Source of the DNA: Diploscapter coronatus
Taxonomy: Eukaryota > Nematoda > Chromadorea > Rhabditida > Rhabditidae
DNA length: 64,000 bases
Assembly: GCA_964036155.1 (NCBI GenBank)
Contig: OZ038423.1
Span: 77,081,249 to 77,145,248, forward strand
Reading direction: 5' to 3'
Shown here: in pieces, positions 1 to 64,000 of the stretch
How the letters are laid out: the number at the start of each line of letters is the position of its first letter
Position numbering within the stretch: position 1 is the first letter of the stretch
Notes under the pieces: generated by a model
Databases searched by the model: none
What the model was told of the DNA's origin: nothing
What the model saw: the letters and a program-made list of their open reading frames with translations, nothing else
Made by a program: the position numbers and the translations under genes

Positions 1-3000
1 CAACTGTTACACTTTCGATATTGAGGCACGTAAAAAGTGGAACGATTTATGCGAGAGGTCGGAAGGGTATAGGAAATGGAAGAAATATCGTGCGATGAGC
101 AAGAGATAGGCCAGCGAAGGCTTCGGATTTCATATATCGACTTTATTATATGACTTATGCTATCGAATAATAAATTACTATAATTGATTTTATATGGGGA
201 TTAATTCCGGCAGAATGGGTTGATGATTAGGTTTCGAAGTTCAGAGCCTTTGGGTGAAGCGAGTAGAGCCTAAAATCCAAGCAATGGAAGTCCAATGATC
301 GCAATGACTCACATCTGGACTGCTTGCGATCATCTTGAGTTGAACAGAATCGGCAGGTATTCTATCGTCTTCAACAGTAACCACGACAATTCGAATACCG
401 CTTCTCTTAGCTTCCATAGCTGCTAATGAAACATCGTCCTAATTTCAAGACTGGATAAGTTAGGATATCCTAGAAATCTACTTGGGAATATCCATCGGTA
501 AACAGAATAAGCGTCTTTCTTCTGCCACGCTCAGTAAATTGTTTCGCTGCAACGTTGATAGCTTCACCAGATTTCGTAGTTCCTCCAGCCTGTCGAGATT
601 TCAGCATCTCCCTTAATCTCATGAGATATTGAATGAACGCAAGAAGAAGCACTTGATAACATCATCCTTATTCTGGCCATCTTTCAGCTTCACAAGGACA
701 TCAGCGTGAGCCGAATACTTCATCAGCCCGACTCTCACGCCACGCTCTTCTAAAGGCATTTGATCGACAGCAGAGGCAGCAATTTCAAGATAGCTAAATT
801 TTAGAATATCAACAGTTTACTGAACTGTTTAAATATCGACTACTTTATCTGCAACGAACTTCTACAATAAATTCAAAACCACTTCGTTCAAAATGGGGTT
901 GAAATCTCAACTTCAAATAGACTAGTTCTCCGAGTTTCCATATTTCGCAAATTCAAAATTGAAAACTTCATGTACCATCAATATCGTGAACGAAAGAAGT
1001 AGCAATTATTACCGAGGGCTTTTGTCGCCTGTTCCTTGAGAAAAGTCAACCAAGAATATAACATCGAGATTGCAGTCGGATGAAGAACCTCGAACAAACG
1101 GTTTCTTACTTGAAGCTTGAGAATTCAATAGGACTCCAGCTTTGATAGTTTGCGACTGTCGCTGGAAGGATGAACTTCTAAAATTCCCATTATAGAGGAA
1201 AAGAAAATGCAAGCAACCTTGTGAAAGTAGGCTTTAAAGTTGATACTCCATTCAAAGCTAATTCAGGGTTGAACATCTTGAACTTCTTGAAGATATTGAC
1301 TGGTGTCGTTGATTTTTTCGCCGGGCTAAAGATTTTTCCTTCCAACTTTAAAGATTTCATTCATAGCACAGTACCTAGCTGTGGTAGTCTGGAATATTCT
1401 AGTTGATGTTAAAGGACGCGGGGTTGTTGTACGCTTTGTCAGAGTGAAAATATGACTGTTTGCTGTTGTTGAAATAATGGGGGTTTGTGCTGTAGGCTGG
1501 AACAGTATTCTTCCTGATACAGCTCCAGACTTAATATCCTGACTGGTCGATAATTTTCTTGGTTTTTCGAATAACTTTGTAGTCGATTGAATAGGCGGCA
1601 ACGTCGTTTGACGTAAAAGTGATCTCGAAGTGGCAGAAGGAGTAGAAGGTTTTATCACTTCATGGACTGTATGAGGTCGAATGGTAGGTTTCACTTCCGG
1701 TTTTTCAGCAGTTTTAGTCTGAACAATTTGATTTCGCAATGGACTCATTTTAATTTGAGATGTCGAAATGGTCTTCGCTGGACGTTTGGCAGGAAATCCA
1801 AGCTCCACATCATCCACATTTTCTAGTGTCAGCTTCTTTTCAGGCTTTTCGATAAATCTGCGAGTAGATGTTTCGTGAGAAGGCTTGATCGTTGAATGAG
1901 CAAATATAACTTTGATTGGTTTAGATGTCGATGTCGACTCTAAATTGTTTTGAGCGATAGGTCTTTGGATAAAGCGAAAAGGTGTTCTCGATATAGGCTG
2001 ATCGGAGTCCACTGATGTTGAAGTAGATGATTGTGCTGCCGGTTTGATTGTAGCATGCACAACCAAGTTCAAGGTTGAAAGGCTAGGCCTCCTAGTGAAT
2101 GCCTGGTCCACCGATTCCTCGATTAGATTATTTGAATGCTTGACTATTGTCTGGACGAATCTTCGAAAAGTCGTTTTTTTGGTTGGGCTTTCAGTGGGAC
2201 GAGTCAATATTCGCTCAGTTGATTGTATTGGAATCTGCGTTGTCGGTTGGAATAGTTTGATTCGCTCATGAGTTCTTGGTCGTCTTTCATTATCATCAGT
2301 TGATTGTATGAGAGAATTCTCCTTGGATCGAATATGTGATAACTCAACAGCTGCCCCATCTATATCCAATTGCTTGATTTTCGATGCGACTGAAGGTCTT
2401 TCAGTAGTAATAAAACGTCTCGGAATTCTCGAATTCGAAAGACTATTCGGCGACTGTGGCGGAGACAGGGTAGTAATTATTCGATCCTTTGTAAACCTGA
2501 CCAATGTAGGATGCGGTGGGGTTGATTTCGTCGACTTTTTGGTAAAAACGTGTAGGCTTGCAGTTGGCACTGTAGGAATCATTGGCGTGGTGATGATTGA
2601 ATCTAGAATGGAAGGATTTGGCGTTGATGTCATTTCTCTCGTAGTTCTGCTTGTCGTTGCAAACGGATCTCTAGTGGGTGTTGTCAATCGAGAGGATGAG
2701 ATGGTGATGAATTCGGTACTGACAGTACTGAAAAATGGAATTTTTAAAAGGTCAACGGATAAATTCACCTGGGTTTGCTCGTTGACTGAGCCGCTGTTTG
2801 AGTGTTTTGAATATTGGCTCTAAGCGTCGTAGTTTGAATTAGATCCTGGGTGTTTTGAACATTCAAGTTTCGAAGAGCATTGATTGCGTCCTGTTCCCTC
2901 GTCTTCGATCCTTCTTTGTCAGCTTTGCATTTTGTCAATCTCAAGAACAACTCATTCTGAGCCATGTCTCTAAAACTTTTAATTCTGAGGAAGAATGCCG

Positions 3001-3877
3001 AACTTCCTAACTTTGATTCCTTACTACCGACTCTGAAAGCATAGATCTTGTCACTGGCTTTGTTCTCATGCCAAATTTCCGTAAAATTCTTGCTGATCTT
3101 TCGATCAGTGAATATCAGAATGATGAGTGATTCATGATCTGAAACAAGGCTCATTTAGAGTAACGTTCTGAACTTTTTTACTCCGAAGTCCGGCTATTTC
3201 ATATGTGACTGCATCGAGCATCAGCTCAAATTCACCTTTCACGTGTTGTAACAAAAGAATAGCGTCATTTTTATTCTAAACAAAGTTTTTTTGGCACGAT
3301 AATTAGCAAGCCACATACTTGCATGCCAATTCGTTCATGGAATCCGGTATTTTCAATGATAGTTGATAGCAAAATTTGAGAATCTAATCCTTGTGCCGTT
3401 TCTATCGCATTTTTGATATTCTGAAAAATCTATATTGGAAGACTTTCGATCGAGTTTCCATGACTTTCGCAATTGACTGTGAAACAGGACTGGCCAAATT
3501 CCCATTTTAATTTTAGGAATTTTGTCCTAGTTTCCTCGAAAGATTGCATGGCTGCACTTTTCGAAAAAATGATACATTTTGATTAGTGCTATTTCGTTGT
3601 CATCCCATCGGGAAAAAGTGCAACCCTTCTAGCAAGTTTCCTCTCAAGTTTTCAATATCTATAATTTCGTGCATCCCTGCCTAGAGATCAAACTCAACCT
3701 TTGCTAGCGAATCCAAGTTAAAAACTTTTCAAGCTTCCGAAGATTCCAATAATGCTGTTAATTTCTAAAGGAATAAGGTACCTTAGAATTCGAAGTATCT
3801 ACGACGAAGAGAACGTCAGCACATCCCCTGACGAATCCAATCGATAAAGTGACTAGAAGCCAGGCTTTGAGTATCAT
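1..3877 (-). CDS. secreted protein with two von Willebrand factor A domains and a Thr/Ser-rich linker (partial at left edge)
   Basis: The ATG at 3877 opens a signal peptide (MILKAWLLVTLSIGF) that runs directly into a vWA start, CADVLFVVDTSNSK, whose DTSNS fits the MIDAS DxSxS motif. The exon ends at 3782 with a GT donor. Later exons give the rest of this domain (INIKNAIETAQG region near 3390-3430, then LIILIFTDRK near 3120). A long open stretch, about 1330-2900, is dominated by Thr, Ser, Pro and Arg, with recurrent RRFI/RFIQ-type units; it looks like an extended, probably O-glycosylated linker. A second vWA follows: LDVIFLVDFSQGTGD near 1040, GGTTKSGEAINVA near 560, LILFTDGYS near 500, and RIVVVTVEDD near 380. 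MIDAS 2 is degenerate (DFSQG). vWA domains bind extracellular ligands or matrix. The C-terminal end was not found before base 1. Several splice junctions are not resolved, so the exon chain is approximate; the family and order of domains are firm. Confidence 0.8.
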
Positions 3878-4589
3878 GCAAAAGGAAGGGTGTTAGACTT
3901 GTGTTCACAACAATAATAGTCGAATATTCGATTGTTTCATCCATTTCATGCAATGACTTGTCTCTGCATCTCTCCCGCATCATATTCCTTCTAATTTCTC
4001 TCAATCTATTTGCTTATCCAAGTATAGCATCTTCCACACGCTGAGGCTGAGACGCGCGAGATTTTATTGCTTGCAGCAGGATGGATCTGTCAACAGTCTA
4101 ATGAGACGATGGCGATTTGGCTAATTGGAACCGTTGGTAGAAAAAGCCGATTTACAAGGATAACTTGCAAGGCTCATCATAATCTTAGCTAATGCAACGC
4201 AAATTTTTCTTCTGAACAACATAGTTCGAGTCCGTGGACTTCATGGTACAATGACTAGATAATCTTGTTTTATTGTATGGATAGCTTTTTGCACGGAACT
4301 CTCCTCATCCGACGATTTTTTTGTCGACTCGCAGTTTTTTCTGCCTGTTTGTCGTGTTCGATGCTTGTCTAGCCTTGACGCATTTCCTTATACAACAAGC
4401 AGCGATCCTCTTTGTGCCCCCGGCGACGGACACGGCGTTCTCGATTTGACAGCTGCTATATAAGCGAAATGCCGGTCGGGTGGCAATTCCGCCGCTTGTC
4501 GTCTTGCCGCCAGTCTGTCGAGCATTGCCATCTACGGAAAACGCTCAAAGCCTCTGGCTTTCATCACTTGACTCGAAAATTCGACTCCC
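3878..4589. other. intergenic region between the vWA gene and the first ShKT gene
   Basis: This is a divergent promoter region. I see no coding exon with splice sites. ORFs on the + strand at 4412-4630 and 4480-4668 are out of frame with the downstream ShKT exons and look like 5' untranslated sequence. A TATA-like element is present at 4457-4464. Confidence 0.5.
4457..4464 (+). promoter_or_regulatory. TATA box-like element upstream of the ShKT gene
   Basis: TATATAAG lies about 126 bases before the start codon at 4590. That leaves room for a transcription start near 4490 and a leader of about 100 bases. Position and sequence fit a core promoter; no other evidence supports it. Confidence 0.4.
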
Positions 4590-5405
4590 ATGCGTATTTA
4601 TTCGGTTTTATTGTTCATCAACGGTGGTAAGTGAAAAAGAGTTATTTTTGTATGATCTCATATTTTAGTCATTGACAACACATTGACGTACAGCACTCAG
4701 CCGCCCTGCTGCAGAGACCATTTGGGCACTCCAGCCTGTCAAAGGCTTTACAAATCGAACAGTCGGTTATTTGTTCGAAAATGCAACACGAATGCTGAAT
4801 TTCGGTAATCTTGAATGACCTTTCTTCAGTTTGTAAGAAAACGTTAAATATCAGATTGGTGCAATGCTGTTCGACATGCAACCGACCAGGAATGTCGATG
4901 GCTTATGACTTGGTCGCGAGATCACTTGTGTCTGAACACTGCTTCGACCGATACGGGAAGCAATTTTGTGACAGATACGTGAATGCGACCGACATCTTTG
5001 AACCAAGATCATGGTCGTGGTGAGCTATACATTGTCAGATTCAGCAACTTCTGAAATAACAATATTTAGCGACGGAGAGAACCCCCAAATAGCATTCAGA
5101 GCATGCCGAGAATCATGCGGTAAGGAATTCGGTCAAAATTAATTTGCTCAAGCCACTATTATTTTGATGATTCAAGCATTTCAGGGTTCTGTAACTTTTC
5201 CATCATTCACTACACACTCGAAAATGCACAAAAGGTAGGAATAATTTGCGAAAAGATTGAAGACAGAAATGTGGCCATTCAGTCATGTCGAACAAAGAAG
5301 TCAACGTGGCGAGATCGACTTTTGCAATTGAAATACGGTGGAACGCACAATTGGCTGTTAGATACAGACATAAAGGATTTGGCTAACGAGTTCAGGATCC
5401 AATGA
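4590..5405 (+). CDS. secreted double-ShKT-domain protein A
   Basis: Five exons join in frame: 4590-4626, 4669-4804, 4855-5019, 5070-5119 and 5185-5405, all with GT..AG introns. The first exon encodes a signal peptide (MRIYSVLLFING). The mature protein has two ShKT-like Cys modules. Module 1 begins CCRDHLGTPAC and ends KCNTNAEFRLVQCCSTC. Module 2 begins HCFDRYGKQFC and ends AFRACRESCGFC. The ShKT family consensus is C-x-D...C...C-x-x-N-x-x-[FM]-x-x-x-C-x-x-x-C, which both match. A C-terminal tail of about 60 residues follows with two more Cys. The ATG at 4590 was chosen because only this frame continues into exon 2; longer ORFs upstream run into a stop. A paralogue lies tail-to-tail at 5581-6386. 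ShKT modules in nematodes occur in many secreted proteins; the ligand or target here is unknown. Confidence 0.85.
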
Positions 5406-5580
5406 ATCTTACCTTTGAAAGTACAAAGAATTATTGTTGTTTTTGTTAGTTCATAAAACTTGCCGTGTACTTTAATTTATTTCATCTACATACAACTAGC
5501 ACAGCTAGAAAATGAACGTAACTCGAAACTGCTTACTTTTAAGGACAATAAATGGTAAGGACAGAAAGAATAAGCATTTT

Positions 5581-6386
5581 CTAAATGCACTTTGTCGGAT
5601 CAGGTGCATTTTTCCAGTCCAAAGAGCAAAATCCACAGGTCTGTCGACACACTCGGAATGCCAGGCGGAAATGGGAGGTGTGGCATGACCATCTATAAAA
5701 ATCGGAGGCTTTGAAAATATGTATGTGAATAAAGTGGTTTGTAAAATGGGGTCTGTCAAAAACTTACCGTCCCGCACTCCATGCATCAGCGTTTTTCTCG
5801 AATTTACTGCAGTACGCCGAAGACATTCTATCAAAACAATTCGTACTATTTCCTTGTGAGAAGAATCTAAAACAATGAAATCCGAAGAGTTTGGAATATC
5901 GCGAATCTTACCTATGGGCTCTATCTCGATAACTGTCGCCAGATTCACTGCATGCCTTACAACAAATAACCAAAGAAAAGTCAGGTTCGGTAGCACATCT
6001 GAATTCAAAATTCCAGTAAAATAATACAAGAGAAAGTTACTTCTTCGAAAATTCTTTCAGGTCGTTTGCTTTCATAGCTCGACAAATCGAGCCTCCGGAT
6101 TCGTCCTTACAGCAAGGCAAGGGTCTGTTGGCATCCAATGAAATGGTCTTACGACTTACTGAAAATAAATCAGACCTAACAAATAAAAAGGAAAGCTTAC
6201 GTATCGGTGAGCCTCTCGCATACGGTAGTGGAACGACGTGCTGTCTTCTGGGTGCATACATACTAGCACACGATAAACCTACCAGACAAAAATAAGTCAC
6301 AAAATCACACGAAACAAATTACCAATCATAACCGATAAAAACTTCAAGGCAGCAACTTTACGCCAATCTGATCCAGCTACCATCAT
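5581..6386 (-). CDS. secreted double-ShKT-domain protein B (paralogue of the 4590-5405 gene)
   Basis: Six exons join in frame on the minus strand: 6386-6323, 6278-6201, 6158-6041, 5998-5912, 5866-5768 and 5692-5581. Exon 1 encodes a signal peptide (KVAALKFLSVMIGLSCAS region). Module 1 begins PCCKDESGGSIC and ends KKCATEPDFSLVICCKAC. Module 2 begins NCFDRMSSAYCSKF and ends AFRVCRQTCGFC, and the stop follows about 20 residues later. The Cys framework, the CFDR start of module 2 and the AFR-C-R-x-[TS]-CGFC ending match the convergent neighbour, so the two are duplicates. This copy has a longer N-terminal pre-domain segment and a shorter tail. The 3' ends of the two genes are only 175 bases apart. 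An upstream GTG-initiated reading of exon 2 was rejected because splicing to exon 1 restores a normal ATG and signal peptide. Confidence 0.85.
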
Positions 6387-6825
6387 TCGTAAGTGAATCG
6401 ATAGCTTGTTTAGGGGTTTGGATCAGAAAAAGTCCAGGCCAGACGAAATGTCGTGGGATGGATTTTCAGGCAACTACGGGGAGATCCTCGGTGTGTCGAC
6501 TGTCATTTCGATGCATCTCACAGGCCGAGCTGCAATCTAGCCATCTCAAGGCGTGAGCTGCACGTCTAAGCTAAACCCAACGCACCTATATCTCTCTCCC
6601 CGTAGCTGCTTTGCTTTTTGTGCGCGGCGTAACCAAATAAACCTCAGCATAGGCAGGAAAAAAGAAGCTAAATGGAGAATCCGATCTGCAAAAAATAGAC
6701 CTGACGCATCCATAAAAAGGGATAAATTGCGATTCGTGAGGGTCTATAGTGCAAGTAGGCGTGAATTGCCATGTGTGTATAGTAAAACTCATTAAATAAA
6801 AATATCAGAACACAGTATCCTGTAG
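6387..6825. other. intergenic region upstream of ShKT gene B
   Basis: This holds the presumed promoter of the minus-strand ShKT gene. ORFs at 6553-6795 (+) and 6586-6792 (-) overlap each other and have no recognisable domain or splice support. I see nothing else in it. Confidence 0.4.
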
Positions 6826-7098
6826 ATTGGAATCGAACATGTAGAAGCTTTTCTAAAACGAAGCAACTTATATGCAGAAAGTGTTATTCGAGACCTAAGA
6901 AAAAGTGAGCGTGACCATGCTTTAGAATTTTGTCATAAGTCTAACTGTTATAGCCTGCGCATAACATCGTGTGAATTGGAATGCAAACAAGCCCGTAAAG
7001 CATTTTCAGATCAAAGGAATCTTGATCTTGGAAGTTTCAAATTATCTAATATTTTAGTTCAGGCGGGTGTGGCGCATGCCATTGTTCAGAAAACTTAA
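6826..7098 (+). other. orphan exon-like ORF with four clustered Cys, function unknown
   Basis: A 90-codon open stretch follows a possible 3' splice site (CCTGTAG at 6819-6825) and ends at TAA 7096-7098. It has no ATG at its start, so it would need an upstream exon, which I could not identify. The reading is protein-like: a helical, charged N-terminal part (HVEAFLKRSNLYAESVIRD) is followed by ALEFCHKSNC and TSCELECKQARKAF. I recognise no family. It may be a terminal exon, a gene relic, or chance. Confidence 0.35.
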
Positions 7099-7526
7099 CA
7101 AGCTTTGATAAAATGCTAACTAAATCGGTGTACAACATCATGAAACGTGAGTGCAATCATACCTAATCAATCTATCCAAATCGTGAAGATTTTTATTTTT
7201 CAGTAAAATAAATTTATCGCTAATTGGATACAAATCAATCTGACCCGAATTTTGTCGTGTAAAACATCGTTTCAACAAAACTATCAACAGATTAACAAGA
7301 AAATTGCCTAGCCTAATCGCTATGAACATTTTGAGAAGCACGGTGATTCAAATAAACCACTTGCTTTCAAATAGTAATTGTCTGGAATCAGACATTTGCG
7401 GAATACCGAAATGAAATGAAAACCTTTTTTTCTAAAAAGTAAAGTTGGGCCTTTGGGGGAAAGACTCGAATAATTTAAGGGTATTCAGCGCAAAGCTTGT
7501 ATTTTTAATCTTATCGGTCTCTTTCA

Positions 7527-8887
7527 TTATTCCTCGTCCGGTTTGTTGGCCGCTTCCTGCGCCTTCCTTAGCAATTCCCGCTTCTCGAACTCCGTCCAGT
7601 CGTACTTGCATCTGTAGGGCTGAAACCGCTCGGGAATGCCTAAAAAATATATTACCTTTGAAACTTTGAATGAAAACTCGAACTTTTCGATCGAAATGCT
7701 CGCAGTTCCTTCCACTTCTCGTAGTCTTGTTGCTGGTCCTGAAAGAAACAATTGTTTGACAATTTCATTAAACATGGATTTTCAACGCTATTCCATTAAC
7801 GTTTCAGGAGAATATTGGTGAAACGTTCAATCAGTTTGTGGCAATTTCTGGTAAGACCTAGGCAGACATTCAGACGAAAAGTTAAATTAAAAGTGAGGGG
7901 CCCGCTAAATTTTAGCGGAATATTTAGCTCGGAAAACTTCCGCACCAAGGAGTTGGTCTAAGTCTTGCCTGGATTCGTTTTGAAATTCACCAAGCATTTA
8001 CGATTTTATCAAATGAATGGATTTTGCAAGTGAAGCAGGGGCGTGTCCGAATGTTTCAAAATTTAAATTCCGAGCGCTCCTAGTTTAAAGTATTTCGAAA
8101 GTTGCTTCTTTATTACGACTTTCCCAAAAACTCACAATAATGTTGAGTCCAGTGGTGAGAGGAATGGTCCCAATGCTGACGAGGTAGGCGAGTTTGGCCT
8201 TGCCAGTCAAGCCGTACACGAACATGTTCGTCATCATGAATGTCGCGAACATCGAAATCGCGCCGATCGTCAGACCTGGCTCGGGGTCCTGAATTCATCT
8301 TTTCTAAAATTTTCGTGAAAAGAATGATTCTGTGAAATTTTTTGGGAAATATGCTATTCAGAAATATTCTAAACTAGATTTGCTCAGCAAAATTTCGTTG
8401 AAGGTGTTGATGCTCCTCCAATAAACCCCAAAATAACCCTCGAAACAAAAGTGGAATTTTCGGGATTATGAATTTAGATATTGTCAAAATGTTCGAGAAA
8501 ATGAGCTGATTTTTCAACATTTATTCGGGAAATTGAATATTCGAAGACGTTGCTCATTTTGCTCCGAAAGTTCTTGACACCTAATCATACCCTTTAAAAA
8601 AATTACAGGATAAATCAGACCAAAATCGAATTTTCAAATTTTTGTCAAAATAGGTCGATTTCAATAAAATTGTTTGAAAGTTCAAGTATCAATGGGTGCT
8701 GCTCATTTTGCCAGACAGTACTTGGCAAATATCAATGTTCTTCTTCAGAAAATTTGAAAAGAAGTTCATGAAAATCATTTTAAAATAGACTTCGAGATGT
8801 TCAACCAACCTTGAAAATTCCGAAAAGCTGTCTGTTCTTCTGCGTCACGTTTGGGTTTTCTTCATCAATGTCGTTTATTGACGCCAT
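7527..8887 (-). CDS. small two-pass membrane protein, function unknown
   Basis: The ATG at 8887 lies 7 bases after a TTTCAG acceptor, which suggests a spliced-leader site. Exon 1 (8887-8810, 26 codons) is hydrophilic (MASINDIDEENPNVTQKNRQ). Exon 2 (8288-8136, 51 codons, phase 0) encodes two hydrophobic stretches, LTIGAISMFATFMMTNMFVY and LAYLVSIGTIPLTTGLNII, with GKAK between them as a tight basic loop. Exon 3 starts at 7738 with a charged region (DQQQDYEKWKELRAF). The last exon starts at 7639 and ends with TAA at 7527-7529 (IPERFQPYRCKYDWTEFEKR and an acidic tail). Total is about 140 residues. The phase between exons 3 and 4 does not fit the obvious donor at 7655, so the true donor is probably slightly upstream. 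The size and layout resemble small organelle membrane proteins, but I do not recognise the family. Confidence 0.65.
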
Positions 8888-10969
8888 CGCCGGACTGAAA
8901 TCATCGAGATAGCTAGGATAATTCACGGGAATTCAAGAAAATACGTCGAAAATTGAAAGAAAATCGACTCACGACTTTATAAACCTTATGTCTTCGAAAC
9001 GTCCTACGTTTACACCCGAAGAAAGGAACTCTTTACTCGGAAAAATATTGCAGGGCTTGGACTCGAGTTCAACTTACAACTCTTGTAGGTTGGAAATTTA
9101 CAACCCTTGCAAGTGAATTTTCCATAGTAAATTGGGCAATTTACAACATAGCTTACAAGCCTTTTAGTCACTTACAAGGGTTAAGTTGAACTTGAGTCCA
9201 AGCCCAGATTGTGCAGAGGTTATATAGCGCTGCATGACCTCTGCAATACTTTCTCGAGTTGCGACATTTCCGAATTGCCATCGATTTTTATCGAATTTTA
9301 AATTTTCGACTTCGATGACTTTTTAAATTTTGATCATTTTTCATTTAAAATAAATTTTTGAAAACTACAATTCTACATTCAGTAAAAACCTGAAAAACAG
9401 TAGGAGCTTTATTATCAAACAAAATTCTTGCAAATATGCGACTACACCACAAGATACATAATTCCATATATGCAGCGAGAAAATAATGAATAGAAGCAAC
9501 AAATCAAGTCAAATACAAATGAATACCGAATACAACGTCGTTGAATATTGAATTGAATAGATAGCATAAAGATGAGTTACGCCGAATTGACGAATTTCCG
9601 CTTACACGTTTTCTGCAGCGGAGGTAGAACGGTTGTATAAATTTAATCGGGTCAGGTAAGCATGAGATAGAGATAGTCAAATGTGATGTGGATATATGAA
9701 AATTTCATAGCAAAAATAAACAAAACAGAAATACAAACTTTCACCGAGTAAAATATCGACGTTTCTGCAATTTTACAAGAAAAACCTCGACGATTTTGCA
9801 AATTTACAGAAACATACGACTAAAACCCCAGAACATATGAAATGAATATTCTGCGATTCACCGAAATTCATATAACAACTAGCAAATAATGCAAAAATAA
9901 TAGAAAAAATCATCGGTCAATAATGAAAATCACCGTTTCAGGAAAGTTTACAACTGTATTACTTTAGAAGCAAAAACGCAATGCAAATAAAAATTTTCTT
10001 CATTCGAAAATTTAGTCTGCTAAAATATGCAGGTGAACATTATTTTTTTGGGGTTTTTCAAGTTTTTTTAGTTGAAAATGAAAACTACACGCATCACAAA
10101 TCGCTTGAAGACGAGGCAAGCGGACCCATAAAACTCCAACATGAAAATGATACAATTCTAAATATACGGGCCCGTATTATCGTGCAGATCGCAAGTGATG
10201 GTCGATTAAAGGTCTTATGGTTGTATAGGAGTAGAGGTAAGATAGCGGTTGTTAGATATTGGTGTAGCACAGGGATGATGGACGGACGAACAAAAAGAAA
10301 TTTGGTGATGGTGAACTTCTGCAATCATGAAAGAAAGTGTTTAGTTCTGGATAAAAATTCTGGCAGAAATTCACGAATTCTGACTCTGCTATGAGCAGAC
10401 GATAAGAATAAAATACAATAGATGTGAAAGAAAATCGTGCTAATTGAAATATCAATTACTCTCACATGAAGACGCGATGCTCGTAAGTTGTTTTTCCTGT
10501 ATGAGTTTGATAAAACATCTTTTAAAGACGTGCGTACTAATCAGCATGACCGAATGAGTAATTTATGATGAATAAGTAATGCCATACATCACCGTGGTCG
10601 ATTCGCCGAAACTTCAAGAAATGGAAATGAAAATTTGTCAGATATAATTTCTACCTGCAAAACTCTCAGTGTTCAGTGTTCAACATTTTCGAACGAAAAT
10701 AACTGCTACATTGAAGTTGTGACGAATCGATGCTTAAAATAGTCAACTACGACTAAAAAGCTTTCAAATAAACTGCAGCTATGACTAAAGTGAAAACCGA
10801 ATCAATAAATTATCAAAATCATTCGTTAAAATGAAAATAGTGGATTTTCAGAAGGCTTCCTATTTCGAAACTAGTTTTCGAGCCTTCGAAAAATTTTCAG
10901 ATCGATCGATAAAACATTTCTGGTTTAATCCAAATACTGAACACTTTGTAGGCTCTCTAGGCAAGAATG
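8888..10969. other. intergenic region with a fold-back repeat, downstream of daf-12
   Basis: This gap contains the promoter of the 7527-8887 gene and the 3' flank of daf-12. It holds a 34-bp dispersed repeat at 8978-9011 and an inverted-repeat element at 9053-9205. A 137-codon ORF at 9981-10394 (+) has AT-rich codon use, no recognisable domain and no splice sites, and is probably chance. Confidence 0.5.
9053..9205. repeat. fold-back (MITE-like) element with 24-bp terminal inverted repeats
   Basis: The left arm 9053-9076 (GGGCTTGGACTCGAGTTCAA...) and the right arm 9182-9205 are inverted copies with one mismatch in 24. Internal sub-repeats of the type TTACAA(C/G) occur between them. No clear target-site duplication was seen. 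Confidence 0.7.
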
Positions 10970-13900
10970 TCACTGTTCGTCTTCCGGTACTTTTTCATCT
11001 GTAAGATTGTAGATCTCGAGAGGCAACGGTTCGACCTTCTTCGGGTTGATGATTCCCCGGAAGAGATCGCCACATTGAAGAGAAATGTCGACCAGCTGCA
11101 TCGTGGCTTCTTTCATGATGGCGAAGATTTGATCCATTCTCGTCTCATATTCCGACTTCAGATACCTGAAAAACTCATGATGGATTCTCATATACAGTGG
11201 CGAGCAAAAGCTTTGCATCGCCGTTATAATTTATGAGGAAAAGTTAGGAAATTGAATTTCTGCGCGTTCACTATGAAAAAATTATAGAATTTCTTTCAAA
11301 TTTAGAAACCATCTTTATCATAGAATATTTTACCAGTTTATTTGATTGTTGAAAATTGAATTTCATTTTTTTTCTTGAAAAAGTAGCAGATTTCAGCAAA
11401 AACCTCAATTTTTTCCAAGTAATTGAAATCTGACATCAATTTTAGCAAACCTTGTAAACTTTAGATAGTAATTTTCTACACTTACGCTTCGAGCAGAGTC
11501 CAGTATTTATTTCGCCAAAACTCCAACATGTAGTGGTCTTGCTGTGCAAGCTTGTCGTAGTGCTTCATATAGTTGAAGAGGGCGAGCACGAGCAGCAAAT
11601 TTGTGAGAATTCTATCATTTCGGAGTTCCTCTGTGAAGAGCATAAAGAATCTAAAGATGGATTGAATTTTTGCAAGAGCCTTCTAGACAAACTTCATGGT
11701 CTTCCGTTTCTGGCTCTCGTTGACTTTTCCATTGAGCATGTCGAACATATCGAACGGAATCGTCGTCACTGTCGTCGCCGTCTTCGCTACCCATCCTCGC
11801 AAGTACGGATTGTAGCGAGTCAGTCCGCGAACAGTCAGCAACTCCGTCATGTTGCCTAAGTTTGACAACTTCTAATCAACTAAATTCATTCTCCGCCTTA
11901 CCTTTCAGAATGGTGTACTTGCCGTCTTGCGAGATATTGTTAAATCCTGGAAGGCGCTTGGTCATTTTCACGATTCGTCTCATTGTGATATCCATGATGT
12001 TGAGCACGTCGTTCGCATTCTTCTCTTTCTGAAACGTAGGAATTTTCTTGGCATTAAATGGAAAAAAATTCTATCATGACTTCGGCCTTCGAAAAATGTG
12101 AAGTGTTGCAAATACTGCAGGATCTAATCAGCTCTCTCCCTATGATATTTTCATTTTTTCTACACAAAGCGTATCTCTCAACAAGTCTTTCATAAGGGAT
12201 GGCAAAATTGCAGAACTTGACTTCCTTCGAATTCGCGATACCTTCTGAAGGGACTCCAAGCTCTGCTTGCTGTCATCGACATTCTCCTCTTCCATGTCCA
12301 GAAATGCGGATTCCATTGCATTCAGCTTCATGGTATCATCCAGACTCATGTTCTGGTAGGTCCCAATGAAGATCTTCTCCTCTGGAGTCTTCGTGGACGA
12401 TTCAGGATTAGCTTGTGTACCAGCTTCTGTCAGTGGTTTTGTCGTATCAGACAGGAATCGTGGATCGAGGTTGACCATTGTGAGATGATGCTCCAAGGCT
12501 TCTTTCTGGTCTCGAAGCATCTCTCCGTGTCTAATGTAGGTCTAAATTGGAGGTAAATGCTGGATTTCTCTTTGAAGGGGCAACCTGTCTGTGCAAGTGA
12601 TCGAGTTTCGTCTGATAGGCTTCTTCGACTGGAATGACCAATTCTGTCATAATGTTGTGTTCTATGCGAGGACTGAAAAGTTTTAAGCCATTAAAATTAA
12701 CTATTTCAACTGCTCACTTGAAGCCCTGCTCGAAACTGTTGCCTGGTTGGATTGGGTTCGCTGGTCCTTGAGATCTTCCAGTGAGTTGAGTGAGAGTATC
12801 TGAATTCGTTACATTACGTGCTTTTGAACGATTCTTCAAGTTCTCGTAGATTACGTTTCATCTGATCAGTATCAATTGTAATCGCAACAAGTTTTCAATC
12901 TAATCTTTCTTGGCAGTTTTTTTTTTCTTTCCAGAAAAATTCAGTTCCGAGACAGTCGTTTGAAGTCAATGAAGAGAGATGCTTATAAAGACTATACTGG
13001 ATAGACTGCTGATGGAGAAAATTAATAGAATGAAATTGACGACTAGATGAACGCCTAATAGACCAGTTTTCGCGTATACTATTTCATAGAAGTATTGCAA
13101 CTAGTTTAACGGAAAAAGACCGACGGTCTCGCGGGAAAATGCGTCGACATTAATCATGTTTTGATGTCTATTTACCGAAATTAAAACACAGCAGTGAACG
13201 TCCCTGTATCTATCACAAGACCAAATCGATAATGCCGTTCAGTATCGTATCATCTTTAGGGGTGTCCAATGAATTTTTAGCATTTCAAAAGCTGACTCAA
13301 TTTGCCAAGATATCATCAAAGTCAAAGTCTAAGAAAAAAGGTGTAAAAATCCTAAGATGACAAACAGTTTTGTCCATCTCTGACTGTATGACGTTGCGAA
13401 GGTCTCTTACCATTCGGAGGACTTTGCATGATTGCATCCGTTTGATTGTTGTAGCATCCCAATTCAGTGTAGTTCTTGAATCTCTCTGGAGAGGTGTTGA
13501 TGTCAGTCAGAGAATAGTCAGGCGACGATGGCAGTACCGATGGCAATTGCTGGGTCTGCGCCTGCGGTGTCATCAGCGATGAAGTTGGTATTTCAGTTGG
13601 CGAATGCATTTCGACCGAGTTTGTCATCGAAGGTGAAGTTTGCTGCTGAAGTGGATCGATCGAGATGGAATTGCGCTTGACCAATGGATCAATGCCGGAA
13701 CTGCGTGGAATTTGGCTCAATAAGTGACGATACTCATCCTTCGATAGCATGACCTAAACCTTTCGATAGAAAAGACAAAGTTTTATGCAGAATGTACCGT
13801 ATCTCCTATTTCAACAGGCGTCGTTGGTGTCTGAATAGATGGAGTTGAGGAGCTGCTTGCTAGTCTGATTTTCTGTAGATGTGGCGAGATGTCACACTAA

Positions 13901-16900
13901 ACTATACTTCATTTTGGAGCTCTACTACTTTCGTCTTACAGAGCTAACAGAATCGGGAGTGGCTTTTTCGGTGGATGAAACTCTCGGCAACGAAGAAGAG
14001 TCGGTGGAAAAAGAGTTGGTTGGACTTAGCATTTGGTACTGAAATCGGAAAATTCATTTGAGTTTCAAGATCAGCCTCAAACCGAATGAGTAGGTGGAGT
14101 GAGAAGAGGCGAAGGAGTGGTTGTTGAATTGGAGTTTCTCGGGTTGTTGATGAAGAGACGCAGCGGCTTAGGTTCGAGGGTCGATGAGCTAGCCATGGAT
14201 TTGGCCAGAGCCTGTTGCTGGCGAACCAATTCCTAAATGTAAATGAATTTAAGTAAAATTTCAATGACTGCTTGGATATTTCAACCTATTAGACTAACAA
14301 GCCATTATAGAACTGCTAGAAATTTCAATTTTGAAAACTGCAGAATCAGAATTCTGAACACCCTGAGTCGTAACATTTTAAAATTTAATGCCTAGAGAAA
14401 TCTTCCTATTCTTAAATGGCTTGATGATTTCTAAATTCATGTTTGCAGCATGAATCTTACAATAGCAGCGGACTGCGTGCCGAGATGCATGTTGCTGATC
14501 GATGGAGGTGACTGTTGTGGTGGAATCGATGACTTCCTCTGCTGACTCCCCAAGTTGTTAAGTCGAGAGTTCTTGCGTCGACGCAACTGTTCTTCGTTCA
14601 GAATCCACTCCTTCTTCATGCCAACCTAAAATTTAGACCAATATCTTGGTTTCGCCTTCGAACATACAGTGAAGCACTTGCGAAGTCGACATTTCTGACA
14701 GAACCTTCGTGAGACGGAATTGATAGCGCAGTCGTCCGAATATGGACATTTGAATTCCTGAATTTCTATTTGAATTTTCATTCCTTGAACATGTTTGCAG
14801 TTGCTCGACTGCAAAATTTCTAAGTAGAAATGTTCAGAATTCGGAGAAAAGACTTGGGAAATTTGTAGCAATTTTTAAATTATTTGCCGAACACATAGAT
14901 TTTTGCATCATCATCTAAAAATTGCAACGTGTATTTCTGCGAACTTTCTCGTAAATGTCGCTGTACAAACTCAGCTAAAAATTCCACCTGAATGACCATG
15001 AAAAAGTCAGAAGCAGACGGTTAAAAACTGATAACTCAATGGAGAAATGATAGCGAAATTGTGTTACAATTTCCATATCAGAGGACAAGTTTTTGCACTC
15101 GAGTCTTATGCTAGACCGATGCATTTTGGAATTTCCTTGGTTGTATCTTGCAGTGCGGAAAAATGACTTTAAGATTGTCACTTTGACGCGAAGGTAACTG
15201 ACAATGAAATTCTCATCTCCCGATTACTGTACTTCCGCTATCTCTCACGGACAGAGGAACATACCTTTGGTCGTAGGGCGTTCCTCCTGAAGAACGCTTT
15301 GCATGACTCGCAGGTGATAACGTTGAAATTGTATCCAGTTGCGTGGTCATTGCAAACTCGACAGGTCTTGTGAGGACGACGAGTCTCCTGAACAATGTCA
15401 ATGATTGATATTCCCTCAAACACTCTCAGTCTTACTGCCTCAGAGCCACTTTCTGCACCGGTTTCGGGCGATTTCGGATTACCAGAATATGGGTCATTGC
15501 CCGATGACTCTCCCCGATTGTTCTGATCGTGAGAGGATGCCCCATAGCCTACAATTTCTTACACTAGAATTTATGATTAGTCTTCTTTGTCTGATCCCCT
15601 ACCACCGTTCCCATGAGCAGCACTTCCAATTGATGGTGGACTATGGATCACTGGATCATCGGGCGTTATCATTTGCGGCTGAAATTCGACTCGTTTTTTT
15701 CCATATTAACAAGTTGATTTATTCCATTTTCTCCCAGTTATCTTGCTATCTTTTTCATTGATTATGTTTTGTTTTCGGCAAACCGCGCGCGGTTTCACAG
15801 AGGGCATTTCCATTTGCTTGTTGTTTTTCTCCATTCATCTCTCCATTTCTGCTCTGCTTCTCTCCGCTGTGCCTCCCCCTCACATCATCCGATATTGTCA
15901 ATTTATCGCTTTTCCGTTGTTCGTTGTTTGCGCACGAAAATTTCGTGAGTCAGCTTCGGCACAGGTTTGTCTTCTAGTTTTAATAAAACTCCTAAACGCG
16001 TTTATATTTTGCTCGCGAACTCATACGTGCATGAACTTCCTTTTATCTCTGCTCTCTGATGTGCGCTCTATTTTTCTCGCCGGTTTCAGCATCTACGTCT
16101 CCGTGTTCACCCACACTATTTTTCTTATCCTTTTCGTCTCACTTCTCTTCATGTGCTACGCTCTTACATGCTCATGGACGTTCGCGAGCAAAGCATACAC
16201 GCGCCCTAAAGAGATGTCGAATATTCTGACGACCTTCATAGATTCACGTCCTTATCCCGATTCAAAGAACTTGGCCTTTATCACGTGACGCCTACGTTAG
16301 TAATAGAAGAATGGAAGGACCGTCGGCAGCACAAAAGACCAGCATAAAGACATAAAAACATCGCTGCTGCTGTTGCTGTTCTTTGCTCCCTTTTGCCCTT
16401 TACAATGAAGATTAAGAATGAGATCGGTTGGGCGAATTGTTGCTGCGTTTTTGCCCGAAGGCAACAATATCATGATGATTTCTTCGAAATTTGCAGTACT
16501 TTCAAAAGAGCGCAAAGAAGGCAATCGAAACTGAACATTTCTAATAGAAACAGACAGGAGAAGTGAAATTAGGTGATAACAAAAAGAACCCTAAAGCAGC
16601 TGACAATCAAAAGTGCGTGTCTGAGCGAGTAAAAATACAGTTTCAACTGGTCAGTCGTTTTTGCCCTTTGAAGAAGATATTAACACCTAAATGATGCTCT
16701 AGAAATTACGTTTGAAGGTTGAAGGATCAAGAGGCAGATTAAGTCAATAAGTTTAAGAGAGCACTTCAAGGTGCATGCAAAAATTGTAAATTACCGACGG
16801 AATAAGCTTGCTCGCCGAACTGATGTTGATATAATTGATGGTAGTTGGAGATAGTGGGGAGAATAGCCATGGGAAAAGCGGGGAAGGAGATGAGAAGAAG

Positions 16901-19900
16901 ACCGAGGCACTGCCTGTGGAGGATGAATGCAGACTAATCGGCACGAACGATGACAGATGCGCTAGCGAATCGGCACTCAGGGACATTTCCGGTTAGGTTT
17001 CGACGTAACACACAATTCCGAGAATGAAATATTGCGTGCAATGTGCAACAATATTTACAGGTCCTTTCAGTAGGTTGAGATGGTGTCAAATGTGCAAAAA
17101 TAGCTGGTGAAGCGAATCGATGCAATAATAATCAATCGCTACGCATTTTATTCGAATTCTTTCCAGAATGCGAATGAATGGACGATGAAAGAAGGGGAAG
17201 GGGCCGAGGCGATAGATACAAATTGTCTGGAAGAGAAAAATCAAGGCAGGGGAAATCAAAGCAGAAAGGGGGCGGAGTCGCGAGGCGAACAGTTTTTGGT
17301 GCTGCTGCTGCTGAGGTGTTTTTCCTCTGTTCAGTCTGACAGATGTGTAGACAATGATAGGCAAAGAGCGGCAAAAAATGGCTGTAAAAAGCTGTGGGAG
17401 AATCTTGAGTTTCGAAAACTCTACCGAATGTTTGTCCAATGTTCAAAAATTGCAGAAATGCAACAAGACATGTCGTGCAGTTTCTTTCGAGTAAATTGCA
17501 ACATGAAATAATCGCAGTCATTTTTCACCCCACCGATCTATTCATGCAATCTATTGCCCTTTCCAGGTATTTTTTTTGCGATTTAATGATAAGACAAAAG
17601 GCGAAAGCTCATGGCATCGAAAGAGCAGAAATTATCAGGCATTTTGCTATAAAAAATGATTGCTGAAAATGTTTCTTCTCTATCTTTGATTGCTGCGTCT
17701 GGAAAATACGTGCGCTGGCTGTCAATGAATCTTTTTTCAGAATGGAAATAACAACCAATGATTAATTTTGGAAGGAATCTTAAAATTTGCAATTTCGAAC
17801 AATTCAATAATGACGTCAGAGTTCGTCCCAAAATAGAACATAGGAAAAAAGCTCGAAAAAGTTTGCCGGCCTTCTTACCCTGTAAATGCTATTGAGCATG
17901 GACCAATTGAAGTACCCCTGCCCGATTGGGGGCGACTGACCGGAAATGTGATCGGTCTGGCCATGGGCAGAGGGCATGATCGAGGGATCTCCGGATATGG
18001 AACCAGAATTAGTTGAGCAAGAATTATGGCGAATGACTTTGGATGATGGCGGGAAGAACGCGTTCACATCAACCATACGATGATGCGAAACTGATTGTCC
18101 AAAAATTTGTTCTGTCTTGAAGCGGTTGTTGTTGTTGTTGTTAGAAAGAAATATTCACTGATAGTTGAATAAACTAGAAATAACTTGAGGTAGGTTGATT
18201 CAAAATGAGGTAGATCGGAAGAAAACAATGAGGTAGGAGAAGGTTGTATTCTGAGCCAACAATGACTCAAACTGGCCAGTAATCCAAGTTCCAAGTCAGG
18301 GTGAGACACTCACTGCATGCGTGGATCTTGAAATTAGTCGATTAATCGGGGAGTTATGAGCTCAAAAATGGAAAAAAAAAACGGTTTCAAACGACAAGCA
18401 ATGAAATCAAGAAAATGAGTATCACTCTTTCGTGACAAAGTCAATATAAACTTTTCATCCCGATGGGTGTATGCCACTGCGCACCACAAAATTTGATGCG
18501 CGGTGACCGCTGCCCGTTAGAAAGTACCATGCACCGTGTTCGTTGTGTTTGTGGTATCTTTCTAGTCATTATCTATCCAGAAATCTAGAATAATTTCTAA
18601 CTTCAATTGAGAAATATCGACTTTGTCAGAAATGAACAACGATTGATGTTCTAGTAGTCAAAGCAAATGCACTACAGTACTCATGATCCGAGGGTTAAGT
18701 ATGAGAAGGGAGGAGAGGGAAAACTCATAGCGTGTGTGCGCTCTCAAAGGGAAGCCTGCGGACGACGTGAAAAACAATCTAGAAGAGGGGAGGGAGGCAA
18801 GGAACGGAAATAGCAATGAAAAATATAAGTAACAGCGAAAAACAAACGAAAGCGTGAAGGGCAAAATACCATGAAGATCGATTTCCGACCAGAATCTAGA
18901 TTTATCGTGAAATTCATAGAATCGATCAATTCGATTTGTACTTCTATCTGTCACGGAAAGATGCGTGTATCAATTTAGTTTTAGGAGTACTGTAACAAGA
19001 ATGTAGATAGAGTGGAAGTTACTAGTAAGAAAACCATTCATAGATTATCACCCCTAGTATGTTCAATATCATATGATCGCAATAAAGTGAGCCTAAAATA
19101 GCACTCCGGAGTACCATTTCGTTCGATTCCATGATGATAATGCGCAAATTATGCATAAAATTTCACAAATAGTGCGTAAGATCGGCAAAATGGACTTCTC
19201 GATGAGGAAAAGACAGCTGTGCTGGTCGATTTCGAATTTATTTCTGAGATACTCGTTGGTTCTTTTCGTGCCTCGTTTTTCTCTTCTGCCGCTGATTCGA
19301 TGGATGGGGGACTGAGCACGAAAATACGCGCACATAGCACAGAACGAAGACGAAAAATTGGCACAAGCGAAAAACAACCGGAGTCGAGGGGTTCAGGCAT
19401 AAAGATGCGAAGTACGGTGAAAATAGTGAAGCAGATAAGGCAGACAGACAGTGAAACGGAGATGAAAGTTACGAGGGGCACCAGCACGTAAATAGTGCGA
19501 GTGGAAATGCGAAAGCGCACATGAAAAAACAGCTTGCAGAACGTGAACAAGCAGCAAAATAGTCACCAGGACTGCCTAATCAAGAATATGGCAGAATTGA
19601 AGCAGAAATGACTTCTTGCAATGGATACTAATAAGGAGCAAGTTGTTTCGAGAGTTACCGTAATCCCGAGTAGTTTGTGAAGTGAATAATCGGCAAAATT
19701 GAAAGGTTTCCTTTTCATAAAATCGAGGAAAACGAAACTCCTCCCACAGATATTCTCCGAATATCGCTACAAAAAAGTGGAAACCATTGGTCGAATTGCA
19801 AAATGACCAACGAATTGGCTACAATTTTAATGCACTCTATGAAATTAGAAAGATGAAAATGGCATTTCGATCAGCGAAAATGATAGGTGAATTTAATGAG

Positions 19901-22900
19901 CGCTGGGAGTAGTCCTCGTAAAGCATACTGTAGGCTTGCAAATGGATCGAATAAACTGAAATATTGAATGGGGAAAAGGAGGGCTAAACGAACGGAGGGA
20001 AAGGGGAAAAGAGTGGAGGAATGGCGGAACGCGCAGTGAAAAACAACCCTCGAGACTTGGAAATAGCGGGCATCAGCGGCGAGGAAAAACTAGAGGGAAC
20101 AAAAATGTACAATATGAAAAACGACGTATTATTCTCTATGCCAAGGAACGTGGGGACGCATACACATAACTGCAAAAACAGAAATGCAAAATCTGGGAAG
20201 GAATTGAGCCGCAATGAATGAATGGATGGATTGAATTCTAAAGATTGCGGAGACTGGTGCTGCCTCACGCGTAATCCCAAAAATCCCCTATATCCGATGC
20301 TGTGGTTATTAGAAATAGACCTTTTCATTATTATTGAGGCGATAAAAGCCGATTTCGTCGAACCGACATTTCAGTTATCCGCTTTAGTCGTTTTAGTCTT
20401 TACCTTGATAAAAAGATGTGGCAATTTTGATATCTGAACTGATATTTTAATCCTCTAACTTGGACTAATGGATTAGACAGTATTTGTTTGAAAGAGGTCA
20501 ACAAAAAACATCATTACAACCTCACGTATTCCATAGCTTCATTGAGTTTTCTTTCTATCATCTTTTCCAATTTGTAAAAGGCAGTAATTCATTGGAGACT
20601 AATTCAAGAATTTTCATTTCAATGCTGATAGTTGATTATTGTTTTCCCTGTCTTCTCTGTCACCCTTCAAGTGCCTGGCTTTTGGCGTAGTTCTCCATCG
20701 AACTGCACCTTCTTTACATCCATTTCCTGTATCCTCCGTTCTTCCATTAGAGGACGCTTCAGACGGACATCAGGCCGACCCGACAACAACTTTGTTCTCA
20801 AGGTAAAAGCAGCAGCAAGTTTTCGGGGTCAGATTGGCTTGTCTCTTGCCTTCTTGGGACTATGCATAAATCGATTTTCTCGAAAACATCCGCTCTCGTC
20901 CATTTCTTCCCTTCTTCTATCGTAAATGACTTATTTTCACTTGTCAAAATAAGCCATACACAGTAATTTCGAAGAATGAGGGAAAATTTTTGATTAAAAC
21001 CATTTTATGCGGATTTGTGGTGAAGTGAATTTGCAAAATATCTTCTGCAGCTACGAACGGAGATGATTATCAACTCAAGCAACAATTCCATTTTTGGACA
21101 TACAATTTTTCGAATTAGATATTTTCATTTGTTTTGAAGACACCCATTTCCGCTAACTTTATATTTTTTACCGAAGAATTTAGAAAAGAGAACACCGTCA
21201 TTTGCAACGAAATGGGTAGACATTGATAAGAGATTAATTGTGAGTGATTTGATAATGCGAACAGAAGAAAAATGGCGCTAATTGATAGAAAAAAAGAACA
21301 CCCAATTCGAACATTGAAAGAGAAGAGTATCAAATTGAGAAGGCTAAATTGCACCGACAGCAAAATACCAAAACAGCTAGATAAGTAGGTAAAGTGGCAG
21401 TCTGTTGTCCATTTGGTGGGCATTAAAAGCTGTGGCAGCATCTCAAATGCACTATGATAGAATGTTGAAAGTAATCAAATTTCCTTATGATTTTAGGCAC
21501 ATTTAATTCGTATTTTTTATTAAAGTTTTCGCATTTTACTGGCATAGTCAAATTGTTATTGAACCAAGAAACATACGTGTATGAATAAATGCCGACTATT
21601 TTGATAAAAAATTTTTGAATGAAATTTCAATACACACCCTTAGTCTTCGTCAGCGATTTGTTCAGTCAAAAATATTGCTGTAACTGTATTATAATGTAGA
21701 CCATTCAAATGTAGCTTCAGAATTTTTTCTGAAGAAAATAGATACTCCATCTCACTAAACGAATAGTTCTCGAGCATAACTTCGACTGTATTTCTGCAAT
21801 GCATTTGAAAGAAAACTATGGTCTTTACACCCAATTTATTTTTTTTTCTGTTAGTAATTCTGAAGTTGAGCGTCGATCTTTCGCTAATTTATTGACTTCA
21901 ATTCCATTCTCTATAATTCATTCTGATTTTTTGTTTGCCTGCCAGTGACCTTCTAATAGTGATACTCGTCTTTTTTCGCGATTCATCGAACGTTGATTGC
22001 AATCGCTTTGCGTTCCGTTGCTGTGAGCGCTGGCTGCTATGGTATGGAAAAGGAGTTGACCTGATTGCAGTTCAAACTATGCGTTGTTTCGAGCATTAAA
22101 GAGAATGGTGTATAGTATAACTCGAAGATTGAGAAGTAAAAGATAAGTTTCACAAATATTAAAAAAGTCGGCTCCTAAGGTGGATGCAAAACATCTAAAA
22201 CGGTTTTGCGTTAAAATCAGTCCATAATTGTTGCAGATACGGGCTTTCATGGCAAATTTTTTCGTCGAAAATCTACTCATTGTTTCAGGTGATGATTTTT
22301 TGCGACAGAGAATTCGGTATTTTCATTCGTTCTTCACGTAAGCTTTGTTTCAGAATTGCAACTTTTCGAGTCGCGGTTAACCGCAAGAAACGAGATAGTG
22401 TGCCTTATCGAGGGAGAAAAGAGTCCATCTTTTGCAGGACCATAGGAAAAACAGCGATATTTCTAGAGGAGCTATAGATTGTTTATACCTTGATAAAAGA
22501 TCTTCGAGGGACTTTGTTTTCGAAAAGTACGATTTATAAAACAACTATTCTTGGGATAGGTTTTTATTCTAGAAAATCCCGAATACGTCGTGTTTTGAGC
22601 GTTCCGATTCATCGAGCATGGCCGAATTTTATGCAGCATAAAATTATGCAAATACAAAAATACTCGGGTGCTATGGAAACGTTAAAATGTTCAACTCGTG
22701 TATTCTCATCGCTTAATTCGAACTTCCTTTGCTTCATTTCCCCCAAAAGAGGCTTATGCGGTCCGATTCACTTTTTCAAGGTAACTCACAGCGTTCGAGT
22801 CGCCTTTTCTATGTGAAAAGTAAAATCTTTGCGAGCGATGAAAAAATGGGAAAGGAATAGAAAAAAGATCGCCGCTGAAGGTCAATCTGTGCAAAAGGAG

Positions 22901-24819
22901 TCCAAGTTCGCTTTGAAAAAATTCTTCGAACGCTTTTCACTAATTTTTTCCTAACTCGTATAAATAGCGACAACAAGGAAATGGTGATTTAGTTTAATGA
23001 CTATTGAATCTCGTCAATATTCGATGAGTCCGAAACTTCATCGAGCAAAGAATCATTTGTATTATTTAACTTCAAATTTGAAAATCTGCATATTCATTTT
23101 TGCATAGATATTCTTTTGTGACATATTTAAATGCAACGAGGCGTAAAATTAATGACTCCGCAATTCCCTTAAAATATCAAAATAGAAAAAATAACTGACC
23201 AAAATATAGTCGCGAAGGAAGCTGATTGACATTTGATACATGAATATTAGCGAGAGAATTGTGGAAGAATGACTTCTGTCCACGCTTCAAGAATACAGTA
23301 ATAGATGACTTGGAGAAAATGCTCGTCGCGCTAGGAAAAAAGGCTATGTGATGCTGGAAAGTCCGCGTGGAGTTCCTACTACTTCTCCTTCTTCTTCTAC
23401 TGCATACCGTAAACAACATAGTAAAGAAGAGGTTAGATGTCGTCCTTCCGACAGAGATGGAGACAAAAACGCGATGCAAAATGGGGTTAAGGCGACCAAC
23501 CAAATTCCCAGATGGATCATTTCGAAGAGGAGAGTGAATAAAAACGATGGGATAACAAATAGTAATCAGTTCTGCGAGCGATAATGGCACTGCTGAGGAG
23601 TTCGCGAGAGGGATGCGATCGACGAAATTGAGAAGAACATTCGGAAATGACCTTGGCGACGAAGCACCAACATATACCGACTGTGAGAATAGTTAGGACT
23701 TTTCTAGGCGCATAGTAAGTGGATGACAAGGGCATAGTGTTTTGACTATAAAAATCTCTAAATTTTGCATCATTCACAACTGGCAGCAATCGCTCAATGA
23801 AAATGAAGCATCTTCTTGATAAATTATCACTAGACTCACTTCTTTTCAGAGAAAATTCCCTCCTCAATTAATCGTGAATCAGTCCTACAGCAATGTGGAG
23901 GGTCCTGCAAAAATCAACGATCAACCTTCTATTACCGACCGACTACAGAGGATTATTTGAGAGTTGATCGCCGATTTTTGCAGGACTCTTCACATTGATG
24001 TAGGACTGATCCACGATTAATCGAGAAAAGGATTTTCGCCGAGTTTTTCCAAATTACATCGCAAAATTAAAAAAAAAAAATCTTCCTTGCAACTAACCTC
24101 ACTCCCATCATCTTCATTATCACTACCCGGTGGGCTCGGCTTCTTTCGGCTGCCAGGGACTGTCTTCGACTTGGTTTTCTTTTTGTGGCAGTTCTTTTCG
24201 CTGGACAGTCGGCACTCGTCAAAACTCGCATCCAAGTCGTCATCGAAGTCACTACCCGCGCACTTCGTATGTCGACGACGACGTCGTATCTGGATTTTTA
24301 ATATGAGACTTGCGTTCTCAGATCGACCGAATAAGTGGCCTGTCACAGGCGGTGAATAGAATGTATTTTCAAGCAATTTTACGTAATTTCTGGATAGATT
24401 CGAATTTTGAGAATCGGATAACTATCAGAATTTTTTACATTTGTTCCCATTCAAATTGGTAACTTTGGCCATTTTTTGAACTGATACTAACACTGAACCT
24501 AGTGACACTACGAAAGCTTGACACCTAAACTGGCATCAGTGTCACGATGTTACTTCCTTAGCCTCATACAAAGATAGAATAACTCCGCTTTAATTTTTTT
24601 TTATAGAATCAGAACCTTGAGAAAAATCTTCACTATTCACTAGTTATTGAAATTTATATTTCTACGCGAAATATATTAATCTAGATAATGCAGAAGAACT
24701 GAATGAAAGTGAAACTTCGAGAAGAAAACGAAAGAAAAACTTTCATCACAACCTAACATGGCTACTTCTTCAATTTATCGTTTAAAATTGTCATGACGTA
24801 CCTTTTTGACAACCGACAT
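10970..24819 (-). CDS. daf-12: DAF-12-type nuclear hormone receptor (steroid receptor)
   Basis: This is a ligand-controlled nuclear transcription factor. The start exon 24819-24802 (MSVVKK) joins exon 24289-24098 (basic RRRRRH, then acidic, ending [14 protein letters not shown]). An intron of about 8.4 kb follows. The exon at 15678-15603 encodes [14 protein letters not shown], the segment preceding the DNA-binding domain in C. elegans DAF-12. Exon 15548-15436 leads to 15387-15265, the first zinc finger ([18 protein letters not shown]) and P-box ([15 protein letters not shown]). Exon 14757-14668 carries the second finger ([20 protein letters not shown]) and 14625-14461 the C-terminal extension ([20 protein letters not shown]). 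Exons 14232-14083, 14038-13940, 13872-13798 and 13753-13411 form the Ser/Pro/Gln-rich hinge. The ligand-binding domain spans about 12840-10970 ([14 protein letters not shown], then [19 protein letters not shown]). The stop is at 10970-10972. In C. elegans DAF-12 binds dafachronic acids and controls dauer arrest. One or two hinge-to-LBD junctions remain uncertain. Confidence 0.93.
15388..15435 (-). other. 48-nt stop-free daf-12 intron directly before the DNA-binding domain
   Basis: The intron runs from donor GTAAGA (15435) to acceptor GTTCAG (15388). Its length is a multiple of three and it contains no stop in the receptor frame, so retention would insert 16 residues ([16 protein letters not shown]) just before the first zinc finger. 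The spliced form joins GSEA to ETRRPHKTC, which fits the family. Confidence 0.5.
17879..18076 (-). CDS. daf-12: alternative first coding exon of daf-12
   Basis: The ATG at 18076 opens 66 codons ([20 protein letters not shown] ... [12 protein letters not shown]). The exon ends in phase 0 at a consensus donor (AGG/GTAAGA) at 17878. Phase 0 matches the acceptor of the shared exon at 15678, so it could replace the two upstream exons and give a receptor with a Ser/Gly-rich N-terminus. It lies inside the 8.4-kb intron, implying an internal promoter. C. elegans daf-12 also uses more than one promoter, but this exon's sequence is not one I recognise. Transcript evidence is needed. Confidence 0.55.
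23867..24021. repeat. fold-back repeat with 59-bp arms in the daf-12 long intron
   Basis: The arms 23867-23925 and 23963-24021 are inverted copies differing at about 6 of 59 positions, with a 37-base loop. Both ends read ATTAATCGTG. It is a strong hairpin former, and MITE-like. Confidence 0.8.
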
Positions 24820-27800
24820 TGCGTCTGCTCACTGACCACCACCAGTCATTTACACTGCCAGTCAGTCAATCGGTGCTCGAGATATCGATCTTCCAGTTTG
24901 CTCGAGAAATCGATATCCCCGCGTTTGTTTGCAGCGTAGTCAAAAACGAATCAAGTCAGTGTTATGTTGTGTCGAGCGAGAGAAGAAGCTTCGAGCCCAC
25001 GGACAGTCTCCGAAAGTGGAGAGACGGTCGCCTGAAATGACCTATATTTGATGTGACGCACAAAGAACGATCAGAGTGGTTTGAGAGAAAATGCGAATCA
25101 AATCGGAACATTTCTAAAAGCAAGGAAACTCATGAAACAGCGGTGTATACGAATAAAGCATTCGAATGTTGCAATGCGCATCCAGTTTGATTTGCTGAGT
25201 TGCATATTATGGAACGAAGAGATAAGCTATCAATAGTAGAGAAATGGAACAGAACAGCCGGACGGCCTATGAAACTGTTTATAAGCAGATAGCAATTATC
25301 AGAGCTAAAGGAATGAGTACATGTAGTTGCAATTCAAGGTTTCAAAGTTGAAGTTTGATCTTCAGAAGAAACGAGTTATAATTCAAGAGTCGATATGGAG
25401 AACTGGCTGAGGATAATGCGTATTCAAAGAATTTCTGTCAAGAAGCAAAAACTACGGGCAGGTTTCGAAAATTGTGTGGCGCGCACGATTAGGATGTGTT
25501 CTCAATTTTGAAACCCCGCCTTTGCACAAACAGAAGCGTTCCGTTCGGTCGTTCGTTCGTTCGTTTTTCGTCTTCGACTATCTACTCTGCGTCTCTGGTC
25601 TTCGTCATTTCCACGAGTGCCTTACGCGTTCGTCCATCTCATTCTATTTTTTCAAGGTAAATTTGCAGATTGAGAGAGAAGGGGGCGTGGTTTCGTAAAG
25701 CGAAGGAAGGAAAGAAGGGAGAAGAGCGACGACGACCCCCAGGAGTTTTTCGCCTTCTCTTGCTACGTCTCTCGCTGCTATTCTGCTGTTCTTTCTCATC
25801 CCAGGCGGTATTTCATAGATTTGTCGGGTTTTTTTTTTGCGACTACACGCAAAGACTCGCCATGAGAAGGAATGGGCCTGCAAAAATAGACCTGGGGGAG
25901 AGAGCGGAATGGAAAAGGGAAGAATAGGTGGACCGAGGAAGAGCAGGAGGCTTCGTAGCGTGTTGCAGCTTCGCGAACGAACACCTCTCCTCATAATGAC
26001 TCTATCTCTGATACTCTCAATTCGATGAGCTGTTTTATCGTTGCCTGCAATTTCATGTGCTATTTCCCTGCCTCGCCATCTCTGCGGTCTCTCGCTTTGC
26101 CTGCCTCTTTCTGCCTGCTCACTGCTTTGTGTTTCTTGCTCGAGGCCCAGTCGTATCGCTCAGTGCCAGTCGCCTGCCCCAGGGTAAAACAACTGCAAGC
26201 GTGAAAAACAGGCAGGGAGAACGGAGAGAAGAGGGAAAAATAGCCGAACGCCTCTTTTTGCACACGCGGGCTGTTTCTCGGTGTTCGTCCACTACTTCTA
26301 CATGCCTCTGACCCACTCTGCCGCAGGCACGAACACGAACCTCTTCCCTTCCTTCATTCTTTCTCTTCGTAAACAATAAATATTCCCTTCCAGGAGCAAA
26401 ACAAGAACAATTGACTATTGTCGAAGCGTTCCAACGAAGAAAAATGACATTCTACAAGACTTTGAAAGGGGAATTTAATTGAATACAAAATTAGATAAAC
26501 TTTCAGCGAATAAAATGAAACATCAAAGGGATAAATGATTCATCAAAACGAATGAAATTAATGGAATAAAAAACGAAAGAAAAATAGCGATTCATAAAAA
26601 AAAAAACTTTCAAAATAATAATTACGAATAATTATTCCGATAAGTGGAACGAGGGGTGTATATTTTGGTCAAAAATGGAATATTTCATTATCTTTAGTTC
26701 TTTTTTTTTATAATAGTAAGCGATTATGTATTTACATTAGTGATGAAGTAAAAATTTGAAAGATTCAAATCAAATTTGGATTCCAATAAATTCGGAATCG
26801 GGATGCAAATTGACCGAAAGCTAAAGCATCGAAATTAAAGTTGATCTAAGAAATTTCGATATAAAACAGTATCAGCGAGCTTAATTTTCATATAAAATCT
26901 CAGATAATACCGACATTGCCCACAATTCGACTATCAACGCTAAATGTTTTGTTTTGAGTCAAGATATGCAACTTTTCTTTGCAAAAATTCGATTATAAAA
27001 TAGTGTAGCTTCGAAAGTTGTCACGCGTCGAATTGCAATTATTCCTGGTAGAGCTAAAATCATGATGGAATACTTTTCTAAACTAATTTCAAAATTCTTA
27101 TTTCTAAAACTTTATCACCAAACATATCAAAATTGTATTTCTCCGCTTTATTCATCGGCTTCAATTTTTAATCCCGAATGGAACGCCCGGTTTTCCGTCT
27201 AAATGCGGCCTATCCCCTAGGCAAATCCCCGACTTGTTTAATCTCAAATATCGCTTCTTAGAAAGTGATAAGACAAGATTAGACTGAAGTACATAGAGTG
27301 TTTCTGAGAACAAAGTCAAAAATCACAAAATACTTCGAATTTGACATTTAAAAGGCAACGAACGGACGTTTTTCATCCAATATTAATCGCAAAAACAAGT
27401 GAAATGCGATAAAATGATGCTATGCAAAAACTGGTGGATAAACATCTGCACTCGAAAGATTAAAGCTTATTTTTGGAATTTTCTGGACAAGTGGGGATTT
27501 AGAGGCTTTCAATAGAATTACTCAGGCCATATTAAATGAGTAAATATCTGAATACCATAATCTCGAGATAAAAATTAATCTATTGAAATTCTACATTCTC
27601 GACAAAGTTCGAAAAATTAGTGGAACGAGTTATGTTTAGGAGAGAGGATATTTTAATAAAATTCCGTATGAGGCATGTAAAAACATTTAAAATGCCGATT
27701 TTGAAATTTCAAACAAGAATGGACGAAAGTAACATTTCAGAAATTTCCGAAACAAACCGAAATTCTTCCCTACTGAATTTTACCAAAATTGTGCAAACGA

Positions 27801-30800
27801 TCAAATTCGAAAGAGCTTCTTTGAGAAGATCATAAAGCTAGTACGCATATCTACAATAAATATTCAGACAGTCGGAATTGGCAACCTGCAAATGATGAAA
27901 TATCGTATTTTAGAGAGTAAGAGAAGGGAGGAATAGTATGGGAAAAGACCATTCCGTCATTTACAGATTGTTTGCGCTCTCCTTGTAAACTCTCAAAACC
28001 TGTGTAAATTGTTCGAAAGAAATAAAAAAAATACGGAAAAATGATACTAATTATTTCAAGTACATTTTCAGACTTCGAAAGTGAAATGGTAGAATGTTCC
28101 ATTGCGGTGACCTTGCCGCCTCGCAGGTCAATAAAACTTGCGGAAAAATGCACGATTTTCTCAAATTAGACCATATATTGGAAAAGGAAGCAGTATAATC
28201 TCGAGATAAATCACATCGAGAAAATAAATTGAAGTTTCGTGTGCATGAAAGTGACATTTACGAATTCTTATTTTCACACTAAACATTAAAGGATTGGGGA
28301 TGAAAAATTCCTAGAATAATGATATCGGTAAAGCGAAAAATATAATTTGCATGTAAATGAGGTGGTGGTTTACTACCTACAAAGAACGTATGATTCTGAA
28401 AGATAATAGGGGATATTAGAGAAAAAAAGACGGAAAATTCGAAAGAGCAAGAATCGAAATGACCTCTATGTTTGGGCAGATTTAGGCGGTCAGAGTCAGT
28501 GTGTGGTGTGAGGCCATAGGAGGGAACGTTTTTTCGAGCAAAGCAGTGAAACGCTGAAAAAATGGGAAGACGCGCGGGGGGAACCAAAGAGGAATGGTGA
28601 AATAGTCAAGCGGCTCGGAGAGACGACAGACACACGGCAAACTGAACGCCTCTCTTCCTCCTCTCCCTCCTCACTGCATGTCCTCTCTTTCCTTTCTCAC
28701 TGCCCCTATCGCTCTGTCAGCAAAAAAAAGCGCAAGCGTCCTCTACCACGGAAGAAGAGGAGAACATAAAAAAAAGCGAATGAAATAGTTTGACAACTGG
28801 GAGATAGCAGAGAAATAGTGCCGAAGAATGGCAGGCTAAACATCGTCTGGCATGGAGTGTGGCACAAAAAACGAGAACTGAAAATTTGACTCGATTCGAC
28901 AATCGTGATTTTTTCCAAGTCTATAGGGTTTTGTGAAATAATTGTAGTCTACGTTTTAATTTTTCGAAGATAGAAAAAGTCTAACAAATAGAGTCGAAAG
29001 TCTTGCCTTTTTTGAGCACAACAGAATTCAAGAAAATGTTCAAAATACATACTGGCAATGATTAACAAAATCGTATGAAATTTCAAGAAAAAAGCAGGAA
29101 ACGCTCTGCTACAAAATGAAGATTTCATAGATCAATCAAAAAATAAATTAAAAATTGATAAATGAATAGATAACTAGAGACTGCAAACTCCTTCCCCTGG
29201 CATTTTTCATTCCTATTCAGAAAGTGGCCATTTGAGACCCAAAAATGGGAAGCAAATACTCTTCATAGTTGCTGTTCACGAAAGATCGCCATCAGAATCG
29301 ACGAACCCCGCATGAAAATAGTCGTCCATCAAAAATACTCACAGGAAGTGGGCGTCCGCAGGCGCTCGTGGGGTTTTATACCACAAGTCGTGTTCATTTT
29401 GTTAGTTGATTGTAGCAGCACCTTTCAATCAAAAACTGTTTTTATTTTATTTTTTCTTCACGAATGTCTTAGTCATATCGTATTTGATTATTTCGAGTAG
29501 AAAATTTTAGAGAACTCTAAACTATGCAAAACCATTTGCGGTTCCTATAGATAGCCATTGGAGTAATTCAAGTAAACATCGAAAATAAAATCTCTGAAGC
29601 TTCGAAAGCACACAAATTGAAATTGAACTCAGCATGAGGCCAAATTTCACGGCACATATGGTTCAATCTCAGTTCGATTGATTCGCGCTTTTCTATAGAC
29701 GGAGGCTGAATTGCGCGAAAGTCATGTAAAAGTGGGGAAAAAGGAAAAGAAGAAAAGATGGGAACAGAAGATTTCGGCCGAGAAGCAGTAGAAGCAGAAA
29801 ACACTCAGCTTTCCCGACTTCGTCTCGAATGCGACGCGACAGATATTGGTTGCGAATTGCAGACAGGCAGACTGGCAGAGGGGATGGAGAAAATTCGCTT
29901 AGCCCTTCAATGAATGAATGAAAAACCAAAAGATGTATCTCCATTCGATTTTCGCCTCCGGTCATCTCCACACAGGCAAAGAGGAGTGTCGCAGAAATGT
30001 GTCAAAACGGGTACAGGTCGCGCAACAGCTAACCACCACCAATCAAGCAGCAAATCGATTCTTGGCCGACTAATTAGTCGCCCAGAATTTAGTCTATCTT
30101 TAAATTTTTATGTCACATTCTATGAAGAAAGTTGGTCTTCATTGTTGAGCTCGTTAAAAATCGCCAAAATCGATCCGAACTTTAGTAAGAACGGAAAATT
30201 ATAGAGGATGTGAGGCAAAGCAGCATTTTCTATGGAAAAGTTGCTACATAGAGAGACCAGGACAAAAAGACAGGTTTAAGCATTTTCTAAGTATGATATT
30301 CACGTTTTTACTTGTTTGCCAAAACAGTGTCTAATAAAGTAATTCTTTTAAGAAATTATCTCATTGGTTTCTTCCTTCTAATCATACCACCATTTTTCTG
30401 GGTGCTATCACGTGATTCTCGATTCGAAATAGCATCAATTCCTAATCACACTTCTAGAAATATCCCCTTTTTTATATTCCTTCGCTAATGTGACGGATAT
30501 CTGAGCTGATAAGCGTCGAATTAGCGGATGAGTGGGTGATACGACCGTTTCGTTAAACCACCTTTTTCGACTTTGGAGATAATCTCCATTCCCCTTATTT
30601 AGACTTGTAATCGGGTGTGGTCAAATGAAAATGACAAGATAGACAACGAGAACTATAGATGTTACAGTCCTTCAAAAAAATTTGGATTTATAAAATCGAC
30701 TAATTTATTCTCTTCGATTTTTACAATCCCGTCAATATAGACAGCATTTCTAATTATTTCGAGTATTTCCTTATAGCTAAAATGGACTAAAAATCGAAAG

Positions 30801-30924
30801 AGTTATTTTAAATTGTGTTTTATTGTTGAAGAGTGAAATTTTGAGCAAGATCTAGGTTGGAATAATGATTGACCGAATCATTGAGTGGATTACAATTGGA
30901 CTGCCTGTCCAGAAGATTGGCCAT
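24820..30924. other. gene-poor region, about 6 kb, upstream of daf-12
   Basis: I find no exon chain with protein family support on either strand. The region has several pyrimidine- or purine-rich tracts (about 25500-26350 and 28600-28700) and a short GTTC tandem run near 25545-25566. It probably holds the distal daf-12 promoter and untranslated exons. ORFs of 60 to 116 codons here overlap one another on both strands and show no domains. Confidence 0.5.
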
Positions 30925-33900
30925 CTAGCAGCGGAGTACAGACAGAGACGTGGCGTAGCTGTGTTGGTCGACGTCCGCGATGCGCAGTTGACGAAATCGC
31001 GGAGTCACGTGCAACTGAATAATAAATTCTCATTTAGATTCTCAGGACTATTATCTTCATCTATAAATCCTCGGAGAAATAATACAAAAATTCGACTTTA
31101 TCTTTCCGGAGAAAACTGGAATTCCTATTGAATCTTAAAAAAAAAACAAACAAATAAAGAACAACATTTAGAGGAAGATTGATGAAGTTCGACTTTTTCA
31201 CAACATCTTCATTTTTTAAAGAAAATTTCAAAATGCCGACCTGATAAACGACGATGTCTCCATTGTTGGTGATCTCGAGCGTGGCGCCCATGTTGATTGC
31301 TCTGGGCAGTTTGCCTTTGTAGCCTGGCGCAGAGAACAGCGTCACCAGCCGACCTTCAACCCATATCGCGTAGCCGTCCAGAGGCGCCTGCAACAATTCT
31401 TCAAAAAATAATTAAATAGGGTTTATTCATCATTAAAATTTTGTATAAACTGTGCTATAAGAAAAAGACGGATAAAATTGTACTGTTTTCTCCAACACTA
31501 ACTAAATCCGATAATAATAAGTTCAAATGCTGATAGTGAGAAAATGCAGCGTGCTGAAAATCTTTAAAATGTAAGATTTGCAATGAACTGATTGAGTTCC
31601 AATATTTTCATGGGAAATTTCAAAATTCTTCAGACTTGCGAAATATATGAGAATTATTAGCGATTGCATAAAACTCGGCCACCTGATGTCCACGAATGAT
31701 CATGTCGACACCCAGCTCGTCGCAAGCCTTCCGCACCGCTTCTGCTGAGAATAGCTGACCCACGCCTTGCTTCGGATCGCTGCAAAATACGAAATGTTTG
31801 ACAACCTGGAACCGCATGACCTCATGACATGCGAAGTAGTGTATGGTTAGGAGAGGATATATGACGGTAGGCTCTTTTCCTAGATTATTTCACATGTCAT
31901 GAGATTGTGCGTGTCATGTGATTTCCAAGTTGCCAAATTTTCAAATACTTTGCGAATTCGGAAAGAAAGTTTTAAATTTCAGCAAGTTAATGTAAAATTG
32001 CAAAGTTTAATGTTTCAATGAATTCTCCATCCTTTTCGTTCAGCTTTTCTCATTGGGTGCGGCAAACTTTCCCCAATTTTATATCATTTTATCAAAGGAA
32101 AAAAGTTTATTCAAAATCTAACCGTTCGAAATTAGGCATGTAGAGCGAGTTCTTCATGTTGGTGTTCGGGTCAGACCAAACCTAAAAATGTTAGGGATAA
32201 AAATTAGCGTTAGAGCCTACGATAGGAACTTCAGATAATTTTCCAGATTAAAATCTTTCTCGACTTTTGAATGATAATCATAGGTACTTTTCCTGATAAA
32301 TTACTTTTTAGTTATATTTCCCCATGATTATCAGTCCAGAAGATTGACTTTTTGCTTCTCTAAACATACCAAATCGCAAGCCAGCGTGTCGTTCTGAAAT
32401 GAACAAATGCGATTTCCCTTATTTTCTTCTAAACTAAGAGGAAAAAATCACTAACACTCTAGACCAAAATAGAGCAGAACATATTTCGACAAAAATTATA
32501 AAAGTAAAGGTAAAATGTACCTTGAAATAGTCGATGGGTCGTTCAATCTGGCGTATGTCCTGAAAACTTATCCTTTTATCATTCTTATAAAAGCTGTGTC
32601 AAAAAGTTTGGGATCTTCACAAATTCAGAAATCCTTTTTCGAGCATATGAAAAATTAGGAAACTTCGTCTCTACTTTCTTTGAAGTGTCTTTATTGCAAA
32701 AAGAGATTTTAACCAATTTCTATATTGATGGAAAGCTAATATTACAGCATTTCACAAACTTCCAGCATTCTATTTATGGATAAAACCCAATCCAAATAGT
32801 TGAGTCAAAGAAATGAAAGCTCTAAAGTTTCGAAAATGAAAGGAAAGTAACCTCGAGCGATTTGAGCTTGGGGCTAAGACCACCGTGCATTCCAAGAATT
32901 CGACCGCCAATGACGATGGCCAGGGGCAGGTAGTTGAAGCACTGCTTGTAGTAGTCGTACAACATGTCCGCTGCAAATCGAACTAGAACTCTAATGCAAT
33001 TACATTAATCCTCAGTGTGAAAATTTATAACGGGTCTGGATCAAAATGATAGGCCAAAAGCCGAAACCTAGAGACAAAAATGATACTTCTCGCATTAGAA
33101 TATAATTTTAATGGTTTAGGCCGCCGACATTCTCACTCTATTTCTTCCAATTGATGAATCTATAAAAGAAGAAGTGTCGCTGAAAAGTTTGATTCTCATA
33201 CTCCTTTCTAATATCTCATAAGCAATTTTTCGAAAAAGTGAAAAATTCGGGCGAGGGAGATTTATACCAAACATTACGAGGAAAGCTCTTCGAATTTTGA
33301 TACAAGTCGCCCCAACTCAAAGCCCATGAACTTACATGGATATCTGGCGATGGTCTCGTTGTAGAAGGAATAGGCCTTGTTGAGTCCCTTCTCCTCGTGA
33401 TTGCCTCTGATCACGAATACATTCGACGTGAACACCAACTGAAGCTCATGGCACATTTCTTTTGAATCGCGACGAATGCGAGAAAGTGGAATAACTTCAA
33501 GAAAAGATGAAGTCATCTTGCTTTGTAAATAATGAAATTGATTTTTTTTCACTCTTATTGTTTTAATTTTCACTTTTTTCAATTTTTCCTTTTTGACAAT
33601 CAGTTTCATCATCTTAAAAATTGTGTAAAAATTCAAGTTCACCTTGAGACACATGATCAACGCGAAAACCTCCATGCCATGGCTACCGCGATCCACAAAA
33701 TCTCCAAGGAAAACGCACATGAAAATTATTCATACTAATTTTGTCTATCGAGACTTCTAGATTTTGTAAAGTTTAGAATAATTACAGGGTCTAGTAGGTG
33801 GAGATAATCTTCTTCTGGACTATTCAGGAAAAAATTAAGAAGAGAAGAGGAAGAAAATAACGATGATACTATTCTCACGTAAGTAGTAGTTTTCAATGCT

Positions 33901-36444
33901 TGCCAACTTCTTCGCAAAGTTTCCGTATTTTCTATAATTCTAGAAAATTACCTCCTTTTATTTGGCCATCCGTGTAAGTTTAACCAACGCAATAAATCCG
34001 AAAACTGACCGTGAATGTCACCATATACAATTATTGGGGCGGGCACCTAAAGACAGAAATAGTCGAAATTTGACTTGAATTATTCAAAATCCATTCTTGC
34101 AGGAAACACAAAATACCATCAAAAGCAGACATGCATGTTCAATATCTGCAAATTCTAGGAGGTAAAGATAAGATGTCAATATATATAAAAGTGAGTAATT
34201 TAATCATTAACAGTACAGAGGTGAACAAAAGTTTAAACTCGTATCTGTCTTCATCATTTCTAAATATTTCTATTTTCAAAAGAAAAAATCATACCTCCAA
34301 AAGACTGGGTTCGCTTTTGAGCAGTTCGGAGGCATCGACGAGGACGGATTTGAGCAGGGAGGGCTCGAACCTGAACTCCTTGGGTCCGTTTTCGATCATT
34401 CTGATGAGCAGTTTCTTGGCCGCCGGCAGGTTGTATTTATCCAAGTTCCGAAGCTTCGACGACTTCAGCAGATTCGGCAGACTCCAACCGATTTCTGAAA
34501 TGAAGTTTCCTCGTCTCAGCATGCCCAATGCCGATCGGCTAACCACTGGTAGGGCAGTGAAAAAGAAACCGCTCAGTACCAGTATGTGCTACCGATTGAT
34601 AATGATTTTTTAAAGTATTCTTTCTAGTTGTAAATTTTATGTTAGTCCTTTCTATGAGATCATTTTCTCAAAACTACAACTCACTGGGTTCGTCGCTGGG
34701 AGAAATACTGCCAGAGCTCTCGTCAGCCAGAGTAATCGTGTCGGAAGTGCCGAAAGTGACGACTTTGACGATGCGCGGGGCCTCCTCCAGACGGTCCACT
34801 CGATCCACGCTCCATTCGCTCTTGCGGATTATGTCGCTGCAATTTTACGAATTAAAAAGGAAACTTGAAAATATTTATACTTTTTCCCAATTTCGAACAA
34901 GACTCAGAAGACATTTCTATCCTTTTTTCCCGAAAACACAAGCAGAACATTGAAATTAAAAATGCGAGAACCAGAAACGTAAATTTCATTGTTGTTGTAT
35001 CGTGGTGTTTTGGTAAGTTGCTAAAATTAGCATCAACAGTCGTTATTGAACTTATAACTGAATTGTGAATTAGAGTTAGCACATCTATATACATTATGGC
35101 ATCTACAAATCATCGAAATTTGAAATTTCGACAAAATGCAAAGATTTTTTTTTTTGTATATTTTATAAAATTTTGCATTCGCATCTGGACGTCCATCCAT
35201 GTAAAAATCAGACCCGCTCCTGGCACATAACCGGGAAAAATGAAAACCCGACCCGTAGATGTTGATGGTTGCTTGCAGCTTTGATTACAAAGAAGATCTT
35301 AGCCTACTTGATCAATTGTGACTGAACTGCAGGGCTCATGGTGGGTTCGATGTGGTCGCCGACTCGATCGTCGTGGTCGACTTTGTAGACCTTGGGAGGC
35401 TCGACCACGCGGACAGAGTCCTCGAGAGTGGTCGCCTCAAACTCGTTCCGATCGATCGATTTCACAGAGTACAGCTGCTCATCGGCCGGAGGGCTAAATT
35501 AGCTAAATTCTCCTTCTTCAAGAATGTCTATAATTTTACTTTCAACAAAATTAGAAATTAATAAAATATTTTTCGAGAAGAGCCACGAGGAAATTTATTT
35601 CCGCCCATTTACCGTTACCTCTATTATATAATTTTGGTCTCCAAGTTAGTTTTGAGTATTGTGAAGGTTTTCATGAAAATCTGAGTAAACTTTTGTTAGA
35701 GAGCGCAAACTGTTTCCTTGCAAAACACCGCATGTCATCAAGTGGTAGTGTGAGATCTCAAAAATAGGAAACGAGTCATGTTCAGACTGCGAAGACAGAA
35801 AAAAGCCTAATCTCGATCGATGATAAATCCCACGGAACTGGACTGATCTGTGCCAAAACTCAGTTACATTTCTACGGATACTTTGACACCACATTTGACC
35901 AATTGAGGTGCAATTTCGGAAACCATTTGCGCCCTCTATCTTCGGCCCACCTGGGCACAGTCGCAGTGTCGCTGGCCTCTGCACTACCAGCCCTCCTCGA
36001 CTCCTTCACATGTCTGTAGCTAGTCGTGTTCTGCAGCTGTCGCCGTCGCCAATACCAAAACAGGACCAGAGCGCCGCCCAGTATCAGCAACACGCCGATC
36101 ACCACGCAGCCAACGATGATCCAGGTCGTCGCTGAAAACAAAAAATTTTGGAATCAAGAAAAGATAAGGAAAAACGAGAAAATTTCCTTCTTGAGATGTT
36201 GATAATAAAGTTCTATGAACATGTCATGAGGCAATTATTATATGTCGTGATATCGTGAGGACGTGTTCTGTAGTTAGGGATCGAGAAAAGACTGAAATTA
36301 AGGCGAAGTAATGAGAAAAGACATCTCACGACATCATGACATATAGCAATTATTTCACAATGGGATAGTTGGTTTGGTTCGGCCTGCACTTTTGCTCGAG
36401 TCATCTTCATCTGTTATTGACACGTCACTAGCCGTTGAACTCAT
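30925..36444 (-). CDS. PPP-family serine/threonine phosphatase with N-terminal transmembrane anchor
   Basis: The exon beginning at 36131 encodes a single hydrophobic segment (WIIVGCVVIGVLLILGGALV) followed by WYWRRRQ, a positive-inside stop-transfer that places the rest in the cytoplasm. Linker exons follow near 35500-35315 (SPPADEQLYSVKSIDRNEFE) and 34840-34690 (SEWSVDRVDRLEEAPRIVKV). The catalytic domain carries all PPP motifs in order: GDIHGQ near 34020, GDFVDRG near 33700, RGNHEE near 33410, HGGLSP near 32880, CDLVWSDP near 32190, MIIRGHQ near 31690, and LVTLFSAPGY near 31330. The C-terminal exon ends LRC-stop at 30925-30927. Overall it is closest to PP1-like enzymes, which use two metal ions to dephosphorylate Ser/Thr. 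The start at 36444 (MSSTASDVSITDEDD) is tentative because its donor is weak, and the junction before 34546 is unresolved. Confidence 0.85.
36231..36353. repeat. imperfect inverted repeat in the first intron of the phosphatase gene
   Basis: The arms 36231-36259 and 36325-36353 pair with about 6 mismatches in 29. The core CATGTCATGAG next to the left arm also occurs at 31893-31903 in another intron of the same gene, paired there with an inverted copy at 31821-31831. Confidence 0.5.
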
Positions 36445-36970
36445 CGCGCGGGTAATGACAATCGAGTAATACATAACACATTCCTCTATTCAAATATCGA
36501 AAACCGGCTATTCAAAAATTAAGAAATGAACCGGAAAATGTCGCACACGATTATTAAGCCCGTTCAAACTTAGTTGCAATGTAACTAAGTCTGAGCGAGC
36601 CCAAAGGAAACGATAATTCTCGATTTTTCATTCGACCATGGTCTTATGAACCTTATCCTTTCGAAACGTCCTACGTTTCGCTGATCGGTTTTAGCTAATT
36701 ATCTCGGTCAAAAATGATTTCCATTTTCTTTTTTCATTAATATCTCAACTACGTCAAATTTGATAATTTGAAGTAATAAATTGTTGGAAATCATGAATTT
36801 TGCAAAACCTTTGTGGTCCCTACCATTACTCTTTTCTTATCCGTTTTGTTCGCGCTCTATGTCTATGCTACTTGTTTGCGCGCCAAATGCGCTCTATTCA
36901 AAACGCCTTTCGATTTCTCTCAACTTTGGAGATTTTTTCGCGTTTTCGATCGAAAATTTCTGGATTTCAG
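36445..36970. other. divergent promoter region between phosphatase and coiled-coil genes
   Basis: This 526-base gap contains a short hairpin (stem AACTTAGTT/AACTAAGT near 36568-36592) and one copy of a 34-bp dispersed repeat (36645-36678). No coding sequence is supported: ORFs at 36781-37051 are open in all three frames but only the one starting at 36971 splices on. Confidence 0.4.
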
Positions 36971-38900
36971 ATGTCGACGTCGTACAGCTCGTTGATGGAT
37001 TCGATGATGAGCGATTTCAGGACGAAACTCGATAGAGTAAATAGTTTTTGAAAGAATAATTGAAAATTAGAATTTGTTCTCATTTTTAAAGAAATTTAAA
37101 GAGAAACTTTTTTCTTTTTATTTTTCTTGAGTTTAAAAAAATAGTAATTTCTTTCAGCTGACGGAGCTGCTGGCGACCGGTGAGGCCACGCAGATTCAGA
37201 TCCACGTCGAGACGTTGTAAGTTTGAGCACATTTTTTCTTATTTTTATTTTTTAAGAAAAGAATCATTTTCATTGGAATTCGCTTCTAAAAAATGACTTC
37301 CTTTGAAGTAAGAATAGGATTTCAGAAAGCTACAAATTAGAAATAGTAAATTTCAGCACGAAGCGATGCGGTCGAATCGCTCAGGAGAAACAGGCCAGGG
37401 ATCAGCTCAAGCACGGTAGCCTCGTTTTTCTTTTATTTATTTTTATTTTTTAATAAATTTTAAAATTTATTTCCCAAGTTTCGAAAGAAAATTGTTCATT
37501 AGTGTATATCTGGTTAGGTGTATTTTGATAGTTGGATGGCCAAAACACCCTTTTGTAGCAGTCCACACCCACTTTTAAGAGAGTAGGGGAAAAGTGAGCG
37601 TGGGTGCATTTTTGGAATACCCTTCGTCATTTAGTAGAATACCCTCTGTTCTCCGTCATATAGTAACTGCCGTGCAGTTGAAGTGACGGCATTTAACAAA
37701 TTCACTTAACTCGGACATACTTCCCATCAAGCCATGAAGTTCGTAAAATTCATTCATTTTTAAAAATAGAGTTAGAGGGGAAACGAGTAGGCTCTATAAG
37801 AGTGGTGATGATCTTCACTGAATCGGAAAATTCAGACAGACTGGCCTACTTGCAGACGAATGCCAGCAGACGGGCGGCAGACATCGCGGAGAGAAAGGCG
37901 GCCATCGCCGACAAGGCAGAACAGGCTGAGCAACTCGAGTGCAAGATCGCGGCTGAAACTGTGAGTTCCTGGAGATTAAAACAAATTTCAAAAACTAACA
38001 AAATAATAGCTTCCACAAGAAATTATTTGTGAAACGAGAACAAGTTTCAAGAAAGCCGACAACCGACCAATTTCGTAAAACGAAGGAAAAGCTGGATTTT
38101 TTCGACGAAAATCGTGCAAAAGTGAAGAAGATGATGAGAGACTTTTTTTTTTAGAAATCATGCAAATTTTGAGAATGAGAACACAGAATTCATGAAATCT
38201 ATGCAAAAATGCCGAATTGTTAGAATTTCAGAAAGAACGAAATTGTTTATGAAAAAGTCGCGCATTTTTGAAAATGGGCAACTTTTGCAGGTGCTGTGTG
38301 ACCTGATGACTGATGAGGAGAAGGCGGTCAGCCGCATGGTAGGCGCCTTCGACAATCTCATTCTCACCGGTGAGTCGTATCTCTATTTCAAAATACAGAG
38401 GGGAGATCGAGTTAACTAGACCAGTTAGTCTGAGGTCAAGTTAGGGGGTTTAGCACGGGCCCAGGTGTCAGTTGAAATGCACGAAAATGAGTGGAAATAA
38501 ATAGTGACCATGATAAACGCCCCAAGTGGTTGTGAAGGAACGAACGCACACCGCCCACCTGATTATCGATTTTCAAAAGATTTTTTTTTGCAAATTTCAC
38601 CCATATTAATTTGGAAATTGCATTAATTCATCAAATTCACACATTTTAAAAACACAGGTACGCTGGTCTGAAAAGTGCGTCATTTTGAGTATGAAAATAG
38701 ACTGAATTCCCGAAAATCCTTTTTGAAATGTTCCGTTTTTTTATATTTCGACGGAAAAAATGAACTTATTTGTCGTTTCAGACGAGGAGATCTCGCAGGA
38801 ACGGAAGCACTTGGACGCGCCGACGCCCGAGGAAGTCGCCCGCCAACGCAAACTTCGTCGATCCGACGTTTCGTTCTACTCGCCCGTCGCCAAGCGATAG
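36971..38900 (+). CDS. small coiled-coil protein, function unknown
   Basis: The ATG at 36971 follows a TTTCAG acceptor with no gap, a likely trans-splice site. Exon 1 (36971-37036) encodes MSTSYSSLMDSMMSDFRTKL. Later exons join with consistent phases: LTELLATGEATQIQIHVET (from 37158), TKRCGRIAQEKQARDQLKH, RLAYLQTNASRRAADIAERK (from 37839), VLCDLMTDEEKAVSRMVGAF, and DEEISQERKHLDAPTPEEVA, ending SPVAKR-stop at 38898-38900. The product is about 175 residues, almost wholly helical, rich in Ala, Glu, Lys and Arg, with a predicted coiled coil through the middle and a basic tail. GC content of the exons is clearly higher than of the flanks, supporting coding. I do not recognise a family; small kinetochore, BLOC or cytoskeletal adaptor subunits have this look, but nothing specific supports any of them. 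Confidence 0.75.
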
Positions 38901-40106
38901 ACACCCTATCAGAAAATCAGAACGAGGCAAATTGGCAGGTTTGCAACACGAAAAAGTAAGTTGACTTCGAAACCAAGTTCGGGAGAGAATTTCGCTTGAA
39001 GTTTGGGACAAACTCGATTTTTTGAAATTTCAGAAGGCAGTTTCCCACAAACTCGACAGGTCGTAAATCTTCAAATTTCTGCAAATGTACATTTCTTCTC
39101 TTTCGAGACTATTTTATTCTAATTCCGGGGTTTAACATGTTTCAAGAAAACTCTAATTTCCGATTCTTGTGTCATAAGATATATTTTGATGAACCAATAT
39201 GAAACTCATGGAACTTGTTTGTAGTGATTTTTCACTGATTTTGAAAGAAGAATAAACATAAAATTTCCCTTTCAATGTGATTTGTTGACTGGCTTATCCT
39301 GGAAAAATCAGTGTTCTGAAATAGCGTTAACCTTGAACCTTTTTAGTGTGAAAAATGAAGGTGGATCTATTTTCTTTCCGAGTAGTGCAGAAATTGATGC
39401 AATTTGGCAAAGCTAAGAAAACACGTATCGCAAAGTTTCGTCATCATATTCGGTGAATGGAGGAAGAGCTGAGAATAGGAAAAGGTTGGGAGCAGAGCTG
39501 TCTGAACTGAACTGTGAACTTAACTGAACTTCCGACTTGCTGGAAGTTCAAGTTCAATTCAGTTCGACTCGAGAAATTTTTGAAAGTTCAAGTTAAGTTA
39601 AAGTTTGATTTTTTCCGAACTTCCAATATCCCTGCTTTTAATATTTATTAAAGCTTCTTACTCTCCCTTCTGATCTTGTTTCATTTGAATGCGAGATGAT
39701 GACATTCGAAATAGAACAGATTATTGTTCAACCAATTCAAAATCCCTTTATTTGTTTATTTCTAATTCCTAAGTATTTGTCGAAATTATTGATTTTATGA
39801 TAGGCAAACGTCGGAAGTTTGTCGATCCGATATTTGAATCTTGCTGAGAAATATCGTAGCCCTACTTTCAATTTACTATTCGTCATTATGAATAAGAGAA
39901 CATTAAAAAGGGCGAATTTTATATCGAACCGAAGACTTCCAAATATGGTGATAAGATTTTTTCTCGCAAAGTATTCGACATCACTATGCTCTTATCAAGT
40001 TTCATTCAATGTAAAAGCTTGCCTTCTTGCTCCTAATGACTATTGATTTTTAAAATTTATTTCCTAAATCAGTACAAATTTTTAATTAAAAAATTAAAGA
40101 ATAAAA
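38901..40106. other. intergenic region with a GAACTT-rich dispersed repeat
   Basis: No gene is supported. A repeat at about 39491-39630, built from GAAGTTCAAGTT/AACTTGAACTTC units, is shared with 46553-46642. Confidence 0.5.
39491..39630. repeat. dispersed repeat, GAAGTTCAAGTT-type, copy 1
   Basis: Shares the ordered blocks CTGGAAGTTCA, AAGTTAAGTTAAAGT and TGATTTT-TCC-AACTTC with the copy at 46553-46642. It lies 0.5 kb before the Hsp70-Kelch gene. Confidence 0.6.
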
Positions 40107-42903
40107 ATGGTCTATGTCGGCATCGACTTGGGCACGACATATTCCTGTGTTTCTGTCGTCGAGGATGGCAAACCTGTTGCAATCATTAACGAAGATGGTA
40201 AATGAAAGTTTATTATTCGAAAGTTCATCGATTATAAGATTGTTGGATAGGAAATTTTCATGAATGATTTTTCATTTGGACTTCGTCATATTCAGGGAAG
40301 CCTACGATGCCTTCAGTAGTTGCATATTGTGACCCAGAAATTCTCGCTGGGAATCCTGCCCTAATGTGCAACACAGACGTGACGAATATTCTATACGGTT
40401 AGAAGGAATGAAATCGTAAAAAATAAAGAATCATTGAAGATTCAAAAAGACTAATTGGTTGGAAATTCCTGCATGACTTGCCGAACGCTGAGAGTCGACA
40501 ATTATGGACTTTTAACGTTGATACGAGAAATGTAAAATTGCTGGAGTTCATTTTAGAATGATATGTTTAGAGTAGAGCTGGTTATGTCTTGAACAAGGGA
40601 ACTGCTAAGGAGAAGTTTCTTAAACCCGAAGAAGTTTCTGCTGAGATCTTGAAGAAACTGAAAGCAAATGCTGAGGTTAGACTTGTAGAAAATCTATTTT
40701 AAAAACAATTTGATGCAGAAACATCTCTCAACGAAAGTGACCGGTGCAGTTATCAGTGCCTGCCCTATTCAATTCTGACCAAATTGAAGCAACAAAGAGA
40801 GCCGTTGAACTGGCTGGACTCGAATTGAAATATTTGCTGGAAGAGCCCACTTCGGCTGCAATCGCCTACAATCACAAAAAGAAATTCGAGAATTCGAAAC
40901 TCTTGATCTTCGATTTCGGAGGAGGTTGATCTGTAGTATTTTAATGAGAAATTATAGAAGATTTCCAGGTACTCTCGACATAAGTATCGCTGAGATTAAA
41001 GACAAAAATCTCGAAGTAAAGGCTGTTGGTGGGGATACTCAATTAGGTAAAACGGATCAATAGAAGTTTTAAACATATGATTAACTTAGGCGGGCAGGAT
41101 TTTGATGGAAAAATAATGAACTATTCAATTGATGAGTTTTCCAAATCGTCGTCGAATTATGATATTTATAAAAAGCCAAAACTGATAAGACGACTTCGCA
41201 CTGCTTGTAAAGAAGGAAAGGAAGCCCTTTCTTTCAATCTCTCGTCGTACAATATCCATGTAGAGCTAATCATCGAAATTTTTACATCGTAGTTTATTTC
41301 TAGATCGACATAAACGATGAATTAGATCTAAACGTTGGCATGACCCCGAACAAGTTGAACGAACTATGCAATAAATTGTACAACAAGGCTATGCGTCAGG
41401 TGGATAATGTACTGAATACAGCACAATTGAAAGCATCACAAATCGATCATGTGGTATATTTATAATTTCCTTGATTACTTTCTGCATCCTTATTTATTTT
41501 TAGATTTTGGTTGGAGGAATGACCAGAATTCCTTTTCTACAGCAAAAATTAGCAGATAAATTCGGAAGGAATAAATTGAAATTCGATATAAATCCAGACG
41601 AGGCTATAGCTTATGGGGCTGCGATTATCGCAGATGCTTTGGAAGTTTGAATATAAATAATTGATTACTAAAATGGAAGTGATAATTTCAGAAAGGAATT
41701 GAAATCCCATTGATTGAATTATCTCGGAATATCAATAATTCGCATAAAATTCTACTTTATGGTAAGAAATAATGTTGAAAGCTAAGTAAGAGACTTTGAA
41801 ACGATTCGTAATAATTTAGTTCTTTATCAAAATAATAATGGTACATATGAAGGAAGAATAGGCTTGTTCAATTCATATACCTCCTCAGTCGAAGAGATTG
41901 CAAAATTCCACAATTGGTATGCGCCATTTAAAGTAGCAGCTACACAGAATAAAGTAAATTCTTATGTTCGTTATTTTGAATAATTTCTTGACTTCAGATT
42001 TTTGGAATTAACGGCAGAAATAAATCATTTGAAATATATGACTCAAATACTCGCCAAATTTCACGAGGTCTATTCAACAAATCCATGAATGATCGATTCA
42101 AAGAGTTTTACAGGTCCAGATCCTCCTGAATGGCGTAAACATGCATCTGTTGCTTATTTTAAAGACAAATTGTATTATTTGGGTGGACACATTCCTGGAA
42201 GCGGAAGAATGACAGATCGAGTTGACGTAAGAAGATCGAGTGAAAGTCCATGAAATAATTTATTCAGGTTTTAATGAATGGACAATGGCAAACAGGACCT
42301 GCTTTTCCTCTTCCGCTTAGTAGTGTTCAAACAATAACATGCGATGGAATTTTATACGGTCACGTTATAGCATATTCATTATTGTAATTATGGATATTCA
42401 GTTATTGAGGAATGGGGTAATAACAAAATATATCGATTATCAGACGATGAACGGAAATGGAAAGAAGTTGGAGAGATTCCAGAAATACGAATTTCTTTTG
42501 GAGTTGCATCATTAAATGGAAGAGTTTACATAACTGGAGGACGGAAGTCGTTAATTTTGTATGATAAATAATGCATCATTATATATTTAGCTGTCTTAAT
42601 GTATTCAAATCCTGTCTGTGTTTCGACCCCTCAGCCTCAGTTGACAGTCGAATTTCTCGAATCGCTGATATGAATTATGAAAGATGTCATCATTCACTCA
42701 TTGTCGCTAACGAGAAATTGTATGCAATCGGAGGGTGAGTTGAGATTCTGCATATCTTTATACCAAATATTTGTTAACTTAGATTTCAAAATACTGAGAA
42801 AAGAAGTGATGGTTTATACTGGTCGATAAACTTCCGTGACGTTATTGAAGAATACGACCCACAAACGAATAAATGGCGTGAAGTCGGAAAAGTTAATACC
42901 TGA
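40107..42903 (+). CDS. Hsp70 ATPase domain fused to a Kelch-like propeller (one apparent frameshift)
   Basis: About 17 small exons join with consistent phases. The first part is an Hsp70 nucleotide-binding domain: [17 protein letters not shown] (phosphate 1), [51 protein letters not shown] (phosphate 2), [16 protein letters not shown] (adenosine motif) and [17 protein letters not shown]. After [13 protein letters not shown], where the Hsp70 linker and substrate-binding domain should begin, the exons instead encode Kelch-like repeats: [49 protein letters not shown] and [16 protein letters not shown], then stop. Length is about 680 residues, roughly 400 plus 280. A frame change of -2 (or +1) occurs near 40758-40762, between TGAVIS and VPALFNSDQ. 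All other exons are intact. AATAAA follows at 42950. Function is unknown; an ATP-driven propeller adaptor is only a guess. The frameshift may be real decay or a sequence error. Confidence 0.85.
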
Positions 42904-42949
42904 AATATTCAATTTCAATACATTGTTTTCATAATTTTCGTGTGATTTC

Positions 42950-42955
42950 AATAAA
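42950..42955 (+). terminator. polyadenylation signal of the Hsp70-Kelch gene
   Basis: AATAAA lies 47 bases after the stop codon. It is retained in the truncated copy at 46440-46445. Confidence 0.6.
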
Positions 42956-43007
42956 AAGTATCTTTATTCAATTTCGTACATTCTAACTCGATACACATAA
43001 TGCAGAC

Positions 43008-43066
43008 CAGAGCTGAGACGAAGTTTCGACTTCGAATTTGAAGATTTAAACTCCGCCTCAGTTCTG
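43008..43066. mobile_element. 59-bp hAT-like MITE with 8-bp target-site duplication
   Basis: The element starts CAGAGCTGAG and ends CTCAGTTCTG, a 10-bp inverted repeat with one mismatch. It is flanked by direct copies of ATGCAGAC (43000-43007 and 43067-43074). The related sequence at about 46475 has a single ATACAGAC, an empty site. An 8-bp duplication with CAG-starting termini is typical of hAT elements. Confidence 0.8.
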
Positions 43067-43112
43067 ATGCAGACAACCCTCGAAGACATCCAATAAAGAC
43101 GCTGAGAAATTA

Positions 43113-43193
43113 GGCTCCTAGAAAAAGATCACTTTTCCCTATCTTTTTTCTCCCATACTATTCTTAAAAAGGTGGTGTCTTTTTCTATGAGCC
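43113..43193. mobile_element. 81-bp MITE with 9-bp target-site duplication
   Basis: Ends GGCTCCTAGAAAAAGA and TCTTTTTCTATGAGCC are inverted repeats with one mismatch in 16. GAGAAATTA is duplicated on both sides (43104-43112 and 43194-43202). The paralogous sequence near 46515 lacks the insert. A 9-bp duplication would fit Mutator-like or Merlin-like non-autonomous elements. Confidence 0.75.
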
Positions 43194-43259
43194 GAGAAAT
43201 TACAACTGAAATAGGTATTCTTTAAAATAGTTTTCGATAAAAATAACGAAATATACTTA

Positions 43260-43899
43260 TTAGGAACTCATTCTGTCATAGCTTAGATTATTGCATCTCA
43301 ATTAGTTGTCAATTTTATAGTTATTAAGAGAAATGTTTTCAACTTGTAAGGATTATTGTGAATGACTAATCTAGTTGACATAACTTTCTTGATCAAATAC
43401 AACTGATGAAACAGAAATCTTGCTAAAGCTTGATTACTTAAAGCCAACTAAATCACACGAATTTTCGATGTAGAGAAATCAACACATATTTCAAGTGGAA
43501 AATCGAAAATTAGAAATCTACAAAATCTACAGAGTGCAACAAACGTTTTTTTCCTCATAGCGAATTGAAGGACGTGGTTTGCGGGCTTTTATGTCTGAGT
43601 CGTACTATTTTCCAAAAAAAAGCCCGCGAACTATGAACTAAGCCTTATAAAGTGAGATTCAAAGGTTCTTAAGAATTCTCATCATAAAACCCATAATTTG
43701 TAGTCTGTCTCATCTTCAATTATGACTAGCTCAACACATATGTATCTCATAGTTAGATTTCTACTATCACACCATTTCTTCTTTTCTAACAAATCGATCT
43801 TCACCAATTTTCTATATATTTTGTCTGATATTATATGGTGTCACAATATGAAATCAATGAAACTCTTATTGAGAATATCAGTGCATTGTTTTATCGTTA
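43260..43899. other. intergenic region with a short hairpin
   Basis: No coding sequence is supported; the 43722-43907 ORF (+) overlaps the end of the RecQ remnant on the opposite strand. A perfect 10-bp inverted repeat, GCGGGCTTTT at 43581-43590 and AAAAGCCCGC at 43618-43627, stands out against the AT-rich background. Confidence 0.4.
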
Positions 43900-45835
43900 T
43901 CAAGTGACTGAAGCAGAAGAGGAATCGTATTCCGTCCCATTCTTTGTCGCGTTCTTGATTGCACTCAGCTGAAATCAAAGAATTTCACTCGCTTTTCAGA
44001 GATAGAAATTATAGATAGACGGTAGTAAAGTGGTAAAGTCAAAGTTATCTTCGAAATTGACCAATCTTCCCATCTCAGATTAGAATATCAATAAAAGCTA
44101 TGAAATTGATGGGTAAGATCAGAAATATTAGCAGTGCAAATAAACTAGTGCTGATCGACAAATAGTCATTTTCGCACTGTACTGGACACATCCCAGAATT
44201 AAATAAAAACAACATACGACTGTGCAGCCTTGTGGTTGTAGGAACTGAGTGTCTTGGACTGCAAATAGCAAGAGTTGTATTCGATGTCAGCTGGTTGCCT
44301 GTCTGGAAGGAATTGTCGTCCAGAACCTGTATGATTGTACGAACTATCGCTTGACGACGCTAAATAAAATAGCTTAAATAATAGATAATCAGGGAATCTA
44401 ATTGAGTAGCATTTTTACATCGGCACACAATTAATCAGTGCCAGTCTGAATATAAATATCAATTTCATCATTTCACGAGCTTTCTGCTATTTGACATTGG
44501 AATGAACTTCGTTGTGTAGAGTATAAGATATTTCTGTTCAAATTATGATTTGTTAAATAAGAACTTACAACAATGGTGAGTGATTCGACGCACTTTCCTC
44601 GCAGCTCCTCCACTTGCCAATTCACGCGCTTTGCGACGACGTTCGAATTCGTCCTGAAAATTCTAATAAAATTCAAAAAGTGGTTTAGAAGAGTTTTATA
44701 AAATGATAGGAATAGCATATTTTCAACGAGTTATTTCAAATTTCCTTACCTGAACAACAGTTTTTAGCCTGACAGCCTCCTCTTTTTCCATTCTCTCCAA
44801 CCCGTTCTCGAATCCAGAATATTCCTCTTCTTCTTTCTTTTGCCTGAAAAATCTTTGATCAATATTTATTAGAAACAAAATACCTTGGCTCATATCCGAA
44901 TGATTCATGAGTTTCTCCATTTCGTCTGACTTCGTGAGTACAAACTCTTGACGTTGCTAAAATGACAGAATAAATGAAATCTCCACCTACAAATAGGAAA
45001 AAGCCTATCCAAAATACCTTACCGTTTGAGTGCATTTGCCTGTTGGCTGACCTTCTCGGGAATTCTGCAGAGATCGCAGTTCTTCAACACACTCCTTCAG
45101 GTCGGGTTCATTGAAGAACGAGGCCATCATTTTGTTTCTGCATTCGGCCTAAAAATAACAATTATTTGAATGCTTGAAAATACATTCCTGCAAATTAGCA
45201 TAAATTACAGAGTAAAAAACGGAAATTGAAATAGTGTATAGGAGCATTCAATTTTGACAGCATTGGACAAAAAACTAAAATTCACTAATTAAAAACCGCA
45301 TCCATACCTTTTCACAGTACTCGAGCATTTTCTCGAGTCCAGTCTGCAGAGCCTTAACCTGGATATCTTTCGCATCGTCACTCAACCCCTTCTTGGCCTG
45401 AAAACAATTTATCTTTTCTTTAGAAAGTACAAATTTTCGTGTGTAAAAGTTCAGCATATTTTCCTTCAAAATTTACTAGAGATTGACAGAGTAATAAATG
45501 CCTTTTCAATTAAAAAAGAACGAAAGAAACTCCGAACATTCAAAATAATCACCTTGATCCTGTTTGAGTACTCTGAAACATCGAAATTGAAATGTGTGAG
45601 CGTTTTCAGAGATGAACCTGAATTTGTACAGCGTGCACAAGTTGGATTATTTATCGCTCGAAAATTGTACATTTCTCGAATTAAAATTAGTACCAAACAA
45701 ATAAATGTAAAATGTAGAAGACAATTCATACCTGACATTAGCTTTGTCAATGCCCATTCCGAACGCGATCGTGGCCACGACTGGAATCTCACCACTCATC
45801 CATTTCTGCTGCACTTCGTTGCGAGTCAGAAGAAG
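43900..45835 (-). pseudogene. 5'-truncated RecQ5-like helicase remnant
   Basis: The exon at about 45835-45735 encodes NEVQQKWMSGEIPVVATIAF followed by GMGIDKANVR, the segment leading into RecQ helicase motif VI. The following QESGRAGRD segment is not found, nor are the Walker A, DEAH and other core motifs upstream, where instead a Kelch-gene copy lies. Downstream exons resemble the RecQ5 zinc-binding and C-terminal parts: KKGLSDDAKDIQVKAL, EKMLEYCEKAECRNKMMASF (near 45380-45090), EEEEYSGFENGLERMEKEEA (near 44820), DEFERRRKARELASGGAARK (near 44640) and a Ser-rich tail ending at TGA 43900-43902. These exons are mostly open with usable splice sites, though one predicted intron (near 44840-44880) does not keep frame unless retained. 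RecQ5 helicases unwind DNA; this copy could not, lacking the ATPase core. It could also be a true gene whose 5' part was lost in assembly. Confidence 0.55.
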
Positions 45836-46278
45836 GATTGCGATTTAGGCAAAACAGCTCGAAATTGGTCGAAGGAACAAGACTGAAGAAGCGAAACGAG
45901 AGAAAATAGTGAATCAAGGCATGAGGGTGAGGAACGTTTCCCTCTCCCCCACACCCCGGGTCCCCCAATTTTTTAAATCTCCCCTTTTTCTTCCACATTT
46001 ACTGCGCCACTATTTCCTCCCTCTCCCCTGCGAGAAACGCATCATATCCTTGTGGCCAACCCCATACCACTGCGCCACAATGACATGTCTCTATTTCCTT
46101 CTTTCCGGCCGAAAGGAGTAAGGCGCGTGAGATTGAGGGAAGTCGAGGTCTCAGGATGAGATAAAAGTCTTGTGAGGGACAAGAAAGATTTACAGATTTG
46201 GAATCCTCATTTCATGGGAAGAAAGATGTGGGCTACTCTTGTATCGAAACGTGAGGACGAGGATGAAACCTTCCCTTG

Positions 46279-46550
46279 TGAGATTTTGCATATCTTTATG
46301 CGAAATATTTGTAATTTGGATGTCAAAGTTCAATCGAGGAATACGATCCACAAACGAATGAATGGCGTGAAGTCAGAGAAATTAACATAAAATAAAGCTT
46401 GATTATAACAATCTCAGATTTCATATAGAAAGTTTATTCAATAAAGTATGAAATAATAATTTAATTTCAATGCACATTATACAGACAACTCTCGAAGACA
46501 TCCAAAAGTAACGAGGGAAAATTGTAATTGAAATAAATATTCCTTTTAAT
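46279..46550 (+). pseudogene. truncated duplicate of the 3' end of the Hsp70-Kelch gene
   Basis: Aligned by eye to 42734-43240: the intron (TTTGCATATCTTTAT), the last exon (GAATACGATCCACAAACGAA, then TGGCGTGAAGTC) and the 3' flank, including AATAAA and AACTCTCGAAGACATCC. The copy lacks about 50 bases of the exon and both MITE insertions of the parent. It encodes only [22 protein letters not shown], so it cannot be functional alone. Confidence 0.8.
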
Positions 46551-46552
46551 CA

Positions 46553-46642
46553 GGGTTGTACAAATTGAGCTGAACTTCGAACTGCCTGGAAGTTCAGTTC
46601 AAGTTAAGTTAAAGTCTGATTTTATCCAAACTTCAGACAGTT
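46553..46642. repeat. dispersed repeat, GAAGTTCAAGTT-type, copy 2
   Basis: Matches 39491-39630 in ordered blocks (GAACTGCCTGGAAGTTCA, then AAGTTAAGTTAAAGTCTGA). It directly abuts the hairpin element at 46646. Confidence 0.6.
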
Positions 46643-46645
46643 CTG

Positions 46646-46727
46646 GGCTGGGATTCAAGTAAAATTTACACCCCCCTGTAATTGTAAAATTTTTACAGGG
46701 GGGTGTAATTTTACTTGAATCCCAGCC
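46646..46727. repeat. near-perfect hairpin element (fold-back MITE)
   Basis: The arms 46646-46681 and 46693-46727 are inverted copies differing by a single-base indel, with an 11-base loop. The outer end reads GGCTGGGATTCAAGTAAAA. The start GGCTKGGA-TC resembles the element at 9053-9205, perhaps the same broad family. Confidence 0.8.
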
Positions 46728-47407
46728 TAGAGTGAGAGACAGAAGCCCAAGACAATCAAGGATGCAAACTTAGGGACCATTCTCCTAAATTTTTTTAGAC
46801 TAGATTCTTGAATTTTTTTTCATTTATTTTCTACCAAGAGGCATGACAATGATAGTTTTCAAGAGATTCTCGAGAAGAAAGCCGAATACCGAAAAAGTAG
46901 TAGCGAAATCTCAACTCATATTTTTTCTCGAAAATCCCTGAATAGGCGATCGATAATATCCAGTTAGCTGCACATGAGTCAATTTGATTGGAAACGAGTG
47001 ATCTTCCAAGAAAATGAGTACTTTTCCACGTTATCTATAAAGAAAACAAAAATGTTGAAGGGTACTCCTTTGTGAAATGGAATTAAATATTTTCGAGCAA
47101 AAATTCAAGAAAAAACCTGTAATTTATAGAGGTGAAAAATACAGACAGAACCCGTAAAGTGATAAGGGTCATCAGGTGATTTAAACAATTAAATAAGAAA
47201 CATATCGCAAACTTTAGTAGATTCGCGACCAGAAAAAGCTAGTGTAGGGAAAATATTGACCCACTGTAGTTCCCATTTTTTTTAGAAAATAGCATGGGAA
47301 AAAAGAGTGGCAACTACAAGGGGTCAAAAATATTATGAATCTTGTAAAATTTACAAAGCATCTTTTTGAAAATCGCACTTGTTTATCTATCCGTCCAGTC
47401 CAACTTT
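46728..47407. other. intergenic region downstream of the RAD1 gene
   Basis: AT-rich sequence with no supported coding region or RNA gene. ORF 47214-47411 (-) overlaps the RAD1 stop region out of frame. Confidence 0.4.
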
Positions 47408-50099
47408 TCATCCACTTTCCTCATAGTCGGGAACACACTGAAATTTGAACAGTAAGAATACCTGAACATCTCATGCACTCATCAGAATGCGACTCACGAA
47501 AAACTCGGTGAAAATCTCGTTGCCCTCGCCGCAACTCTCGTGTCGAATTATGAACTGAGCACCCAGCACGCCCTCGGAGTCGAAACGCAACGAGACCTGA
47601 AAGTGGATTTTCCCATCGTCAGAACATTTTCAACAAGCTATTTTGAACTACTAAAAGTAAAATTATCAGCGGAAAAATAATCGAATTAGGGATGAAAAAC
47701 AGACAAAGGACTTTTGGCCATTCTCTACTTGATGTTATAAGTTTCGACGGCAATGCATAAGAATTTCAAGTTTTATTGTAAGCGCCTGTTTGTCACCCAC
47801 CTTTTCAGCGATGGAGAGAGCCTGAGTCATTCGACGCATCATGCCCATCCTGTATCTGTGCCTGATCGGCACAGGACAGTCGATTGCGTCCATCAACACG
47901 GACTTCGAGGGAATTGTCGTCTGCAAGTTTGAACATCGAAAAATCAGGAGTACTATTTTCTGCATATTCAATGGACTGGAGCAACTGCTAGACTCTTCTA
48001 TTTATATTTCACGAAAATTTCTACGTTCTCCTGTTTCTGAATTTGAGGAAAAAATGATAAAAGTACCGTGACTTTTCCCATATCTCCAATTGTGATAAAG
48101 GAAATTCCGGTTTTGTTAACTTCGATGAACAGAGCCGAACTCGAGGTGTCCATGTCCTGCAATTTTGCAATTTTAAAAGAAGAAGATGATAAATTAAAGT
48201 TTTCCATCTTGTAAATTTGACTACGAAATATCAAGTTACACCGCTACTTCAAACTACAACCAATTTACAACCTGCGAAAGAAGCTAATTCTTTGGATAGT
48301 CACTTTTTGCAAGAAAAAATACATTTGTTTAGCCTTTCAGTAGTCAGAAAGCTGCCAAAGATAGTCTAATCAGGTAATTTGGATAGAAGGAGGATATTCA
48401 AATATATTCATTTTGAAGGAAAATAATAAGAAAAGTTCCATTTTGCAGACCTTGAACAAGTCGTGAATCAGAGCGGTACGCATCATCACTCGAGCCACAA
48501 CCACGTTCGAATCGAAGACGAAGTTTCCAGTCGATTGCTGAAACAATAAACAACTTCTCCCGAGTTTTAGCGTAGTTTTTTCTTTCTTTTGCTAAGAATG
48601 TTTCGAAAAATTTTTGTCATTCTTTGTGAAACATTGCTCCCGTTCTGTTGATAAAAAGCCCTAACCTTTACAAATAATAAAAATGCCAAACCTCGTCAGT
48701 GTCGAGGATTCTGATGCGCGACCCGATGACGACCCCGTCAACTTCGAGGATACAGTCCAAATAGATGTCGTCCTTCGCGTACTTCATCTGAAACACTTGG
48801 CCCTGACCGTCCAGCAGAGAGAGCGATTCCTTAATTTGCAACATTTTGAAAAGTTACTATAACTCAGAATAAAAGAAAAAGCTTATGAAAATTGGACGTA
48901 AGGAATCAGAGGTGAGCAATAATTACTCGTTCCCGTCTCGATTATGAAAGTCTAAACCCGTTCTCGTCCCAGAAAAATCGAATTTTTGTATTTCAGATTT
49001 TTGATAAAGAAATTTTGAATTTTGAAAATCAGTTCGTGGACAGACTTGCGAAAAACAACATCAACTATAGTGCAGTTATCTATTTTTAGAGATTTTTTTT
49101 GCTTAAATTCTGCACTGCAGTAGCAAGTTAAAAAGAAGTTGCAAGTCTGTTCGTAAAAGAAAACATTACTAATTAGTTTTTCAAAGATGAAATATTCAGG
49201 GAGCATTTTCCGCAAAATTAAAAGAAAGCATATTTACGGTGAGTGCCCTGAGGGGGATGTCGAACTTGAAGTTCTCGGACCGGGCGTAGCTCTGGAAGAT
49301 GGTGCTCTCGAGGTAGGCCACCGCCTGGCACATGCCCATATCGTCCACGATGATGCGGAAGCCCTTGTTCAGCACGTCCAGTGTCGCTGTCTGCAAACTT
49401 TTGTTCTTCATTTTGTGACTTGCAGCTTGCAACTTCTCAAACTAACAGATCCTTTCTTGCATAGACGAGATAGCGTGTCTCGTCATCATCAAAAAAAGAA
49501 AATAGCATGTCTTCTTCCAGCCTCTCGAAAAGACATACTGTCTCTTTCATGCGGGACGCTCGTGGCAGCTACCATTTGACGAAGCGATTTTTGCTCAATG
49601 GTTCTTTCGCTTGTTCAAGACGAACACTTCGTCAAATGATAGTCACTGACCCCCGCGAGCTTGAACATTTGCAAGTTTGGTGAATTGAAAAGACCAACCT
49701 CCTTGAAGGAAATAGCCTTGATGACATCAACAATCGCGCGCACTTTGTCCGTTTTTATCTCGAGGATGTTCGTCTCCTGAAAGCAGAAACATAAACTGAA
49801 AAGATGAGCGAATTATTTCACCCGAAAGATCAAAATGCAGGAATTCTTTGACAATTCTTCTTCAGGAATGATTTTCATTCAATTGGCAGGAAACGCAGAA
49901 AAATGTGTTTTCAAACAAATTGTATCAGATTATTAGGAATTTCAATCCTGAAAAATTCGGACTCGAAATTCTGAGCAGTCCTGACAAGAATTTCTGCGAA
50001 ATAATTGTTCTTTCCACAAGAGTTTTCAATTTTATTTCTAAAATAACAGACCAATTCATCCTCCTTGAGTCTGCTGTCGTTGCTCCTTTCCATTTGCAT
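47408..50099 (-). CDS. mrt-2: RAD1 checkpoint clamp subunit (MRT-2 orthologue)
   Basis: RAD1 forms the 9-1-1 ring with RAD9 and HUS1 on damaged DNA and activates ATR checkpoint signalling in the nucleus. Exon 1 (50099-50052) encodes MQMERSNDSRLKEDEL. The rest reads in order: ETNILEIKTDKVRAIVDVIK (near 49780), GFRIIVDDMGMCQAVAYLES (near 49340) with TIFQSYARSENFKFDIPLRA, SLSLLDGQGQVFQMKYAKDD (near 48800), STGNFVFDSNVVVARVMMRT (near 48520), DMDTSSSALFIEVNKTGISF (near 48140), PSKSVLMDAIDCPVPIRHRY (near 47890), VSLRFDSEGVLGAQFIIRHE (near 47570) and CVPDYEESG with the stop at 47408-47410. The IVDD...CQA-AYL-S-IFQSY segment and the FVEYY-C-P-type ending (TEFFCVPDYEE) match RAD1. Introns are GT..AG with phase 0 throughout. 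Length about 280 residues is normal for the family. Confidence 0.9.
49568..49643. repeat. short inverted repeat in a RAD1 intron
   Basis: The arms GCTACCATTTGACGAAG (49568-49584) and CTTCGTCAAATGATAGT (49627-49643) pair with a few mismatches. The similarity continues weakly outward (GCTCG near 49557 and CGAGC near 49658). Confidence 0.5.
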
Positions 50100-53000
50100 G
50101 AATTCCCTCGGATTTCAGTCGGATCGATGTTCGACAATCCGACCCGCGACAATTCAACTCAAAACTGAAGGAAAATCAACGAATACTTTCGAATTTACCG
50201 CAAGTCCGTAAAATGAACGCACAAGTCGGAGAATAACAAAAAACAATGAAGATAGGAGGCACGCAGAGAAACAGAAAAGAGTAACGATTACTGTAACGAG
50301 TTCATGAAAACAAAATTTTTCAGGAAGAAATTGTTTGAATGGGTGTAACTCCTTCTGAATTCCGTGAAATGGAACTTCCAAATCACCATTACTACTTTTC
50401 AGGGCCAGCCTAGATTTTTGAAGTTTCAAAAATTCTATTTTCTCCAAAACTGATTTTCGAGAATTTCAGAAATCGTTCTCGCAAAGACTTCCTTGTTATC
50501 TCGTTTTTCAAGAATTTTAAAGATACTAAATTTCCAAAAAATGCCAAAACTCTCTAGCAAGTGTCCGACTTTAATTGTCATTTCTCGCTATCAACCTTCA
50601 CTGTACACGCACATATCAATTGATTGTTCCCATTTTCCATTTTGTCCGGGATCGGATTGTTTTTCTCTCGCATTCTTTCTCCCTCTTTTCTTTCTTCTCC
50701 TCTCTCATACTCTATTGTCTGTCGTTCGTTTATTTCTCTGCCCCCTCCTTTCTTCCAGCATCGATCGACCTTTCTCTAGGTCTTCCCCTGCATTCTTATA
50801 GCAAATGCTTCTGCATTTCTGCTTCTCTGCAATTCAGTCGATTCATCGAATCATCACGTATTATCGCCCTCCTCACTGCCCCTAAAGACGCCTCACGTTT
50901 ACCGCTAACTTTACCGTATAAATGCAGCCACGTAATTTGCATTCATTAGTTTTTTTCACAATCTTCTAGAACTTCTAGAAAATCCAACTTCTTCCTCCTC
51001 ATTAGAGAGCGATCTTTATGTATTGTTTTTATTTCGGAATTAAAAAAGCATTCAGAAATAGTAGAAATCGTAATTTATTCATTTCATTTCCCAGTTTTTA
51101 TTTTAGGGGCGGCGTAGCGCAGTGGTTGTGTGTTACTGCCTACAGCTAGGGCTCAAGTTCGCCCCCCGCTCCTCACCCAAACCAAGGGGGTTAAGAAATG
51201 TTGGTAGTGGATCAAATCACGAAAAATTAGCCTAAATCCCTCGGCTGTTGTACACAACAACAGTCTGTCCTCGGGCCGGGCCACTAGTCCTGTGTGGCTA
51301 GGATAGGCCGACTGTCCCAATAAGAAGGCTGAGCTTCATTACGAGCTTGAGGGTAGCCGACCCCACCCAGTGGGAATAATAAGGCTAGGAAAAAAAAAAA
51401 AAATTTCCCAGTTTTTATTTTCCGGGTTTATAAACTGACGAAAATCCTGTTGAAATCCGCTGTGTTTTGATTTACAGCTCGTCCGAATTCAAAGAAATCA
51501 CGTTACCTTATTTCGCCACACGCAGATTTGCCTCGTTTTCTACGACTTCCATCAAGTTTTCCCCACTCGTCCCGCCCCCTTTCTGATGTTCGGGGCTAAG
51601 GCAACGTAATTGTCGTCGTGTACAGTGCACGATTCAGATATATAGGCGGTCTTTTGGTTGAGCGACTTTTGCCTTTCGAACACAAATGTTACTCTATCTT
51701 CGCAATTCATAAATGACGAGGTCTATAGCTAGAGGTAGGGAGAATAGTGTGGAAAAAGATAGGCCTCGTCATATCTTCATTTACAAGTTGCCCTCTATCT
51801 CCAAATCATAGATTCCGGAGCTTCGAAAATCAATTTTGTTAGCCGATTTTTTTAATTCGGTAGTTCAGTTGAAATTTCTTTCGGCTTGTTGAATACGCCG
51901 GTGGGGTAGTAAATTGAAAGATGGCTAAAGAGAGGGTAGGGATAGGACTGTATAAACTAAATCTGGTATCAAAATGTATACAACGACGTGCTGATCATCT
52001 TGATACTAAGTTTATCATGCCTGACCCTAATTCTACCCTCCGCATATCAGTTTTCAATTTGTTACCCCATCGGCGTATTCAACAAGCCTTTTTTTTCGAT
52101 CACTTCGTGTAGTTCACGTGGAAGTTTCATTCATTTTGCAAAAAATCATAATTCCCTGTCCGAGAAAATCTCGCAAGCTTTTACTTATCTTCCTTGACCC
52201 TTTCCGCATATGGATTCGGTTTGTTTATAACTTGGTCATTTGGCTAAATCTCTCATCCCTTTCCTATTTTATCGATTCGACTTTTACTCTCCCGAATCAC
52301 TCACTCTTCACGAGTAGAAACCCACTCGAAACTTGTCTTCACACATAAACTATAAATGAATAGCCGTGAAATCTTCCATTCAACGCCTAATTTATCTTTG
52401 AACGTTCGTCTTCAAATTCTGCAATCTCGGTTGAAACATTTCTGTTGCAAGATCTTTTGCAAGTCTATCGATTTTTGTGTAAAGCTAGCTCAGAAACTCG
52501 CAAAAAGCACTTGGGATATAACCAACTGACCATTATTCTTTTGGTAGGAAAGAAACTCTCATTGATATTTCCCGTAGGCTATATTCTTCGGAAGTTTCTT
52601 ATCATTTTGGTGGTGATTATCATCTATAGGTAAAAAAAAGGCTCTAGAATCTCATTTTAGAAGCCTAGAAACTTTCACCTCCCCCCTATCTGTGACGGTC
52701 TAGAATCTAGGAATTCTGCGAGATTCTAGAAAGTTCCATGTTGACTTGCCAATAGCTAGATCTACGATCACGATATTAGCGTACGCAATGCAAGAAGGCA
52801 GAGGAAGGAAGGAGGAGTGGAACTTTGTGAGTGACCTTTGAGGTTCAAAACGGTGCCCCCTTTCTTCCCTGCCCCTCCTCTTCCTACTTGTAGTTTTATG
52901 CTGACGATACGTAACCTTCATCATCGGCATTCTTCCTCTCTGCAATCACGTATCTTCACAAAATTGGTGAAACCTTGTCGTCGCACATCGTATAAACGGA

Positions 53001-54130
53001 AAAAAAAACTGTCGCCACGCCCCCTCAATTCCTTTATTTCAAACTTCATAGTCAAATCGTAGATGGGGTGTATGTGTTCAGAATCCGAAAACTGCTGTGA
53101 AGATCAACTCTTATTCTTGTGATTTTTGTAATACTGGTCTTTGATATCTGACTCAGTTGAAAGGCAGATCTTACTTTAGAGGTGGTATATGGACATTTCA
53201 ATTTCAACATTTAAGAACCTCGAGATCCATAAATCTCCTTCAGATCAACATGACATATTTTTGTAGATTTTCTCCCTTTAATGAAAATGATTATCATTTT
53301 TCTTCTAAAAACCAAACCCATTTTGTTAAAATTAAAAGAGTGACCGAGAATTCTCGTCCATTTTTTCAATTTGCGTGCCGCTACCTAATTCTACGTTAGC
53401 CAACGTGTACCTCGGGAGCGAAAAAGTGTTCAATTAGGGGAAATAGTATTTGTCAAGAAAGACTGCAAATATAAGGAGGGTTCGAGAGAATCGGTACTGT
53501 GATGAGAGATTCTGAACTGGAGAGGGGCAAAAGAGAAGGGGGAACCAGTTTGAACCTGTCCTTGCGCTTCTAGCATTTTCTCTCTGCCTTCTTCGTGTGT
53601 TGAGGCCATTTGTCTATCTCTAGCAAATCTTCCGATTTTCGTCAAATCTCGATTCTTATTTTTCTCGCAAAAATCGCCTTGTCCTTACCTATTTTCGGCA
53701 GTTTTTGCATATATCAGCACCTTTTTCGGAAAGTGCGGCCGCTCACAAAAACTCCCCCATTTGTCATTAGTCGCCCCTTGCAGCAGACTAGCTTTGATCC
53801 CAGCCCTCCGGATCGTCTCACCCCTTCATCTCCCTTCTTCTCTTCTTAATTTCTCTCCTTCCTCCCTCGTTTTTCTTCCTATCCTCTCCAGGATCCCCCA
53901 CTTGATCGTGTCTTCGTTCCACATAATAAGCCAAACACTTCGGCACCTCTACATAGGCTTTTTCCATTGTAATAGCACTCAATTTGCACCTTTCAAAGCA
54001 ACAATCCTCGTCAATTTTGTTTGGAAAAGAGCGGTACAAAAAAGTGCTGTTTGGAAATGGGAATTTCGAAAGTTTCGCCGATTTCTAGTCACTTTTTTTT
54101 TTTTGGAAGAAAATGTATCTTTCAGGTAAA
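50100..54130. other. gene-poor region between RAD1 and prolyl hydroxylase, containing a SINE
   Basis: No exon chain with protein similarity was found. ORFs of 60 to 124 codons (for example 50575-50949 and 53761-54129) lie in pyrimidine-rich tracts, overlap others and lack domains. It contains the SINE at 51105-51403 and a small inverted repeat (CTAGAATCTC / GAGATTCTAG) near 52643-52730. Confidence 0.5.
51105..51403 (+). mobile_element. tRNA-derived SINE with poly(A) tail and 18-bp target-site duplication
   Basis: The 5' end is tRNA-like: an A box (TAGCGCAGTGG, 51115-51125) and a B-box-like AGTTCGCCCCC (51156-51166) about 30 bases apart, the usual RNA polymerase III promoter spacing. A non-tRNA body follows, and the element ends in a run of 14 A. 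It is flanked by perfect direct repeats TTTCCCAGTTTTTATTTT at 51087-51104 and 51404-51421, the mark of target-primed reverse transcription. It has no ORF and would depend on a LINE enzyme. Intact flanks suggest a young insertion. Confidence 0.9.
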
Positions 54131-57100
54131 ATGGCCGCTTGGCTATTATCCAGTTGGCTTTTGTGCTGCATTGCAAACTCTATTTTGGCAGATTTGTTCA
54201 CTTCGGTGGCCGATTTGCAAGGCTTGTTGGACACGGAACGAGCCATCCCCGGACTGTTGAGCAGATATATCGTAGAGGAGGAACAGAGACTCGAGAGGAT
54301 CCGAGAGTAAGTCGAGTTTTATACAGGGTGACCTACGCTATTTTTAGTACATTTAAAAAAAGATAATTTTCTTCCTAATGATAATTTTCGAAAACGATCA
54401 ACGAGAATCAATTTTCATCATAGGGAGAAATGTAAATTGCATGGATTCATATTTTCCGGTTACAATATTTCCTGGGCATACCGATGGCGGACCCTTTTCC
54501 GGATTTGATCGCAGAAAAACTAAGTTCCTGGTATATGCTTATAGCATACTGGAACTGAAAAAGCTGTGAAATGATGTATTTTAAAACTTCTCTCTATGGT
54601 GAGAATTGATTCTCGATGATCGTTTTCTAAAATAGTTATTAGGAAAAAGTTTATTTAAAAAAATAACTACTAAAATAGCTTAGATTACCCTGTACTTTCT
54701 TCTACTTGATATGTTGAGACCAGTAAATGTTTGAAAAATTGAAACGAACGTCATGTAATTTGATTAATTCATAAAATATCGTCGATATCAGATACATTTT
54801 TATTTGCTAATTCTATAACTCCATAATATATGACAGTTCTTATTATTTCGATTTGATAGAGTAAAAGTTAGTGTAACCTGGAAATTTCGATATTTCATTA
54901 TTTTTGCCATAATCGAAATGGCATGACTGAAAAATAACTCGATTCCCATATTAAGTAGCGTATCTTTTCAGAGAAATGAGTCTTTTCAATACGAATTCTA
55001 AAAATCCACCAAATTTGAAGAAACGTTTTTTTTTTTCCAAAAATGATATTTTTCAGATTAGCCCAGCAATATCAGCAGAGGAATGAAGAGTCGATCGAGA
55101 CGGGCATCAAGGATATCACCAATCCGATCAACGCCTTCCTTATGATCAAGAGAAAGGTGGCGACTTTTTTCTAGAAAAACGAGTTATCTAAAAAATATTC
55201 CTGTGAAAAATAACACGAAAATAGTCGCGATTTTTAAACAATGGCTATTGAAATTTTGAAGAAACGAAGAACGATACTCTCAGAAATGGACTTGATAAAA
55301 TTCCAATTCAAAAAGAAAACGGAATTTTTAGATTTTCGACTGGCGCAGGTTGGAAAAGGAAATGGGCGTCAATACCGCAGATACATTCATCAGAAAAATC
55401 GCCGAGGCCAATTACGGAGTCAGATATCCTACTGAGGTAAGAGAAGAATAAAGAATAAACTTTCAGGTTTTTAATACTATCTATTCTTACATTTTTCTCT
55501 TCATTTCGAAAAGAAAAGACTTTCTTTTGAAAATACGAATATTTTAAGGAAGATTTGACGGGAGCTGCAATTGGTTTGCTTCGTCTGCAGGACACGTACA
55601 GACTGGACACTCACGATTTGGCAGAGGGCAGAATCTATAAGGAACAGGGCAATTACACTTTCAGTGGTCAGTTCATTTGCTTTCTTAAAAAAAGCTAAAA
55701 AATGAATTTTAGCCCGCGATTGCTTCGAAATCGCCCGAGCCGCTTACAACGAGCAGGACTACTATCACACGATTATGTGGATGCAGGAGGCCAGGAGAAA
55801 GGCCGAGAAGGAGGATGTCCCTACGGCTGATATCGAGGACGTAAGCTTATTTCTAGCAGGAGTTAGACGGAATTTTCATACTTTACATTTTAGATTATCG
55901 AATATCTCTCCTTCTCTCTGTACAAACAAGGCAATCTCAAACACGCCCTGCAGCTTACTGAGGAGCTTCACAAAATCAGTAAGTCTTTATTTTTTAAAGT
56001 TAGCGAAGAATAGACATTCGAAACTAGCGTTTTTAAAATTATTGCGTTGCTAGGAAAAGTCCCTTCTTTAACTGTTCAAATGTCTGACTGGAAAGATAGC
56101 TAATGTTTGACACTTGCAGACCCTCAGCACCCCAGAGCCAAAGGCAACATCAAGTGGTACGAGGACTTGCTTGCAGAGGAGGGAGTGAGGAAGACCGAGT
56201 TCCGCAAGAATCTGCCTGCCATCGTCAACCGCAGACCCGAGTCTGTTCTCGGCAACAAGGAACGAACCATCTATGAGGCTCTCTGCAGAGGAGAAGTTCC
56301 AGTGGTAGGCTTTTTCCAAATATTATCGCACCTTCGAAATTTTATTATTACAAGAAGCCAAAAGTACATTTTTGTCTGTTTAGAGTGATAAGGAGCTCTC
56401 GAAGCTGTACTGCTACTACAAGCGAGACCGTCCCTTCCTCGTCTACGCCCCAGTCAAAGTGGAAATCAAGCGATTCAACCCTCTGGCCGTTCTGTTTAAA
56501 AACGTGCTGAACGAGGAGGAAATGGATGTGATCAAGGAGTTGGCCGGTCCCAAATTGGCCAGAGCCACTGTCCACGATTCTGCCACTGGAAAACTCGTCA
56601 CCGCTACTTACAGGTACTTTTTACGTTTTATTTCAGAAAGGTAAACGACTTGAAGAAACATGGAAAAGTACTGAATTTGCATCTTGTATATTACCACTAC
56701 AGATGTCTTTCTTCATAATTTAGTACACTCATTAATGATTCGAAGCTATTAAAGAAAGAACAAATGTCTCACAAAAGGATTAACAGTTCCTTTCTACTTG
56801 ATTTTTTTTTTATCAGTTTTTCAAAATAATATTTTTTAGAATTTCAAAGAGTGCGTGGCTGAAGGGATGGGAGCACGAGGTTGTGGATCGAGTGAACAGG
56901 CGACTGGACATGATGACCAACTTGGAGATGGAAACTGCAGAGGAATTGCAGATTGCCAACTACGGAATTGGTAGGGATTACTTATCTTAATCAGAATTAA
57001 AGAATATCTGTACGAGGATGGAGAAGCAAAAAACCACGATATAAACAATTATGACTGAACTAAATTTTGGCAAATTGATTATAGCAAGAGAAGGTTCTGA

Positions 57101-58124
57101 AGTGCCAGTCGGAAGTTTGGCTAAACTCGGTCTCAAATGAACGGGCACATTGAGCTGACATCGGAGATGCGGGTTTACCTATCCCGTCCCACGATTTGGG
57201 TAAAAATCGTCACTGGCACTCCTATAAAATTTATACCACTGTTATCAGCTCAATATGCCCGTTTATTTGAAACTGAATTTAGTCAAATCCTCGACTGACA
57301 CTCGAAAACTTTCCCTTGTAAACGGCAATAGCTTTTGATAAGTCTTGGAAAAAGCTAAAGGAAACCTTATAGAAACAGTTTTCATGTTATCAGAAAGTAT
57401 TCTTTCACAATTTTTCATTCCAAAATATCAACTGAAAAAACTTAGGCGGACACTATGATCCCCACTTCGATCATGCTCGCAAGGAGGAGGGCAAATCTTT
57501 CGAGTCCCTGGGAACAGGAAACCGAATCGCCACAGTTCTCCTCTACATGTCACAGCCTCTGCACGGAGGTGGCACTGTCTTCACTGAGGCTAAATCCACT
57601 ATTCAGCCTATTAATGGAGATGCTCTGTTCTGGTTAGTTAGTTTTTTTTAAAATAAAATTATTGAAATAGTTATGAATCGGATATGGCTGTGAAGAAAAT
57701 GGATTTTCCGCTTCCATTTTCCTAGATTATTTAAAATAGCAAATATTCTCTAGGTATAATCTTCATAAGATGGGAGATGGCGATGCCAGAACGAGACACG
57801 CCGCCTGCCCTGTTCTAGTTGGAATCAAGTGGGTGAGCAACAAGTGGATCCACGAACGAGGAAACGAGTTCCGTCGGAAATGCGGATTGAAGTTCAGCGA
57901 TACTGAACGGTTAGTTCTTATTTTCAACGAAAAATCAAATTATGCAAATTCTTTTTGAAAAATGTAAAAAAAGCCTTAATGAATAAATTTTACCTTCAAA
58001 CAAGTTCTATTTTTCCTGAAAATTAAATTTCAGATACGTCGGAGATATCGGAATTGGCCCCGAACCCCGTGACGCCCCCAACCTGTCGCCTGATTTGTCA
58101 AAGGACATTTTCGAAACTATTTAG
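54131..58124 (+). CDS. collagen prolyl 4-hydroxylase alpha subunit (PHY-1/DPY-18 type)
   Basis: This enzyme of the endoplasmic reticulum hydroxylates proline in collagen X-Pro-Gly repeats, using Fe(II), 2-oxoglutarate and ascorbate, in complex with PDI. The ATG at 54131 lies 5 bases after a TTTCAG acceptor and opens a signal peptide (MAAWLLSSWLLCCIANSILA). The N-terminal domain follows (DLFTSVADLQGLLDTE). Exons then run 54131-54306, 55057-55156, 55332-55436 and on. The peptide-binding TPR region includes ARAAYNEQDYYHTIMWMQEA. The catalytic domain has the iron ligands H and D in HYDPHFDHARKEE (near 57450) and H in HAACPVLVGIKWVSNKWIHE (near 57790), whose K binds 2-oxoglutarate. The stop TAG is at 58122-58124. 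Length is about 530 residues, normal for the family. In nematodes it is required for cuticle collagen. One intron carries a fold-back repeat (57096-57305). Confidence 0.95.
57096..57305. repeat. inverted repeat with about 62-bp arms in a prolyl hydroxylase intron
   Basis: The left arm 57096-57160 and the right arm 57243-57305 pair at roughly four of five positions (for example ACGGGCACATTGAGCTGA against its complement in TATCAGCTCAATATGCCCGT). It is MITE-like and older than the other fold-backs here. Confidence 0.65.
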
Positions 58125-58810
58125 GAGAGTATTTTTCAAAGTATTAGTCCACTTGCAATTTCTATGAAAGTCCCATACGATGGTCGAAATTAGTCAGAGA
58201 TTTTACCGCATAATTTCCCTCTTCCTTTAGGCTAGATGTCATGAATCTACGCATAATAATTTCTGAAGCGTATCAGAGTCTTTTCTTTTCGTTTTATGAA
58301 AATAAGGTTGGTGTTAAAAATATCTTATGAAAAAGGCTAGAAGTCACGATAAAGATATTTTCATCAAGCAATCTTCTCATTTTGCTTATGAAAACACACA
58401 GTACGATGCATCCGGGTTTGGTATTCAGTCCATAATACTTGTGGTTTGCCTATTCTTGTCCTTCATCATTTGATTTGCTTACTCGAAGAAGTGTCCTTAT
58501 CATTTTCATTTTTCCCTGCCAAATTCTAGAAAATTTTTTACATTGTTCCTTCCAGAAATCTTCAACATTCGTATAATCTCATTTGTCTGCATTTCTGCAT
58601 GTCAGTGATATTTCTTGCCTTGAGAATCATCAACTTACAGTCCTTTGATATTATCGTGTATTGTCATTGTCTCGACTTGCATTTCTTGCCTTACTACTAC
58701 AAATCATTTGTTCAATTTGTTTTTCAAAATATTTATTGATCAATAAAAACCTTAAAAGTACTCCATGAACATTTCTCAAAAATTACCAGTCCCCGATTTG
58801 TGCGTGGCTT
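58125..58810. other. convergent intergenic region between prolyl hydroxylase and kanadaptin
   Basis: Both genes end toward this gap. It is AT-rich and holds the 3' untranslated regions; AATAAA at 58743-58748 (+) may serve the prolyl hydroxylase. No coding sequence is supported. Confidence 0.4.
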
Positions 58811-61800
58811 TCAGTACTTTCCAGCGAACTTCTCGCGCAGCTTTTCCTGATTCGATTCGCTGTTTTCAGGAGGCATCCACGTCGCATATTTCTCGTCTCG
58901 ATCCTCCATTCTGAAATGGCAAATAAAGTTTCTTGAAAATTTGTAGGAGTCATTAAAATTTTGTTTTCACTTTAGACTAAGTGCCGTGATTTGTTTGTAA
59001 AAACTATTGAGTTGCCAGATAAAGTTGGTAAAATGAACTATTTGTTATAATTAGCTCACAAGCAAGGTTGTCCAATATTTTTAATCTTGAAGAATCATTC
59101 CATGAGTTTCCAGCAATAAAACATTTACATACCCCGCCCCATACTCAGTCGATGCGTCGTAGTTCTTTCTCCTGTCCCTCACTCTGATTCGCTTCTTCTT
59201 CACTGCAGATTCGTCACCTTCATCACCTTTCTTCTCCTCTGAATCGTTAATTTCCAACGGTCGTTTTATCTTCTGCAAATATCTCATTTTGAGAAAAATA
59301 GAAAAAGTCATTTTCATGCCCATTTGAAAATGTCACAACTTAACTAGATAGTATGAAGGGTCAGGAAGAGGTAAGGAAATACCTTTGCTTTTGTACGTTG
59401 TCTATTCAAGTTGCGACGTTGCAACATTTTCGAATTGTCTCGTTCAGTGAGAATATTCTATGATTTTGTAAATCTTACCGACTTTTCCTGCTCTACTTCC
59501 ATTTCCTGCACAGGTTTCTTTTCATCTTCATCGTCCTTGAGGTACTTGGACAGATCGATCTTCTTCCTTGGTTCATCAGAGTCTCGGCTCTTTTCAGGTT
59601 TGGGTTTCGGGTTTTCCGGTTTTCCTTTCTCTTGCTCTTTTACCACCTCATCTTTCTTCTTCGATGTCGAAGGTTCAGGAGTCTAAAATATTTCATTGAA
59701 AATATAAAATTCTTGAAGTTGTCAAATTTTTCACCTCTTCCTCGTCACTTTCGACTTCAGGCTTGAAATCTGCTGTGTCACTCTTTTCAATGATCGGTTC
59801 CTCGAAATTGGATGGCTTTGGGACGAGAGCAGGTGCTTTTTCTTTTTTCCCCTCTACTGGAACGCCGTCTTTCTTCACTCGTCCGGCCATGGCAATTTTG
59901 CGGAGAAACGCCTGTTTGTCGGCTTCTAAGTTTATCCTTCGAGAAATAAAAAAATCGAAAAAGGAGAATGATCCAAAACTAAAAGAAAAATTTGAACTGA
60001 CCAGTCTTGACACCTCCCGCTCCCTGCGAAGTGGTGGGCTTGGCTTCAGGCAGCTTGTTCGGCCTCGCAATCATCACCAACTTCTCGAGTTTCTGCGCCT
60101 CGTGAGTCGCTTTGACGAGACGCTGACGGAGAGTGGATTTTTGGATTTTGGTCTGAAAATGTAAGTTCCATAATCAAGAATTCACGAGAAAGATCGATTT
60201 AAAAGATATTTTTTTTTTAAATTGAGACCTTCAAATCATCGCCCTTGGCGGCGCCTCCCTCGAGCTGCTTCACGTAATCATCTAGTTCATCGCCCGTCGC
60301 TTTCGCGTCAACCTTCTTCGTCGACAACTCGTCCAGTTGCTTCTAAAATTATAAGAATTCAGACAAAATTTTCTCTAAATTTCACCTGAATTTCCTCGAC
60401 TTCTTTCCTGGTGTCTTCCAAATCCTTGCACAGAGACTCGTAGGTCTCGATTTTCGTTTGGGTCTTGCCACCGCCCTAAAAGTAAAATAAGTATTCGAGT
60501 CTTTGTCAGAAGGAAAATTAACCGAAGGTAGTCATTTGTATTTGCTAGTAGGTTTTTAGATCATATCATTAGGGAAAATGATGAAAAATACAAGAAGCCA
60601 GAAGAAAATTGTCGGAAAAGTAGCTTCCGAAGGAAAAAGAATCAACCTGAGCCCACTGCATGCGCCTCTCCCTCCTCTTCTCCAATTCGCCCGTCCTGTC
60701 GAGGTACAAATCATCATCTTCGTCGTAGAAGTCGTTGTCCTGCAGGGTCTTTCTCTTCAAACGAGCACGGGTGTTGGAGCGGCTGAAATGAAATCTTCTT
60801 GACGATACAAATCTAAGAGCTAACCGCAAAATGCCATAAGCATCGAGAATTCTGCAGGCCTCGAGAGCGCACTGCACTTGAGCGTCCTTCTTCGACGTCG
60901 TTACCATTGCCTGAGCAGTCGTAGATCTCTCTACGCCGTCAATTTCGATTGGGAGTCTGCAATTATAAATTAGAAGTTTCCAAAAATAAAATAGTAAACG
61001 TTTCATTCTTTCCTAAGATTTTAGTTTAAATGAAATGATAGTAACATTTTTGCCAGTAAGACTCAAGATTTCATAGATTAAAAAAGTTTCTCAGTCAGTC
61101 TTCTAGAAAAGGAAAACGACGATAAACGATGAAACAAAGATTCTTACTCGAGAGTGCAGACCCATTTGTGCGTATGCCCCATTCCCTGCTCGCGGTACTC
61201 GAAGTTCATGTCGAATCCCTCTCGCTCGAAGAACTTCGTCAGGGCCTTCTTCGGGTCCTGCATGTAGTACTGCTCTCGGTCCTCCATCAGATGGGAATCC
61301 AGTTCCAGCTGAAGATAGAGTTTCAAAATGAAAATGAAAAATGGATAAAATCGTTGTATTTTCAAAGAAATTTTCATGATAGCAGGGATGATTTGCAATT
61401 TGGTACAGAATTTCGAATAGACATGTATGGTAGCATATAGTTTATAAGAAAATAGGAAACAAAATATAGCCAACCGGAGTGATAAGTTTGTCGTCGTCAT
61501 CCCCATAATTCATTCCCCAACTAATTCCCTCGTCAGCCTCCTGCTGTTCCTTCTTTCGGATCTCCTCCCTCTTCTCCTCTTCGGCCAATTCTTTCCGAGC
61601 TGCAGCGGCAAGTTTTGCTTCCAGAGTCTGAAAAGTTTCAATTTAGCAAATGTTTTTTCCCCCTCAAACAGATCAGCAAAATCGTATGTGGGATCTTATT
61701 CAATTTGTTCTTTGAATATGAAGAATTATAATCAGGAGGATAATGTCTACCTTCTGGTGAACTTTCTGCTTCATCTCCGTCGGAGAGACGTCCCATTCGT

Positions 61801-62682
61801 CCTCCTTGTCCTCAGGCGGACCGATCAGAGACACGACTCGAGAGCTGCCTCCGAACTGCATCACATAACCGACTCGGATTCGCAGGTACTGCTTCGGGGG
61901 CACTTTCTTCTTGTTTATCTGCAAAAGATTGAAAATGGCCCTAGTGAAGTAATAAAAACAATTATGCAAAAATAATCCTAGTTTCTCCATTTTGAAAATT
62001 GAAAAAAATAATCGTACGGAATTTTTTGTTCAAAAGAAAAACAATTTCAATTTTTACCTTAGTACCATGCGTAGATCCCATGTCGTAGAGATGCCAGCCT
62101 TTCCCGTTCTTGGCCATCAGGTCTTCACCGTACTGCAGAACGGCGTGATAGCGAGACATCGAGGGGTGTTCTGAAATAAATAAACCGGTTTTTGAATTTC
62201 TAAAACGAAACTAGAAAATTACCGAGCATGAGGTCGCAGTTGGGGAGTCTTCCGATGAGGACGAAAGTGCCGTGCTTCCTGGTCTCCAGATTGATTGTGT
62301 CGACAATCGTGCCGTTCTTCACGATTTCCAGTTTGTAGCCGGACTCTGCGGGTGGGTCGCAGGCCCACGTAGGAGGGGTGTAGTGCAGGGCAGGAGCTGC
62401 GATCGACATTCGGTCGGATTTGGGGTTTTCCTTAACAACAATTACGCTTTTGGGTTGACGAGAATTTGAAATTGGCTATTTTCCCTTTGAAATAAAACCT
62501 TTTTTCAGAATAAATTCCCTATTTTTCTTCAGACAATAAATGTCTACCTCCGGAACATCAACAGTCATCGACTCGAACTGCTCCTTCTGTTCCTTTCCAT
62601 CCTCTTCCAAATTCATCGCGAACCCAGGCGGCAATGCGGGTGCCTTGAAGCTGGCCTCATTGGAATGGTCCAAGTCGGCCAT
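58811..62682 (-). CDS. kanadaptin-like FHA-domain protein (SLC4A1AP orthologue)
   Basis: The ATG at 62682 lies 2 bases after a TTTCAG acceptor, a likely trans-splice site ([20 protein letters not shown]). The FHA domain runs from about 62400: [48 protein letters not shown] and [11 protein letters not shown], with the phosphothreonine-binding R, S, H and N/T positions present (GR, SRYH, GSTHGT). It continues [20 protein letters not shown], an [12 protein letters not shown] coiled coil, [20 protein letters not shown] (near 61230, a dsRBD-like fold in kanadaptins), [20 protein letters not shown], a [14 protein letters not shown] coiled coil, and a long charged C-terminus ending [12 protein letters not shown] at 58811-58813. 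Kanadaptin is a nuclear protein linked to RNA splicing in animals; the name comes from an early anion-exchanger interaction report. Gene order puts USP46 head-to-head with it. Confidence 0.92.
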
Positions 62683-63423
62683 TTCTGAAATAATCATTTG
62701 AGATGAGAAGACCACTTTTCAGGAATGTTTAAAGTTTCGATTAAAAAATGTTCCGGAAATAATTCAGAGAAAAACGAGCGCATTCCTGAAAAAAAAACAT
62801 TCAAATAAAATGCAAAAGAAATCAAATTCATGCGATTCTTTCACGGAAAGAAGTGAAGAATTACGGTAGATTCTTCAGCAGCAAATTCGATCAGGTTAGG
62901 TCAAAATCGCAAAAAACGGCGATTTTACGAAGAGATAATCGAGAATTTTGAAAATCGAATCGAAAATGCCACTTTGCGTCGGTGTATTGCGGGAGCAAAG
63001 TTTCAGCCCCGCCCCTTTCGTCCTTAGCTTTTTCTCTTTTCGTTCCTTTCCCCTTTTCTCGCTAATAATCACGATCAATTCGCGTCTTTCGCATTTTCTG
63101 TCGTTTATGCTTCGACAACAGAGTCTGCTGTTCGTTGCCGTTGTCACGAGAGAGTATGGGAATTGAGAGAAGAAGGGAATCGTCTTGTATTCCGATTCGT
63201 AACGACGACAACGGATGCCAGATGCTGTTGCTTAAGTGTTAATGATAATTATTGTCATTCCAGAAGACGAGTAAGTGCATGAACGAGCAATTCTGCATGC
63301 AGTAGAGTGAGCCTTTGCAATTGGAAGGAAGCAAATCGATTTTCTAAATATTTGACTGCTGTCCGAAGCGAACACAAACCACATCAAATCATATCCTGCT
63401 TTCGCGGCTTCTCACTTCCCCTC
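62683..63423. promoter_or_regulatory. shared divergent promoter region of kanadaptin and USP46
   Basis: A 741-base gap separates two start codons pointing away from each other. A pyrimidine-rich tract at about 63000-63120 is the main feature. No coding region is supported. A bidirectional promoter is plausible. Confidence 0.45.
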
Positions 63424-64000
63424 ATGGTTAGTTAATTGGTTTATTTGGAGTTAATTAATTAGGGTAATTAAGGGTTTAGTTAGATGTTTAAAACGCTCCT
63501 ATAAAATATTTCTTCATGAAAATTTGTCGAGCAAATAAATTCACAATTATTCTTTTCAGGGCGCGAATGCATCTCACCTCGAGAAGGAAATCCACGGCGA
63601 ACCCATCAACGAGCATTACTATGGACTCGTCAATGTGAGTTTGCTTTTCATTTCATTTTTAGTTAGACAATTCTTAAACTTTGCAATATTAATGCAGGTC
63701 GAAAGAAAGAATACTGATAAAATATAATCCCGCTTGAACTTTGTAAAGCATCAAAATTATCACTCTTATTACAGTTGAAAAATTTCAAAATTCACCACAT
63801 GTACTGGTAAAGTATAAAATGTCGAAATTTAATTTTTAAGTGAAAATTCGATCTTGTAGTTACAACTTCTTTTTTCTTCATACTATTATTTCTTAGAAAA
63901 CGGTGGTGTAACCACAGTGAGCCTGAAAAATTAAATTTATCCAGTTAAATATTGCAATGTTCAGTTCGGCAACACCTGCTACTGTAACTCGGTGATCCAA
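63424..64000 (+). CDS. usp-46: USP46/USP12-type ubiquitin-specific protease, N-terminus (cut by window edge)
   Basis: The first coding exon appears to encode only the initiator Met (ATG at 63424-63426), followed at once by a donor, GTTAGT. Exon 2 (63560-63634) encodes GANASHLEKEIHGEPINEHY, then YGLVN. Exon 3 starts at 63965 with [12 protein letters not shown] and runs off the edge. GNTCYCNS is the Cys box, with the second C as the catalytic cysteine of USP proteases; the preceding [20 protein letters not shown] is characteristic of USP12/USP46. In C. elegans USP-46 deubiquitinates the glutamate receptor GLR-1; activation needs WD-repeat partners. The start is inferred from family N-termini (M-G-x-N-A-S). 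Confidence 0.9.

Follow-up and report, generated by a model that had tools for sequence, protein, structure and literature searches.

A Diploscapter gene family that appears to join an Hsp70 nucleotide-binding domain to a Kelch propeller, with a frameshifted copy in Diploscapter coronatus

Hsp70 is usually pictured as one conserved machine, in which an ATPase and a peptide clamp are driven by J-proteins. The atypical or NBD-only Hsp70s HSPA13/STCH and HSPA12 indicate that the nucleotide-binding domain (NBD) can function in proteins that lack a canonical substrate-binding domain, and we know of no Kelch propeller in either of them. The genome paper of Diploscapter pachys is reportedly that of Fradin et al. 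from 2017. An expansion of Hsp70 genes in Halicephalobus and Diploscapter has been linked to heat adaptation, and Cluster III of that expansion, which holds 59 Diploscapter Hsp70 genes, shows positive selection at its root, according to the parts of the main text consulted (Weinstein et al. 2019, PMC6872716). The word kelch does not occur in the main text of that paper, and neither kelch nor hsp70 nor heat shock occurs in the main text of the D. coronatus genome paper (PMC5483258). Diploscapter and hsp70 both occur in PMC6889759 and PMC6826867, and among the papers naming Diploscapter and kelch, none concerns an Hsp70-Kelch fusion in the portions of text consulted for all of these. The initial annotation of the locus described here knew of no protein family with an Hsp70 NBD followed by Kelch repeats; the literature searches made returned no description of such a family either, and in these searches the family is so far undescribed as a Kelch fusion.

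We modelled the locus at positions 40107-42903 on the forward strand of a 64,000-nucleotide stretch of D. coronatus DNA (hereafter the window) as a gene of 17 exons and 16 introns (Table 1), in line with the seventeen or so exons initially proposed. All 16 introns are of the GT-AG type, measure 39-98 bp, and have a G+C content of 0.267 versus 0.388 in the exons. For every one of the 16 exon joins, one or more of seven D. pachys gene models run across it gaplessly. Joins 15/16 and 16/17 are crossed by a single row each (P0002b and P0004, respectively), and join 9/10, leading from the NBD to the linker, by five rows (P0050, P0002b, P0003b, P0004 and P0039). Nine AATAAA hexamers lie within 40000-43200, some of them inside the gene, where those closest to the border between NBD and Kelch are at 41570 and 41948. 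A search of Rfam gave no match at the gathering score. Elsewhere in the window, the prolyl 4-hydroxylase alpha gene shares 91-100% identity with D. pachys WR25_16535 over 8 of 10 tblastn blocks, while the remaining pair ran through introns with gaps; the next nine matches reach 75-78% identity. This closeness places the window in Diploscapter and would fit either a further D. pachys haplotype or a closely related congener.

Table 1. Positions of the exons, signals and neighbouring features in the window.
Feature	Position	Strand	Remark
Exons 1-5	40107-40197, 40296-40397, 40440-40531, 40571-40675, 40719-40924	+	Hsp70 NBD, first part; HSP70 profile, GT-AG
Frameshift and exposed TGA	40749-40778	+	Break near 40755-40757; TGA at 40776-40778
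Exons 6-9	40969-41046, 41090-41259, 41304-41453, 41504-41644	+	NBD, second part, ending ...AIIADALE
Exon 10	41692-41761	+	Linker and start of the propeller; join 9/10 bridged by paralogues
Exons 11-12	41820-41953, 41998-42067	+	Roughly one degenerate blade; 204 nt in total
Exons 13-17	42114-42226, 42268-42358, 42402-42546, 42591-42734, 42783-42903	+	Kelch repeats; Kelch profiles
Terminal stop codon	42901-42903	+	The single stop of exon 17
AATAAA polyadenylation-type signal	42950-42955	+	47 nt 3' of the terminal stop
3' end of a second, decayed copy	46279-46523	+	Intron 16, part of exon 17 and 3' flank
Prolyl 4-hydroxylase alpha gene	54113-58121		Closest to D. pachys WR25_16535
Calcineurin-like (Metallophos) phosphatase piece	33274-33729	-	GNHE motif; E=1.2e-05

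The first nine exons match the Pfam profile HSP70 (PF00012), exons 1-5a at its positions 2-139 (E=1e-29) and exons 5b-9 at positions 140-375 of 599 (E=5.4e-70), and the encoded NBD also matches Hsp70 NBDs in the PDB. The ATP-binding residues D10, T13, E175, D199, T204 and D206 are all present when read across the frameshift described below, in agreement with the initial claim of an Hsp70 NBD with its ATP-binding motifs. No substrate-binding domain follows, as the HSP70 match ends at position 375 and Kelch profiles take over: in exons 10-17 a linker leads into Kelch repeats (Kelch_6, E=4.6e-21; Kelch_1, E=2.2e-18), which bears out the proposed replacement of one by the other. Pfam listed no BTB or BACK match in the window protein, the N-terminal part of which is HSP70. 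Compared with solved structures, the Kelch part is closest in sequence to designed Kelch proteins and next to KLHL-type propellers. Since the fold search with the predicted model of the paralogue P0050 had only Hsp70s among the matches listed, we judged the propeller fold on the model of P0001, which matches six-bladed propellers of the KLHL type; this model has a mean pLDDT of 60 and a truncated NBD prediction, and from residue 241 onwards 15 of its 24 ten-residue blocks reach at least 70. Skipping of exons 11 and 12 would be in-frame and drop about one blade, and in eight D. pachys gene models the sequence continues as though both had been left out.

The summed exon length is 2023 bases (3n+1). 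Of the 17 exons, exon 5 alone is closed in the frame it needs: ...KVTGAVIS is encoded in one frame, VPALFNSDQ... in the following one. The initial claim of matching splice phases thus stands for the 16 exons that are open in the needed frame and falls at the frameshifted exon 5. A single open reading frame through all 17 exons is absent in the window copy as assembled, its direct product is 149 residues long, and, as assembled, this copy cannot make the fusion protein. Splicing round the frameshift was considered and rejected on reading the sequence, because donors and acceptors within exon 5 would create introns no longer than about 20 nt, or cost the conserved VPALFNSDQ strand. The same stretch is unbroken in the D. 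pachys protein P0039, the nearest relative, and the frame is also kept in P0048, which counts with P0039 among the nearest. The shift may be a true mutation or an assembly error.

In a search for relatives with query residues 375-674 (end of the NBD, linker and Kelch), 45 of 1373 candidate proteins were listed at E<=1e-5; four of these 45, the D. pachys proteins P0001-P0004, match HSP70 and Kelch profiles together. The NBD query added P0050 and others among the best 120 of 7995 scored candidates; only these 7995, which share most words with the query, were scored, and fusions elsewhere could rank below the best 120. Reading the sequences by eye, we found at least 14 D. pachys proteins in which the NBD of this family is joined to a whole or partial Kelch (P0001-P0004, P0007, P0008, P0021, P0039, P0042, P0048, P0050, P0056, P0058 and P0065); the Kelch of P0050 stays under the Pfam cut-off, yet it aligns along its length. 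The possibility that no relative carries the same fusion, raised in the initial annotation, therefore does not hold. These relatives are gene predictions, several of them visibly truncated or mis-framed, and taken together they point to a many-copy Diploscapter family in which a Kelch propeller replaces the substrate-binding domain behind an Hsp70 NBD. In P0003 (WR25_13422) and P0028 (WR25_09435), kinase profiles indicate a protein kinase domain joined to the Kelch stretch of the family, and in P0028 a full-length Hsp70 comes after the kinase-Kelch part; these joins may reflect modular swapping or gene-model errors. P0057, P0066 and P0067, as well as P0004 and P0058, have a second, divergent NBD-like part (AIDIGTS...) after the first NBD or the Kelch.

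The NBD of the family also departs from that of canonical Hsp70s at R155, R171 and N174, which are replaced by I, Y and E in the window. These positions belong to the J-protein and linker face classically involved in coupling; the coupling of the Hsp70 ATP cycle to the propeller put forward in the initial annotation finds no support in their replacement. The residue numbers and the roles of R155, N174 and the ATP-site positions are those that we take from Hsc70/DnaK work, and R171 is placed at the J-domain by the titles of PDB entries 2qwn, 2qwo and 2qwq. All three residues are missing from every one of the 15 Kelch-bearing D. pachys units, whereas 87/88, 88/88 and 87/88 of the control Hsp70s have R155, R171 and N174, respectively; the two full-length D. 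pachys Hsp70s both have R155 and R171, and one of them has N174. As P0046 and P0054, which are without an annotated Kelch, also read I/Y/E like the Kelch group, the loss does not track the Kelch strictly. Among further proteins without an annotated Kelch, P0053 has none of the three residues, and one or two of the arginines survive in P0057, P0066, P0067 and each half of P0047. The ATP-binding residues are conserved in most members of the family. The second unit of P0002 (WR25_17308) has H, M, N and M at D10, T13, D199 and T204, and is likely a pseudo-ATPase with the propeller kept. As aligned, the linker has A, G and I at L390, L392 and L393 of the DLLLLD-type linker, from which the two full-length D. 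pachys Hsp70s depart too, and exon 10 has EIPLIEL, possibly what is left of such a linker.

In a tree of 36 NBD rows, a branch with 100/100 support separates 23 family rows, including the window, from the remaining Hsp70s, namely ten canonical ones, both full-length D. pachys proteins and the first half of P0047; according to a treekit warning, long branches in this tree, P0047b among them, are possibly misplaced. The tree does not indicate a single origin of the fusion: the Kelch-bearing rows do not form one side of any branch within the family, four changes are needed, and one origin occurs in 0% of the bootstrap trees. A subclade of P0053, P0057, P0066 and P0067 shows no Kelch. The window falls into one 100/100 clade with WR25_05901 (P0057), which in Table 3 of PMC6872716, as far as the text consulted goes, is a D. 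pachys branch of clusters II/III, tested as branch J; it would belong to Cluster III, because Cluster II comprises H. mephisto only. Within the window, the decayed copy of the 3' end is 86-87% identical to 42741-42790 and 42844-42896 and 78% identical to 43067-43111; its intron-16-like sequence is 86% kept, and the acceptor AG, inspected by eye, is now GG. A 39-nt repeat with 92% identity lies upstream of the gene (39585-39623) and just after the decayed copy (46596-46634), and may mark the duplication or be a dispersed element.

Two other readings concern the locus itself. It seems very improbable that two neighbouring genes were wrongly joined, one for an NBD-only Hsp70 with its end near 41650 and the other for a Kelch protein, even though an unspliced exon 9 meets an in-frame stop at once (ORF 41504-41650) and D. 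pachys P0053 ends just past the NBD, at 382 aa in what may be a clipped gene model. We set this artefact aside since paralogues on different contigs repeat the order NBD, linker, Kelch, with 40-68% identity over linker and Kelch (P0001, P0002b, P0003b, P0004 and P0050, each over its covered part only). Moreover, exons 9 and 10 lie only 47 bp apart, their join is bridged by the five paralogue rows named above, and there is no AATAAA between 41640 and 41820, at the NBD-Kelch border, where the initial annotation had suggested looking for a stop or polyadenylation site (41650-41800). Evenly poised, in our judgement, is the reading in which the locus is a dead pseudogene of a family that is real elsewhere and nothing in the window works. 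The frameshift with its early stop, the decayed fragment nearby, which shows that copies die here, and several weak donors, e.g. GTCACG and GTCGTT, speak for it. Against it stand the 16 exons that are open in the frame they need, the GT-AG borders of every intron, the chance that a single small indel stems from the assembly, and the frame kept by the nearest relatives P0039 and P0048.

As for function, we favour, with moderate confidence, an adaptor or sensor over a canonical folding chaperone for the protein of this family, whose substrate-binding half appears to be replaced by a KLHL-like six-bladed propeller. Judging from the sequences, the most likely layout is a nucleotide-binding head on a ligand-binding propeller. 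The NBD would be a slow or static head freed from J-protein control, the propeller would bind a specific partner, as KLHL propellers do, and the fusion protein would thereby serve as adaptor or sensor. The family would evolve via duplication and decay, perhaps also by joining other heads such as kinases, and the window copy would be a recent casualty, or intact but mis-assembled. Against this preferred reading, the replacement of R155, R171 and N174 could stem from relaxed constraint instead of a new function. The contrary reading, heat-protective Hsp70 chaperones whose propeller stands in for the substrate-binding domain, with the NBD cycle powering the capture and release of clients, appears decidedly unlikely. 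The kept ATP-binding residues, the loose likeness of EIPLIEL to a DLLLLD-type linker on reading the sequence, and the published link of the expansion to heat adaptation (PMC6872716, in the parts consulted) are consistent with it. However, a canonical cycle of J-protein and clamp is unlikely in this family because R155, R171 and N174 are replaced and the second unit of P0002 has lost catalytic residues. Also against chaperones, no perfect three-unit heat-shock element lies within 39000-40107, where sites with one mismatch occur at 39019, 39141 and 39577. In the whole window, 75 heat-shock elements with at most one mismatch compare with shuffle means of 49.9 and 51.5, a count reached by 0/100 and 1/100 shuffles in two runs on the same sites on opposite strands; we give this surplus no weight. 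A further reading, which we put forward tentatively and regard as doubtful, is an NLR-like set of intracellular sensors, expanded for pathogen or stress recognition, in which the Hsp70 NBD would be the nucleotide switch of a diversifying Kelch recognition domain, giving lineage-specific ATP-binding sensors or adaptors. The many copies, their decay, the positive selection at the cluster root (PMC6872716, in the parts consulted) and the kinase-Kelch combinations of P0003 and P0028 would fit, except that the kinase joins are possibly gene-model errors.

If the NLR-like reading were true, an NTPase-plus-repeat-sensor layout would have been built of chaperone and ubiquitin-adaptor parts. For the preferred adaptor or sensor, the nematode lineage seemingly retained the ATPase, did away with the clamp and with the residues of the J-protein face, and gained a protein-binding propeller in many copies. 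The published heat-adaptation expansion of Hsp70 would then read differently, as some of its genes may not be chaperones, and the family would offer a natural test of how an Hsp70 NBD behaves without its substrate-binding domain.

Compared with cytosolic Hsp70/Hsc70 of the HSPA1/HSPA8 type, the fusion is alike in NBD sequence (E=5.4e-70), fold and ATP-binding residues, but differs in having neither a substrate-binding domain nor R155, R171 and N174, and in ending in a propeller. With the BTB-BACK-Kelch proteins of the KLHL type (KLHL20, KEAP1 and IVNS1ABP/NS1-BP) it shares the Kelch repeats and the six-bladed propeller fold, whereas its N-terminal part is an Hsp70 NBD in place of BTB-BACK, so that docking to Cullin-3 would not be expected. 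Another comparable set is Diploscapter Hsp70 Cluster III (PMC6872716), to which it is tied by WR25_05901 in the same 100/100 clade and by the lineage-specific expansion; the genes of that cluster are linked there to heat, and the present family is set apart by its Kelch propeller and its lack of R155, R171 and N174, neither of which figures in the parts of that main text consulted.
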